Origin: Deltaproteobacteria bacterium
GTDB lineage: Bacteria; Desulfobacterota; Syntrophia; Syntrophales; UBA8958
NCBI GenBank assembly: GCA_026388335.1
Contig: JAPLJZ010000226.1
Span: 1-44,095, forward strand
Reading direction: 5' to 3'
Length of the DNA stretch: 44,095 nt
Shown here: positions 1 to 44,095 of the stretch, piece by piece
Layout of the letters: each line of letters starts with the position of its first letter
Position numbering within the stretch: position 1 is the stretch's first letter
The notes under the pieces: generated by a model
The model's database searches: none
What the model saw: the letters and a program-made list of their open reading frames with translations, nothing else
What the model was told of the DNA's origin: nothing
Translations under genes and position numbers: made by a program

Positions 1-20
1 AAAAACAAATATTTGTTATC

Positions 21-97
21 TGGCGCGCCTGGTACGACTCGAACGTACGACCAACAGATTCGAAGTCTGCGACTCTATCCAACTGAGCTACAGGCGC
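21..97 (-). tRNA. tRNA-Arg (anticodon TCG)
   Basis: The minus strand folds as a full cloverleaf: acceptor GCGCCTG pairs with CAGGCGC, discriminator G, encoded CCA. The anticodon stem GCAGA/TCTGT encloses loop CTTCGAA, giving anticodon TCG. It is the most distal of three tRNA genes read from a promoter at 299-327. Positions 1-18 just beyond it form an AT-rich palindrome followed on the minus strand by T residues, a possible weak terminator at the window edge. Confidence 0.96.
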
Positions 98-113
98 CTT
101 TTAATTCAGTCAA

Positions 114-190
114 TGGGGTGAGTGAAGGGATTTGAACCCTCGACCTCCGGGGCCACAACCCGGCACTCTAACCAACTGAGCTACACCCAC
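114..190 (-). tRNA. tRNA-His (anticodon GTG)
   Basis: The anticodon stem CCGGG/CCCGG encloses loop TTGTGGC, giving anticodon GTG. The acceptor GTGGGTG pairs with CACTCAC with one G-U pair. The discriminator is C, and position 191 supplies a G at -1 opposite it, the identity signature of bacterial tRNA-His. CCA is encoded. It is the middle gene of the three-tRNA cluster. Confidence 0.96.
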
Positions 191-199
191 CATATTCTC

Positions 200-276
<77 letters not shown>

Positions 277-298
277 ACGCTTATATAAAAGAGGGAGG

Positions 299-327
299 CT
301 AATATCTCTTTTGACATTTTTTGTCAA
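299..327 (-). promoter_or_regulatory. Sigma-70 promoter of the tRNA cluster
   Basis: On the minus strand, TTGACA (322-327) and TATTAG (299-304) are separated by exactly 17 bases and lie about 23 bases upstream of tRNA-Arg(TCT). The -35 box is half of a short inverted repeat (TTGACA, six bases, then TGTCAA in the plus-strand reading), so a -35-like hexamer also faces the other way. Confidence 0.7.
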
Positions 328-361
328 GCGCCAATCCCATTGCTTTTATGGCAATGTCCAT

Positions 362-2011
362 TTATCTGACAAATCCAGCAATGCCATTGTATTTATATCC
401 TCTTTTTTGTGCGCCTTCTCCTCTCGGATCGGTAGAGAAAAAATATTGGCCTGTTGACGGATGCTGCCAGCGGTACAATTCGCGTGTATGGGGCAAGCGG
501 CTGGTGGCAATATTGCCGATGGCGCCCTCAAATACATATTCCCGAGATAATTTCCCCTCACCGTTTGCCTCGTATGAATAGAAATGCAATTGTCTGTAAG
601 GATTGTACCATCTATAAAACTCGGTTGTCCCCGGGGTTCCAGGACTAAAGAGCTTGAAAGCTATTCCCTGCTTCCGATAATCACGAAAATAAGCCGTCTT
701 TGCCTCTCCCTGAGGATTAGTGCTGAGAAGGACATCGTTCCCGAAGCTGTACCGGTAAACATCCAGTATTTTCAAACCCGTTTCCAGCGATACCTCGGCA
801 TAGAGTTCGATAGCCGCTTCACCGCCGTTCGATTCTACGTTCAGGACATATCCATAAGTCCCCGGCGGCAAGCGGGCAGTATCGACAGACACATGAAGAT
901 AGTCGATCTCCCTTGTGGTAACGCCTATTTCAGGATAAATTCTTATCCACTTTCCATTTCCTCGGGAAATTTCTTTACCGGTTATCTTTATTCCCTCGAT
1001 AACGACTCGGCCCAGATTGTTGACCATTGTCAGCGTATGTGCTCCGGCGCCAACTGGTTCGTTGAGACGATATTCAGCGGCTACGGTCTGTTCATTGTAG
1101 GCGTCGATATTGGCTATAATCCGATTATCGAGGTAAAGGCTTATTTTACTGGCTGCTGGCGACTTCCAGAAATAGAGGATGACCCCCGAACCGGAAAAAC
1201 GGTATTTCAGGACACTGTTCTGCTGGGCTTCCGGATAACCTTCCACTTCCGACCAATGGCCGGTAAATTCGGCAGTGTCCTTTCCCGAACTGCCCGACCG
1301 GTATTGGCCCGTTCCCTGGGCTTCAGGCTGCATAAAGGAAACGTAACGTCCCGAAAGAGCATCGATAGCGTCCATCTGACGGCCTTGGTTTTTTTGTTTG
1401 ACCTTCCATTTTAAGGCTTGCCTGCCCCTATTGGTAATCTCAATCTTCTTGATAATTTTCTGCCCTTGACCGAGGATTCCAAAATCAAGCCGGCGGGGTG
1501 AAATAGACAAGACCGGTTCCAATGGATATTCCATCACATGAAAAGAAAGTTCGATAACCTTTATTTCTCCCCCAACATTCAAGACGACCCCTTCCCGGTG
1601 ATTGCCGCTGGCTAGTTTCTTATGATAGATGACACGCCTGTTATCGACTTCAAGGTTGAGGACAACGGTGTAAAGGCCATGGTGATTGTTGTCTTCTCCC
1701 GCCGGGGCCAGGGAAGATTTCATGGATATCTTGAGCTGTAAAGGCCGTGCATGTTCGAGTATTCCTGTCAAAGGCTGTCCCGATTTGCATAGCCAACCCT
1801 CGTTAACCTCTGCCGACCATGACTTCCGATCCGAGTCGGCATAGGTAAGGATGACCATTCCTTTCTTTAACTTCCCGGCGCCAATATCGCCCAGGGCTAT
1901 GGATTCCGGATGGAGAAGAACCGCCGCCCCCCAGCATTTTCCTTGTGCAAGAGGCCCTACCGCCACCGCCACAATTAAAATCAAGAACATCCAAAGATAT
2001 TTACGCAACAT
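362..2011 (-). CDS. Secreted protein with Ig-like segments and C-terminal DUF5648-like repeats
   Basis: This 549-residue protein begins with a signal peptide: basic MLRK, a hydrophobic stretch to about residue 20, and cleavage near AQG-KC or WGA. Residues 165-205 resemble an ASPM/HYDIN-type Ig-like strand set (LDFGILGQGQ). Residues 245-345 look like a beta-sandwich resembling a carbohydrate-binding jelly roll. Residues 355-410 resemble a BACON-type segment (LPPGTYGYVL). The C-terminus has repeated units of the form YRWxxPxxxxxFYS (465-500 and 512-549, with a weaker one from 418) that resemble DUF5648, a family found in extracellular proteins. It ends 35 bases upstream of the tRNA promoter. 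A role in surface adhesion or matrix binding is inference; no enzyme motif is visible. Confidence 0.8.
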   Translation of the reverse strand: MLRKYLWMFLILIVAVAVGPLAQGKCWGAAVLLHPESIALGDIGAGKLKKGMVILTYADSDRKSWSAEVNEGWLCKSGQPLTGILEHARPLQLKISMKSSLAPAGEDNNHHGLYTVVLNLEVDNRRVIYHKKLASGNHREGVVLNVGGEIKVIELSFHVMEYPLEPVLSISPRRLDFGILGQGQKIIKKIEITNRGRQALKWKVKQKNQGRQMDAIDALSGRYVSFMQPEAQGTGQYRSGSSGKDTAEFTGHWSEVEGYPEAQQNSVLKYRFSGSGVILYFWKSPAASKISLYLDNRIIANIDAYNEQTVAAEYRLNEPVGAGAHTLTMVNNLGRVVIEGIKITGKEISRGNGKWIRIYPEIGVTTREIDYLHVSVDTARLPPGTYGYVLNVESNGGEAAIELYAEVSLETGLKILDVYRYSFGNDVLLSTNPQGEAKTAYFRDYRKQGIAFKLFSPGTPGTTEFYRWYNPYRQLHFYSYEANGEGKLSREYVFEGAIGNIATSRLPHTRELYRWQHPSTGQYFFSTDPRGEGAQKRGYKYNGIAGFVR

Positions 2012-2150
2012 ATTTCTGCTCTTGGGTCCTTCCCTGATGAATGCGTGCTATGTAGCCGAAATCAACTTCGCTGACAATAAATATTTGTCCCCTCCGTGAT
2101 AATTCGTTATTGATCACCCCGTCATTGTTAAATTCTTGAAGTTAAATTCC

Positions 2151-2179
2151 TTGACAGCCCTTGGGATGAGATATATCCT
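2151..2179 (+). promoter_or_regulatory. Sigma-70-type promoter of dprA-topA-trmFO
   Basis: TTGACA (2151-2156) is followed after exactly 17 bases by TATCCT (2174-2179). A start about seven bases downstream would fall at roughly 2186, leaving a leader of only 8 to 23 bases before the two candidate dprA start codons at 2194 and 2209. Neither has a good ribosome binding site. Confidence 0.55.
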
Positions 2180-2193
2180 TCGCCACTTTTTTT

Positions 2194-3405
2194 ATGACGG
2201 CTGAAACGATGACAAACATAACTGATAATCTCAAATACTGGCTGGCCCTGAAGCTCGTTGAGGGACTGGGAAACATCGGCATCAAGAGCCTGCTACAGAG
2301 CTTCGGGACGCCGGAGCATGTTTTTAAGGCCCCCCTGCACCTGCTTGAGACCGTATCGGGCATCGGTTCAAAAACAGCACGTCATATCAAGGATTTCAAG
2401 CAGTGGGAGCAGGTAGATGGGGAACTTGAAAAGGCAGTGCGGATGAATGTCGCCATCCTCACCTGTCATGATCCCCTCTTTCCGCAGCGCCTCCTCCACA
2501 TTTACGATTGTCCTGTTCTTCTCTATGTAAAAGGCGAGCTGCGTGGTCTCGACGTCTCTGTAGCCGTGGTCGGCTCAAGAAAGGCCAGCGCCTATGGCAA
2601 ATATACTACGGAAAGACTCTGCCGGGAACTGGCCCTGAGCGGTGTCGCTATTGTGAGCGGTATGGCCAGAGGTATCGACGCGTCGGCGCACCGGGGCGCA
2701 TTGTCCGTCAAAGGAAGAACCGTTGCTGTTTTAGGCTCCGGCCTGGATGTGATCTATCCTCCGGAGAACGAATCCCTCTATCACGAAATCTCCGAATGCG
2801 GCGCTGTCGTTTCGGAATATTCATTCGGTACGCGACCCAACGCTCCTAATTTTCCCGCCCGGAACCGAATCATCAGCGGGATGTCGCTGGGGGTCGTGGT
2901 TGTTGAGGCAACCGAAAAAAGCGGTTCCCTCATTACGGCAAGAATCGCCCTGGAACAGGGGAGAGAGGTCTTTGCCGTACCGGGCAGTATCGACGAGGCA
3001 GGATCGCGAGGTACGAACCGTCTCATCAAGGAAGGGGCAAAACTCGTCGAAGATGTCGATGATATTCTTGCGGAAATCGGACCGCAAACCTCTCCCGGGG
3101 AGTCGATACCAGTAATGGCGGCCCTGCCTACCGTTCCCACAGAACATTCATCCGATGAACCCACCGATGAGCCGCCCCTGGCTATACGCAATCAACACCG
3201 GCAGCGTCGCGATGTTCAAAACGCAGTCCTCGGTGAGAAAGAGCAACTGCTAATAAACAACCTGTCTTCCCAACCTCGTCCCGTTGATGACCTCATCGCC
3301 ACTACCGGCATGTCAGCCTCGGAGATACTTTCCCTGCTTTTGCATCTCGAACTCAGGGGCCTAATCCGGCAAATGTCGGGGAAAACGTATATTCTTCAGG
3401 AGTGA
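2194..3405 (+). CDS. dprA: DNA processing protein DprA
   Basis: DprA (Smf) loads RecA on incoming single-stranded DNA during natural transformation. The 403-residue protein has an N-terminal helix-hairpin-helix/SAM-like part (about 12-70, with LVEGLGNIGI and VSGIGSKTA), the Rossmann-like core (about 120-310, with GSRKAS at 127-132, SGMARGID, a YPPEN motif and FPARNRIISG), and a C-terminal winged helix (about 335-400). All domains are complete. The start is uncertain: ATG at 2194 or at 2209, neither with a clear Shine-Dalgarno, and the promoter at 2151-2179 leaves almost no leader. topA follows after 4 bases, so the two are co-transcribed. No other competence gene is visible here. Confidence 0.95.
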   Translation: MTAETMTNITDNLKYWLALKLVEGLGNIGIKSLLQSFGTPEHVFKAPLHLLETVSGIGSKTARHIKDFKQWEQVDGELEKAVRMNVAILTCHDPLFPQRLLHIYDCPVLLYVKGELRGLDVSVAVVGSRKASAYGKYTTERLCRELALSGVAIVSGMARGIDASAHRGALSVKGRTVAVLGSGLDVIYPPENESLYHEISECGAVVSEYSFGTRPNAPNFPARNRIISGMSLGVVVVEATEKSGSLITARIALEQGREVFAVPGSIDEAGSRGTNRLIKEGAKLVEDVDDILAEIGPQTSPGESIPVMAALPTVPTEHSSDEPTDEPPLAIRNQHRQRRDVQNAVLGEKEQLLINNLSSQPRPVDDLIATTGMSASEILSLLLHLELRGLIRQMSGKTYILQE

Positions 3406-3409
3406 ATTT

Positions 3410-5827
3410 ATGTCCCATTCTTTAGTAATTGTGGAGTCGCCAACCAAAGTAAAAACGATCAAGAAATTTCTCGGTGCGGATTTTAATGTCCTGGCCACCA
3501 TGGGTCACGTCAAGGACTTACCCAAGAGTACTCTGGGGATCGATGTTGATAACGGCTTTGAACCAAGTTACAATGTCGTCGACAGCAAGAAAAAAGTCAT
3601 GGCGGAGATAAAGAAAGCTGCTCAAAAGGCCGAGCACATTTATCTGGCCCCCGACCCGGATCGGGAAGGCGAGGCGATTGCCTGGCACGTCGCCCAGGAG
3701 ATCAACGGCAAGAATAAGATCCTTCATCGCGCCCTTTTCAACGACCTTACCAAAAATACCGTCCTCGAGGCGATCAGAAACCCCCTCGAACTTAACCTCC
3801 CGAAATACGAGGCCCAGCAGACCCGCCGGATCCTGGACCGTCTTGTGGGCTACAAGATCAGTCCCCTCCTCTGGGACAAGGTCAGACGGGGACTTAGCGC
3901 CGGACGTGTTCAATCCGTCGCGGTACGGATCGTCGTCGATCGGGAAAACGAGATCAACAGCTTTATTTCCGAGGAATTCTGGACTATCACCGCCTCTTTG
4001 GAGGGGAACAAGCCACCGGTCTTTGAAGCCAAACTTACGAAAATAGACAATAAAAAAGCAAAGGTCACCAATGGTGAGCAATCAACCCAGGTGCTTGAAG
4101 ACTTGGGCCGACAGGCTTTTGTCGTCGCCAAGGTGGACAAGAAGGAAGTCAGGCGTTCCCCCTTGCCGCCCTTTACAACGAGCAAACTCCAGCAGGAAGC
4201 CTCCCGCTGGCTGCGTTTTTCCGCCAAGAAAACGATGACTGTGGCGCAACAACTATATGAAGGTATCGAATTAGGGGCCGAAGGATCGGTAGGGCTCATT
4301 ACCTACATGCGAACGGACTCCATGCGTATTTCGGAGGAGGCGCTGCAAGAAGTCAGGAAATATATCCAGGCCGCTTATGATCCGTCCTATCTCCCTCCCA
4401 AACCTCGTTTATTCAAGAACAGCGCCTCTGCCCAAGACGCCCATGAGGCCGTCAGACCCTCTTCGATGCTCCACCGTCCCGGGGATATCAAACAACATCT
4501 CAGCCCGGATCAGTTCAAACTGTATCTGCTGATCTGGAACCGCTTTATTGCCAGTCAGATGTCCCCGGCTGTCTTCGATCAGACCGTTATCGAAATCACG
4601 GCCGGTTCCTGTCTCTTCCGCGCCCAGGGTTCCATCATGAAATTTTCGGGCTATATGGAGGTGTATCGGGAAGGAAAAGAAGACAACGGCGCCGATCCGG
4701 ACGAAGAAATGGGAAAGATCCTCCCCGACCTGGCAGTAGGCGAGATTTTACACCTCCTTGCCTTGACCCCTGAACAAAAATTTACCCAGCCGCCCCCCAG
4801 ATTCTCCGAGGCGTCTCTCGTCCGGGAACTCGAAGAGAAAGGCATCGGACGTCCCAGCACCTACGCAACAATCCTCAGCACCATTCAGGACCGGGAATAC
4901 GTGCTCATGGAAAAAGGTAAATTTCGCCCTACGGATCTGGGAATGCTGGTAACCGGTTTACTGGTGGAAAACTTCCCCAAGATCCTCGATGTGACCTTCA
5001 CTGCCTCTCTGGAAAGCCGTCTGGATCTGATCGAAGAGGGGAAGACCGACCGCATCGGCACCCTCAAGGACTTTTATGAAGACTTTTCGAGGGAACTCAA
5101 AGCGGCGTCAGAAAACATGAAGAGCCTCAAAGGCAAGGGTATTCCCACCGACATGATCTGCGAGAAATGCGGGAGCCCCATGTCCATCAAATGGGGAAAG
5201 AATGGCCGTTTTATCGCCTGTACCAATTATCCGGCCTGTAAAAACACCATGAATCTCCCCGAGGAAGGCAATGGTCAAGGGACCGCGGATGAAAAGACCG
5301 CGCCTGATGTCAACTGTGAAAAATGTGGGAAACCCATGGTCCTCAAAGCGGGAAGATTCGGCAAGTTTATGGCCTGCTCCGGTTATCCGGAGTGTAAGAA
5401 CACGGTTAAAATTGTGGCAGGTGATGGAAGCGACCGTCCGAAAGCGGAGGTGATTATCACCGACACCCTCTGTGAAAAATGCGGGAAACCCATGGCCCAG
5501 AAGGAGGGACGTTTCGGCAAGTTCCTCGGTTGCACCGGCTATCCGGAATGCAAGGCCATCCTTAACGTTCATCTTGGCGTCCCCTGTCCGGAAGAAGGCT
5601 GTGCCGGATTCCTTTCCGAAAGGCGTTCGAAAACCGGCAAAACATTCTTTGGGTGCACTAAATACCCAACCTGCAAATTCGCCATGTGGTATCGACCTCT
5701 GCCTGAGCCCTGTCCCCAGTGCGGCGCCCCCTTTCTTGTGGAAAAACGAACCAAAGCCGGGGAGGTAAAACAGTGCCTCCGCAAGGATTGCCGTTACAAG
5801 GCAGACCTGACGAGAAATGAGGGTTGA
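3410..5827 (+). CDS. topA: DNA topoisomerase I
   Basis: Type IA topoisomerase that relaxes negative supercoils. The 805-residue protein has the Toprim domain (IVESPTK at 7-13, DPDREGE at 82-88), the core with catalytic Tyr299 in ITYMRTDS, and a C-terminal tail of five zinc-ribbon-like modules from about residue 583. Four of these keep Cys pairs (CEKCG or similar at the start, CTNYPxC or similar at the end). The fifth is a variant with CPQCG and CLRKDC. AGGAG lies 8 bases before the ATG. The gene sits 4 bases after dprA, and its end overlaps trmFO by 11 bases, indicating one operon. Confidence 0.97.
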
Positions 5828-7148
5828 TAACGAGGTAACCGTCATCGGCGGCGGGCTTGCCGGCTGTGAAGCAGCCTGGCAGTTGCTGAACCGGGGCTGC
5901 CGCGTGACTATGTATGAGATGAAACCGGAACGCTTTTCCCCGGCCCATACCTCGCCCCTCCTTTCCGAACTGGTCTGCAGCAATTCCCTGCGCTCCAATG
6001 CCCTGGAAAGCGCCGTAGGTCTCCTGAAACAAGAGCTGCGCTGTCTGGGATCGCTCTTTATGGAGGGGGCGGACAAAACCGCGGTGCCGGCGGGCAAGTC
6101 GCTGGCTGTGGACCGCCGTCGGTTTTCGGAATACATTCAGGATAAACTGTTGGGCTTTGGCGATCGCTTTCGGCTGGTCCATCAGGAGGTTGAGGAAATC
6201 CCCCGGTCCGGCCCGGTCTTGATCGCAACCGGCCCCCTCACATCCGACGCCTTGGCCAGGGAGATCCAGAGTCTTACCGGCAGCGACTATCTCTACTTTT
6301 ATGACGCCATTTCGCCGATTGTGACCGCCGATTCCATCGACGCGGCCAAGACATTCTGGGCGTCCCGCTATCAGGAAGGAGACGGAGATTACCTCAATTG
6401 TCCCCTCGATGAACCAACCTATACCTCCTTTCGGGAGGTGGTGCTCAACGCCGACAAGGTCTCCCTCCGGGACTTCGAAAAACCTCGCTATTTTGAAGGC
6501 TGTCTTCCCATAGAAATCCTGGCCGAGCGCGGCGATCTTACCCTGCTTTTTGGTCCCATGAAACCAGTCGGCCTGACGGACCCGCGGACCGGACGGCAAC
6601 CTCATGCCGTTGTCCAACTGCGTAAGGAGAACCAGTCCGGAACCCTGCTCAATATGGTCGGTTTCCAGACCAAATTAACCTGGCCGGAACAGCGCCGCAT
6701 CTTCAGAATGATACCCGGCCTGGAAAATGCGGAATTCGCCCGCTATGGAAGCATTCACCGTAATACATTCATCCATTCCCCTGCCCTGCTCAATGAACGC
6801 CTGCAACTCCTTACCCATCCACGGTTATTCTTTGCCGGTCAATTGGCGGGCGTGGAAGGGTATGTGGAATCCGCCGCCATGGGACTTTTTTCCGGTCTCA
6901 GCATCTCATACCTTCTCGAAGACAAGGAGCTACTGTCGCCGCCGGACACGACGGCCCTGGGAGCCCTGATCCGCTTCATCACCACGCCGGCGAAGAAGGA
7001 ATTTCAGCCCATGAATATCAATCACGGTATTTTTCGTCCTTTGGAGATAAAGATTAAGAAAAGAGAGCGGGGCAAAGAGTACGCACAACGTTCCCTTGCC
7101 GATCTTGTTGACTGGGGTCAGCAGCACGGGGTCAGACTTACTTATTGA
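5817..7148 (+). CDS. trmFO: Methylenetetrahydrofolate--tRNA-(uracil-5-)-methyltransferase TrmFO
   Basis: FAD- and folate-dependent enzyme forming 5-methyluridine at tRNA position 54. The 443-residue protein starts with the FAD-binding [12 protein letters not shown] motif (9-20). It keeps the family Cys in LVCSNSLRS (Cys54) and a second Cys in FEGCLPIE (Cys229), which correspond to the functional cysteines known in this family, and the [11 protein letters not shown] segment near the C-terminus. It overlaps the end of topA by 11 bases, which suggests translational coupling. The last six codons (GVRLTY) and the stop lie inside the left arm of a perfect 26-bp palindrome at 7128-7188, so the native C-terminus has probably been altered by that repeat. 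Confidence 0.96.
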
Positions 7149-7188
7149 CATTTGAGAACCTTAAATGTCAATAAGTAAGTCTGACCCC
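7128..7188. repeat. Perfect 26-bp inverted repeat with 9-nt loop at the trmFO end
   Basis: The left arm 7128-7153 begins GGGGTCAGACTTACTTATTG. The right arm 7163-7188 is its exact reverse complement, and the loop is GAGAACCTT. The left arm encodes the last residues of TrmFO. The right arm ends two bases before the stop codon of the convergent transglycosylase gene. There is no T-run on either side, so it is not a classical terminator, though so long a stem could still stop both transcripts. The GGGGTCAGAC core resembles palindromes I associate with REP-type elements and Y1 (RAYT) transposases; that link is recollection, and no transposase is present here. Confidence 0.9.
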
Positions 7189-7190
7189 AT

Positions 7191-7955
7191 TTATGCCTTG
7201 GCATCCTGATAATACTGCATGACCCTGGTGACGTAATTTTTCGTTTCCAGGGGCATTTTTTCGAGTCGTTTTTCGACGTTTCCCATCCCCCAGTTATAAG
7301 CGGCCAGGCTCAGAGAGACATCGCCATGATAACGATCCAGCAACCCTTTAAGGTAACGCGTTCCCCCCATAATGTTCTCTTCTGGATCGTAAGGCCTCTG
7401 GACATCCAGATCCTTTGCCGTTCCGGGCATTAACTGCATGAGCCCCATGGCCCCCTTGGGCGATGTGGCCGCAGGGTTGTAATTACTTTCCATCTTGACG
7501 ACGCTGTGAATCAGATTTTCGTCCACTCCATATTTAGCTGACGCCTGTTGAATTATTTCGTCAAGACCAGACCTTGGTTTCTCCTGTCCAGCATTTATTT
7601 TTACATGTTCATTTTTTGACGCTGTGATATTTTCCTTAATTCTCGTGGAAGGACTCCCGGTCATGAGCAGCGTGGGCAGCGCGAAACGGTCGGTTCCTTC
7701 CGATTCGGAATCGAGCCGGGCAATATAGTCGTAAAGCTTCAACTGTATCACTTCAATGAGCTTCTTGATTTCTTCGCGAGTAGGCGGTGCATTTTCGCTC
7801 CTCATGAAACCTATCTCTTTCCTAAGCCCCATGTCACTGATCATCTGATTAAAGAGGGATTGACGCTTTGACTTTTCCGGCTCAAAATAATCCTTTCGGA
7901 TATCCTTCATCTCTTCCGGTCTGACTACTTGTCCGGCTTTTCCTGCTATATACAC
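7191..7955 (-). CDS. Lytic transglycosylase (SLT domain), probably flagellum-associated
   Basis: This 254-residue protein has a C-terminal soluble lytic transglycosylase domain (about 130-245) that cleaves peptidoglycan glycan strands. Catalytic Glu156 lies in VVKMESNYNP, followed by the family motifs GAMGLMQLMPGTA and LAAYNWGMGNV. No signal peptide is visible; the first 100 residues are charged and helical, so export may use another route. The GTG start is preceded by AGGAGG at 5 bases. A sigma-54-like promoter lies at 7991-8006, like the flagellar operons in this window. FlgJ here (34686-35015) lacks a peptidoglycan hydrolase domain, so this enzyme is a good candidate for the missing rod-penetration activity; that role is inference. 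Confidence 0.88.
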   Translation of the reverse strand: MYIAGKAGQVVRPEEMKDIRKDYFEPEKSKRQSLFNQMISDMGLRKEIGFMRSENAPPTREEIKKLIEVIQLKLYDYIARLDSESEGTDRFALPTLLMTGSPSTRIKENITASKNEHVKINAGQEKPRSGLDEIIQQASAKYGVDENLIHSVVKMESNYNPAATSPKGAMGLMQLMPGTAKDLDVQRPYDPEENIMGGTRYLKGLLDRYHGDVSLSLAAYNWGMGNVEKRLEKMPLETKNYVTRVMQYYQDAKA

Positions 7956-7990
7956 AGAATCCTCCTGGGGGGAAATGACTGTCTTTGATC

Positions 7991-8006
7991 TACAATTATT
8001 GTGCCA
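7991..8006 (-). promoter_or_regulatory. Sigma-54-like promoter of the lytic transglycosylase
   Basis: The minus strand reads TGGCAC-AATAA-TTGTA. The -24 element is perfect and the GG-to-GT spacing is the required 10 bases. The -12 element is TTGT instead of TTGC, one mismatch at a usually conserved base. It lies 36 bases before the GTG start. The other flagellar sigma-54 sites in the window have the same layout. Confidence 0.6.
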
Positions 8007-8059
8007 AGCTGAAATATGAAGAGAAGAGTGGAGCGGACTGAATCTTAGGTTCTCGATTT

Positions 8060-9541
8060 TTACAGAATTTTCAGGAAGTGGTCCGTCACGAGGGGATCGA
8101 ACTGGGTACCACGGTTTTTTTTGATTTCCGCTACCGCTGCGTCTACGCTCTGGGCCTGTCGATAAGGCCGATTGTTGGTAATCGCGTCAAAGGTATCGGT
8201 CATGGCAAGAATCCTTGAGAGCAGCGGAATGTCTTCTCCTGATAAACCTGCAGGATAGCCCCTCCCGTCCCAGCGTTCGTGATGATGCCGGATAATGGTG
8301 CGCTCCCGTTCAAAAATGGCGACCGGCTTGAGAATCCTTTCTCCTGTGTCCGGATGCTGCTTGATGATCTCATATTCTTCATTGGTAAGGCGGTCAGGCT
8401 TAAGCAGCACATTATCAGGTATGGCCACCTTACCAAGGTCGTGAAGCGACCCCGATATCTTCAGGGATTCTATCTCGCCACTTGAACATCCCATCCCCCT
8501 GGCAAGACGTACAGCAAGCTTCGTAACTCGCAACGAATGATCTTCCGTGTACTGATCCCGAACCTGAATAGAGGAGATCAGGGCCTTAAAGGTGTCCAGA
8601 ACATTGACGTAGAGGCTCTCATAGAGCATCTTGTTCTCAAGGTTCAAAGACGCCCTTTTACAGAGGCTGACGACATAATTAAGATCTTTCTGGGCGAAAG
8701 ATCCCCGGTCTTTCTTCTTTCTGACACTCAAAACGCCGAAAGTCTTGTCCCGAATCATCAGTGGCGAACAGATCAGCGAAGGGGCTACGAAGGGGTGGTC
8801 CTGAGAGTGAATCATCAGGGCGTCGCCTTTTTCGATAACCTGATGATAGAGATATTTGAGAGATAGGATAGTCAATTTGGAATTGAATGAATTGGTCAGG
8901 CTCTTTGATACCCGGGCATGGAAATCCTTTGTTTCATCATCATAAATCAGCAGAAAGCATTCTTCGCCATCGACCACCCGCATGGCTGTTGTCGCCAATT
9001 TCTCGAAGATTTCATCATGGCTGCCCTCAATGTTTTCAACTGAGTCATAAATATAACTATGTATTGATAATTCTTTTGTTTTTTCTTCTATCTGCTTTAA
9101 AAGGAGGTCGCTTTGGTATGACTGGTGGGTAGCGATGTTATTTTCCTGAAGATATACATGAACTTTATAAATCAAATCATCAATATTGAATGGTTTTTTT
9201 AGAAAATCTACGGCACCCTTTTTCAGTGCGGAAACGGTAAGCTCCACCTCCGGCTGGGCGGTTATCATAATCACGGCGGTATCGGGCTTGAGTTCTTTTA
9301 GATTTTGGAGTAATTCCATGCCCCCCATCTGGGGCATCATTACATCGCTGATAACTAGGTCATAATGCTCTTTCCTGAAAAAACCGAGGGCCTCCTTACC
9401 GTTTCCCGCTTCCCTTATCGTCTGATAGCCGCTGTCGGACAGGGCGTCCACGATCATCTGCCGCGTAGGCACATAATCGTCTACGACGAGTATTTTCTTC
9501 TTGTATGGACTGATATTGTCAATTCCGAAGGCATGGACCAT
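8060..9541 (-). CDS. Response regulator with GAF-like and HD-GYP domains (c-di-GMP phosphodiesterase type)
   Basis: This 493-residue protein has a receiver domain (about 15-132; Asp21/Asp22, phospho-acceptor Asp66 in DLVISDVMMP, Lys115/Lys116 in FLKKPF), a helical linker, a GAF-like sensory region (about 175-305) and an HD-GYP domain (about 325-490). The HD-GYP domain has HDLGK at 367-371 and HHERWDGRGYP at 420-430. HD-GYP domains with these residues hydrolyse cyclic di-GMP. The gene follows a 70-codon gene by 32 bases and probably shares its sigma-28-like promoter at 9830-9856, placing it with late flagellar genes. The likely output is lowering c-di-GMP to favour swimming; that is inference. 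No partner kinase lies beside it. Confidence 0.93.
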   Translation of the reverse strand: MVHAFGIDNISPYKKKILVVDDYVPTRQMIVDALSDSGYQTIREAGNGKEALGFFRKEHYDLVISDVMMPQMGGMELLQNLKELKPDTAVIMITAQPEVELTVSALKKGAVDFLKKPFNIDDLIYKVHVYLQENNIATHQSYQSDLLLKQIEEKTKELSIHSYIYDSVENIEGSHDEIFEKLATTAMRVVDGEECFLLIYDDETKDFHARVSKSLTNSFNSKLTILSLKYLYHQVIEKGDALMIHSQDHPFVAPSLICSPLMIRDKTFGVLSVRKKKDRGSFAQKDLNYVVSLCKRASLNLENKMLYESLYVNVLDTFKALISSIQVRDQYTEDHSLRVTKLAVRLARGMGCSSGEIESLKISGSLHDLGKVAIPDNVLLKPDRLTNEEYEIIKQHPDTGERILKPVAIFERERTIIRHHHERWDGRGYPAGLSGEDIPLLSRILAMTDTFDAITNNRPYRQAQSVDAAVAEIKKNRGTQFDPLVTDHFLKIL

Positions 9542-9573
9542 TTGCTATATTCTCTCATTTTCATGCTATGATT

Positions 9574-9786
9574 TTATTTACTCTGTCTTTTTAGGATATC
9601 AACAAGATTGTAAGTCATCTGCGCTTCCACATCGCCTCTGACATCTTCGTACCTGGAAAGCGTCACCACGTCGGCATACCTGTCCGGCCGAGAAGATTCG
9701 GCGCCATTTTCAAAGCTGAATCTGTTTTTATACTGTTTGTTGTATGCTTTAATGACGCCATCTACTTGATTAGCCAATATCGTCAT
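9574..9786 (-). CDS. Small uncharacterised protein, probable late flagellar gene
   Basis: This 70-residue protein matches no family I can name. It is soluble and charged. It carries a VVTLSRYED segment slightly reminiscent of the VTLS stretch seen in FlgM-like and other small flagellar proteins, too short to assign. The start ATG has GAGGAAGG about 12 bases upstream. A strong sigma-28-type promoter lies 44 bases upstream, and the HD-GYP regulator follows after 32 bases. It could be a small partner of the regulator or of the motor. The case for a real gene rests on promoter, ribosome binding site and position. Confidence 0.6.
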   Translation of the reverse strand: MTILANQVDGVIKAYNKQYKNRFSFENGAESSRPDRYADVVTLSRYEDVRGDVEAQMTYNLVDILKRQSK

Positions 9787-9829
9787 ATAAATGCACCGCC
9801 TTCCTCTAAGTATTCCTCGTCTGACTTAT

Positions 9830-9856
9830 TTATCGGAATAATTTCCAAAAACTTAA
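9830..9856 (-). promoter_or_regulatory. Sigma-28 (FliA) promoter, small gene and HD-GYP regulator
   Basis: The minus strand reads TTAAGTTT, 11 bases, TCCGATAA. Against the enterobacterial consensus TAAAGTTT-N11-GCCGATAA this is 7/8 and 7/8 with canonical spacing. It lies 44 bases upstream of the 70-codon gene, within the divergent intergenic region shared with the TPR gene at 9875. Confidence 0.75.
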
Positions 9857-9874
9857 ATATTTATTTATGAATAT

Positions 9875-10567
9875 TTGGCACAGCACCTAAAACGGCAAAA
9901 TGTCTATTCCTGCCTTCATTGTTTTAAAGAGGTTTTGGAAAAATCATTGCATACCAGAATGCTCCCTGCCGATCAGAAACAATTGAATAACGACATCAAT
10001 ATATTTCAGCAAGAACTGGCCGCCGCGAAGGCCTTTAAAGAGATGTATGGTCCTGTCACTTTTCGCGACAACGACCCGAAAACCGCCCTCGATTTTTTGA
10101 AACAAATCCTTTTTGTCGAAGACGAAGAGATTTCTTCTAAATTAGAAGAGTCGAATCGTCATGATATTGACGCTGCTGCCTCAAACAATGACGGAAGCGC
10201 ATCTGACCAGGAAATACTTGTCCAAAAAGCCAAGGAATTGATCGACATCGGCGCCTTCGCAAAAGCCAAAGCGATGCTCGGCGAAGATTCGGAACTCCAT
10301 TATCTGATCTTGCAACTTTGCAACACCAAGGGTATCGCATATCGAAAAGCTGGAAATATTGACGGCGCCATCGCCGAGTTTCGTAAGGCCCTTGTCTTTC
10401 ATCCGGATGACGAGGGATTGTATTACAACATCGCCCGGGCCTACCTTGAGAGGAAAGAATGGCAGGATGCGGAAGAGGCGATTTTGCAGGCGGTGGAAAT
10501 CAATCCGGAATTCGCGGAGGGGAAGGCCCTGCTGTCCTTTGTTCGGAAACAGCACGCCGAAGGATAG
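9875..10567 (+). CDS. TPR protein, N-terminus uncertain
   Basis: This protein has up to 230 residues. The C-terminal half holds clear tetratricopeptide repeats (about 140-225: GIAYRKAGNIDGAIAEFRKA, then YYNIARAYLERKEWQDAEEA). The N-terminal 90 residues are helical and end with a VTFRDNDPKTALDFLKQ segment of a kind I recall from TPR proteins of related bacteria. The only in-frame start before this segment is TTG at 9875 without a good ribosome binding site; an in-frame stop precedes it at 9854. The next ATG (codon 29) would remove part of the helical region. The protein may therefore be N-terminally shortened compared with relatives. It heads the glycosylation island; TPRs suggest a scaffold role. 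Confidence 0.75.
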   Translation: MAQHLKRQNVYSCLHCFKEVLEKSLHTRMLPADQKQLNNDINIFQQELAAAKAFKEMYGPVTFRDNDPKTALDFLKQILFVEDEEISSKLEESNRHDIDAAASNNDGSASDQEILVQKAKELIDIGAFAKAKAMLGEDSELHYLILQLCNTKGIAYRKAGNIDGAIAEFRKALVFHPDDEGLYYNIARAYLERKEWQDAEEAILQAVEINPEFAEGKALLSFVRKQHAEG

Positions 10568-10572
10568 GCATA

Positions 10573-10620
10573 ATGTCCATGACAATACATACAGTCTCGT
10601 TAATGGAAAATGGAAATTGA
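10573..10620 (+). other. Possible 15-codon leader ORF overlapping the GT start
   Basis: ATG at 10573, preceded by AAGGA at 7-8 bases, opens a frame reading MSMTIHTVSLMENGN and stops at TGA 10618-10620. That stop overlaps the TTG start codon of the glycosyltransferase (TTGA). This geometry would allow translational coupling. Whether the peptide is made is unknown. Confidence 0.3.
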
Positions 10621-12488
10621 AGCGAAAAAAAGGTAAACCACCTACCCTCTCTGTCTGCATGATCGTCAAGAATGAAGAAGTCTTCCTCGGAAGCTGCCTG
10701 AAAAGTGTTGTTGACCATGTGGACGAGATCATTATTGTCGACACAGGTTCGACTGATCGTACCGTCGAGATCGCAAAAGGCTTCGGCGCCCGCGTCTATC
10801 ACCACCCCTGGCAGGACGATTTCAGTCTCCACCGGAACCAGTCCATCTCCTACGCTAAGGGGCGCTGGATCTTCATCATCGACGCCGACGAGGAATACCG
10901 GGCATCTTCACAGCGAAGCTTGCGGGAGGAACTCGCCATGGCCGAGAAGCAGGGGATCGAGGCGCTGTCCATGCGGCTGGAAAACAGTTGTAATGAAGGT
11001 AAAGAAACCGTCTGCCTCGACTCGATCAGGATCTTTCGAGCGAATGGCCGCATACGTTATGAGGGGATCGTCCACAATTATCTCCTGGGTTTCAAAAACC
11101 ACGCGGCTTCACTGGGACGCATCATCCATTACGGCTACGACCAGGGGCCTGAAGCGGCCCGGAAGAAGTTTGAACGGACGGCGACGCTCCTGCGAAAACA
11201 GATCGAGGAGAACCCAGAAAATGCCCTGGCCCACCTCTATCTCAGCAACTCTTACGCGTCGATGAACCAGAACGAGGAAGCACTGCGGGAGTCTCTGACC
11301 ACCGTGGAACTGGTGGAGACGCAACAGATCACCCATAAGCAGTACTTGAAGGCCTACTACACCGCCGCCCGCTCGTACATTCAACTGCAACGCCTTGATG
11401 AGGCCGAAAGAATCTGCCGGCGGGCCTTGTCCCGCTACGGGAACCACATCGATATTTTCGCCACCCAGACGATGATTCGCCTTATAAAAAAAGACTGGAC
11501 CGGGATTATCGACTTCGGAAGCAGATACCGGGAAGCGCTCGCACACTACCGGAAGCATGAAATCAACCTGGACATGGTGGAAATCGCTACCTACAGCGAA
11601 GAGTGGAAGATCTGCTGCTGGATGGGGATGGCGAAATTAGGGCTGGGAGACTTGGAAGGGGCTGAAACTCTTTACGCCCGAGCCCTTGAAATCACGCCGG
11701 ATAAGGCATTCCTCTGCCGCCAGGCAGGAATAAGTCTCTCTGAAGCAGGCCACCCCGATCGCGCCCGTTTCTATATGGAAGAGGCACACCGTCTCGCCCC
11801 TCCGTCGATCGAGGTACAAAATCCCTCCGCTTCTTCGCACGAGGAGCCTGCCCGCAATGCTTACAATAGCAGTGATCAGGCTCCGGAAGTTGCCGAAAAC
11901 GGCCTGCGCCTGTTTCCTGATCATTCCGAGTCGTATTTTCATAAAGGCATGGCCCTGGAAAAGGCGGGCAGAGTGAGTGAAGCGGAAGATGCATACCGGG
12001 AAACGATCAAGCGGAACAACTCTCATGTAGGGGCCTATAACAATCTGGCCGGCATCCTGCTGCGGCGTAATGAAGATCATGAGGCCCTGAGAATCCTGCA
12101 AACCGCTTCCAACACATCCATGATGAATCATCCTGCCATTCGCTATACCCTCGGGCTGGTCCACAGCGTCCTTGGGAACCATACCGAGGCATTGGAGCAT
12201 TTCGACAAAACCCTGGAACTCGCGCCGGGGCTTAAAAAAGTAAACATTCAGAAGGCCATTATTTTTTTGAAAATCAGCGAATTTGATAATGCCATTAAAT
12301 GCTTGAAGAGCGAAATAGAAAACAGGGGAGATATCATTCCCGCCCTGATCACCCTCGGTGAGATCAGCCTGCGTCTGGGTGATTCCTCACAGGCACTTCA
12401 TTATTTTCATGAGGCGATTTCCGTTGATCCGGACAACATAACCGCGAAAAAACATATTCAATCAATAAACTCAACATATGGTCAATAA
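10617..12488 (+). CDS. GT2-family glycosyltransferase with TPR tail
   Basis: This 623-residue protein starts with a GT-A glycosyltransferase domain of family 2 (about 9-230): LSVCMIVKNEE, DEIIIVDTGSTD, the metal/nucleotide motif DAD at 89-91 and HPWQDDFSLHRN. TPR-like repeats then run from about 190 to the end, interrupted by a loop near 415-445. I chose TTG at 10617, which gives MKRKKGK before the first strand; it matches the TTG start and MKRK opening of the paralogue at 22110. The open frame extends upstream into the TPR gene, but that part is out of the neighbour's frame and has no start signal. Acceptor and donor sugar are unknown. Location just upstream of flagellin suggests a protein or flagellin glycosyltransferase. 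Confidence 0.85.
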   Translation: MKRKKGKPPTLSVCMIVKNEEVFLGSCLKSVVDHVDEIIIVDTGSTDRTVEIAKGFGARVYHHPWQDDFSLHRNQSISYAKGRWIFIIDADEEYRASSQRSLREELAMAEKQGIEALSMRLENSCNEGKETVCLDSIRIFRANGRIRYEGIVHNYLLGFKNHAASLGRIIHYGYDQGPEAARKKFERTATLLRKQIEENPENALAHLYLSNSYASMNQNEEALRESLTTVELVETQQITHKQYLKAYYTAARSYIQLQRLDEAERICRRALSRYGNHIDIFATQTMIRLIKKDWTGIIDFGSRYREALAHYRKHEINLDMVEIATYSEEWKICCWMGMAKLGLGDLEGAETLYARALEITPDKAFLCRQAGISLSEAGHPDRARFYMEEAHRLAPPSIEVQNPSASSHEEPARNAYNSSDQAPEVAENGLRLFPDHSESYFHKGMALEKAGRVSEAEDAYRETIKRNNSHVGAYNNLAGILLRRNEDHEALRILQTASNTSMMNHPAIRYTLGLVHSVLGNHTEALEHFDKTLELAPGLKKVNIQKAIIFLKISEFDNAIKCLKSEIENRGDIIPALITLGEISLRLGDSSQALHYFHEAISVDPDNITAKKHIQSINSTYGQ

Positions 12489-12645
12489 ATGAGATTTATT
12501 ACCTTGAACAGTACAGTAAAAAGGGATGGGCCTGCATCTGCGGTGCAAAACTGTCAAAGAATTTGCTCTCTCCGGCATGCAAAAAGAGCTTCGAGAAAAC
12601 CCCAACTGGTCTGATTTCTGCATAACTTGAGCTACGACATTTGAT

Positions 12646-14937
12646 ATGAAAATTGAAGATTTAATCAAAACTGGAAAGAAGCATTATATTGACGGCAATT
12701 TGCAGGAAGCGAAGGGTTGTTTCTTGTCAATTATAAAACTTAATCCTTATCACTTGGAGGCTCTCAATAACCTTGCCGTTATTATGTTTTATGAAGGTCA
12801 GAATGATCTTGCCCAAGATATTTTCAAAAAAATCCTTTCTATTGATCCTGTGCATAAAGATGCATTGATGAATTTATACGATTTGTTCAATAAATATGGC
12901 AAGATAACACAATTTATCCCGTACTTGGAAATGGCAATGGCAACCGTCCCTCAGGATCAGGAACTTGAAAAGTTTTTAAAGGATATCAAAAACCAGGTTT
13001 GCCACGAAGAGAATCGGGCCATGCCATCAGAAGTTCTTAATGCAGCAGCTTTCTTTGTCCTCTCCTCTGGCCGTTGCGGCAGCAAAACCTTAAATGAAGT
13101 GATAAACACCGCGGAAAATGTAAGGTCATTCCACACATCCCAGCCAGGCATGGGCCAGGGGTCGTTGGACGCATTCTGGAATAGGATAGATAAGAAAGAA
13201 TTTTTATCCAATTACCATTATCCCCTTATCCAGCAAACATCCAAAGACGGCTTTGTCTTTGGAGAAACCACGCCGGCCATAACCGCCTTTTCTGATGTCT
13301 TAGCTGAGACAATGCCTAAAGCCAAGTTCGTCATCCTTGTCCGGGATCCACTTACCTGCATCCGCTCTGCCCTTTTCCAGAACTTTTATCATGGTCATGC
13401 GGATGATATATATCGATTTACTCCGATAAAGGATACGGATACTTATATTCAATGGGGAAAAAAGATCCAGATAGATAAAATCTGCTGGCTCTGGAATGAG
13501 TTCTACAACATTATTGAAAGGGCAACGGAAAACCTTGATCAAGACAGGCTTATGGTTCTTCGCTTTGAAGATCTCTTTGGCAACATCCAGACTCTCCGCA
13601 GGTTGTTCGATTTTTTGAATTTAAAGGGTTTTTCTTCCTCCCGCGTTTCAGAGGCCCTCAAAGTTAAAAGGAATGCCAATAATTATGGCCGGTTCCCTGC
13701 CGTCAGCGACTGGTCGCCGGAATTTAAGCGGATCATTGAACAAACCTGCAGGAAGCACGCGTTGAAATACGGTTACTTTAAGGCTGATCGGGCGGGGGCC
13801 GATAAAAGATCAAAGCAAACGGTCGTCCATGTCAAAAAAAATCCTGTCGTGACGATCGGCCTACCTGTCTATAATGGTGGAAAGTATCTTGCCGAAGCGC
13901 TGGAATCTATTTTGTGCCAGGATTTTGAAGAATTTGAACTGATCATTTCAGACAACAACTCTAATGACCAAACAAGAGACATATGTGAAAAATACAGTAA
14001 AACAGATAAAAGAATTGTATGTGTATATCTAAGAGAGAATGTCGGGGCAAGACTAAATTTTTTAAACGTTCTCGGACTCTCCAGGTCCTCCTATTTCATG
14101 TGGGCGTCTCACGATGATCTTCGCGAAAAAACTCTTATAAGCAAGTGTCTGGGAGTAATGCAAGCGGATACCTCCATTGCCCTTGTTTATCCTAAAACAA
14201 AAATGCTCGATTCAAATTCAAAATTTATTGATATTGCAAAGGATTATGTAAAAGCCGATCAGGATAATCCCACCGAACGTTTTCTCCACCTCATTTGGGA
14301 ACTTGGAGTTTGTAACATGTTTCATGGCCTTCTTCGCTGTGACCACGCAAAAAAAGTTGTTTCATGGAATCAAACGCTTTTTTTTGACAATCTGTTTCTG
14401 GCTGAGATGGCGCTTGCCGGTAAAATTGTTCAAATTCCCGAACCGCTGTTTATAAGAAGACTAACACGAGATTATAACTATAAATCTCCCGACGACAGAA
14501 ATGAGCAGCTTATGTCGGTAGTCGATCAATCTTTATTTAATCAAGGAATCTCCTTGCCCCATTGTCGATTAACCTATGCTCACCTTGATTTAGTTCATAG
14601 CTCTGATTTTAAAGCTATCCAGAAAAGCATATTGATCCAAGAGGTTCTAAAATGTTTCAAGGCCAGATTCGGCAACCATATGAAATACGAAATTGATAGA
14701 GCCGTAACCCTTATATCGAAAGGCATTTATTATTGGACTTGGCGCAATGATCAATCAGAAGCTAGTTCATTCAGGCAGGTTACGACACTCGGATATTATC
14801 GCATCAGCAATTTACTGAAGACTCTTCAGGAAGCACTTATGATTTACCCGGAAAGAACTGATTTATATCAGTGTTACATAAAATGCCTTGAGCCTCTCAA
14901 TTCGCCTGAGAATTATCTTTGCGCGACGGGAGAATAG
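12646..14937 (+). CDS. TPR - sulfotransferase - GT2 glycosyltransferase fusion protein
   Basis: This 763-residue protein has three parts. Residues 1-115 are TPRs. Residues 134-380 are a sulfotransferase domain with the PAPS 5'-phosphosulfate loop in FVLSSGRCGSKTL (137-149) and the 3'-phosphate motif in KFVILVRDPLTCIRS (227-241). Residues 400-620 are a family 2 glycosyltransferase (VVTIGLPVYNGGKYL, ELIISDNNSNDQT, and SHDD at 488-491 in the place of DxD). The C-terminal 140 residues are unassigned. All catalytic motifs look intact, so one polypeptide may add a sugar and a sulfate to the same glycan. Base composition is visibly more AT-rich than the flanking genes, suggesting acquisition. The 157-base gap before it shows no gene or terminator. 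The ATG has no good ribosome binding site. Confidence 0.85.
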   Translation: MKIEDLIKTGKKHYIDGNLQEAKGCFLSIIKLNPYHLEALNNLAVIMFYEGQNDLAQDIFKKILSIDPVHKDALMNLYDLFNKYGKITQFIPYLEMAMATVPQDQELEKFLKDIKNQVCHEENRAMPSEVLNAAAFFVLSSGRCGSKTLNEVINTAENVRSFHTSQPGMGQGSLDAFWNRIDKKEFLSNYHYPLIQQTSKDGFVFGETTPAITAFSDVLAETMPKAKFVILVRDPLTCIRSALFQNFYHGHADDIYRFTPIKDTDTYIQWGKKIQIDKICWLWNEFYNIIERATENLDQDRLMVLRFEDLFGNIQTLRRLFDFLNLKGFSSSRVSEALKVKRNANNYGRFPAVSDWSPEFKRIIEQTCRKHALKYGYFKADRAGADKRSKQTVVHVKKNPVVTIGLPVYNGGKYLAEALESILCQDFEEFELIISDNNSNDQTRDICEKYSKTDKRIVCVYLRENVGARLNFLNVLGLSRSSYFMWASHDDLREKTLISKCLGVMQADTSIALVYPKTKMLDSNSKFIDIAKDYVKADQDNPTERFLHLIWELGVCNMFHGLLRCDHAKKVVSWNQTLFFDNLFLAEMALAGKIVQIPEPLFIRRLTRDYNYKSPDDRNEQLMSVVDQSLFNQGISLPHCRLTYAHLDLVHSSDFKAIQKSILIQEVLKCFKARFGNHMKYEIDRAVTLISKGIYYWTWRNDQSEASSFRQVTTLGYYRISNLLKTLQEALMIYPERTDLYQCYIKCLEPLNSPENYLCATGE

Positions 14938-14990
14938 CTCAATCTGATTGATTACGATAGATTTAAGATAATACTTTTAGAGGTTAATCA

Positions 14991-15767
14991 ATGAAAGTGG
15001 TGATCTTTTGCGGCGGGAGCGGAACGCGTCTACGCGAAGAGACAGAGTTTCGTCCCAAACCTATGGTTAATATCGGAACGAGACCCATTCTCTGGCACCT
15101 TATGAAGCTGTATGCCTCTCAGGGGTTCAGTGATTTCGTTCTGGCCTTGGGTTACAAGGGTGACATGATCAAGAATTACTTCGTCCACTATGAGGTCATG
15201 AATAATGACATCACTATCGAACTTGGAAAGCCTGATTGTTGTGTGATTCATAACTCACACCCGGAGGCGGGCTGGAAAATTACTCTTGCTGACACAGGGG
15301 AAAAAGCCATGAAAGGGGCTAGATTGAAGCGTGTAGAAAACTATATCGATGGAGATACATTCATGGTCACATATGGTGACGGTCTTGCCAATATCGATCT
15401 GAAAGCGCTTCTCTCCTACCATAAGGGGCACGGCAAACTTGCTACTGTTACAGGAATTAATCCTGCTTCCCGTTTCGGTGTGCTGAAACTGTCTGGTGAC
15501 AGGGTTACCTCTTTTCAAGAGAAGCCATCTGTCCCCAAAGGAATGGTGAACGGCGGTTTCTTTGTGTTCAAGAGAGGGATATTTGATTATCTTTCTCAGG
15601 ATGATGACTGTGATCTTGAGGTCGGTGCGTTAGAGAAAATCGCAAGGGACGGCGAGTTGATGACTTACAGGCATACTGAGTTCTGGGCTTGTATGGACAC
15701 ACAGAGGGATATGGAGTATCTGAACGAGCTCTGGTCCCACGGCAAGGCCGAATGGAAGAGGTGGTGA
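14991..15767 (+). CDS. rfbF: Glucose-1-phosphate cytidylyltransferase
   Basis: It forms CDP-glucose from CTP and glucose-1-phosphate, the entry step to CDP-6-deoxyhexoses. The 258-residue length is normal. The nucleotide-binding loop FCGGSGTRLREET begins at residue 6, followed by RPKPM (Lys23) and the family segments GYKGDMIKNYFVHYE and FQEKP. GAGGTT lies 6 bases before the ATG. rfbG follows after 6 bases, so the genes to 18621 form one tight unit. Confidence 0.95.
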   Translation: MKVVIFCGGSGTRLREETEFRPKPMVNIGTRPILWHLMKLYASQGFSDFVLALGYKGDMIKNYFVHYEVMNNDITIELGKPDCCVIHNSHPEAGWKITLADTGEKAMKGARLKRVENYIDGDTFMVTYGDGLANIDLKALLSYHKGHGKLATVTGINPASRFGVLKLSGDRVTSFQEKPSVPKGMVNGGFFVFKRGIFDYLSQDDDCDLEVGALEKIARDGELMTYRHTEFWACMDTQRDMEYLNELWSHGKAEWKRW

Positions 15768-15773
15768 CAGACC

Positions 15774-16835
15774 ATGAGTAACCCAAATCCTGCGTTTTGG
15801 GCCGGAAAGCGGGTTTTGCTCACTGGTCACACTGGCTTCAAGGGATGCTGGATGGCCATCTGGCTGAAGCGTTTGGGTGCCATTGTGACCGGCCTTTCTC
15901 TACCAGCAGGTACCGTGCCAAATCTCTTCACTCTGGCACATGTTTCCGAGCTCTTAAGAAGCGAATTTTGTGACATCAGGGATAGGGAACACATTTGTGA
16001 TCATATTCGAGAAGCCGCACCCGAGATAGTTTTACATTTGGCTGCCCAGCCTTTGGTCCGAGCCAGCTATCGAGATCCGGTAGAAACCTTTGCAATCAAT
16101 GTGATTGGCACGGTTCATGTTCTCGATGCGTTGCGACAAGTGGACTCGATACGCGTGATTGTCGTGGTTACCACTGACAAGGTTTATGCGAACTGCGAAT
16201 GTATTTATCCTTTCCGAGAGGAGGATATGCTGGGTGGTTATGATCCATACAGCGCAAGCAAGGCGGCTTCGGAAATCGTGGTGGCAAGTTACCGCGATTC
16301 GTTTCTCCGGGAACAAGGCGTGGCGGTGGCCACAGTCAGGGCGGGGAATGTAATTGGAGGGGGGGATTGGTCAGAAGATCGTCTTATTCCTGATGCGATC
16401 CGTACCTGGCAAAATGAAAATACTTTGTTTGTACGAAGCCCGGGCGCTGTCCGGCCATGGCAACATGTTTTGGAACCCCTGTCAAGTTACCTTGTGCTGG
16501 CTGAAAAACTTTGGAGCAATCCAAGTCTCGCGGGCCCCTGGAACTTTGGTCCGGAGACAGGTCAGGCCACTACGGTCCGGGAAGTCATTGAACTTGCGCA
16601 TGTGCGTTATGGAGAAGGCTCCGTGGTCTGGGGAGATGGTTTGGAGGGTCCACACGAGGTGGGATATCTTGCGCTGGAAATCGCCAAGGCCAGACACGTG
16701 TTGGGAATTAGGCCTCGCTGGTCTCTAACAACGGCGATTGAAAAGACCATGGACTGGTATCGCGCGGTAAATCTGGGGGCTGATGCACGGGTGCTTTGTG
16801 ATGCACAGATTGTCGAATACGAGGCCGGGGAATGA
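15774..16835 (+). CDS. rfbG: CDP-glucose 4,6-dehydratase
   Basis: NAD-dependent short-chain (extended SDR) enzyme converting CDP-glucose to CDP-4-keto-6-deoxyglucose. The 353 residues carry the dinucleotide motif TGHTGFKG (17-24), TTDKVY (133-138) and the catalytic Tyr159-x3-Lys163 in YSASK. GHTGFKG is typical of the CDP-glucose branch. The stop overlaps the next start by 4 bases. Confidence 0.95.
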   Translation: MSNPNPAFWAGKRVLLTGHTGFKGCWMAIWLKRLGAIVTGLSLPAGTVPNLFTLAHVSELLRSEFCDIRDREHICDHIREAAPEIVLHLAAQPLVRASYRDPVETFAINVIGTVHVLDALRQVDSIRVIVVVTTDKVYANCECIYPFREEDMLGGYDPYSASKAASEIVVASYRDSFLREQGVAVATVRAGNVIGGGDWSEDRLIPDAIRTWQNENTLFVRSPGAVRPWQHVLEPLSSYLVLAEKLWSNPSLAGPWNFGPETGQATTVREVIELAHVRYGEGSVVWGDGLEGPHEVGYLALEIAKARHVLGIRPRWSLTTAIEKTMDWYRAVNLGADARVLCDAQIVEYEAGE

Positions 16836-17395
16836 GCTCACGCTTTATTATAGCTGAAAATGCATTCTCAGGTTTGAAAATCATCGAGCGCAGGCGAATA
16901 GAGGACACCCGTGGGTACCTCGAACGACTTTTTTGCGCGGAGGCGTTGGCAAAGGCCGGGTGGGATAAGCCAATTGCCCAAATCAACCACACTTCCACCA
17001 CCTGCCGGGGCACGGTGCGTGGGATGCACTTCCAGCACCCACCTAACGCTGAGATGAAACTGGTGATGTGTCTTAAGGGCGAGATATTTGATGTAGCGGT
17101 GGACCTGCGAGCTGGTTCGCCAACGTTCCTAAAGTGGCATGGTGAGACGCTCTCGGCCGACAATGGCCTGACACTGCTAATCCCGAAGGGTTTCGCCCAC
17201 GGCTTTCAGACCCTTTCACATGATGTTGAAATGCTCTATTTCCACTCTTCCGTTTATACACCAGAAACTGAGGGAGGGGTGCATCCGATGGATTCGAAGC
17301 TTGCGATTCAGTGGCCGATTGAAATTACTGAGATCTCGGCCCGTGACGCTGCCCATTCCTGGATCACTGATAATCTCCACGGGGTTAAGCTGTGA
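16832..17395 (+). CDS. RmlC-like 4-keto-6-deoxysugar epimerase
   Basis: This 187-residue cupin protein belongs to the dTDP-4-dehydrorhamnose 3,5-epimerase family. The catalytic His66 lies in RGMHFQ and the conserved IPKGFAHGF strand is present. Aromatic residues at 136 and 142 are in the region that holds the catalytic Tyr of RmlC. In this cassette the substrate is probably CDP-4-keto-6-deoxyglucose rather than the dTDP sugar, acting at C3 and/or C5; that is inference from the neighbours. It overlaps rfbG by 4 bases and the methyltransferase by 4 bases. Confidence 0.88.
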   Translation: MSSRFIIAENAFSGLKIIERRRIEDTRGYLERLFCAEALAKAGWDKPIAQINHTSTTCRGTVRGMHFQHPPNAEMKLVMCLKGEIFDVAVDLRAGSPTFLKWHGETLSADNGLTLLIPKGFAHGFQTLSHDVEMLYFHSSVYTPETEGGVHPMDSKLAIQWPIEITEISARDAAHSWITDNLHGVKL

Positions 17396-18621
17396 AGTGC
17401 CGCCACTGCAGATCAAAACTAAATTTGACGGTACTGGATCTTGGCAGTGCGCCACCCTCTAACGCTTATTTGACTGAGGAAACGCTGCATAAACCAGAAA
17501 CATGGTATCCTCTACGAGTGTCTGTGTGCACGGAATGCTGGTTGGCACAGACTGCGGATTTCACAGGGCGCGAAGAACTTTTCACTGGCGAGTATGCCTA
17601 CTTTAGCTCCTATTCCTCCACCTGGCTGGCCCATGCGCAGGCATACGTGGCAGACATGGTCGAACGTTTATCTCTTGATACATCCAGCCTGGTTGTGGAA
17701 ATCGCATCCAATGACGGCTATTTATTGCAATACGTCAAGGATTATGGCATCCCATGTTTCGGTGTCGAGCCCACAGCAAGCACGGCAACCGCAGCCAGAC
17801 TCAAGGGCATCAAGATCATTGAGCGCTTTTTTGGGAAGGATCTTTCCAGAGAACTGGCCAACGAAGGCCACCGGGCCGATCTCATTACGGCCAATAATGT
17901 CCTGGCACATGTACCTGACATCAATGACTTTCTGTCTGGATTTGCCATCCTGCTCAAGCCTAATGGCGTGGCCACATTTGAATTTCCTCATCTTTTGCGA
18001 ATGGTGGCCGAGAATCAGTTTGATACCATTTATCATGAGCACTATTCGTACTTTTCGTTTACCACCGCGAAACGCATCTTTTCAAAAAATGGACTCGTTG
18101 TGTTCGACGTTCAGGAATTGCCAACCCACGGTGGAAGCTTAAGGGTATTCACACGCAGAGCGGACACTGACAAGAACGGCTGGATATCACCTTCAGTGGC
18201 AGAACTCTTACTGCGGGAAGAACACATCGGTATGCAAACCCCAGTTTTTTATGCGGACATTCAATCACGGGCCGACCGGGCCAAGAACGATCTGATGGCC
18301 TTTCTCCTCGAGGCGAAGAAGTCCGGCAAAAAGGTGGCCGGCTACGGAGCCGCGGCCAAAGGCAACACCTTGCTCAACTTTGCCGGGGCAAGACCCGATC
18401 TGATCGAGTATGTGGTTGACCGCAACACCGCCAAGCGAGATAAATACATGCCCGGCAGCCGGATACCCATTGTGGCAGAAGTTCGGATTCGAGAGCAGAG
18501 ACCTGACTATGTGCTAATCCTACCCTGGAATATTAAAGAGGAAGTGATGGCGCAACTGGCCTATGTTCGGGAATGGGGCGGAAAATTTGTTTGGGCCGTT
18601 CCTGAACTGGTCGCTTACTAA
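17392..18621 (+). CDS. NDP-4-ketosugar C-methyltransferase (TylC3/NovU type)
   Basis: This 409-residue SAM-dependent methyltransferase has the three-part architecture of sugar C-3 methyltransferases. It has an N-terminal zinc site (CRHC at 3-6, CTEC at 46-49), a SAM domain (VVEIASNDGY at 101-110) and a C-terminal Rossmann-like domain with GYGAAAKGNT. The segment IYHEHYSYF (213-221) holds Tyr214, Glu216 and His217, matching the catalytic Tyr-x-Glu-His of TylC3. It starts with GTG overlapping the previous stop (GTGA). With RfbF, RfbG and the epimerase it should yield a CDP-3-C-methyl-4-keto-6-deoxyhexose; stereochemistry and final product are unknown, and no 4-ketoreductase is present in the window. 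Confidence 0.88.
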   Translation: MKCRHCRSKLNLTVLDLGSAPPSNAYLTEETLHKPETWYPLRVSVCTECWLAQTADFTGREELFTGEYAYFSSYSSTWLAHAQAYVADMVERLSLDTSSLVVEIASNDGYLLQYVKDYGIPCFGVEPTASTATAARLKGIKIIERFFGKDLSRELANEGHRADLITANNVLAHVPDINDFLSGFAILLKPNGVATFEFPHLLRMVAENQFDTIYHEHYSYFSFTTAKRIFSKNGLVVFDVQELPTHGGSLRVFTRRADTDKNGWISPSVAELLLREEHIGMQTPVFYADIQSRADRAKNDLMAFLLEAKKSGKKVAGYGAAAKGNTLLNFAGARPDLIEYVVDRNTAKRDKYMPGSRIPIVAEVRIREQRPDYVLILPWNIKEEVMAQLAYVREWGGKFVWAVPELVAY

Positions 18622-18660
18622 AGAATTAGATGAAGCTTTTACAAAAAGTAGAAAGGAACG

Positions 18661-19818
18661 ATGATCTTGTCGAAAATGGAATCACTAATCCCCGTATACA
18701 AACCATTGATCAATGAACATACATTCAAGGCCGCCCACGACGCTCTGGAAAACGGTTGGTTGGGCATGGGTTCCTTTGTGGGTGGATTTGAAGATGCCTT
18801 CTCTCGTTTCATGAACTGTGAGGGCAGACGCTGCGTCGCCGTGGCCACAGGCACCGCAGCCCTGCACTTGGCCATGCTCCTGGCCGGGGTTGGACCCGGC
18901 GACGAGGTCATCACCCCCTCGCTGAACAACATAGGCGACTTTCAGGCCATCAAGGCTGTCGGTGCGGAACCTGTCTTCTGTGACATCCTGGAAGAGAACC
19001 TAGGTATCGATTGCACTTCGGCCGAATCCATGGTCTCCGAAAAGACAAGGGCCATCATCGGCCTTCACTACGACGGCATCCCCTGCGACATGGACGGTGT
19101 ATTTCGATTGGCAGAAAAGCACAACTTGCGGGTCATTGAGGACGACTGTCACGCCATTGGCAGTTACATTAACGGCAAGCACGCTGGCAACTATGGCGAT
19201 ATTGCCTGTTTCAGCTTCGACGCGGTCAAGACCATCACCTGCATCGACGGTGGCATGATTATTGTGAACACCGAAGAAGAAGTCAACAAGTTGCATCAGT
19301 ACCGGCTCATCGGCATGTCCCAATCACACAAGAAACTATATTCAAACAGTCGGTCTTGGCACTACGACGTCTTCGACGTCGGCTTCCGCTATCATCTAGC
19401 AAACCTGCACGCGGCTATCGGCCTCTCCCAATTAGAACAGATCGAGGTCATACTCGCTAACCGGCGGCAGTATTGCTGCTACTATTCAGAACATCTGCGT
19501 GACGTTGAGGGTCTCACCATTCCTATGTCGGACTTCGCAAACGTAGGCCCCTTCATGTACTATGTCCGGGTGCACAACAACCTCAGGCAGGAATGCATCC
19601 AATATCTACTGGAACGCGGCGTGGAAACGGGCATCCACTGGCGTCCTGGACACCAGTTCTCCTTCTTCCAAAATAACAGGCGCGCGGCGCTGCCCGTGAC
19701 CGAAATGATTGGTGAAGAACTTTTGTCCTTACCCATGCACAGCATTATGCCCGACGAGACATTGGATCGGGTTGTGACATGCCTGAAAAGCTTCTTCGCC
19801 TCCCGGAGGGCAGCCTGA
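18661..19818 (+). CDS. DegT/DnrJ/EryC1/StrS-family PLP aminotransferase
   Basis: This 385-residue, fold type I PLP enzyme is of the sugar aminotransferase family. It has the GTAALHLAM segment, the acidic cofactor residue in VIEDDCHAIG (Asp161/162) and the Schiff-base Lys190 in CFSFDAVKTITCIDGGM. The usual His-Ala-x-Lys is replaced by Asp-Ala-Val-Lys. AAAGGA precedes the ATG. The likely reaction is transamination of an NDP-ketosugar; in this context it could act at C4 of the branched CDP sugar, giving an amino sugar. That is inference, and a separate pathway cannot be excluded. It shares a TGATG junction with the radical SAM gene. Confidence 0.88.
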   Translation: MILSKMESLIPVYKPLINEHTFKAAHDALENGWLGMGSFVGGFEDAFSRFMNCEGRRCVAVATGTAALHLAMLLAGVGPGDEVITPSLNNIGDFQAIKAVGAEPVFCDILEENLGIDCTSAESMVSEKTRAIIGLHYDGIPCDMDGVFRLAEKHNLRVIEDDCHAIGSYINGKHAGNYGDIACFSFDAVKTITCIDGGMIIVNTEEEVNKLHQYRLIGMSQSHKKLYSNSRSWHYDVFDVGFRYHLANLHAAIGLSQLEQIEVILANRRQYCCYYSEHLRDVEGLTIPMSDFANVGPFMYYVRVHNNLRQECIQYLLERGVETGIHWRPGHQFSFFQNNRRAALPVTEMIGEELLSLPMHSIMPDETLDRVVTCLKSFFASRRAA

Positions 19819-21308
19819 TGCGCGTTCTGCTCGTTTATCCTAATGTCAGAGGCCTGAACATGCTGCCGCCGGCAGTAGCCTCCTTTTCAGCACTGCTGAA
19901 AGACAACGGCCATGACACGCTACTATTCGACACGACCTACTATAACCCCCAAGACGATGACCTCATAGACGGAGAAAGCTATAAGGAGCAACAACTGCAC
20001 GTGCCGCTGTATAAAAAGCCAACGGATGATATCAGCCTCCAGACCACGGATGTTTATGAAGATTTCCTATCCAAGGTGGAAGCCTTCGATCCCCAACTAA
20101 TCGCCTTGTCCTGCACAGAAGACTTGTTCCCTTTCGCCATCCGCCTGCTCAGGCATATCAGGACCAAAACCACGGCTAAGATTCTTGTGGGTGGCCTGTT
20201 CCCAACTTTTGCACCGGAGAAGGCTATCGCCTACGACTGCATCGACATGATTTGCGTGGGTGAGGGTGAAGTGGCACTGGTTGAAATCTGCAACAAGATG
20301 AGTAGTGGTCAGTCATATACACATGTTACCGGGCTATGGATCAAGGAGAGCGGGCAACTTTTTCGCAATGAGATAGGTTTGCCATTCGACATTGACTCCG
20401 GTCCTTTGCTGGATCTTGACATTTTTGAGGAACGACGTTTCTATCGACCCTTCGCCGGCAAAATTTACAAAACCTTTCCCGTTGAGACCTATCGGGGCTG
20501 TCCCTATCGATGCTCCTATTGCAACTCGCCGATGCAGCGGAATCTTTATCTCCAGAGCGGCAAGAGCTTTTTGCGCATTAAGAGCATTGATCGTGTCTTC
20601 GACGAAATGCGTTACTTCAAGGATAATTATCAAGCCGAATACCTCTACTTCTGGGCCGATACCTTCTTAGCCTCTCCTAAGAGCTATCTTGCCGAATTTC
20701 GAGATCGTTATATCAGCGAGATCAACCTTCCCTTCTGGATACAGACTCGAGCTGAGACTATATCGCATGAGAACATGCAACTGTTGAAGAGTATGGGTGT
20801 GCACCGCATTGGCCTCGGGCTGGAGCACGGTAACGAAAAATTCCGGAAAGAAGTGTTAAAACGCAACCTCTCCAATGCCCATACAATAGAACGGTTGAAC
20901 TTGATAAATGAATATAATGTTCCATTCTCGGTGAACAATATAATCGGCTTTCCGGACGAGACACGCGAACTGGCATTCGACACTATCCTTTTGAACCGCG
21001 ACATTCCCGCCGACACCCGCAACATGTATACCTTTACACCGTTCCACGGAACCGAATTGCGCACAATCTCCGAGAGGCGAGGCTACATCTCCCCTGATAT
21101 AATCGCCTCCTCCCTGGCCAAGCCCACTGTCTTGAACATGCCTGAGTTTCCGGCACACGAGATCGAGGGCATCAAGCGCTGCTTCGTGCCCTACGTGCTT
21201 CTGGAAAAGGATCGTTGGCCCGAAATCCGCCCAGCCGAAAACCTGACCCCCGAAGGCGATGCCACATGGCAGCAGCTAATGCATGAATGCAAGGAACGCT
21301 TTTTCTAA
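19818..21308 (+). CDS. Radical SAM protein with N-terminal B12-binding-like domain
   Basis: This 496-residue protein starts at ATG 19818, overlapping the previous stop (TGATG) with GGAGG 8 bases upstream. Residues 1-160 look like a cobalamin-binding-type Rossmann fold (VLLVYPN; PQLIALSCTEDLF; ILVGGLFPTFAPE; ICVGEGE), but the DxHxxG cobalamin-ligand motif is absent. The radical SAM cluster motif is GCPYRCSYC with Cys228, Cys232 and Cys235, followed by a TIM-barrel-like segment (IGLGLEHGNEKFRKEVLKR). Members of this class methylate, epimerise or rearrange diverse substrates; the substrate here is unknown. Sugar modification is inferred only from its neighbours. Confidence 0.87.
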   Translation: MRVLLVYPNVRGLNMLPPAVASFSALLKDNGHDTLLFDTTYYNPQDDDLIDGESYKEQQLHVPLYKKPTDDISLQTTDVYEDFLSKVEAFDPQLIALSCTEDLFPFAIRLLRHIRTKTTAKILVGGLFPTFAPEKAIAYDCIDMICVGEGEVALVEICNKMSSGQSYTHVTGLWIKESGQLFRNEIGLPFDIDSGPLLDLDIFEERRFYRPFAGKIYKTFPVETYRGCPYRCSYCNSPMQRNLYLQSGKSFLRIKSIDRVFDEMRYFKDNYQAEYLYFWADTFLASPKSYLAEFRDRYISEINLPFWIQTRAETISHENMQLLKSMGVHRIGLGLEHGNEKFRKEVLKRNLSNAHTIERLNLINEYNVPFSVNNIIGFPDETRELAFDTILLNRDIPADTRNMYTFTPFHGTELRTISERRGYISPDIIASSLAKPTVLNMPEFPAHEIEGIKRCFVPYVLLEKDRWPEIRPAENLTPEGDATWQQLMHECKERFF

Positions 21309-21326
21309 CCCACAAGGATGCGCCTC

Positions 21327-22085
21327 ATGATCATCATCGACAACGAAACTGTGATCCTACAAGAGCAAGGCTCTGAGGTCCGCTACCAAATCGGCACTCC
21401 CGAAGCATTCCAGGTCCTGTCCGAACTTTGGCTACGCTCGGGTTGGGACACTAAGTACGTCTACAGCTTTTCCTGGCTGGGAAGGCCTATCATTCAATTG
21501 CCCGAGGATATGGTTCGCATCCAGGAAGTGGTCTTCGACATAAAACCGGACTTCATCGTAGAAACCGGCATCGCCCACGGCGGATCCCTTGTCTTCTACG
21601 CCACTCTTTGCAAGGCCATGGAACATGGCCACGTCATTGGCGTAGACATTGAGATCCGACCCCACAACAAAAAGGCAATCAACGAACACTTCCTTAAACC
21701 CTATATCACAACCATTGAAGGCGACTCCACCTCCCAAGAGACATTCGATGCTGTGCGCAGGCTCATTCCAGCAGGCTCCACCGTGGTCGTGATGCTCGAC
21801 TCCAACCACACCAAGGAGCACGTCCTCAAGGAACTGAGACTCTACTCCGGGCTTGTTTCTATAGGCTCCTACATCGTGGTCATGGATGGTATCATGTCTA
21901 AGGTAGTGGGCGCGCCTCGCAGCAGCCCCGACTGGGCCTGGGACAACCCCATGGCGGCATCTAAGGTGTTCGTCGCGATCAACCCGAACTTCGAGATTGT
22001 CGAGCCCGAGTTCCTGTTCAACGAGGGGCAAATTACCGATAGGGTTACATACTGGCCCGGTGCTTACTTGAAAAGGGTTTCGTGA
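21327..22085 (+). CDS. CmcI/rhamnosyl O-methyltransferase-family protein
   Basis: This 252-residue protein is of the cephalosporin hydroxylase (CmcI) family, whose members are mostly SAM-dependent O-methyltransferases of sugars. It shows the SAM-site strand DFIVETGIAHGGSLVFYA, then GVDIEIR, EGDSTS and the VMLDSNHTKEHVL motif. I chose ATG 21327 over ATG 21318 because the only ribosome binding site (AAGGA, 21314-21318) touches the earlier codon but is spaced 8 bases from the later one. It probably methylates a glycan hydroxyl made by this island; substrate unknown. Confidence 0.83.
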   Translation: MIIIDNETVILQEQGSEVRYQIGTPEAFQVLSELWLRSGWDTKYVYSFSWLGRPIIQLPEDMVRIQEVVFDIKPDFIVETGIAHGGSLVFYATLCKAMEHGHVIGVDIEIRPHNKKAINEHFLKPYITTIEGDSTSQETFDAVRRLIPAGSTVVVMLDSNHTKEHVLKELRLYSGLVSIGSYIVVMDGIMSKVVGAPRSSPDWAWDNPMAASKVFVAINPNFEIVEPEFLFNEGQITDRVTYWPGAYLKRVS

Positions 22086-22109
22086 ATATCGTAAGGATGG
22101 AGTGAAACC

Positions 22110-23747
22110 TTGAAAAGAAAAAGTTTGTTAAAAAAAAATGTGAAGCCCACAATATCCCTGTGCATGATCGTGAAAAATGAAGAAGCCTGCCTCGACCGCT
22201 GTCTGAAAAGTGTTTGCAATTATGTCGATGAGATCATTATCGTCGATACGGGTTCAACGGATAACACCATAGACATAGCCGAAAGTTACGGCGCCCGAAT
22301 CTATCATCACCCCTGGGAGAATGACTTCAGCAAACACCGTAATCAGTCACTTTCCTATGCCACGGGCGACTGGATATTTCAGTTGGACGCCGATGAGGAG
22401 CTTTTTCAGGAAGACGGGTCGATACTGAGGGATGTCGTCCGGGACGGGAAGGCCGATTTTTTTCATTGTCGTTTTTACGACATGAAAAAGGACGGTTCTG
22501 TCCACGGCGTCTTCTATTTAATCCGGCTGTTCCGAAATCACATGGGGATGGGTTATGTTCGGAAAGTCCATAATCAGCTCCGTACGCAAGGACGGGAGGC
22601 CTATAGTAAAATCAGGATCCGGCACTACGGATATGATCTGTCGGCAGACCAAATGGAGGCAAAGCATGTCAGGACGACAACGCTTTTGAAGGAGACCCTT
22701 GCGAGCGATCCGGAGGATGTTTACAGTGTATATCAATTATCTGCGTCTTATTCCATGCACCGCGAGGTTGACAAGGCCATCAAGTACGGAGAAATGGCCC
22801 TGGACATAATGCGCCGCAAACAGCTTAAAAATGGATATTTCATGACGGTATTCTATTCAGTAGCACAGGGGTACCAATCTATGGGCAAAGTGGATGATGC
22901 GGAACGTATATGCCTGGAAGCCCTCGATTTATTTCCCATGGATATGGACATGTGTCATCTCCTCGCCGCCATTTATTTCCGTAAACAAAAAAAGGATCTA
23001 TGCAATGCCATGTCGGAGCGCTATCTCAATATCTATGATTCTTTTGAGAAGAATCCCCTGCTCTTCGGGAATTATTACTGTCATAGTTATGCTAAAAGAA
23101 ACGAGATATACTTCGGTTTGGCATTAATCCACTTTCTGGAAAATGATTTTGAATCCGCAGACGCCTTTTTTATTAAGTCTTTTGAAGATGCAGGCAATAG
23201 CCTCCAAAAGGCCGAGAACATCTGCCGCTTCTATTTCGAACAACGAATGGAGGACAATGCGTTGCGATGGCTGAAGATTGCCTATCAAGCAGGTCTTGAC
23301 TCCGATAAAGTCCCGTCTATACTTGATGAACATAAGGTTCTATATATGAATATCGGTAAAGATTTCCTGAAGCAGGACGATCTGAAAACTGCCGCCGATT
23401 GTCTGCAAAAAGCCGTCGATGAGGGACTTACTGCCGAAGAACAACTTGAAAAGAGGCTTTTACAGGTCAGCCTATGCTGGCGGATGGAAGCCACGGATGA
23501 ATTGATTCGATCTATAGAATCGCTCATGCAGATTATGGGGTTGAATACCAAGCGCAACATCTCGACATTTGATGACTTGGGGCAGATTCTCTATGATGTT
23601 GCCGAATTATTTTGTATTAGCCGTCACTGGCCTTTCGCTGAACTGGCCCTCCAGATTGCTCTGCAGATCGCCCCTACCCTATTCTTACCTGCCAAGTTCG
23701 ACAGCCTGCTGCAAGGCGTCGAACAGAAAAGAACTTCATCATCGTAA
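22110..23747 (+). CDS. GT2-family glycosyltransferase with TPR tail (paralogue of the gene at 10617)
   Basis: This 545-residue protein has a GT-A domain (about 14-210) with ISLCMIVKNEE, DEIIIVDTGSTD, YHHPWENDFSKHRNQS and DAD at 93-95. Helical repeats follow, including two recognisable TPR-like segments near 255-290 and 325-380. TTG at 22110 is supported by GGAG at about 9 bases and by the matching TTG start of its paralogue. The N-terminal domains of the two align without gaps over the first 80 residues of the fold. It is the last gene of the island and the one nearest flagellin, so it is the best candidate for the enzyme acting on FliC. Confidence 0.88.
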   Translation: MKRKSLLKKNVKPTISLCMIVKNEEACLDRCLKSVCNYVDEIIIVDTGSTDNTIDIAESYGARIYHHPWENDFSKHRNQSLSYATGDWIFQLDADEELFQEDGSILRDVVRDGKADFFHCRFYDMKKDGSVHGVFYLIRLFRNHMGMGYVRKVHNQLRTQGREAYSKIRIRHYGYDLSADQMEAKHVRTTTLLKETLASDPEDVYSVYQLSASYSMHREVDKAIKYGEMALDIMRRKQLKNGYFMTVFYSVAQGYQSMGKVDDAERICLEALDLFPMDMDMCHLLAAIYFRKQKKDLCNAMSERYLNIYDSFEKNPLLFGNYYCHSYAKRNEIYFGLALIHFLENDFESADAFFIKSFEDAGNSLQKAENICRFYFEQRMEDNALRWLKIAYQAGLDSDKVPSILDEHKVLYMNIGKDFLKQDDLKTAADCLQKAVDEGLTAEEQLEKRLLQVSLCWRMEATDELIRSIESLMQIMGLNTKRNISTFDDLGQILYDVAELFCISRHWPFAELALQIALQIAPTLFLPAKFDSLLQGVEQKRTSSS

Positions 23748-23843
23748 AGTCGGGCACGCCGTTAAACCATCGTCCACGATTATTGCTATTTTTATTTCCA
23801 AAGGCAACGCCACAAATCTTTCATAAAATAAATTCCTGAACAT

Positions 23844-23871
23844 TAAAGTTACAACCTCCCCCTGCCGATAG
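23844..23871 (+). promoter_or_regulatory. Sigma-28 promoter of fliC
   Basis: TAAAGTTA, 12 bases, GCCGATAG. The match to TAAAGTTT-N11-GCCGATAA is 7/8 and 7/8 with one extra spacer base. The same 12-base spacer occurs at the flgM and flaG sites in this window. Transcription from here would give a leader of roughly 270 bases. Confidence 0.75.
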
Positions 23872-23966
23872 TATGAGTAAATTTGAAATGGGAAAATTTT
23901 TCCCGCTTTCTAAAAATAAATGTTCGAAAAAGTTGTATACAGTTATTATTAATAAGTATTTATTTT

Positions 23967-23982
23967 TGGCATGACACTCGCA
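23967..23982 (+). promoter_or_regulatory. Sigma-54 promoter of fliC
   Basis: TGGCAT-GACAC-TCGCA, with GG and GC separated by the required 10 bases and one mismatch in the -12 box (TCGC for TTGC). A start about 12 bases downstream gives a leader of roughly 155 bases containing the CsrA-type sites. Confidence 0.7.
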
Positions 23983-24091
23983 ATGATAAAGCACAAACGA
24001 TGAAGGGAGGAGGTGAAGGGAGTTGCGGCAAGGGTGACCGGGAACAAAGTAAGATGGAATCCGGTCTAACAATGTTAATTAGATAAAATGC

Positions 24092-24141
24092 TCCGGCAAG
24101 GATGCCGGAATAATTCCGCAAGGAAAACAAAATCAAGGAGG
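24092..24141 (+). promoter_or_regulatory. CsrA-type binding sites in the fliC leader
   Basis: Three AAGGA motifs occur in the leader. The first (24098-24102) sits across the loop of a perfect 7-bp hairpin, TCCGGCA-AGGA-TGCCGGA. The second (24120-24124) lies at a smaller TTCC-GCAA-GGAA hairpin. The third (24135-24139) is part of the Shine-Dalgarno AAGGAGG. CsrA binds AnGGA in hairpin loops, and pairs of such sites including the Shine-Dalgarno are known on the Bacillus subtilis hag mRNA. csrA and fliW lie 6 kb away. Confidence 0.65.
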
Positions 24142-24150
24142 ATAAAAATC

Positions 24151-25284
24151 ATGGGATTCAGAATTCAAAACAACATCGCGGCAATGAATGCACAGAGAAA
24201 CTTGGGCATTTCCGACAGTGGTATGGCTAAGTCACTGGAAAAACTATCTTCAGGCTATCGGATCAACTCCGCAAAGGACGACGCCGCCGGTCTGGCTATT
24301 TCTCAGGGTTTCCGGGCTGATATCGCCAGTGTCAAGGTTGCTCAGAGGAATATTTCTGAGGCAAACGCGCTCCTGCAGACGGCGGAAGGCGCCATGAGCA
24401 GCGTCGGCGACATCCTCACCCGTATGAAGGAACTGGCCACTCAGGCCGCATCGGCTAATGTCGGTACGGACGTTACTAAGCTGAGTACAGAGTATAACTC
24501 CCTCGTGAATGAAATCAACCGCATTGCCGACTCGACTAAATACGCGGGGACATCTCTCGTAAATGGCGCCTTCGGGACAACCGCCAATACGACCACCAGT
24601 TTTGATGCAGTCGCCAACGTTTATAGCGTGGACGTCTCCCAGGCTCCCTCGACCACCGGCGGCGCCTATACGGTCAGCTACAGTGCGGCTGCCGATGCTT
24701 TGACAATCAGCAGAGGGAGCGTCTCAGAGACGCAGACATTAGTCTCTGGCGAGGGCGTGGTGAGCTTCTCCAGCTTTAATATCACTTTCAAGACCACGGC
24801 CGCCTTTGATGAAGACACTGGCGGTGCAGCACTTGCGGCGGCGGGTCTGACAGTTACGGCCGGTACGGGAACGGCGAAGAATTTCCAGGTCGGTTATGAG
24901 GAAGACTCCAATTCCCAACTGGCAATCAGCCTGGGAGATCTCAACACGGCTGCACTTAAAGACAGTGGGTCGGGTGTCGCGTTGAATGACATCAGCACCT
25001 CTACCGGCGCTTTGGCAAAAATGAGTGATATCGACGATGTTATCGATAAGCTCGCCAGTATTCGCGGCGACATCGGCGCCTACCAGAATCGCCTTGGTTA
25101 TGCGGCAGGCAATCTGGCCTCCACGCTTGAGAACTTCACGGCGGCCGAATCGGTCATTCGCGATGTCGATATGGCTTCGGAAATGACAAACTTCACCAAG
25201 AATCAGATTCTTGTCCAGGCTGGCACCTCCATGCTGGCGCAAGCCAATATGTCTTCACAGGGTGTCCTCGCGTTGTTCAAGTAA
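24151..25284 (+). CDS. fliC: Flagellin
   Basis: Filament subunit of 377 residues. The start is ATG 24151 (MGFRIQNNIAAMNAQRNL), with AAGGAGG at 9 bases; the open frame extends upstream but that part is leader RNA. The N-terminal D0/D1 region (about 1-140) has LEKLSSGYRINSAKDDAAGLA and the C-terminal D1/D0 region (about 290-377) has the DVDMASEM and LAQANMSSQGVLALFK signatures. The central 150-290 stretch is Ser/Thr/Ala/Gly-rich and variable, offering many potential O-glycosylation sites. Control appears threefold: sigma-28, sigma-54 and CsrA/FliW. A strong terminator follows. Confidence 0.97.
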   Translation: MGFRIQNNIAAMNAQRNLGISDSGMAKSLEKLSSGYRINSAKDDAAGLAISQGFRADIASVKVAQRNISEANALLQTAEGAMSSVGDILTRMKELATQAASANVGTDVTKLSTEYNSLVNEINRIADSTKYAGTSLVNGAFGTTANTTTSFDAVANVYSVDVSQAPSTTGGAYTVSYSAAADALTISRGSVSETQTLVSGEGVVSFSSFNITFKTTAAFDEDTGGAALAAAGLTVTAGTGTAKNFQVGYEEDSNSQLAISLGDLNTAALKDSGSGVALNDISTSTGALAKMSDIDDVIDKLASIRGDIGAYQNRLGYAAGNLASTLENFTAAESVIRDVDMASEMTNFTKNQILVQAGTSMLAQANMSSQGVLALFK

Positions 25285-25306
25285 CCAAATCTTAAACCCT
25301 TTCATT

Positions 25307-25343
25307 AAGAACCCCGTATCTTTCGATACGGGGTTCTTTTTTT
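25307..25343 (+). terminator. Rho-independent terminator of fliC
   Basis: A perfect 14-bp stem (AAGAACCCCGTATC with its complement) and a TTTC loop are followed by an uninterrupted T-run. It lies 23 bases after the fliC stop. Its T-run merges into the -24 element of the fliD promoter. Confidence 0.95.
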
Positions 25344-25358
25344 GGCAGAACTCTTGCA
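25343..25358 (+). promoter_or_regulatory. Sigma-54 promoter of fliD
   Basis: TGGCAG-AACTC-TTGCA, a near-perfect sigma-54 site with correct 10-base GG-to-GC spacing. It lies 91 bases before the fliD start and directly abuts the fliC terminator T-run. It should drive fliD-fliS-fliT. Confidence 0.85.
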
Positions 25359-25448
25359 AAGTAATAATAATCTTAAAGTAACGGGAAATAATTGCCGATG
25401 TAGATAGCAAAAGCCACTCATTCGTTACTGGAGCAGAGGAGAAACAAC

Positions 25449-28400
25449 ATGGCCACAAGTACAAGCACGAGTATGGTTAGCGGCCTTTCCAGCGGAATCG
25501 ACTGGCAGTCTATGGTGACCCAAATCATTGCTATCGACCACAAAACCGTTGATCTCATTACAAACAAAAAAACGGCTGATACATCGAAACTGACTGAATG
25601 GCAGTCCTTTAACACCAAGCTGCTGGCGTTGAAAACCGCCGCGGGCAATCTTAAGGATGTCGAAGATTTCGGCTTGTATAAGGCGGCCATGAGCAGCGAC
25701 AGCAGCACCGTCAAGGCCGCCGATCTCCTCGCTGCGACACCCGCGTCAACGGCTTCTGTTGGTTCTTACAGCCTTACGATCAATAACCTTGCTGCGGCCC
25801 AGAAACTCTCATCTTCCTCCTTTGCGAGCACATCAAGCGCCCTCGGGGCCGGTTACGCCGGCGATTTGCTGATTAACGGCACGTTAATCAGTATTGACTC
25901 AACAGATACGCTGGTTAGCGTGAAAGACAGAATTAACAGCGCCAACTCCGGCGCCAGCCCCACGGGCGTCACTGCCGGTCTGATCAGCTATGGAACGGGC
26001 GACAACCGGCTTGTCCTCACCAGCGACTCAACAGGCGCCACCGGAATCAGCCTACAGAACGGCGGCGGAGCGGATATCCTCAATAAGTTCGGTTTTGCCG
26101 ACACCAGTCGAACAGCAAAGAACCATCTCGCCGGCGGGGACCGGACAGACCGCTTCACAAGCACAACGGTTTCCATCCAGTCACTCCTCGGTCTGACCAG
26201 CGCCCAGACATCCGGCGCCGGTGATATTGTTATCAATGCTCAAGCCGTTGGGGCCATTGATTTCAGCACCGACAGCCTGAGCAGCCTGCAAACCAAATTT
26301 AACGCCGCCGGTTTGACGGCGACCATCACCACGGAAACAGAGGACAACAAGACATATTACCGGCTCATGGTAGCCGGCGCCGCCAATACTTATACGGATG
26401 AGAGCAATATTCTGGAAACACTGGGGATGATCAAAGGCGGTGTATCAAATGAAAGCGGTATGAGCGGAGATGTTGCGAATACCTCCGCCGGTGCGGTCAT
26501 CACGTCAGACACCCTGATCAAAGATATTGACGGTTTCACCGGCTGGGCGGCAGATGATTATATCCTTCTTGAAGGCACAAAGACAGGTGGCGGCGGCGCC
26601 GTTTCCGATAGCACGTTCACCCTTTCCGACACAAAAACCGTTGGTGAGCTCCTGACGAAGATCCAGTCTTTGTTCGGTAATGTCACCGCATCCATCACCG
26701 GCGATGGAAAGATTTCGGTAGTGGACAACACCCCCGGGGCAAGTACTCTCTCTGTCAAGATCGGGGTAAAAAATTCCGGGGGAACGGCTGATTCTACCCT
26801 TAAATTAGACACCGATGGCGAGATGGGCGTGTCGCTCCGGAAACGGCAGATAGTCGCTGGGGCGGACGCGTCCGTCACCGTTGACGGCGTCACCATCGCA
26901 CGTTCTGAGAATACAATTGATGACATCCTGAACGGTGTTACCCTCGATCTCCTCAAGGCGGATGCAGGAACAAACATCACGCTCAACATCGGTAGGGATA
27001 TAGATGCCTTGATGGAGAAAATCAGTTCATTTGTTACGAGCTACAATAATGTCTCTTCCTATATCCACACTCAAACCTCTTACGACGAAACTAAGAAGAC
27101 GGTAGGTGGCGTCCTCTTCGCGGACGGCACACTCTCGTCTGTTAAAACTGACCTTACCTCGCTCCTGATCGGGAATGTCTGGGGCGTCGCTTCCAGTTAT
27201 TCGACCCTCGGGTTGGTCGGCGTCAGCGTAGATCGGGAAGGAAAACTCTCCGTCGACGACAGCAAGCTGCGCGGCTACCTGACAACCAATTTCAACGACG
27301 TGCAGAAACTATTCACCGCCAGCGGGACAACCAGTGTGGGAACATTGTCCTATGTCTCCCACGGGATAAAAACAAAACAGGGAGAGTACACGGTAAAGAT
27401 TAACGAAGCAGCAACAAAAAGCACCTCGGCTGCCTCAGACAACACCAGCCTGAGCGGCGATGAAGCATTGACGATTACCGAAGGAACGAGCACCGCCACT
27501 GTCAGCCTGACAAGTGCGATGACCATGACCCAGATCGCCAATGCCGTCAACAGCGAGCTGGCGACGGTCTATACGCAGGCTTTGGCCGGCGCCAAGGAGC
27601 TTTACTCCGATTCCGGTCATACGACGAAGATTACCGCCTCCACAAAGTGGAACAGCATCTTCGACAGCGGCGGTTTGTCCGCCAACCTGGACGGATTAAA
27701 CGACACAATCTCCTTCTCAGGAACGGACCGCAGTGGCACCAGTATCAGCGGTTCCTATTCAATTTCCAATATTGACACCGATTCTGTCCAAGGATTACTG
27801 ACCGCAATCGAGTCTGCCTTCAGCAGTCAGGTCACGGCAACAATAAACACCTCCGGTAAAATCGTGATCACCGATAAAACGCCGGGGGCCAGCAGCGTCG
27901 CCCTGTCGTTCGACTACGGCCAGGCCCACGATCTCGATTTCGGAACGGTGCTGACCACTAATACGGGCGGTCAGAAGGGGCGCTATGCAATGGCTATAAC
28001 GGCTTCCACTGATACGGAAAACCATTTGGTTCTGTCCCATAACAGCTACGGGGCAGGGAATAGTTTCACCATTCACCAGCAAAACAATCTGCTCTGGACC
28101 GGCGGGGACCAGACGGTCGATAACGGTGTGGACGTGGCGGGAACCATTAATGGTGAAGCGGCTACAGGTGTCGGTCAAGTGCTGACAGGCAACAGCGATG
28201 ATGCCAATGTCGCCGAGTTATCAGTAAAATATACCGGGACAACGGGCGGCGGTGTTGATGTGGGCACTTTGAAATTAACACTTGGCGTCGCCGAATTGTA
28301 TGACCGGGCGCTGTTCAATATCACCGATTCCTTTGAGGGTTATGTAACCGACAAACAGAATTCGATACAGAACAACATCAATAGATACCAGACGCAGATT

Positions 28401-28550
28401 GATGAGATGGAGGCACGTCTGGACCGCAAACAGGAACAAATGACAAACCGTTTTGTGCAGATGGAGCTGGCCCTGCAGAAAATCCAGAGCCAGAGCAACT
28501 GGCTCGCGGCTCAGCTTACTGCGGCAGATAAGGGTTGGCTGACGCTATAA
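25449..28550 (+). CDS. fliD: Flagellar hook-associated protein 2 (filament cap)
   Basis: FliD caps the growing filament and folds incoming flagellin. The N-terminal FliD domain opens with VSGLSSGIDWQSMVTQIIAI (residues 10-29), a variant of the usual SGLxSGlD...l signature. The C-terminal part (about 970-1033) holds the coiled coil (YQTQIDEMEARLDRKQEQM) that anchors it to the filament end. At 1033 residues it is roughly twice the usual 450-650. The extra length is central Ser/Thr/Gly-rich beta domains, including two similar modules each with an ITDKTPGAS or VVDNTPGAS segment (near 434 and 814). GAGGAG precedes the ATG. fliS follows after 64 bases. Confidence 0.95.
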   Translation: MATSTSTSMVSGLSSGIDWQSMVTQIIAIDHKTVDLITNKKTADTSKLTEWQSFNTKLLALKTAAGNLKDVEDFGLYKAAMSSDSSTVKAADLLAATPASTASVGSYSLTINNLAAAQKLSSSSFASTSSALGAGYAGDLLINGTLISIDSTDTLVSVKDRINSANSGASPTGVTAGLISYGTGDNRLVLTSDSTGATGISLQNGGGADILNKFGFADTSRTAKNHLAGGDRTDRFTSTTVSIQSLLGLTSAQTSGAGDIVINAQAVGAIDFSTDSLSSLQTKFNAAGLTATITTETEDNKTYYRLMVAGAANTYTDESNILETLGMIKGGVSNESGMSGDVANTSAGAVITSDTLIKDIDGFTGWAADDYILLEGTKTGGGGAVSDSTFTLSDTKTVGELLTKIQSLFGNVTASITGDGKISVVDNTPGASTLSVKIGVKNSGGTADSTLKLDTDGEMGVSLRKRQIVAGADASVTVDGVTIARSENTIDDILNGVTLDLLKADAGTNITLNIGRDIDALMEKISSFVTSYNNVSSYIHTQTSYDETKKTVGGVLFADGTLSSVKTDLTSLLIGNVWGVASSYSTLGLVGVSVDREGKLSVDDSKLRGYLTTNFNDVQKLFTASGTTSVGTLSYVSHGIKTKQGEYTVKINEAATKSTSAASDNTSLSGDEALTITEGTSTATVSLTSAMTMTQIANAVNSELATVYTQALAGAKELYSDSGHTTKITASTKWNSIFDSGGLSANLDGLNDTISFSGTDRSGTSISGSYSISNIDTDSVQGLLTAIESAFSSQVTATINTSGKIVITDKTPGASSVALSFDYGQAHDLDFGTVLTTNTGGQKGRYAMAITASTDTENHLVLSHNSYGAGNSFTIHQQNNLLWTGGDQTVDNGVDVAGTINGEAATGVGQVLTGNSDDANVAELSVKYTGTTGGGVDVGTLKLTLGVAELYDRALFNITDSFEGYVTDKQNSIQNNINRYQTQIDEMEARLDRKQEQMTNRFVQMELALQKIQSQSNWLAAQLTAADKGWLTL

Positions 28551-28614
28551 CAGCATAATAGGCGATAAGACGACCATCTTTTGAAGCATATATCGAAAAG
28601 GAGGATAAGCAATC

Positions 28615-29070
28615 ATGTATAAGGCTGTCACAAAATCCTATCAGCAGGCTAATTTCCTGTCCGCAGATCCCATCAAACTGATTCGCATGTGTTATGAAGG
28701 GGCGATCAGCAATCTAAAACTCGCTCGGGACGCCTACATCGTCCGGGATTATGAAGCCAAAGGGAAATCCCTGTTGAAGGCCCTCGATATCATCCATGAA
28801 CTCAACGCCTCCCTGGATATGGGAAAGGGGGGTGAAATCGCAAAAAACCTTCGTGCTTTATATCTTTACATGACCCAGGTCCTTACCGAAGCCGACCTCA
28901 AGAAAGATATGACGGTTTTTGAGGAGGTGATCCGAATGCTGGAGGAGTTGGAATCGGCATGGCAAGAGCTTGCGTTTGGAAAGCCCGGGCTCGTCAATCC
29001 CTCACAAACCGTGATGTCGCACGAAGCAAAAAAGACTGTCATGGTCAGCGGTTTGGCATGGAGCGCGTGA
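28615..29070 (+). CDS. fliS: Flagellin export chaperone FliS
   Basis: FliS binds the C-terminus of unpolymerised flagellin and delivers it to the export gate. It has 151 residues with the helical-bundle pattern and family hallmarks YQQANFLSADPIKLIRMCYEGA, LLKALDIIHELNASLDM and LYLYMTQ. AAGGAGGAT lies 8 bases before the ATG, the same motif as in front of fliC. In CsrA/FliW systems FliS, FliW and CsrA form one feedback loop with flagellin. The stop overlaps the next start (TGATG). Confidence 0.95.
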   Translation: MYKAVTKSYQQANFLSADPIKLIRMCYEGAISNLKLARDAYIVRDYEAKGKSLLKALDIIHELNASLDMGKGGEIAKNLRALYLYMTQVLTEADLKKDMTVFEEVIRMLEELESAWQELAFGKPGLVNPSQTVMSHEAKKTVMVSGLAWSA

Positions 29071-29513
29071 TGCATGAACATGTTCTAACTAATCAAAATA
29101 ACCAGGTTGACATCAACCATGTTCTGGAAAAAAAGTTAAGGTACTACGCCGATTTCCTGGCAGCAACCCTGCAGCTCAGAGATGCCTTTGAAGAAGAGGA
29201 TATGGATAAGGTTGAACAACTGACTATGCAACGTGAAGATATGATCCGCTTCGTCAACGGGCTGGATCGTCAAGTGAATCAAACTAATCGTGACAGTGGC
29301 CACGGCGGCAAGAAACGGGCAGTAATTACAGACGCTCTAAAGAAAGTATTGCAAAGAATCATCGAAGCCAACAAAGATTGTGATTCCGTAGCAACGGTAA
29401 AGTGCGATTTGGCCAGGAGAGCTATGACAACTGTTCACCAGAAAGATAAGGTGATGTCCGGATATGTCAATAAGACACGCGGGATACCGAAGTTTCTTGA
29501 TATACAGACATAA
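29070..29513 (+). CDS. FliT-like flagellar chaperone candidate
   Basis: This 147-residue, mostly helical, charged protein is assigned mainly by position: fliD-fliS-fliT is a common order and FliT is the FliD export chaperone. A segment YADFLAATLQLRDAFEEEDMDKVEQLTMQREDMI (two halves of a helix pair) resembles the FliT/FlgN bundle. ATG 29070 overlaps the fliS stop and has GGAG about 7 bases upstream, so this start is preferred to frames opening inside fliS. Sequence similarity is too weak for a firm call. Confidence 0.7.
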   Translation: MHEHVLTNQNNQVDINHVLEKKLRYYADFLAATLQLRDAFEEEDMDKVEQLTMQREDMIRFVNGLDRQVNQTNRDSGHGGKKRAVITDALKKVLQRIIEANKDCDSVATVKCDLARRAMTTVHQKDKVMSGYVNKTRGIPKFLDIQT

Positions 29514-29526
29514 ACATTAGAGATAA

Positions 29527-29554
29527 TCAAGTTTTTTCTTGAGGATGCCGATAG
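29527..29554 (+). promoter_or_regulatory. Sigma-28 promoter of flaG
   Basis: TCAAGTTT, 12 bases, GCCGATAG: 7/8 matches in each box with the same 12-base spacer as the fliC and flgM sites. It lies 37 bases before the flaG start. Confidence 0.7.
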
Positions 29555-29591
29555 TAGGATTAAAGGCCAAATGTTAAGGGAGGTGATAGAG

Positions 29592-29945
29592 ATGAGTATC
29601 AGTGCCATAAATACTACAAGCGCCTCGACGGGCGTTCAGGTGGCTATAGCAATGCCGCTTCAGGGCCGTTCCAAAGAGGGTCGGCCATCGGCGCAGTTGG
29701 AAGAGCAGCGTTCTGTTGAGAATGAGCGAATGAGACAGATGGTTCAGGAAATGCAGCGCCAAATTGACAGCATGAACGTCAGCCTTGAGTTTTCCACATA
29801 TGGAGAGAATGGCAATAAAATTTCCGTAGTCGTTGCCGACAAGGATACGGGCGAGGTGATCCGCGAAATACCGTCGAGAGAACTTCAGAATCTATACGCC
29901 AAAATGAGAGAAATAACCGGTATCATTTTCAACACGCAGGCCTGA
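29592..29945 (+). CDS. flaG: FlaG family protein
   Basis: This 117-residue protein has the FlaG domain in its C-terminal half: LEFSTYGENGNKISVVVADKDTGEVIREIP in two adjoining strands, then ELQNLYAKM. FlaG influences filament length or sheath structure in several bacteria; its exact role is unsettled. I chose ATG 29592 because GGGAGGTGA lies 7-8 bases before it, rather than ATG 29571. FlaG usually precedes fliD; here it follows the chaperones and has its own sigma-28 promoter. It converges on fliW with a perfect palindrome between them. Confidence 0.93.
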   Translation: MSISAINTTSASTGVQVAIAMPLQGRSKEGRPSAQLEEQRSVENERMRQMVQEMQRQIDSMNVSLEFSTYGENGNKISVVVADKDTGEVIREIPSRELQNLYAKMREITGIIFNTQA

Positions 29946-29981
29946 AACACATCACACGTTTGCGGACGACTTAGACGACAG

Positions 29982-30032
29982 ATATCCTGTACAATATAAT
30001 ATTACTCGTTAATATTATATTGTACAGGATAT
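29982..30032. terminator. Bidirectional terminator-like perfect 23-bp palindrome between flaG and fliW
   Basis: The left arm 29982-30004 and right arm 30010-30032 are exact reverse complements, with a CTCGT loop. The stem is AT-rich in its inner half, which leaves A/T-rich sequence on both strands. The right arm encodes the last codons of FliW, and its stop codon lies in the left arm (30002-30004). The layout, a gene end mirrored into the intergenic space, repeats that at 7128-7188. Confidence 0.8.
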
Positions 30033-30424
30033 TGCTCATCTTCAAGAATAACCTGACTTGCTAATTTTTTTCGTTTATTTATCACTAAAGGGGCGCGCAA
30101 ATTTGCGGTCATCTTTACCGGTTCAGAACGGACGGTAAGAATGACCATAAGATCGATGTCTTCCGCTTTATCTATTTCCAGCATTTCTATCGTCCGGTCG
30201 TCAATTTCAGGCTCATAGTCGGATTTAATGATGAAAGGGTTCATCGTAATGAAGGCTATTGAACCGTCTTCCAGGGATTGAAACCATTGAAAAGGACTTC
30301 CCTCTTCATGAACAATCATGACAAATCTGTTCAATCTATTAAAACCGAGTATTCCACCCCTCATCTCGATGATCTTTGACTCATCAACATCAATCTCACC
30401 AAAACGACTTGTTTGAACCTTCAT
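30002..30424 (-). CDS. fliW: Flagellar assembly factor FliW
   Basis: FliW binds either flagellin or CsrA; when flagellin is exported, free FliW sequesters CsrA and releases flagellin translation. It has 140 residues with FGEIDVDESKIIEMRGGILGF near the N-terminus, FQWFQSLEDGSIAFI and the C-terminal SQVILEDEQYPVQY strand. I chose ATG 30424, with GGGGGA 8 bases upstream; the frame continues upstream through a palindromic repeat (30443-30463) that would give an unlikely N-terminus. It lies downstream of csrA in the same direction. The C-terminal codons lie in a perfect palindrome. Confidence 0.94.
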   Translation of the reverse strand: MKVQTSRFGEIDVDESKIIEMRGGILGFNRLNRFVMIVHEEGSPFQWFQSLEDGSIAFITMNPFIIKSDYEPEIDDRTIEMLEIDKAEDIDLMVILTVRSEPVKMTANLRAPLVINKRKKLASQVILEDEQYPVQYNINE

Positions 30425-30442
30425 CAAAAAATCCCCCTTGTA

Positions 30443-30463
30443 TCCCCCTTTGTTAAAGGGGGA
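30443..30463. repeat. Small G/C-run palindrome in the fliW leader
   Basis: TCCCCCTTT, GTT loop, AAAGGGGGA: a 9-bp perfect stem between csrA and fliW, next to a second CCCCCTTG run. Such C5/G5 palindromes look like dispersed intergenic repeats. A hairpin here would sit about 20 bases before the fliW start codon. Confidence 0.6.
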
Positions 30464-30537
30464 AGAAATAATGTCCCTTTTCATCATCCTTTGTGGCGTT
30501 TACCTGTAATGCACGTTACGCTATAAATGGCGTATCT

Positions 30538-30780
30538 TTAGGTCTTTCCAATTTTATTCTTATATTTTGACAAAATATCGTCTATTTGGACAGATTGACT
30601 TTGTGTCGATTTCTGGTTTTGTTCTGTAATTATCTGATACAATTCTTCGCGATATACCTTTGTTTGCCTTGGCGCTTCAACCCCTATACGAACATGCCTT
30701 CCCTTGATGTCCAATATGACGATCTTTATATCGTCCCCAACAGCTATAACTTCTCCTAACTTCCTTGTCAGGATTAACAT
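30538..30780 (-). CDS. csrA: Carbon storage regulator CsrA
   Basis: This 80-residue RNA-binding dimeric translational regulator has the full core: [20 protein letters not shown] and [19 protein letters not shown], including the RNA-contacting Arg of VREEL-type motif (here YREEL). The C-terminal 25 residues are a longer helical tail, as in the FliW-antagonised CsrA class. GAGGG lies 7 bases before the ATG. It stands between flgL and fliW; its expected target is the fliC leader at 24092-24141. Confidence 0.97.
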
Positions 30781-30913
30781 GGTTTACCCTCAGTCATTCT
30801 GCATAAACATTGCGATAGTATTGTCTTCAATTCCTTAAAGTACCTACTATGTTGACGGCCTTGCATGAAAGACGATTCAACTCCCGATTGTCGATTTTGA
30901 TACTCATCAACAC

Positions 30914-30941
30914 ATTATAAAAAAAGCTTACACATTGAAAG
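30914..30941 (-). promoter_or_regulatory. Possible sigma-70 promoter of csrA-fliW
   Basis: On the minus strand a perfect TATAAT (30914-30919) is preceded after 16 bases by CTTTCA, a weak -35 box. It would give a 130-base leader to csrA, allowing expression apart from the flgN-flgK-flgL operon. Confidence 0.4.
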
Positions 30942-30964
30942 AGATATTTATCTGAAATAAGTTA

Positions 30965-32161
30965 CTATTTCAGAAAGTTAATAATTGAGTTACTCGAAAT
31001 TCTTGACGCCACTTCATAGGCTGCCTGCAAGGCGACCTCTTTCATGGAAAAGGTAGTTGAAAGCTCTGCAAGATCAGCGTCTTCAGTTGCCGAGATCAGG
31101 GAAGTCATATTCAACTCCAATTCCGAAAGGTTGTTTTTTGCCATTTCCATCCTGTTTGCTCGCGAACCACACTTTGCAGTACAAAGATCTACCTGATCCT
31201 GAGCCTTTTTCATATCACCAATCGCCGCCGATATTCCATCAACGCTATTTCCTTCCAACGCATCCTTGAAGCTTTTCAATGCTTTGAATACATCGATGCT
31301 GCCGTCGCCTTTGTCTGTAAATGCCTCCTCGCCGGTAATGTTATATTTTGCCGAAGAATCCTTGTTTACAGAAACATTAAGCGCCCCGTCGTTTCCCTTG
31401 TAATAGCCCGATGTATAGGCATTGACATAAAATAGATCATTTTCTGCAAATGTGCCCGCAGCAAAAGTCAGTTTAACTCCATCGCCGAGATCGACATCAC
31501 TATCGAGATCTGTCGGTGCACTCACCGCGCCCCATGTCTCGCCTCCGTCATCAGAAATTTTATAGGTCGCCGCAGTCCTCAAGCCGCCATCAACGATTTT
31601 CAATACATAAGCATTATTCTTGCTCCCGGTGTAAGTACCACTCTTTGCAACAGCCCCGGTATAGGCATTCGCCCTCCCGGCAACGGGTTCATCTATCGTC
31701 GCGGCAGCTTCTGTAGACTCAAAGGGCTTGACATCGCTACTGGAACCGGCAAATAGATATCTGTCGCCAAGCTTTGAGTTGGCAAGAGACAGCATTTCAT
31801 CCATAATGGCTTGAACTTTCTGAGCCGTAATCTTCCTGGTGTCTGCATTTGCCGTTCCCGTGGATTGGGAAACAGCCAATCCACTTGCTTCCGTCAATAG
31901 ATCATTTGCGTTGTTCAGTTTTCCTTCTGTGGCCGACAGCCATGAATTGGTGTTATCTACATTGCGTTGATACTGGCCTATAGCTTGATTTGTCTGTTTA
32001 AAGCCGAGAACTCTCGTCACACCGAGGGCGTCATCAGAAATATTATTGATATTCTTCTGACTGGAAAGCTTCTCCATAACATCTTGATACTGCTTTCTGA
32101 TGTTAAAGAGATTATCGATGACAGAACTGTATTGCGCGTTATCGGTAATACGGATACTCAT
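30965..32161 (-). CDS. flgL: Flagellar hook-associated protein 3 (hook-filament junction)
   Basis: FlgL joins hook and filament. The 398-residue protein is flagellin-like at both ends: MSIRITDNAQY at the start, LSSQKNINNISDDALGVTRVLGF and QRNVDNTNSWLSATEG in the N-terminal D0/D1, and LISATEDADLAELSTTFSMKE at the C-terminal end. ATG 32161 is preferred to an in-frame GTG at 32170 because AAAGG is correctly spaced only for the ATG. The middle third is a variable beta domain. It lies 23 bases after flgK in the same operon. Confidence 0.94.
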   Translation of the reverse strand: MSIRITDNAQYSSVIDNLFNIRKQYQDVMEKLSSQKNINNISDDALGVTRVLGFKQTNQAIGQYQRNVDNTNSWLSATEGKLNNANDLLTEASGLAVSQSTGTANADTRKITAQKVQAIMDEMLSLANSKLGDRYLFAGSSSDVKPFESTEAAATIDEPVAGRANAYTGAVAKSGTYTGSKNNAYVLKIVDGGLRTAATYKISDDGGETWGAVSAPTDLDSDVDLGDGVKLTFAAGTFAENDLFYVNAYTSGYYKGNDGALNVSVNKDSSAKYNITGEEAFTDKGDGSIDVFKALKSFKDALEGNSVDGISAAIGDMKKAQDQVDLCTAKCGSRANRMEMAKNNLSELELNMTSLISATEDADLAELSTTFSMKEVALQAAYEVASRISSNSIINFLK

Positions 32162-32184
32162 GGCTAACACCTTTAGTGAAAATG

Positions 32185-33567
32185 TTATTTTACAATGTTC
32201 ATAAGCGTATCTAAAAGCTCATTCACCGTCTGACAAAGCCGTCCCGCGGCATTGTATCCCATTTGATACTTAATTATGTTCATCATTTCTTCGTCAACAG
32301 AGACACCCGACACCGAATCGCGATGACTGACCAATTGGGTAAGGATGGTGTCCTGATGTTCGGCATTGCTATTTGCGTCCGCCACATCACGCCCTATCTG
32401 TCCAACCATCGACCCGTAATAGCTACCAAGGGTGGCAGTATCGCTGTTCATGAGCAGTTGATCTTTTAAAGCTGAAACATTAAGGGCGATTTCGCCATTT
32501 CCGGATGAAACGACCGCAGAGGCGGCGATCCTGTTTGCATCGTCGATAATTTCATTCTTCACGGCCATGTTTTTGGCTATATTTTCTGATCCCGCGGGAA
32601 TGAAGAAATCATTACCCGTGTTCTGGTAGCCGTCATACCCTTCTTTGTGCAACTTATTAACTTGTGTAATGATCTCCTTGGCAAGATCATCGAGTTTATC
32701 TTGATAACCGGGAATAGAATCATCCCGCACATTGAGCAGGGCGGCAAGCTTTCCCTTATCTCCTTGCGACAGGATCTGATCCATACTCTCGGTGGGTAAT
32801 TGCTTAAAGACAACGTGTTCGTCTCTGAAATCCAGTTCCGAGGCAAGATTGCCCACAACTATCTGTTTACCATTTGGTAAGAAAACATTCAGAGATCCAT
32901 TGGAGTCAACTACATAATTCAAATCGATGAGGTTACTTAAAGATTTTAAACTTTCCGAACGCTCGTCCAATAAGCGGTTAGATTCTCCGCTAATGTTGCC
33001 TCTTTCAGTAATTGCCTTATTCAAGTCGGCAATGTTGCTTGTCAATTTGTTGATTTCCGAAATGGTGTCTTTAATAGTCAGGTTTGCATCTTGTTGAATA
33101 TCCCCCAGATCCGTGGCCATCGTGTTGAATCTGGTGGCAAGTTCTTCCGATACGGAAACAAGGGCGTCCCTCTCCACCTGACCACCGGGATTGTTCGCCA
33201 GGTCATCCCATGCCCCCCAAAAACGTCCCATAACATCATTCAGTCCCGCGCCTTTAGTCTCATTAAAGATTGTTTCTATCCTTCCCAGTGAACTGCTTTC
33301 CGTTTCGCTATAGCCTGCTTTCTGTTGCTGATCCACGATCTGAACTTCAAGGTAACTATCAAAGAATCTTTCAACTTTCGTAACCTCGACGCTCATCTGG
33401 GTATTTGTCGCTCCACCCTGTACGTCACCTGTTGCCCTGATAACAGGACGCTGACGACTGTAACCGGGGGTGCTGACATTGGCGATATTCCCGCCCGTCA
33501 CATCGATCGCCATCTGATAGGAGGCAAGGGCATTTCTTGAAACTTGTAACAGACCACTTAGCGACAT
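32185..33567 (-). CDS. flgK: Flagellar hook-associated protein 1
   Basis: FlgK is the first junction protein placed on the hook. The 460-residue protein has the rod/hook N-terminal motif (LLQVSRNALASYQMAIDVTG, GNIANVSTPGYSRQRP), the FlgK helical domain and the C-terminal motif (NIIKYQMGYNAAGRLCQTVNELLDTLM). It lies 4 bases downstream of flgN and 23 bases upstream of flgL. No internal duplications or breaks. Confidence 0.96.
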   Translation of the reverse strand: MSLSGLLQVSRNALASYQMAIDVTGGNIANVSTPGYSRQRPVIRATGDVQGGATNTQMSVEVTKVERFFDSYLEVQIVDQQQKAGYSETESSSLGRIETIFNETKGAGLNDVMGRFWGAWDDLANNPGGQVERDALVSVSEELATRFNTMATDLGDIQQDANLTIKDTISEINKLTSNIADLNKAITERGNISGESNRLLDERSESLKSLSNLIDLNYVVDSNGSLNVFLPNGKQIVVGNLASELDFRDEHVVFKQLPTESMDQILSQGDKGKLAALLNVRDDSIPGYQDKLDDLAKEIITQVNKLHKEGYDGYQNTGNDFFIPAGSENIAKNMAVKNEIIDDANRIAASAVVSSGNGEIALNVSALKDQLLMNSDTATLGSYYGSMVGQIGRDVADANSNAEHQDTILTQLVSHRDSVSGVSVDEEMMNIIKYQMGYNAAGRLCQTVNELLDTLMNIVK

Positions 33568-33571
33568 GATT

Positions 33572-34078
33572 CTATCCTATGCTGTTTAGTATCCGTCCAT
33601 AGCTGACGTTATTCGCAAATTTTCCCGAACTCCCGTAAGCCGCCGCCGGATGCATCAGATTTTGCAGCAACTGCGCCCAGCTATTCACATACCCCGCCGA
33701 TGCGGCCGCCAGGAACTGATTTGACTTGTTTTTTTTGAGTACATCCTGGATTATATTTGAAAGGCGGTGCCATAATTCTTCCAATTTCTCTTTTTGAGCC
33801 CCTTCCACCCTCTTGATCAGCAGACTCATTGTGATTCTTGAGTCCTGAATGTTTAATGCGGCGCCAATTTCTCTTAAAACATCTCTTCTCGATCTTTCGA
33901 GCACCAGACTCTTTCTAACGATCAGTTCCTTGCGGGTATTGCTTGCGATCAGTTCCTGCAGATTAGACCGGATTAGCACCTCTTTTTCAACGTCCAAGAT
34001 TACCAGGAGAAGTTCATAATTGCTGCTTTCATCATCCATGATGCACAAAAGAGAAGTGAGGAGTTCTGTTTTACTCAT
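33572..34078 (-). CDS. flgN: FlgN-type chaperone of FlgK and FlgL
   Basis: This 168-residue, all-helical protein of the FlgN family chaperones the junction proteins to the export apparatus. ATG 34078 (MSKTELLTSLL) follows AAAGGA at about 6 bases. The longer frame opening at 34135 would start inside the sigma-54 promoter and is rejected. Family features are the LLVILDVEKEVLIRSNLQEL helix and the LVLERSRRDVLREIG segment. The assignment is supported by its position directly before flgK and flgL. Confidence 0.88.
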   Translation of the reverse strand: MSKTELLTSLLCIMDDESSNYELLLVILDVEKEVLIRSNLQELIASNTRKELIVRKSLVLERSRRDVLREIGAALNIQDSRITMSLLIKRVEGAQKEKLEELWHRLSNIIQDVLKKNKSNQFLAAASAGYVNSWAQLLQNLMHPAAAYGSSGKFANNVSYGRILNSIG

Positions 34079-34130
34079 GTCTATCCTTTCAAGAAGAGGT
34101 AGTTGGAAAAGATTCTTTGTAACTTGATTT

Positions 34131-34146
34131 TGCAAAGGTTATGCCA
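34131..34146 (-). promoter_or_regulatory. Sigma-54 promoter of flgN-flgK-flgL
   Basis: The minus strand reads TGGCAT-AACCT-TTGCA, with perfect -12 box and 10-base GG-to-GC spacing. It lies 53 bases before the flgN start. Readthrough to csrA and fliW is likely. Confidence 0.82.
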
Positions 34147-34267
34147 CTGATGAATCATGCCCATGCATCACACAAGTCATTATATTTACTTCTATATAAA
34201 TGTCTTCACAGGATGCGTGGGCAGAATTTGGATTGTCTTAAGGTGTGAGAGGTTCTTTTCAGTGCAA

Positions 34268-34293
34268 CCGGGCGGAAAATATTTCCCACCCGG
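34268..34293 (-). terminator. Hairpin after flgM, possible terminator
   Basis: On the minus strand CCGGG-T-GGGAAA and TTTCC-G-CCCGG form an imperfect 11-bp stem 15 bases after the flgM stop. There is no T-run after it, so termination is uncertain. Confidence 0.4.
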
Positions 34294-34307
34294 ACGACCC
34301 TTTTGGG

Positions 34308-34616
34308 CTACGCAAAGATGTCGATGAGCGATTCGGTAACGATCTTCTTGGCAATGTCTTCAGAGTTCACTTCATAGGTCCCATTTTCAATCTGAGCTTT
34401 CAGCTCCTGGACCTTGTCTTCTCTGATATCAGGAAGATTATTGATAATTCCCCTCATCATCCCAGCATCTCTGGACTCCTTGGAAATACTGACTTTCTCC
34501 TCAGGATTCGCCTCAGGTTGGGGCGCCTGTTTATACACAGCAGCCTTCGGGTCTTCATTTTTCTGGTACTGCTGGATGATGCTGATCGGCGTATTTCCCG
34601 TATCTGTAATTTTCAT
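34308..34616 (-). CDS. flgM: Anti-sigma-28 factor FlgM
   Basis: FlgM binds FliA (sigma-28) until it is exported through the completed hook, timing late genes. The 102-residue protein has the unstructured N-terminus and the C-terminal FliA-binding helices (about 40-102: EKVSISKESRD, INNLPDIREDKVQELKAQIENGTYEV, DIAKKIVTESL split over two helices). It has its own sigma-28 promoter, making a feedback loop. GGGAGG precedes the ATG at about 7 bases. Four sigma-28-type promoters in this window are its likely indirect targets. Confidence 0.95.
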   Translation of the reverse strand: MKITDTGNTPISIIQQYQKNEDPKAAVYKQAPQPEANPEEKVSISKESRDAGMMRGIINNLPDIREDKVQELKAQIENGTYEVNSEDIAKKIVTESLIDIFA

Positions 34617-34649
34617 ATTCCGCCTCCCACAATGTCTCTTTTACAATCA

Positions 34650-34677
34650 CTATCGGTATCGATGGGAAAATACTTTA
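34650..34677 (-). promoter_or_regulatory. Sigma-28 promoter of flgM
   Basis: The minus strand reads TAAAGTAT, 12 bases, ACCGATAG. It lies 34 bases before the flgM start and begins just past the flgJ stop. The spacer is 12 bases, as at fliC and flaG. Confidence 0.7.
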
Positions 34678-34685
34678 ATCAATAT

Positions 34686-35015
34686 TTATTGACCATTGTT
34701 ATTATTGGTCTTTATGACAAGCTGGTTATACAATATTTTTTGAATCCCCAATCCGCCGTTCTTCTTGGACAGCTCCTCTGCAACCTTCTGGTCCATGAGC
34801 ATATTAAAAGTGTCTTTTCCAGCGAACTGGTTGATGGATAATCCGGCTGGTATCGTCTGTCTCATGGTTTTGAAAAGATTATAAGTGAGTATTGCCTCGA
34901 AATCAGCGCACGCTTTTTTGAGTTTCTTGTTTTGCTCGATCTGCTTTTGCGTTAAAGGTTTGGTCTGAACATCTCCGGCAACCTTTGAATCTTTAACAAT
35001 CGCTACATTGTCCAC
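34686..35015 (-). CDS. flgJ: Rod-binding protein FlgJ, N-terminal domain only
   Basis: This 109-residue protein corresponds to the rod-scaffold domain of FlgJ (LKKACADFEAILTYNLFKTMRQTIP, in two adjoining helices; FAGKDTFNMLMDQKVAEEL). The C-terminal peptidoglycan hydrolase domain of enterobacterial FlgJ (about 150 further residues) is absent, and the reading frame ends naturally. Single-domain FlgJ is known in many bacteria, which use a separate hydrolase; the sigma-54-linked lytic transglycosylase at 7191-7955 is a candidate. It lies 12 bases after flgI. Confidence 0.93.
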   Translation of the reverse strand: MDNVAIVKDSKVAGDVQTKPLTQKQIEQNKKLKKACADFEAILTYNLFKTMRQTIPAGLSINQFAGKDTFNMLMDQKVAEELSKKNGGLGIQKILYNQLVIKTNNNNGQ

Positions 35016-35027
35016 CGGCGTCTCCTC

Positions 35028-36212
35028 CTACATTACCCGCAGATCGGCCTGAAGTGCACCGGCCGTCTTGATAGCCTGCAGAATCGAAATGAGGTCTCGC
35101 GGCGTTACACCGATCGCGTTTAAGGCCTGCACAACTTCCTGAATAGAGACACCTCTCGGAACAACCATCAGTTGCTTCTTTTCTTCCGTCACGGATAGTT
35201 TGGTGTCCTTAGCGACAACAGTCTGGCCCCCGGGGGCTACGATTGTTCCATCCTTCCTGTTGACCATAGGCTTCGAACCCAGCGGTGCTTGTGGAGAAAA
35301 CGGCAATGGTTGGGAAATAATCTGGGTTTCCTTGATCTGTATGGTGAGATTCCCGTGGGCAACCGCTACCGTAGAAATCCTCACCATCTCACCCATGACG
35401 ACGGTTCCTGTCTTTTCATTAATGACAACGACGGCGGGTGTGGAGATACTTACATCGAGATTTTCGAGTTCCGAAATAATGTCCATAACATTGTTCTTAT
35501 AGGCATCCTTAAGTTTGATGGCCACGGTTCCGGAATCTTTTGCCTGGGCTTCCAGTTGAATATTCATCATGGTATTTAGCCGCTGGGCCATTTGCTTTGA
35601 GGTGGTGAAGTCTGGATAAAAAAGATTGATCGTCAGAGTTTTTGTATTTTCGAGACTGAAGGGGATCTCCTTTTCCACAAGGGCACCGTTCGGTATGACG
35701 CCGACATTTGTTTGATTTTTCATAGCAGACGCATTGGCGCCGCCGGCGCTGAAACCACCAATGACCAAGCCGCCCTGGGCAACGGCATAGATATCCCCAT
35801 TCGGCGCCCGCAGGGGCGTCATGATCAGCGTCCCCCCCTGCATACTCGTGGCGTCACCCATGGAAGACACAAGGGCGTCAATCCTTGTCCCATTCTTGGC
35901 AAAAGCCGGCAATGTGGCTGTTACCATAACGGAAGCGACATTCTTCGCCTTCAGATCCCGATCCAGGAGAATAGCCGGATCCCTTGACCGAATGGAAAGC
36001 CCCTGACGACTGAGCATATTTGCTATGGTTTCTCTTGTAAAACCATTCTTTACGTCATCTCCGGTACCCATAAGGCCGACCACGAGACCGTACCCGACAA
36101 GCTGGTTTGTTCTTACGCCGCCAATAGCAGCAATATCCTTTATGCGAGCGGCCCAGAGAGGCTCGGCAACCAGAAGCAAACAAATCATGATTAAAGCAAT
36201 TTTTTTCATCAT
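35028..36212 (-). CDS. flgI: Flagellar P-ring protein FlgI
   Basis: FlgI forms the periplasmic P ring around the rod. The 394-residue protein starts MMKKIALIMICLLLVAEPLWA, a signal peptide, followed by RIKDIAAIGGVRTNQLVGYGL and VGLMGTGDD, the family hallmark. The C-terminus has VVPRGVSIQEVVQALNAIGV in the conserved end domain. ATG 36212 follows GGAGGGG. The frame continues upstream through a palindromic repeat (36232-36255) and is rejected there. Presence of FlgI and FlgH implies a Gram-negative envelope. Confidence 0.96.
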   Translation of the reverse strand: MMKKIALIMICLLLVAEPLWAARIKDIAAIGGVRTNQLVGYGLVVGLMGTGDDVKNGFTRETIANMLSRQGLSIRSRDPAILLDRDLKAKNVASVMVTATLPAFAKNGTRIDALVSSMGDATSMQGGTLIMTPLRAPNGDIYAVAQGGLVIGGFSAGGANASAMKNQTNVGVIPNGALVEKEIPFSLENTKTLTINLFYPDFTTSKQMAQRLNTMMNIQLEAQAKDSGTVAIKLKDAYKNNVMDIISELENLDVSISTPAVVVINEKTGTVVMGEMVRISTVAVAHGNLTIQIKETQIISQPLPFSPQAPLGSKPMVNRKDGTIVAPGGQTVVAKDTKLSVTEEKKQLMVVPRGVSIQEVVQALNAIGVTPRDLISILQAIKTAGALQADLRVM

Positions 36213-36231
36213 TTTATGCCCCCCCTCCTCA

Positions 36232-36255
36232 CTCCCTTCCCCCAAGGGGAGGGAG
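36232..36255. repeat. C/G-run palindrome between flgH and flgI
   Basis: CTCCCTTCCCC, a CAA loop and GGGGAGGGAG form a 10-bp stem with one bulged T. It lies in the 79-base gap between flgH and flgI. In character it resembles the C5/G5 palindrome before fliW. Confidence 0.5.
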
Positions 36256-36291
36256 GAAAATGGGTTTATTATCGATTTTTTCATGATCGCG

Positions 36292-36978
36292 TTAAAACGG
36301 CCAAACCCAGTCCAGTATCCTCGTTCCCCAACCGGGATGGGATTTGTCGTTAACCACACCCATGCCGGTTAACACGATCCGGGCATCAGAGATATTCCTG
36401 GAGTGGACAAAGTTTTCCGGCGTTACATCTTCAGGTCGGATGATTCCGGTAATGACGATATACTGATCTTCGGCGTTCACTGTCACCTGCCGCCGTCCCT
36501 CTATGACCATATTGCCGTTTTCAAATACCTTAATTACCCTTCCCGCAATTTGTGCAGTCATCTTCGAACTCCGTGATGTATCGCCTGCACCTTTCATGTT
36601 GTTAGCGGATCCGCCGCCCACCGATATTGATGTCCCCATGTTGGGATTTTTGTTAATTATTGAGGTATCAATTCCAAAAAGGGCAGATATACCGGCGTTG
36701 GTTTGCGTGGCTCTACTTGTGTTGGTACTCGCATCATTGGACCCAGTCGAGGCTTCGGAAATTACGATCGTGACGATATCATTTAAATATCGTGCCTTAT
36801 TGTCCGCAAAAAGCATATTTCTGTTGCTTTCCCCCGGCCAGAGAGAACCGGGGGCAGAGGGTACCTGTATCGTCTGAGGAAGTTGGGTTATTAGTGGTTC
36901 TTTTTTAACGGCGTAATCAGATTCCACACAACCAGTAAAAAGTAGCAGGATAGCGGCCAACATTATTTTTTTCTTCAT
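36292..36978 (-). CDS. flgH: Flagellar L-ring lipoprotein FlgH
   Basis: FlgH forms the outer-membrane L ring. The 228-residue protein has a lipoprotein signal with lipobox LLFTGC (Cys about residue 17), then GSLWPGESNRNMLFADNKARYLNDIVTI in two adjoining segments and the C-terminal VTVNAEDQYIVITGIIRPEDV region. I chose ATG 36978 because AGGTGA is spaced for it; a GTG at 36987 touches the flgA stop. It lies 10 bases after flgA. Confidence 0.95.
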   Translation of the reverse strand: MKKKIMLAAILLLFTGCVESDYAVKKEPLITQLPQTIQVPSAPGSLWPGESNRNMLFADNKARYLNDIVTIVISEASTGSNDASTNTSRATQTNAGISALFGIDTSIINKNPNMGTSISVGGGSANNMKGAGDTSRSSKMTAQIAGRVIKVFENGNMVIEGRRQVTVNAEDQYIVITGIIRPEDVTPENFVHSRNISDARIVLTGMGVVNDKSHPGWGTRILDWVWPF

Positions 36979-36987
36979 GACGATCAC

Positions 36988-37719
36988 CTAAAATTCGATG
37001 GCAACCATAGAATCATCAATTACCCGGGCGTGTAATGTCTTTTTTGACGCGGCATTTCTAATTCTAACCAATCCACCCGAAACACCATCCTCTTCGGAAT
37101 AGCCCAAAGCGCTGACGGATAACGAACCATTTTCATAAACGATCCGCACGGGGGCGCCTCTTTTTATTAAAATGGGACTTTTCAGATAGCCCGCTTGAAT
37201 TTCTTCGTTTGCAGCGGCGCCGACCGTAAGCCTCTTCCCGATCGCTTCCTTGGGATCACTGACGATGTTAGGGGCCATACGGTTGACCCATTTTTTAACG
37301 ACATGGACATCCTCATCCCCAATCTGGACATCGCGAGCAAGCCTGCGACTGGCAACAACGATATCTCTCTGTACTTCCATTTTAACCCTGACAATCGACT
37401 CCCTGATGAAGGTATTATAATCATAGTATTTGACTGAAAATCGGGCATCACCTATGTAGCCCTGATTGTGTAATTCTACAATCCTGTGGGATATTTTTTC
37501 GCCCCGCAACACGACATCGTCTCCCTGTGAAGCAAACTCGAAACGAACGGCGTCTTTCGACCATGGCATATTTTCTTCGATATAGTCTTGAACGAGATTG
37601 TGTATGTGTCCCTGCGTGAACCTCACTTCCTTTGGAATCCCTGCATAAACATTATTGCCTATCAGGATCGACACGGACACAAGCAAAAAAAGAAGCTTCA
37701 CATGAGGGAATCTATTCAT
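36988..37719 (-). CDS. flgA: Flagellar P-ring assembly chaperone FlgA
   Basis: Periplasmic chaperone for FlgI polymerisation. The 243-residue protein has a signal peptide (MNRFPHVKLLFLLVSVSILI, cleavage near VYA-G) and a C-terminal SAF/ChapFlgA domain (RRLARDVQIGDEDVHVVKKW; AIGKRLTVGAAANEEIQAGYL in two strands; PVRIVYENGSLSVSALG). It lies 5 bases after flgG. Confidence 0.94.
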   Translation of the reverse strand: MNRFPHVKLLFLLVSVSILIGNNVYAGIPKEVRFTQGHIHNLVQDYIEENMPWSKDAVRFEFASQGDDVVLRGEKISHRIVELHNQGYIGDARFSVKYYDYNTFIRESIVRVKMEVQRDIVVASRRLARDVQIGDEDVHVVKKWVNRMAPNIVSDPKEAIGKRLTVGAAANEEIQAGYLKSPILIKRGAPVRIVYENGSLSVSALGYSEEDGVSGGLVRIRNAASKKTLHARVIDDSMVAIEF

Positions 37720-37723
37720 GACG

Positions 37724-38506
37724 TTACCTCTTCAAATTAGCAACGAGTGACAACATCGTATCTGCCGTTTGCACAGCTTTCGAATCGATTTCGTAGGCCC
37801 GTTGGCCAGCGATCATCTTTATCATTTCTTCGATGACGCTGACATTGGACATTTCAAGGGTGTACTGAGCAATCGTGCCGTTGCCTTCCACTCCGGGAAC
37901 ACCAAGATTCGGGTCACCTGAGCTTTCCGATTTTTCGAATGTATTTCTGCCTAAGCTTGTCAAACCGCCGGGATTGATAAACCTGGCAATTTGCAGTGAG
38001 CCTGAAGAAATCACTGTCCCCGATTTGTCCGTCGCCGACCAGGTGCCGCTCTTGTCGATTGTAAAATTTACTGCCGCCGGGGGTATTGTTATGTTGGGAA
38101 GCAGTTTCAGGCCATCGGAATTCACGAGCGTACCATTCTTGTCGATCTTCCAATTACCTGCCCGCGAATAAACGGTCTGCCCATTGTTATCCAGTTGAAA
38201 GAAACCTTCTCCTTCAATTGCCCAGTCAAATTGGTTGCCTGTCTGCTGGAAATCTCCCTGATTAAACATTTTTTGTATAGATACGACCTTGACGCCCATC
38301 CCAACCTCAATGCCTGTAGGTAATCTTACCCCGGCCGTGGTTTCTGTTCCGGATTTAGAGGCGATTTGATACATAAGATCCTGGAAATCCACACGAGATC
38401 TTTTAAAGCCCGTAGTGTTGACGTTCGCCAAGTTATTGGCAATAACATCCTGCTCCATAGATTGTGCGTTCATTCCTGTTGCTGCCGTCCATAACGAGCG
38501 GATCAT
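37724..38506 (-). CDS. flgG: Flagellar distal rod protein FlgG
   Basis: FlgG builds the distal rod. It has 260 residues, normal for the family. Hallmarks are MIRSLWTAATGMNAQSMEQD, NLANVNTTGFKRSRVDFQDL, the GEGFFQ strand and the C-terminal NVSVIEEMIKMIAGQRAYEI, AVQTADTMLSLVANLKR. Clear ribosome binding site AAAGGAGG before the ATG. It lies 11 bases after flgF. Confidence 0.97.
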   Translation of the reverse strand: MIRSLWTAATGMNAQSMEQDVIANNLANVNTTGFKRSRVDFQDLMYQIASKSGTETTAGVRLPTGIEVGMGVKVVSIQKMFNQGDFQQTGNQFDWAIEGEGFFQLDNNGQTVYSRAGNWKIDKNGTLVNSDGLKLLPNITIPPAAVNFTIDKSGTWSATDKSGTVISSGSLQIARFINPGGLTSLGRNTFEKSESSGDPNLGVPGVEGNGTIAQYTLEMSNVSVIEEMIKMIAGQRAYEIDSKAVQTADTMLSLVANLKR

Positions 38507-38517
38507 TTTGACCTCCT

Positions 38518-39228
38518 TTACATGAGTCTGCCGACACGAGTTGTCGAGATTTTGTCTTGCTCTGTAATTGTTTGAATAAGCTTTTGGTATGTTTCCAAAC
38601 TTCGCTGAATTTCAATCATCGTAACCATCTGCTGCACTGCATTGACATTTGATAGTTCGACCGAGTTTGATATAAGCTGGGGATCATCTTTAACCTTCAC
38701 ACCTGCCGCGGCTGGAGCGCTAAAAACTCCATTCCCGGCCCTTTCAAGCATTTTTGGCTGGTCAAACGTGACGATTTTCAGCTTTCCAATCTGTCCGCCA
38801 TCGACAGTTATCAAACCCTGCTGATCGATCTGGATGTTCTTCCCGCTTGCCACAATAGGACCTCTATCGCCTAAAACCGGTTCACCGGCAGATGTGACAA
38901 TTTCCCCGGTTTGATTAAGGTGGAAATTACCTTTCCTGGTATATAATTCTCCATCTTTGCTCTGTATGGCAAAAAACCCGTCCCCATCGAGAGCGACATC
39001 AAGTGCATTCCCGGTCTGCTGAATCATTCCCTGAGTCATGTTTATGCTACGATTGTCACCGGACACCTGATTTTCTTGTTGATTCATGAGGTCATTCTGC
39101 GCAATGGAGCGGAGATACTCTTCCTTGAAGCCGATTGTGGATGCATTGGCGAGATTATTGGTGACATTTTCGAATTTTGCCACCAGCCGCTCGGCCGCAC
39201 TTGCAATGTCCTGGATATCGCCTGCCAT
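38518..39228 (-). CDS. flgF: Flagellar proximal rod protein FlgF (FlgF/FlgG family)
   Basis: This 236-residue rod protein has the N-terminal helix (ERLVAKFENVTNNLANASTIGFKEEYL in two parts), GDGFFAIQ and a C-terminal NVNAVQQMVTMIEIQRSLETY helix. ATG 39228 (MAGDIQD) follows AAAGGGA; the longer frame from 39273 would begin inside the sigma-54 promoter and is rejected. Position before flgG and a divergent N-terminus support FlgF rather than a second FlgG. Confidence 0.9.
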   Translation of the reverse strand: MAGDIQDIASAAERLVAKFENVTNNLANASTIGFKEEYLRSIAQNDLMNQQENQVSGDNRSINMTQGMIQQTGNALDVALDGDGFFAIQSKDGELYTRKGNFHLNQTGEIVTSAGEPVLGDRGPIVASGKNIQIDQQGLITVDGGQIGKLKIVTFDQPKMLERAGNGVFSAPAAAGVKVKDDPQLISNSVELSNVNAVQQMVTMIEIQRSLETYQKLIQTITEQDKISTTRVGRLM

Positions 39229-39256
39229 GGAATCCCTTTCGTTTATATGAGTTATT

Positions 39257-39272
39257 TGCAATGAACATGCCA
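39257..39272 (-). promoter_or_regulatory. Sigma-54 promoter of flgF-flgG-flgA-flgH-flgI-flgJ
   Basis: The minus strand reads TGGCAT-GTTCA-TTGCA with perfect -12 box and 10-base GG-to-GC spacing. It lies 29 bases before the flgF start. Confidence 0.85.
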
Positions 39273-39376
39273 CCTGTACAGATGGACATCTTCACGCTGT
39301 TCTTTGAACAAACTCGCAATAATTCTCAAATGTCCACTTAGGAAAAATATTCCTATGATGGAAATGATTGCTCGGA

Positions 39377-39670
39377 TCATGAATCCCTGCGACGTTCGTT
39401 TATCGAATAGACAAAGGCGAGCAGTTCGGCGATGGCCCGGTAAAGCTCTACGGGAATTTCCTCGTCAATATCGAGTTTGCAGAGAATTTGTACCAGACCC
39501 GGGTCTTGCTGAATGGGTATGTCGTTTTCACGGGCAAGTTCGATAATTTTTTCGGCAATGAGCCCTTTCCCTTTCGCCGTAATTCTCGGAGCTTTGTCCT
39601 TGTCTTGTTCGTACTGAAGGGCGGCGGCAAGAAATTGTTTTCCCGGCTTTTTCATCCGTTGCTCAGTCAT
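39377..39670 (-). CDS. FlhB C-terminal-domain-like protein
   Basis: This 97-residue protein matches the cytoplasmic C-terminal domain of FlhB/YscU export switch proteins without the membrane part: APRITAKGKGLIAEKIIELA, NDIPIQQDPGLVQILCKLDI and EIPVELYRAIAELLAFVY. The autocleavage motif NPTH of full FlhB is absent at the expected place (here APRIT). Stand-alone copies of this type are known in flagellar clusters and can work with FlhB in switching substrate class. ATG 39670 overlaps the stop of the preceding gene (ATGA). Confidence 0.85.
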   Translation of the reverse strand: MTEQRMKKPGKQFLAAALQYEQDKDKAPRITAKGKGLIAEKIIELARENDIPIQQDPGLVQILCKLDIDEEIPVELYRAIAELLAFVYSINERRRDS

Positions 39671-40827
39671 GCAAATAGATTGAGGGCTAAACGGTTATTG
39701 AATGGTTGACGAGATAAATATTCCTGCCTCATAATATGAACATTTTCTTCAACCAGACATTGCAACCCACCTACATCGTAACCTGCCCCTTCGAGTTTCT
39801 CCTTCAGTTCGTCGAGATAACTACCGACAAAATGGGATATATCCTCATTTTGACAGTGAAAGACACAATCTATCTTTTTACCCTGAAACCTCGCATCAAG
39901 CGTAATCTCACCCATTTGATCAAGATCTAAAAAAATTGTCATGCGAAACGACGCGGCCTTTCCTTCATCGTCCTTTCCTTGTTCATTTTCCCGCTCAATG
40001 TAGATATCCTGCATGCGTACACCTTCCGGAAAGGCAAAAGGGAGCTGCAAAATATATGGTCCGTCACTTTCTCGGGATAAAACATTGAGGATCTGACGCG
40101 TCTCAAGGGCGGATATGGATTCTTCGGCAAAGGACCGAAGCTGCTTTAATTGGTTAAGGAGGGCATCGTCGATGTTCGAAACATCACCCATGAAGGTGTT
40201 GAGATTGTTTAATATATCCATGCACAATCTTTTGACGGAAGTTTGGTCGTCGCTTTTGGAAATCTTTGATCCCTGAACAAGATACTTTATCAACTCATGT
40301 TCCATATTAAGGCCAAGGCTTTTAGCATAATCTGTCAAGTTATTGACGTATGGCTGGTTTATTCCCGAGATAAGAATTTTTCCCGAGAGTTGCGATATCT
40401 TCTCTAAATTTGCACTTATTATTGTCAACGATGGGGGTAAGGACTTGGATTTTGCTAATAATTCGCCTATTTTTGAAAATATTTCGCCCAAGGCCGCCGG
40501 ATTGGATCTGTGCAGCAGCAGGTATTTATTGATTACAGCAGCTTCGCCCTGGGTCGAAGAGGTCACACGAAGAAGAATGCCGGGCGTCAATTTTTCGACT
40601 TGTACCGTGATCTTTTCACCCGCCGTCAAGGGCACCTCAGAATCGGCCAACATTGAAGAATTCTTGATATTCAGCAGATACTGGTTACCAGGCAACGCCT
40701 TCATCACCGTTGCTTCGGCGGTATCTCCCACAGACAAGGCAGGCGCACCAAGACTCGTTCCTGCGGAGGGACGGTTTATCTCCGTTACACCCGCTATCTT
40801 TGTTGTCGCCGTCAGGATCGTGGTCAT
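39667..40827 (-). CDS. FliK-like hook-length control protein
   Basis: This 386-residue protein has a C-terminal domain (about 255-350: FRMTIFLDLDQMGEITLDAR, GKKIDCVFHCQNEDISHFV, LDELKEKLEGAGYDV) matching the Flg_hook domain of FliK, which senses hook length and switches export. The long N-terminal part is low in conservation. No Pro-rich ruler of the usual kind is visible. It overlaps both neighbours by 4 bases (ATGA), so it is translationally coupled to the DUF2802-type and FlhB-like genes. Two stand-alone genes for FliK-like and FlhB-like domains together suggest an export-switch module. Confidence 0.75.
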   Translation of the reverse strand: MTTILTATTKIAGVTEINRPSAGTSLGAPALSVGDTAEATVMKALPGNQYLLNIKNSSMLADSEVPLTAGEKITVQVEKLTPGILLRVTSSTQGEAAVINKYLLLHRSNPAALGEIFSKIGELLAKSKSLPPSLTIISANLEKISQLSGKILISGINQPYVNNLTDYAKSLGLNMEHELIKYLVQGSKISKSDDQTSVKRLCMDILNNLNTFMGDVSNIDDALLNQLKQLRSFAEESISALETRQILNVLSRESDGPYILQLPFAFPEGVRMQDIYIERENEQGKDDEGKAASFRMTIFLDLDQMGEITLDARFQGKKIDCVFHCQNEDISHFVGSYLDELKEKLEGAGYDVGGLQCLVEENVHIMRQEYLSRQPFNNRLALNLFA

Positions 40828-41294
40828 TCAATGTTTTTTCTTTGGTGAGAGTGAAGATTAAGGATGAGTTTGATTTCTCCTTCGGTAAGATCCAGTAAAT
40901 CAGCTATTTTCTGGTCAGAGATACCTTCTGCGGCCATATCGAGAACTTTTTGATAGCCTTGCTCCTTGAAAATATCATTCCTTGGGTTATCAGTCGATGT
41001 CAATGACTCTGATTTTTCGATGAGACTGCTCAGATGCTTTTCCTTTTCATCAATTGCATGGAGAATGCCCTTTAATGATCTGTGACCTGCATCTATGGCA
41101 TCGACAAATTCCTCCGATAGGAGTTTCGAATCTGCCAATAATTGCTTAAATTCCATGAGAGATTGTTCTGAGAGTCCCCGCTCTTTTTTTTTCATGGATA
41201 AACTGACGAATCTGAAGAAAAAAAGGAGTGCGATCAACAACACTACATCGGCGGCAATCTGCATTTGAATGAGCATATCTGTCGTTATTGTCAT
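40824..41294 (-). CDS. Membrane-anchored coiled-coil protein, DUF2802 type
   Basis: This 156-residue protein has one N-terminal transmembrane segment (about 10-30: ADVVLLIALLFFFRFV), a helical coiled-coil region (40-105) and a C-terminal domain with a helix-turn-helix-like pattern (VLDMAAEGISDQKIADLLDLTEGEIKLIL across 118-146). Proteins of this type (DUF2802) occur in flagellar clusters; function unknown. ATG 41294 has AAGG about 6 bases upstream and follows the previous stop by one base; I prefer it to ATG 41312. The stop overlaps the fliK-like start. Confidence 0.8.
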   Translation of the reverse strand: MTITTDMLIQMQIAADVVLLIALLFFFRFVSLSMKKKERGLSEQSLMEFKQLLADSKLLSEEFVDAIDAGHRSLKGILHAIDEKEKHLSSLIEKSESLTSTDNPRNDIFKEQGYQKVLDMAAEGISDQKIADLLDLTEGEIKLILNLHSHQRKNIE

Positions 41295-41295
41295 G

Positions 41296-41613
41296 TCAAG
41301 CCTTGATATCAATATGATGAGCGTCCTGCTCCAGCATCAGGCTGCTATCATCATGGTCATCTTCAACGTGTTTCTGGTTATTTTCTGATCCTTTTTCATC
41401 TCGTTCCCGGTTTTTTTCTTTCTGAGCATCGATAATCTTTTTTTTTGCTTCTTCGGCATCGGATATTTTTTCTCTTTGACGCCTATTTTCCTCTTGAAGT
41501 TGAAGAGAAAAGTATCTCTGCTGCATGTCCGGGTGCTGCTGCTGGACCTTCTGAATCTTCTCGGTCGCGTGGGCCTGCGTGATACCCTGATTCATGTCAA
41601 TAGGCCTGACCAC
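41296..41613 (-). CDS. Small charged coiled-coil protein of the flagellar cluster
   Basis: This 105-residue, very hydrophilic protein has a long central helix rich in Glu, Lys, Arg and Gln (residues 35-80) and an acidic His/Asp-rich tail. I recognise no family. The GTG start is supported by GAGGAGA at 9 bases. It is the first gene of the operon ending with the FlhB-like gene. No sigma-54 or sigma-28 site is visible in the 91 bases before it, so its promoter may lie further upstream, beyond the IS insertion, or be of another class. Confidence 0.72.
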   Translation of the reverse strand: MVRPIDMNQGITQAHATEKIQKVQQQHPDMQQRYFSLQLQEENRRQREKISDAEEAKKKIIDAQKEKNRERDEKGSENNQKHVEDDHDDSSLMLEQDAHHIDIKA

Positions 41614-41704
41614 CTTGTTACTCTCCTCTTAAAAACCGAGCCCGGCGTTTCTTGCTGACAATAACGACCTAACTGCCTCTGCGGCGGCAATGCATCTTCA
41701 TTTC

Positions 41705-42169
41705 TTAATAAGCCATCCTGATGATAATTTCGTTACATCCTTCATGCCGGGCGGCTTCAATCAGCATCCCCATCTCCTTCATGAGAGCGACGCTCAGGAG
41801 GATGTCTTCATTTACTTGCGACTCTATCTTGCCCTGGCCCTCTTTCTCAGCAACTTCTGCAATAAGGCTTATCTCCTGATCTGAATAAATGACTCCACCA
41901 AAGCGGCAAGAAACAATTACATGATTTCGATCACATGTCGCAGATAGAAAAAATCTTTTGTCCTGCTCCGCCTCCATTCGTTTCATTGCATGGCGGAACA
42001 GCATCCACAAAGCAATGGATAAATATGAATAAATACCCCTGATATCGGGAAGCGAATCACCGATTGTGATCTCTTTTGTAACCTCATGTTTAAAATCCAG
42101 ATAATAGTCTGCAAATCGTAATTCCGACGCAATCAACTTGGAAATATTAATTATTTCTTCCCGTTTTTG
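41705..42169 (-). pseudogene. Gene fragment truncated by the IS1-family element; degenerate HATPase-like
   Basis: The frame runs from the IS end at 42169 to a stop at 41705 (about 154 codons). It has no start codon with a ribosome binding site; TTG at 42136 is the only candidate. The helical LPDIRGIYSYLSIALWMLFRHAMKRME followed by FFLSATCDRNHVIVSCRFGG (two separate segments) loosely recalls the N and G1 boxes of GHKL ATPase domains, but the Asn and Asp are missing. It ends with a segment like the last helix of such domains. The 5' part is not found beyond the other end of the element, so the gene has lost its N-terminus. Function uncertain; a flagellar regulator is possible from position. Confidence 0.55.
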
Positions 42170-42194
42170 GGTGATGTCATATAATCATTGCGTT
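42170..42194 (+). repeat. Left terminal inverted repeat of the IS1-family element
   Basis: GGTGATGTCATATAATCATT and five further bases. It matches the reverse complement of 43326-43350 with two differences (positions 5 and 23). The insB stop codon (42185-42187) lies inside it. Confidence 0.88.
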
Positions 42195-42889
42195 ACACGG
42201 ACCGTCATGAGCTCTTCAAGGGTCCATGCGTGGTTACTTAAACCAACTGCCATGGCAGGTGTATGTAATAGGTCAGAATGATTGCTAATTTTGCATAGGG
42301 TGCCATGAGGACGCACGAAATTATAGAAAGCTGCCACAAATCCCAGCTTTGCCTTGAGCCACCGAAAGGACTTGGCAAAAGTGAGGGCTTTGCGTTTCAG
42401 ATGCGAATCCATTTGCCGAAGAATACCATTATGTCGCTCAACAAAAGAAGTGTTGATTTTCGAGCTGGGGGAGTTCATCATCCGTTCATCGATCCTTTGC
42501 ACATTTCCGAATACAATACGTTTTTCCACTTTTACAACACGCCCGCCTTCCCGAGTTTTGTGGACAGTGACATAATCGAGATCATCTGCCGGCACGCTGT
42601 AAGGCAGCCGAGGTCGCCCCTGTTTACCCGTATGCTCTGGTACAATCACTTTACCAAATTCCTTCTCCAGTGCCGACGCATAGGTAGGCAATTCATCCGA
42701 TGCAAAAAGTGGCTTGCTTTTTTCACCAATAACGTGTGCCACTTGACTAACAAATTGCTTACAGCTTTCCTCTTTTCTATCGCCCACAAAAAATGTCATC
42801 AACAGTCTGGTTTTTGCGTCAACGGCGGTCCATACCCAGACTTGGCCTCCTTCGCCGGTTTCACAACTTTTTTTTCCACGAAGGACCAT
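42185..42889 (-). CDS. insB: IS1-family transposase, InsB part (DDE domain)
   Basis: This open frame carries the catalytic part: WVWTAVDAKTRLL, the Asp of FASDELPTYASAL, and Glu in SFVERHNGILRQ, followed by VRPHG. The frame opens upstream at an ATG at 42889, but that region overlaps insA, and the natural product is an InsAB fusion of about 359 residues formed by a -1 shift at the A8 run 42868-42875. The first catalytic Asp would then come from MDELW in insA, as in IS1. No internal stop, so probably active. Confidence 0.85.
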   Translation of the reverse strand: MVLRGKKSCETGEGGQVWVWTAVDAKTRLLMTFFVGDRKEESCKQFVSQVAHVIGEKSKPLFASDELPTYASALEKEFGKVIVPEHTGKQGRPRLPYSVPADDLDYVTVHKTREGGRVVKVEKRIVFGNVQRIDERMMNSPSSKINTSFVERHNGILRQMDSHLKRKALTFAKSFRWLKAKLGFVAAFYNFVRPHGTLCKISNHSDLLHTPAMAVGLSNHAWTLEELMTVRVTQ

Positions 42890-43263
42890 AACTCATCCAT
42901 CTGCGCTTCCGTCAGTTGTAAATCCACTAAAAGCTTCTCCATGACTTTAGCACAATACTCTCCAGCTTTGAGGATCACATGATTTACCGCATCTTTGGAA
43001 AGTCCCAATATCCGAGCGGTAGCACGAACCCCGGTTCCTTCCGATGTACAGCGAAGAATCGCCACGATGGTTTCAGGTCCATATTTAGTTTGAAAGAACG
43101 GGGTACATTTCGTCTCAGAAAACCGACTCTTACAAGTGCAACAATACAACATTCTCCGATTATTCTTGCCGTAAATGAATCCAACATTCAAGTTGCCTTT
43201 CCCTCGAATACCGTGATCGGCACACTGCTCATTGGGACAATAATAGTGGCGAACATCTTCCAT
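42799..43263 (-). CDS. insA: IS1-family InsA (DNA-binding part of transposase)
   Basis: This 154-residue frame starts MEDVRHYYCPNEQC. It has a zinc-binding region (CPNEQC; YCCTCKSRFSETK) and a helix-turn-helix (GTGVRATARILGLSKDAV), as in InsA, which binds the ends and represses transposition. AAGGAGGACT precedes the ATG. The last codons lie past the A8 slippage site; a -1 shift there joins it to insB. Confidence 0.87.
   Translation of the reverse strand: MEDVRHYYCPNEQCADHGIRGKGNLNVGFIYGKNNRRMLYCCTCKSRFSETKCTPFFQTKYGPETIVAILRCTSEGTGVRATARILGLSKDAVNHVILKAGEYCAKVMEKLLVDLQLTEAQMDELWSFVEKKVVKPAKEAKSGYGPPLTQKPDC
42868..42875 (-). promoter_or_regulatory. Programmed -1 frameshift site of insAB
   Basis: Eight A residues on the minus strand within the insA/insB overlap. 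Reading GAA-AAA-AAA in insA and slipping one base back enters the insB frame at AGT-TGT. The total frame length (1079 bases plus one) is then divisible by three. Confidence 0.7.
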
Positions 43264-43325
43264 AATCAGTCCTCCTTGAATCGAAAGTTAGATTTTGGAA
43301 GAGATGATCGCATAAAACCAGATTA

Positions 43326-43350
43326 AATGCAATGATTATATGACACCACC
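43326..43350 (+). repeat. Right terminal inverted repeat of the IS1-family element
   Basis: Reverse complement reads GGTGGTGTCATATAATCATT and five further bases, matching 42170-42194 with two differences. Confidence 0.88.
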
Positions 43351-43912
43351 TTTTTACTCAGTACCAAAAGAAATCTGCTACACAAACGCATCTGCCGCAA
43401 ATATAGACTTCAATAAACCAATGGATGATCTTTCGGTATAGTCAAGATAGGAACATAAAGTTCAGCGCGACATGCAGAGCGATTCCAAATGGAAGGTATT
43501 GGCATTATACTAACCTGTCACAAATAGGACCTTAATCATCAGAAAATTAAAGAAGCTTTTCTGACAATTAAGGTGTAAAAGGGAGCCGATCTGAAAAAGA
43601 TTAGAATCTAATCACAACTAACTATTCGATATTATTTAGCTAAAATCGACATCCTTGTTCATGGCTGCTATAGAGACTTATGTAATTTTATCAATGACAT
43701 ATCCCGTGTTGCTCTGGGAAAACATATTCGCCCAAGGCAGCTAATTTTTGCTGTAAGTTATGACCTCCCGTACGGTCATGGTGGCATAAAATATTAGTTG
43801 ATAACACGGCAGCATTCCGTATTACGAAACGATTATTGGGATTTCCATTGACCGTCTTCAGCGGAATGGGATAAGGCTATTCCATCACATGACTTTTTGA
43901 AGGTAGCTTTTC
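43351..43912. other. 562 bases without a recognisable gene
   Basis: All six frames are broken by stops, and I see no RNA gene, terminator or convincing promoter. It does not continue the gene cut at 42169. The composition is AT-rich. A short palindrome CCGTACGG lies near 43772 inside a TGACC/GGTCA pair. It may be a decayed remnant next to the IS. Confidence 0.6.
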
Positions 43913-44095
43913 ATGGCCGGCATCTTAAGAGCGTCATGGAGTCACGTCCGGCGCTTCATAAAACCACCCCTCTTGCTTGCCGGGCTTCTGGTCCTGGGAG
44001 GGTTGATTTATGCCACATGGGCGCTTGACAGGTATGTAAGCCAAAAGTCCCCTGACCTCATTGCTCATGTTCAACAAAGATATGGTCTGCCATGC
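43913..44095 (+). CDS. N-terminal part of a membrane-anchored protein, cut by the window end
   Basis: ATG 43913 follows GAAGG at about 8 bases and opens a frame of 61 codons to the window end without a stop. It begins with basic residues (MAGILRASWSHVRRFIK), then a transmembrane segment (about 19-36: LLLAGLLVLGGLIYATWA), then a soluble part starting LDRYVSQKS. The layout is a type II membrane anchor or uncleaved signal. Too little is present to name a family. Confidence 0.65.
   Translation, partial: MAGILRASWSHVRRFIKPPLLLAGLLVLGGLIYATWALDRYVSQKSPDLIAHVQQRYGLPC

Follow-up and report, generated by a model that had tools for sequence, protein, structure and literature searches.

A TPR–sulfotransferase-like–GT2 fusion protein in a flagellar glycan cassette of Syntrophaceae, with an exchanged glycosyltransferase half

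INTRODUCTION

The closest functional precedent for the protein described here is FlmG of Caulobacter crescentus, whose TPR domain is sufficient for flagellin binding in two-hybrid tests and whose glycosyltransferase part modifies flagellins (PMC7591256). The two proteins share N-terminal TPRs and a C-terminal glycosyltransferase in one polypeptide and a tie to flagellin, but FlmG belongs to the GT-B superfamily and adds pseudaminic acid (PMC7591256), whereas our protein has a GT2 domain, an associated CDP-sugar cassette and a sulfotransferase-like domain between the two parts. It is FlmG-like in layout and not a member of the FlmG family, the glycosyltransferases being non-homologous.

The nearest published cases are sulfur-bearing flagellins of two kinds. 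The type B flagellin glycan of Clostridioides difficile is a sulfonated peptidylamido-glycan (PMC5207245); here, too, a bacterial flagellin glycan carries an acidic group with sulfur, but this group is a sulfonate, with a different chemistry and gene set, and not a PAPS-derived sulfate ester. Halobacterial flagellins are sulfated glycoproteins according to Wieland (1985), as cited in PMC11980604. Our literature search, outside which most subscription journals fell, found no report of a sulfated bacterial flagellin or of a TPR–sulfotransferase–glycosyltransferase protein. What we regard as new is a TPR–GT type of putative flagellin glycosyltransferase with a conserved, sulfotransferase-derived insert.

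RESULTS

A same-strand glycan cassette leading to fliC

The window is the whole 44,095-nucleotide stretch of DNA that was analysed (contig JAPLJZ010000226.1 of assembly GCA_026388335.1, genome G000). Within it, a single open frame runs from ATG to stop and encodes the 763-residue fusion protein (ORF analysis). A glycan cassette on the same strand begins with the fusion gene and extends to fliC, with these features:

10359–12488, plus strand: upstream GT2–TPR protein; the true start probably lies downstream of the listed one
12646–14937, plus strand: TPR–sulfotransferase–GT2 fusion gene (FUS), 763 aa
14991–15767, plus strand: rfbF-like sugar-1-phosphate nucleotidyltransferase, presumed glucose-1-phosphate cytidylyltransferase (PF00483)
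15774–16835, plus strand: rfbG, CDP-glucose 4,6-dehydratase (TIGR02622, 459 bits, cut-off 278)
16832–17395, plus strand: rfbC-like 3,5-epimerase (PF00908)
17392–18621, plus strand: sugar C-methyltransferase (PF08421, PF13489, PF08484)
18661–19818, plus strand: DegT/PseC-like sugar aminotransferase (PF01041; below the PseC cut-off)
19779–21308, plus strand: B12-binding radical SAM protein (PF04055, PF02310)
21318–22085, plus strand: CmcI/rhamnosyl O-methyltransferase-like protein (PF04989)
22110–23747, plus strand: downstream GT2–TPR protein; the replaced cassette has its right edge near the 5′ end of this gene (about 22146)
24088–25284, plus strand: flagellin fliC, presumed substrate (PF00669/PF00700)

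On the 5′ side of the fusion gene lie dprA, topA, trmFO, a lytic transglycosylase gene, an HD-GYP regulator gene and the GT2–TPR gene. Beyond fliC come fliD and fliS, followed by FlaG, FliW, a second flagellin-like (FlgL-like) gene, FlgK, FlgN, FlgI, FlgH and other flagellar genes. From this gene content we read the window as a flagellar locus carrying a glycan cassette. A preliminary description of this DNA had the gene next to flagellin; the cassette does lead to fliC, but fliC itself is about 9.15 kb downstream, with eight plus-strand genes in between. Pfam searches revealed no O-antigen ligase, flippase or polymerase in the window cassette.

The glycosyltransferase domains of the two GT2–TPR proteins listed above resemble SunS S-glycosyltransferases (TIGR04195, below cut-off). 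In several relatives, GT2–TPR copies of this type border the exchanged cassettes, where they could act as recombination sites. We also note that two Syntrophus MAGs, G006 (locus L008) and G005 (locus L009), encode a Gfo/Idh oxidoreductase–hexapeptide transferase fusion of 529–542 aa between the upstream GT2–TPR gene and the fusion gene (L008:8391–9977; same place in L009), which is absent from the window.

Architecture and motifs of the fusion protein

The preliminary description of one polypeptide joining TPRs, a sulfotransferase and a GT2 domain is borne out, as Pfam recovers all three in the one frame:

12646–13005, plus strand: TPR domain, residues 1–120 (TPR_2 at residues 38–68, E 3e-6)
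13027–13803, plus strand: sulfotransferase-like (ST) domain, residues 128–386 (PF13469 and PF00685 matches)
13063–13092, plus strand: PSB-like loop SSGRCGSKTL, residues 140–149, with R143 (motif alignment)
13261–13281, plus strand: GETTPAI, residues 206–212, with candidate base E207 (motif alignment)
13330–13374, plus strand: 3′-phosphate site VILVRDPLTCIRSAL, residues 229–243, with R233...S241 (motif alignment)
13840–14937, plus strand: GT2 domain and C-terminal extension, residues about 399–763 (PF00535; TIGLPVYNGG, ISDNNS and WASHDD motifs)

The ST domain scores above the curated cut-offs for both Sulfotransfer_3 (PF13469, residues 166–327, E 4.7e-12; 47.1 bits versus 27) and Sulfotransfer_1 (PF00685, residues 136–327, E 3.6e-7; 30.3 bits versus 22). 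The GT2 domain matches Glycos_transf_2 (PF00535) at residues 404–514 with an E-value of 2e-19 and has the acidic motif WASHDD at residues 486–491. Both cofactor motifs are present in the sulfotransferase part, as had been claimed, with a P-loop of non-standard sequence (RCGSK instead of the usual RSGTT). AlphaFold models, for which 3–5 close sequences served as input, were poor (pLDDT 43 for the whole protein and 41 for the ST domain alone); the TPR domain reaches about 72–89 at residues 1–100 and about 60 at residues 101–120. A frame error or chance ORF is ruled out by the occurrence of the same domain order in five genomes.

The gene had also been described as AT-richer than its neighbours, and it is: GC content is 40.8% (TPR 34%, ST 45%, GT 39%) versus 46–54% for the neighbouring cassette genes. 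The TPR and ST regions of L008 and L009 are similarly low (36–37% and 42–43%, respectively), so the AT-richness of the TPR–ST half is inherited and not the mark of a recent import. Recent import of the whole gene as the cause is ruled out by the same comparison.

Distribution among relatives

A search for the same domain order in other genomes, as the preliminary description had suggested, covered named genomes and 60 relatives and found it in four relatives from other assemblies. The L008 and L009 proteins are 61–63% identical to the window protein overall; identity is 37–38% for G001, which is of the same genus and has a frame break inside the GT2 part, and 37–39% for G008, which is of the same family. 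No further carriers were found among 11 genomes of the family, and an ST-domain profile detected only these five carriers, all Syntrophaceae, among 155 genomes of the class. Downstream of the fusion, flagellin follows after 9–13 kb in the window and in G005 and G006; G001 has it at a contig edge, about 11 kb off. For G008, tblastn with the window flagellin found none near the copy within its 44-kb contig. FliC or flagellar neighbours accompany the gene in four of the five carriers. A profile scan of viral contigs found no relative of the ST domain; tblastn against plasmid and phage records gave no match covering 80% of the query, and among the matches listed it was mainly the GT2 part that aligned.

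TPR–GT2 proteins that lack an ST domain (about 530–554 aa; L010, G040, G045 and G177) are the phylum-wide form, and L011 is a fragment of a GT2 of the L010 type. These five share with the fusion a homologous GT2 and C-terminal region (52–70% identity) with a TPR in front, and several of their loci carry the same rfbF–rfbG–rfbC–methyltransferase genes as the window; they differ in having no ST domain and a TPR only about 30% identical to that of the fusion. Genes of this form often stand with rfb genes or a methyltransferase gene, and with fliC (flagellin islands) in G040 and G177. L010 and L011 come from two MAGs labelled ‘Proteobacteria bacterium’, and their GT2 type and rfb genes are the closest to those of the window.

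Intragenic recombination and cassette exchange

The relatedness of the fusion gene changes partway along its length. The window protein shares 79–82% identity with L008 and L009 in the TPR domain, 83–85% in the ST domain, 45–48% in the GT2 domain and 26–30% at the C-terminus; with the ST-less L010 protein, the values are 33% for the TPR, 64–66% for the GT2 and 75% for the C-terminus. At the nucleotide level, the blastn match to L009 ends at 13776, and that to L010 begins at 13855 and extends to 15759, past the fusion gene and through rfbF. Alignment of the bases places the switch at the conserved first strand of the GT2 domain, giving one further feature:

13846–13870, no strand: intragenic recombination breakpoint and left edge of the replaced cassette (identity switch from L008/L009 to L010; conflicting trees)

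In the GT tree the window groups with L010/L011 (support 100/99) and a single clade of ST carriers is rejected (p-AU 0.0014), whereas the TPR tree unites all five ST carriers (95/93). The GT state of the window is derived, because the other four ST carriers have one common GT type. Flanking genes are Syntrophus-like (topA 96%, trmFO 91–92%, fliD 83% in G005 and o32185 about 90%), and because this holds beyond the cassette on both sides, the replaced segment extends from about 13.85 to 22.1 kb. The fusion gene is therefore a recombinant, in which the GT2 half and the downstream CDP-sugar genes were replaced and the TPR–ST half was left in place. L010 and L011 are likely to be near the donor of the cassette.

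Residues and PAPS genes

The residues that define sulfotransferases are a lysine or arginine in the PSB and a serine in the PB motif (PMC11625862). R143 and S241 are present in the window, L008 and L009 proteins, and equivalents of R233 and S241 are retained in all five members; the PSB arginine is replaced by Asn in G001 and by Leu in G008, where the E207 equivalent is also replaced. The ST domain is under purifying selection (dN/dS 0.12–0.17, versus 0.24–0.40 for the TPR domain). A profile of the five ST sequences (A2) weakly reaches sulfotransferases in the PDB, namely CurM (4gbm, E 1e-4) and TPST; phmmer with a single ST domain found no sulfotransferase there. Relative to the Sulfotransfer_3 and Sulfotransfer_1 families (for example NodH, the CurM sulfotransferase and TPST), the fusion is alike in profile match and in the order of its PSB-like and 3′-PB motifs, but its ST domain forms a narrow lineage of its own (5/155 genomes of the class) with the non-standard RCGSK loop, in which two members have lost the PSB arginine and the carriers mostly have no PAPS genes.

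PAPS synthesis genes, whose absence would have refuted sulfation according to the preliminary description, are present in the window genome: it has an APS kinase with an intact Walker A motif and a Sat that is part of a pyruvate kinase–PUA–Sat fusion. This 723-aa protein (contig C40, L039:13680–15851, minus strand) combines a pyruvate kinase barrel, PUA_2 and ATP-sulfurylase, adjoins the APS kinase and has HTRN in place of QTRN as its Sat motif. The pair is on a different contig from the fusion gene, in an O-antigen-type cluster, and no sulfotransferase was found among the neighbours scanned around it. The same pair occurs in G004 (L100), where it must serve something else because that genome has no PF13469 gene. 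Neither Sat nor an intact APS kinase was found in G001, G005, G006 or G008; G005 is 78% complete, which makes its absence weak, and the others are 98–100% complete. A weak APS kinase match in G006 (contig C6, L102:6595–8505, plus strand) is a CysN-like GTPase with an APSK-like C-terminal domain without Walker A. The three genomes of the order that carry an ordinary Sulfotransfer_3 gene served as a control: G013, G043 and G056 each gave a strong APS kinase match, which in two cases lay within 4 kb.

DISCUSSION

Our best explanation of these data as a whole, which we favor by a modest degree, is that the fusion would be a cytoplasmic, modular and FlmG-like flagellin glycosyltransferase. The N-terminal TPRs would dock flagellin; docking is the likeliest TPR role because layout and genomic setting are the same as for FlmG, and the experimental FlmG precedent (PMC7591256) supports, by analogy, the earlier suggestion that the TPRs hold a protein. 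The C-terminal GT2 would transfer a sugar, and since this GT2 type travels with CDP-6-deoxysugar and C-methyltransferase genes (window, L010 and G040), the donor is probably a CDP-linked, C-methylated 6-deoxysugar made by the products of the downstream rfbF–rfbG–rfbC–methyltransferase genes. The middle module would descend from a PAPS sulfotransferase acquired by the TPR–GT2 architecture in Syntrophaceae. Because most carriers cannot make PAPS, it probably serves family-wide in binding or positioning; true sulfation could occur only with PAPS synthesis, as in G000, and may have been lost in the relatives. In the window lineage, intragenic recombination swapped the GT2 half along with the sugar genes that follow it.

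Three other readings bear on parts of this picture. The chimeric gene could be an artifact of MAG assembly in which two organisms were joined at the start of the GT2 domain, and the window genome is indeed a MAG-like draft (268 contigs, 4.9% contamination). However, the same Syntrophus lineage lies on both flanks beyond the cassette, so two such breakpoints would be needed, the parents lack extended identity at the junction, and the frame stays open across it for 763 aa. We consider misassembly very improbable and reject it on the evidence of the flanks. A second reading is that the gene acts on a surface polysaccharide, either LPS or capsule, and is close to fliC incidentally. Sugar genes of the kind found in this cassette are also used for O-antigens, and the G008 copy has no flagellin nearby; set against this are the fliC or flagellar neighbours of the other four carriers and of the ST-less G040 and G177 genes, and a window cassette in which Pfam revealed no ligase, flippase or polymerase for O-antigens. 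A polysaccharide target seems unlikely to us.

The third reading concerns the ST domain, which might be an active enzyme that transfers sulfate from PAPS to flagellin or to the sugar added by the GT2 domain. Consistent with this, the window protein keeps R143, E207, R233 and S241, its ST domain is more tightly constrained than its TPR domain, APS kinase and the Sat fusion are encoded in the same genome, and the fusion gene is the sole PF13469 match there; the sulfated halobacterial flagellins cited above offer a parallel. However, G005 and G006 keep both the ST domain (83–85% identity) and R143 yet have no Sat or intact APS kinase, G004 has the APS kinase–Sat pair without a PF13469 gene, and in G000 that pair is not with the fusion gene. 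PAPS-dependent sulfation, as first proposed, is thus compatible with the residues and genes of the window genome but is not supported as a rule for the family, in which four of the five carriers are without Sat and intact APS kinase and two lack the PSB arginine. For the window protein itself, PAPS sulfotransferase activity is possible but somewhat doubtful, and we view the bifunctional enzyme with the same reserve. The proposal that one sugar is coupled with one sulfate is also weakened, because the GT2 half was exchanged and the ST half kept. What can be offered tentatively, with slightly less doubt, is that the TPR–ST half stays at the flagellar locus and the GT half is exchanged with its sugar-nucleotide genes, the outcome being a sulfated flagellin glycan, or, equally, that the ST fold has been re-used without PAPS for acceptor positioning.

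For our preferred model of a modular flagellin glycosyltransferase, the recombination point is the seam between a locus-bound half (TPR–ST) and a sugar-specific half, and a flagellar glycan could be changed in one step, as a new glycosyltransferase brings along the genes that make its donor. The carriers also provide a natural test of whether an ST domain can persist and remain under selection where PAPS is not synthesised, a question that affects to what extent a sulfotransferase annotation justifies inferring sulfation.
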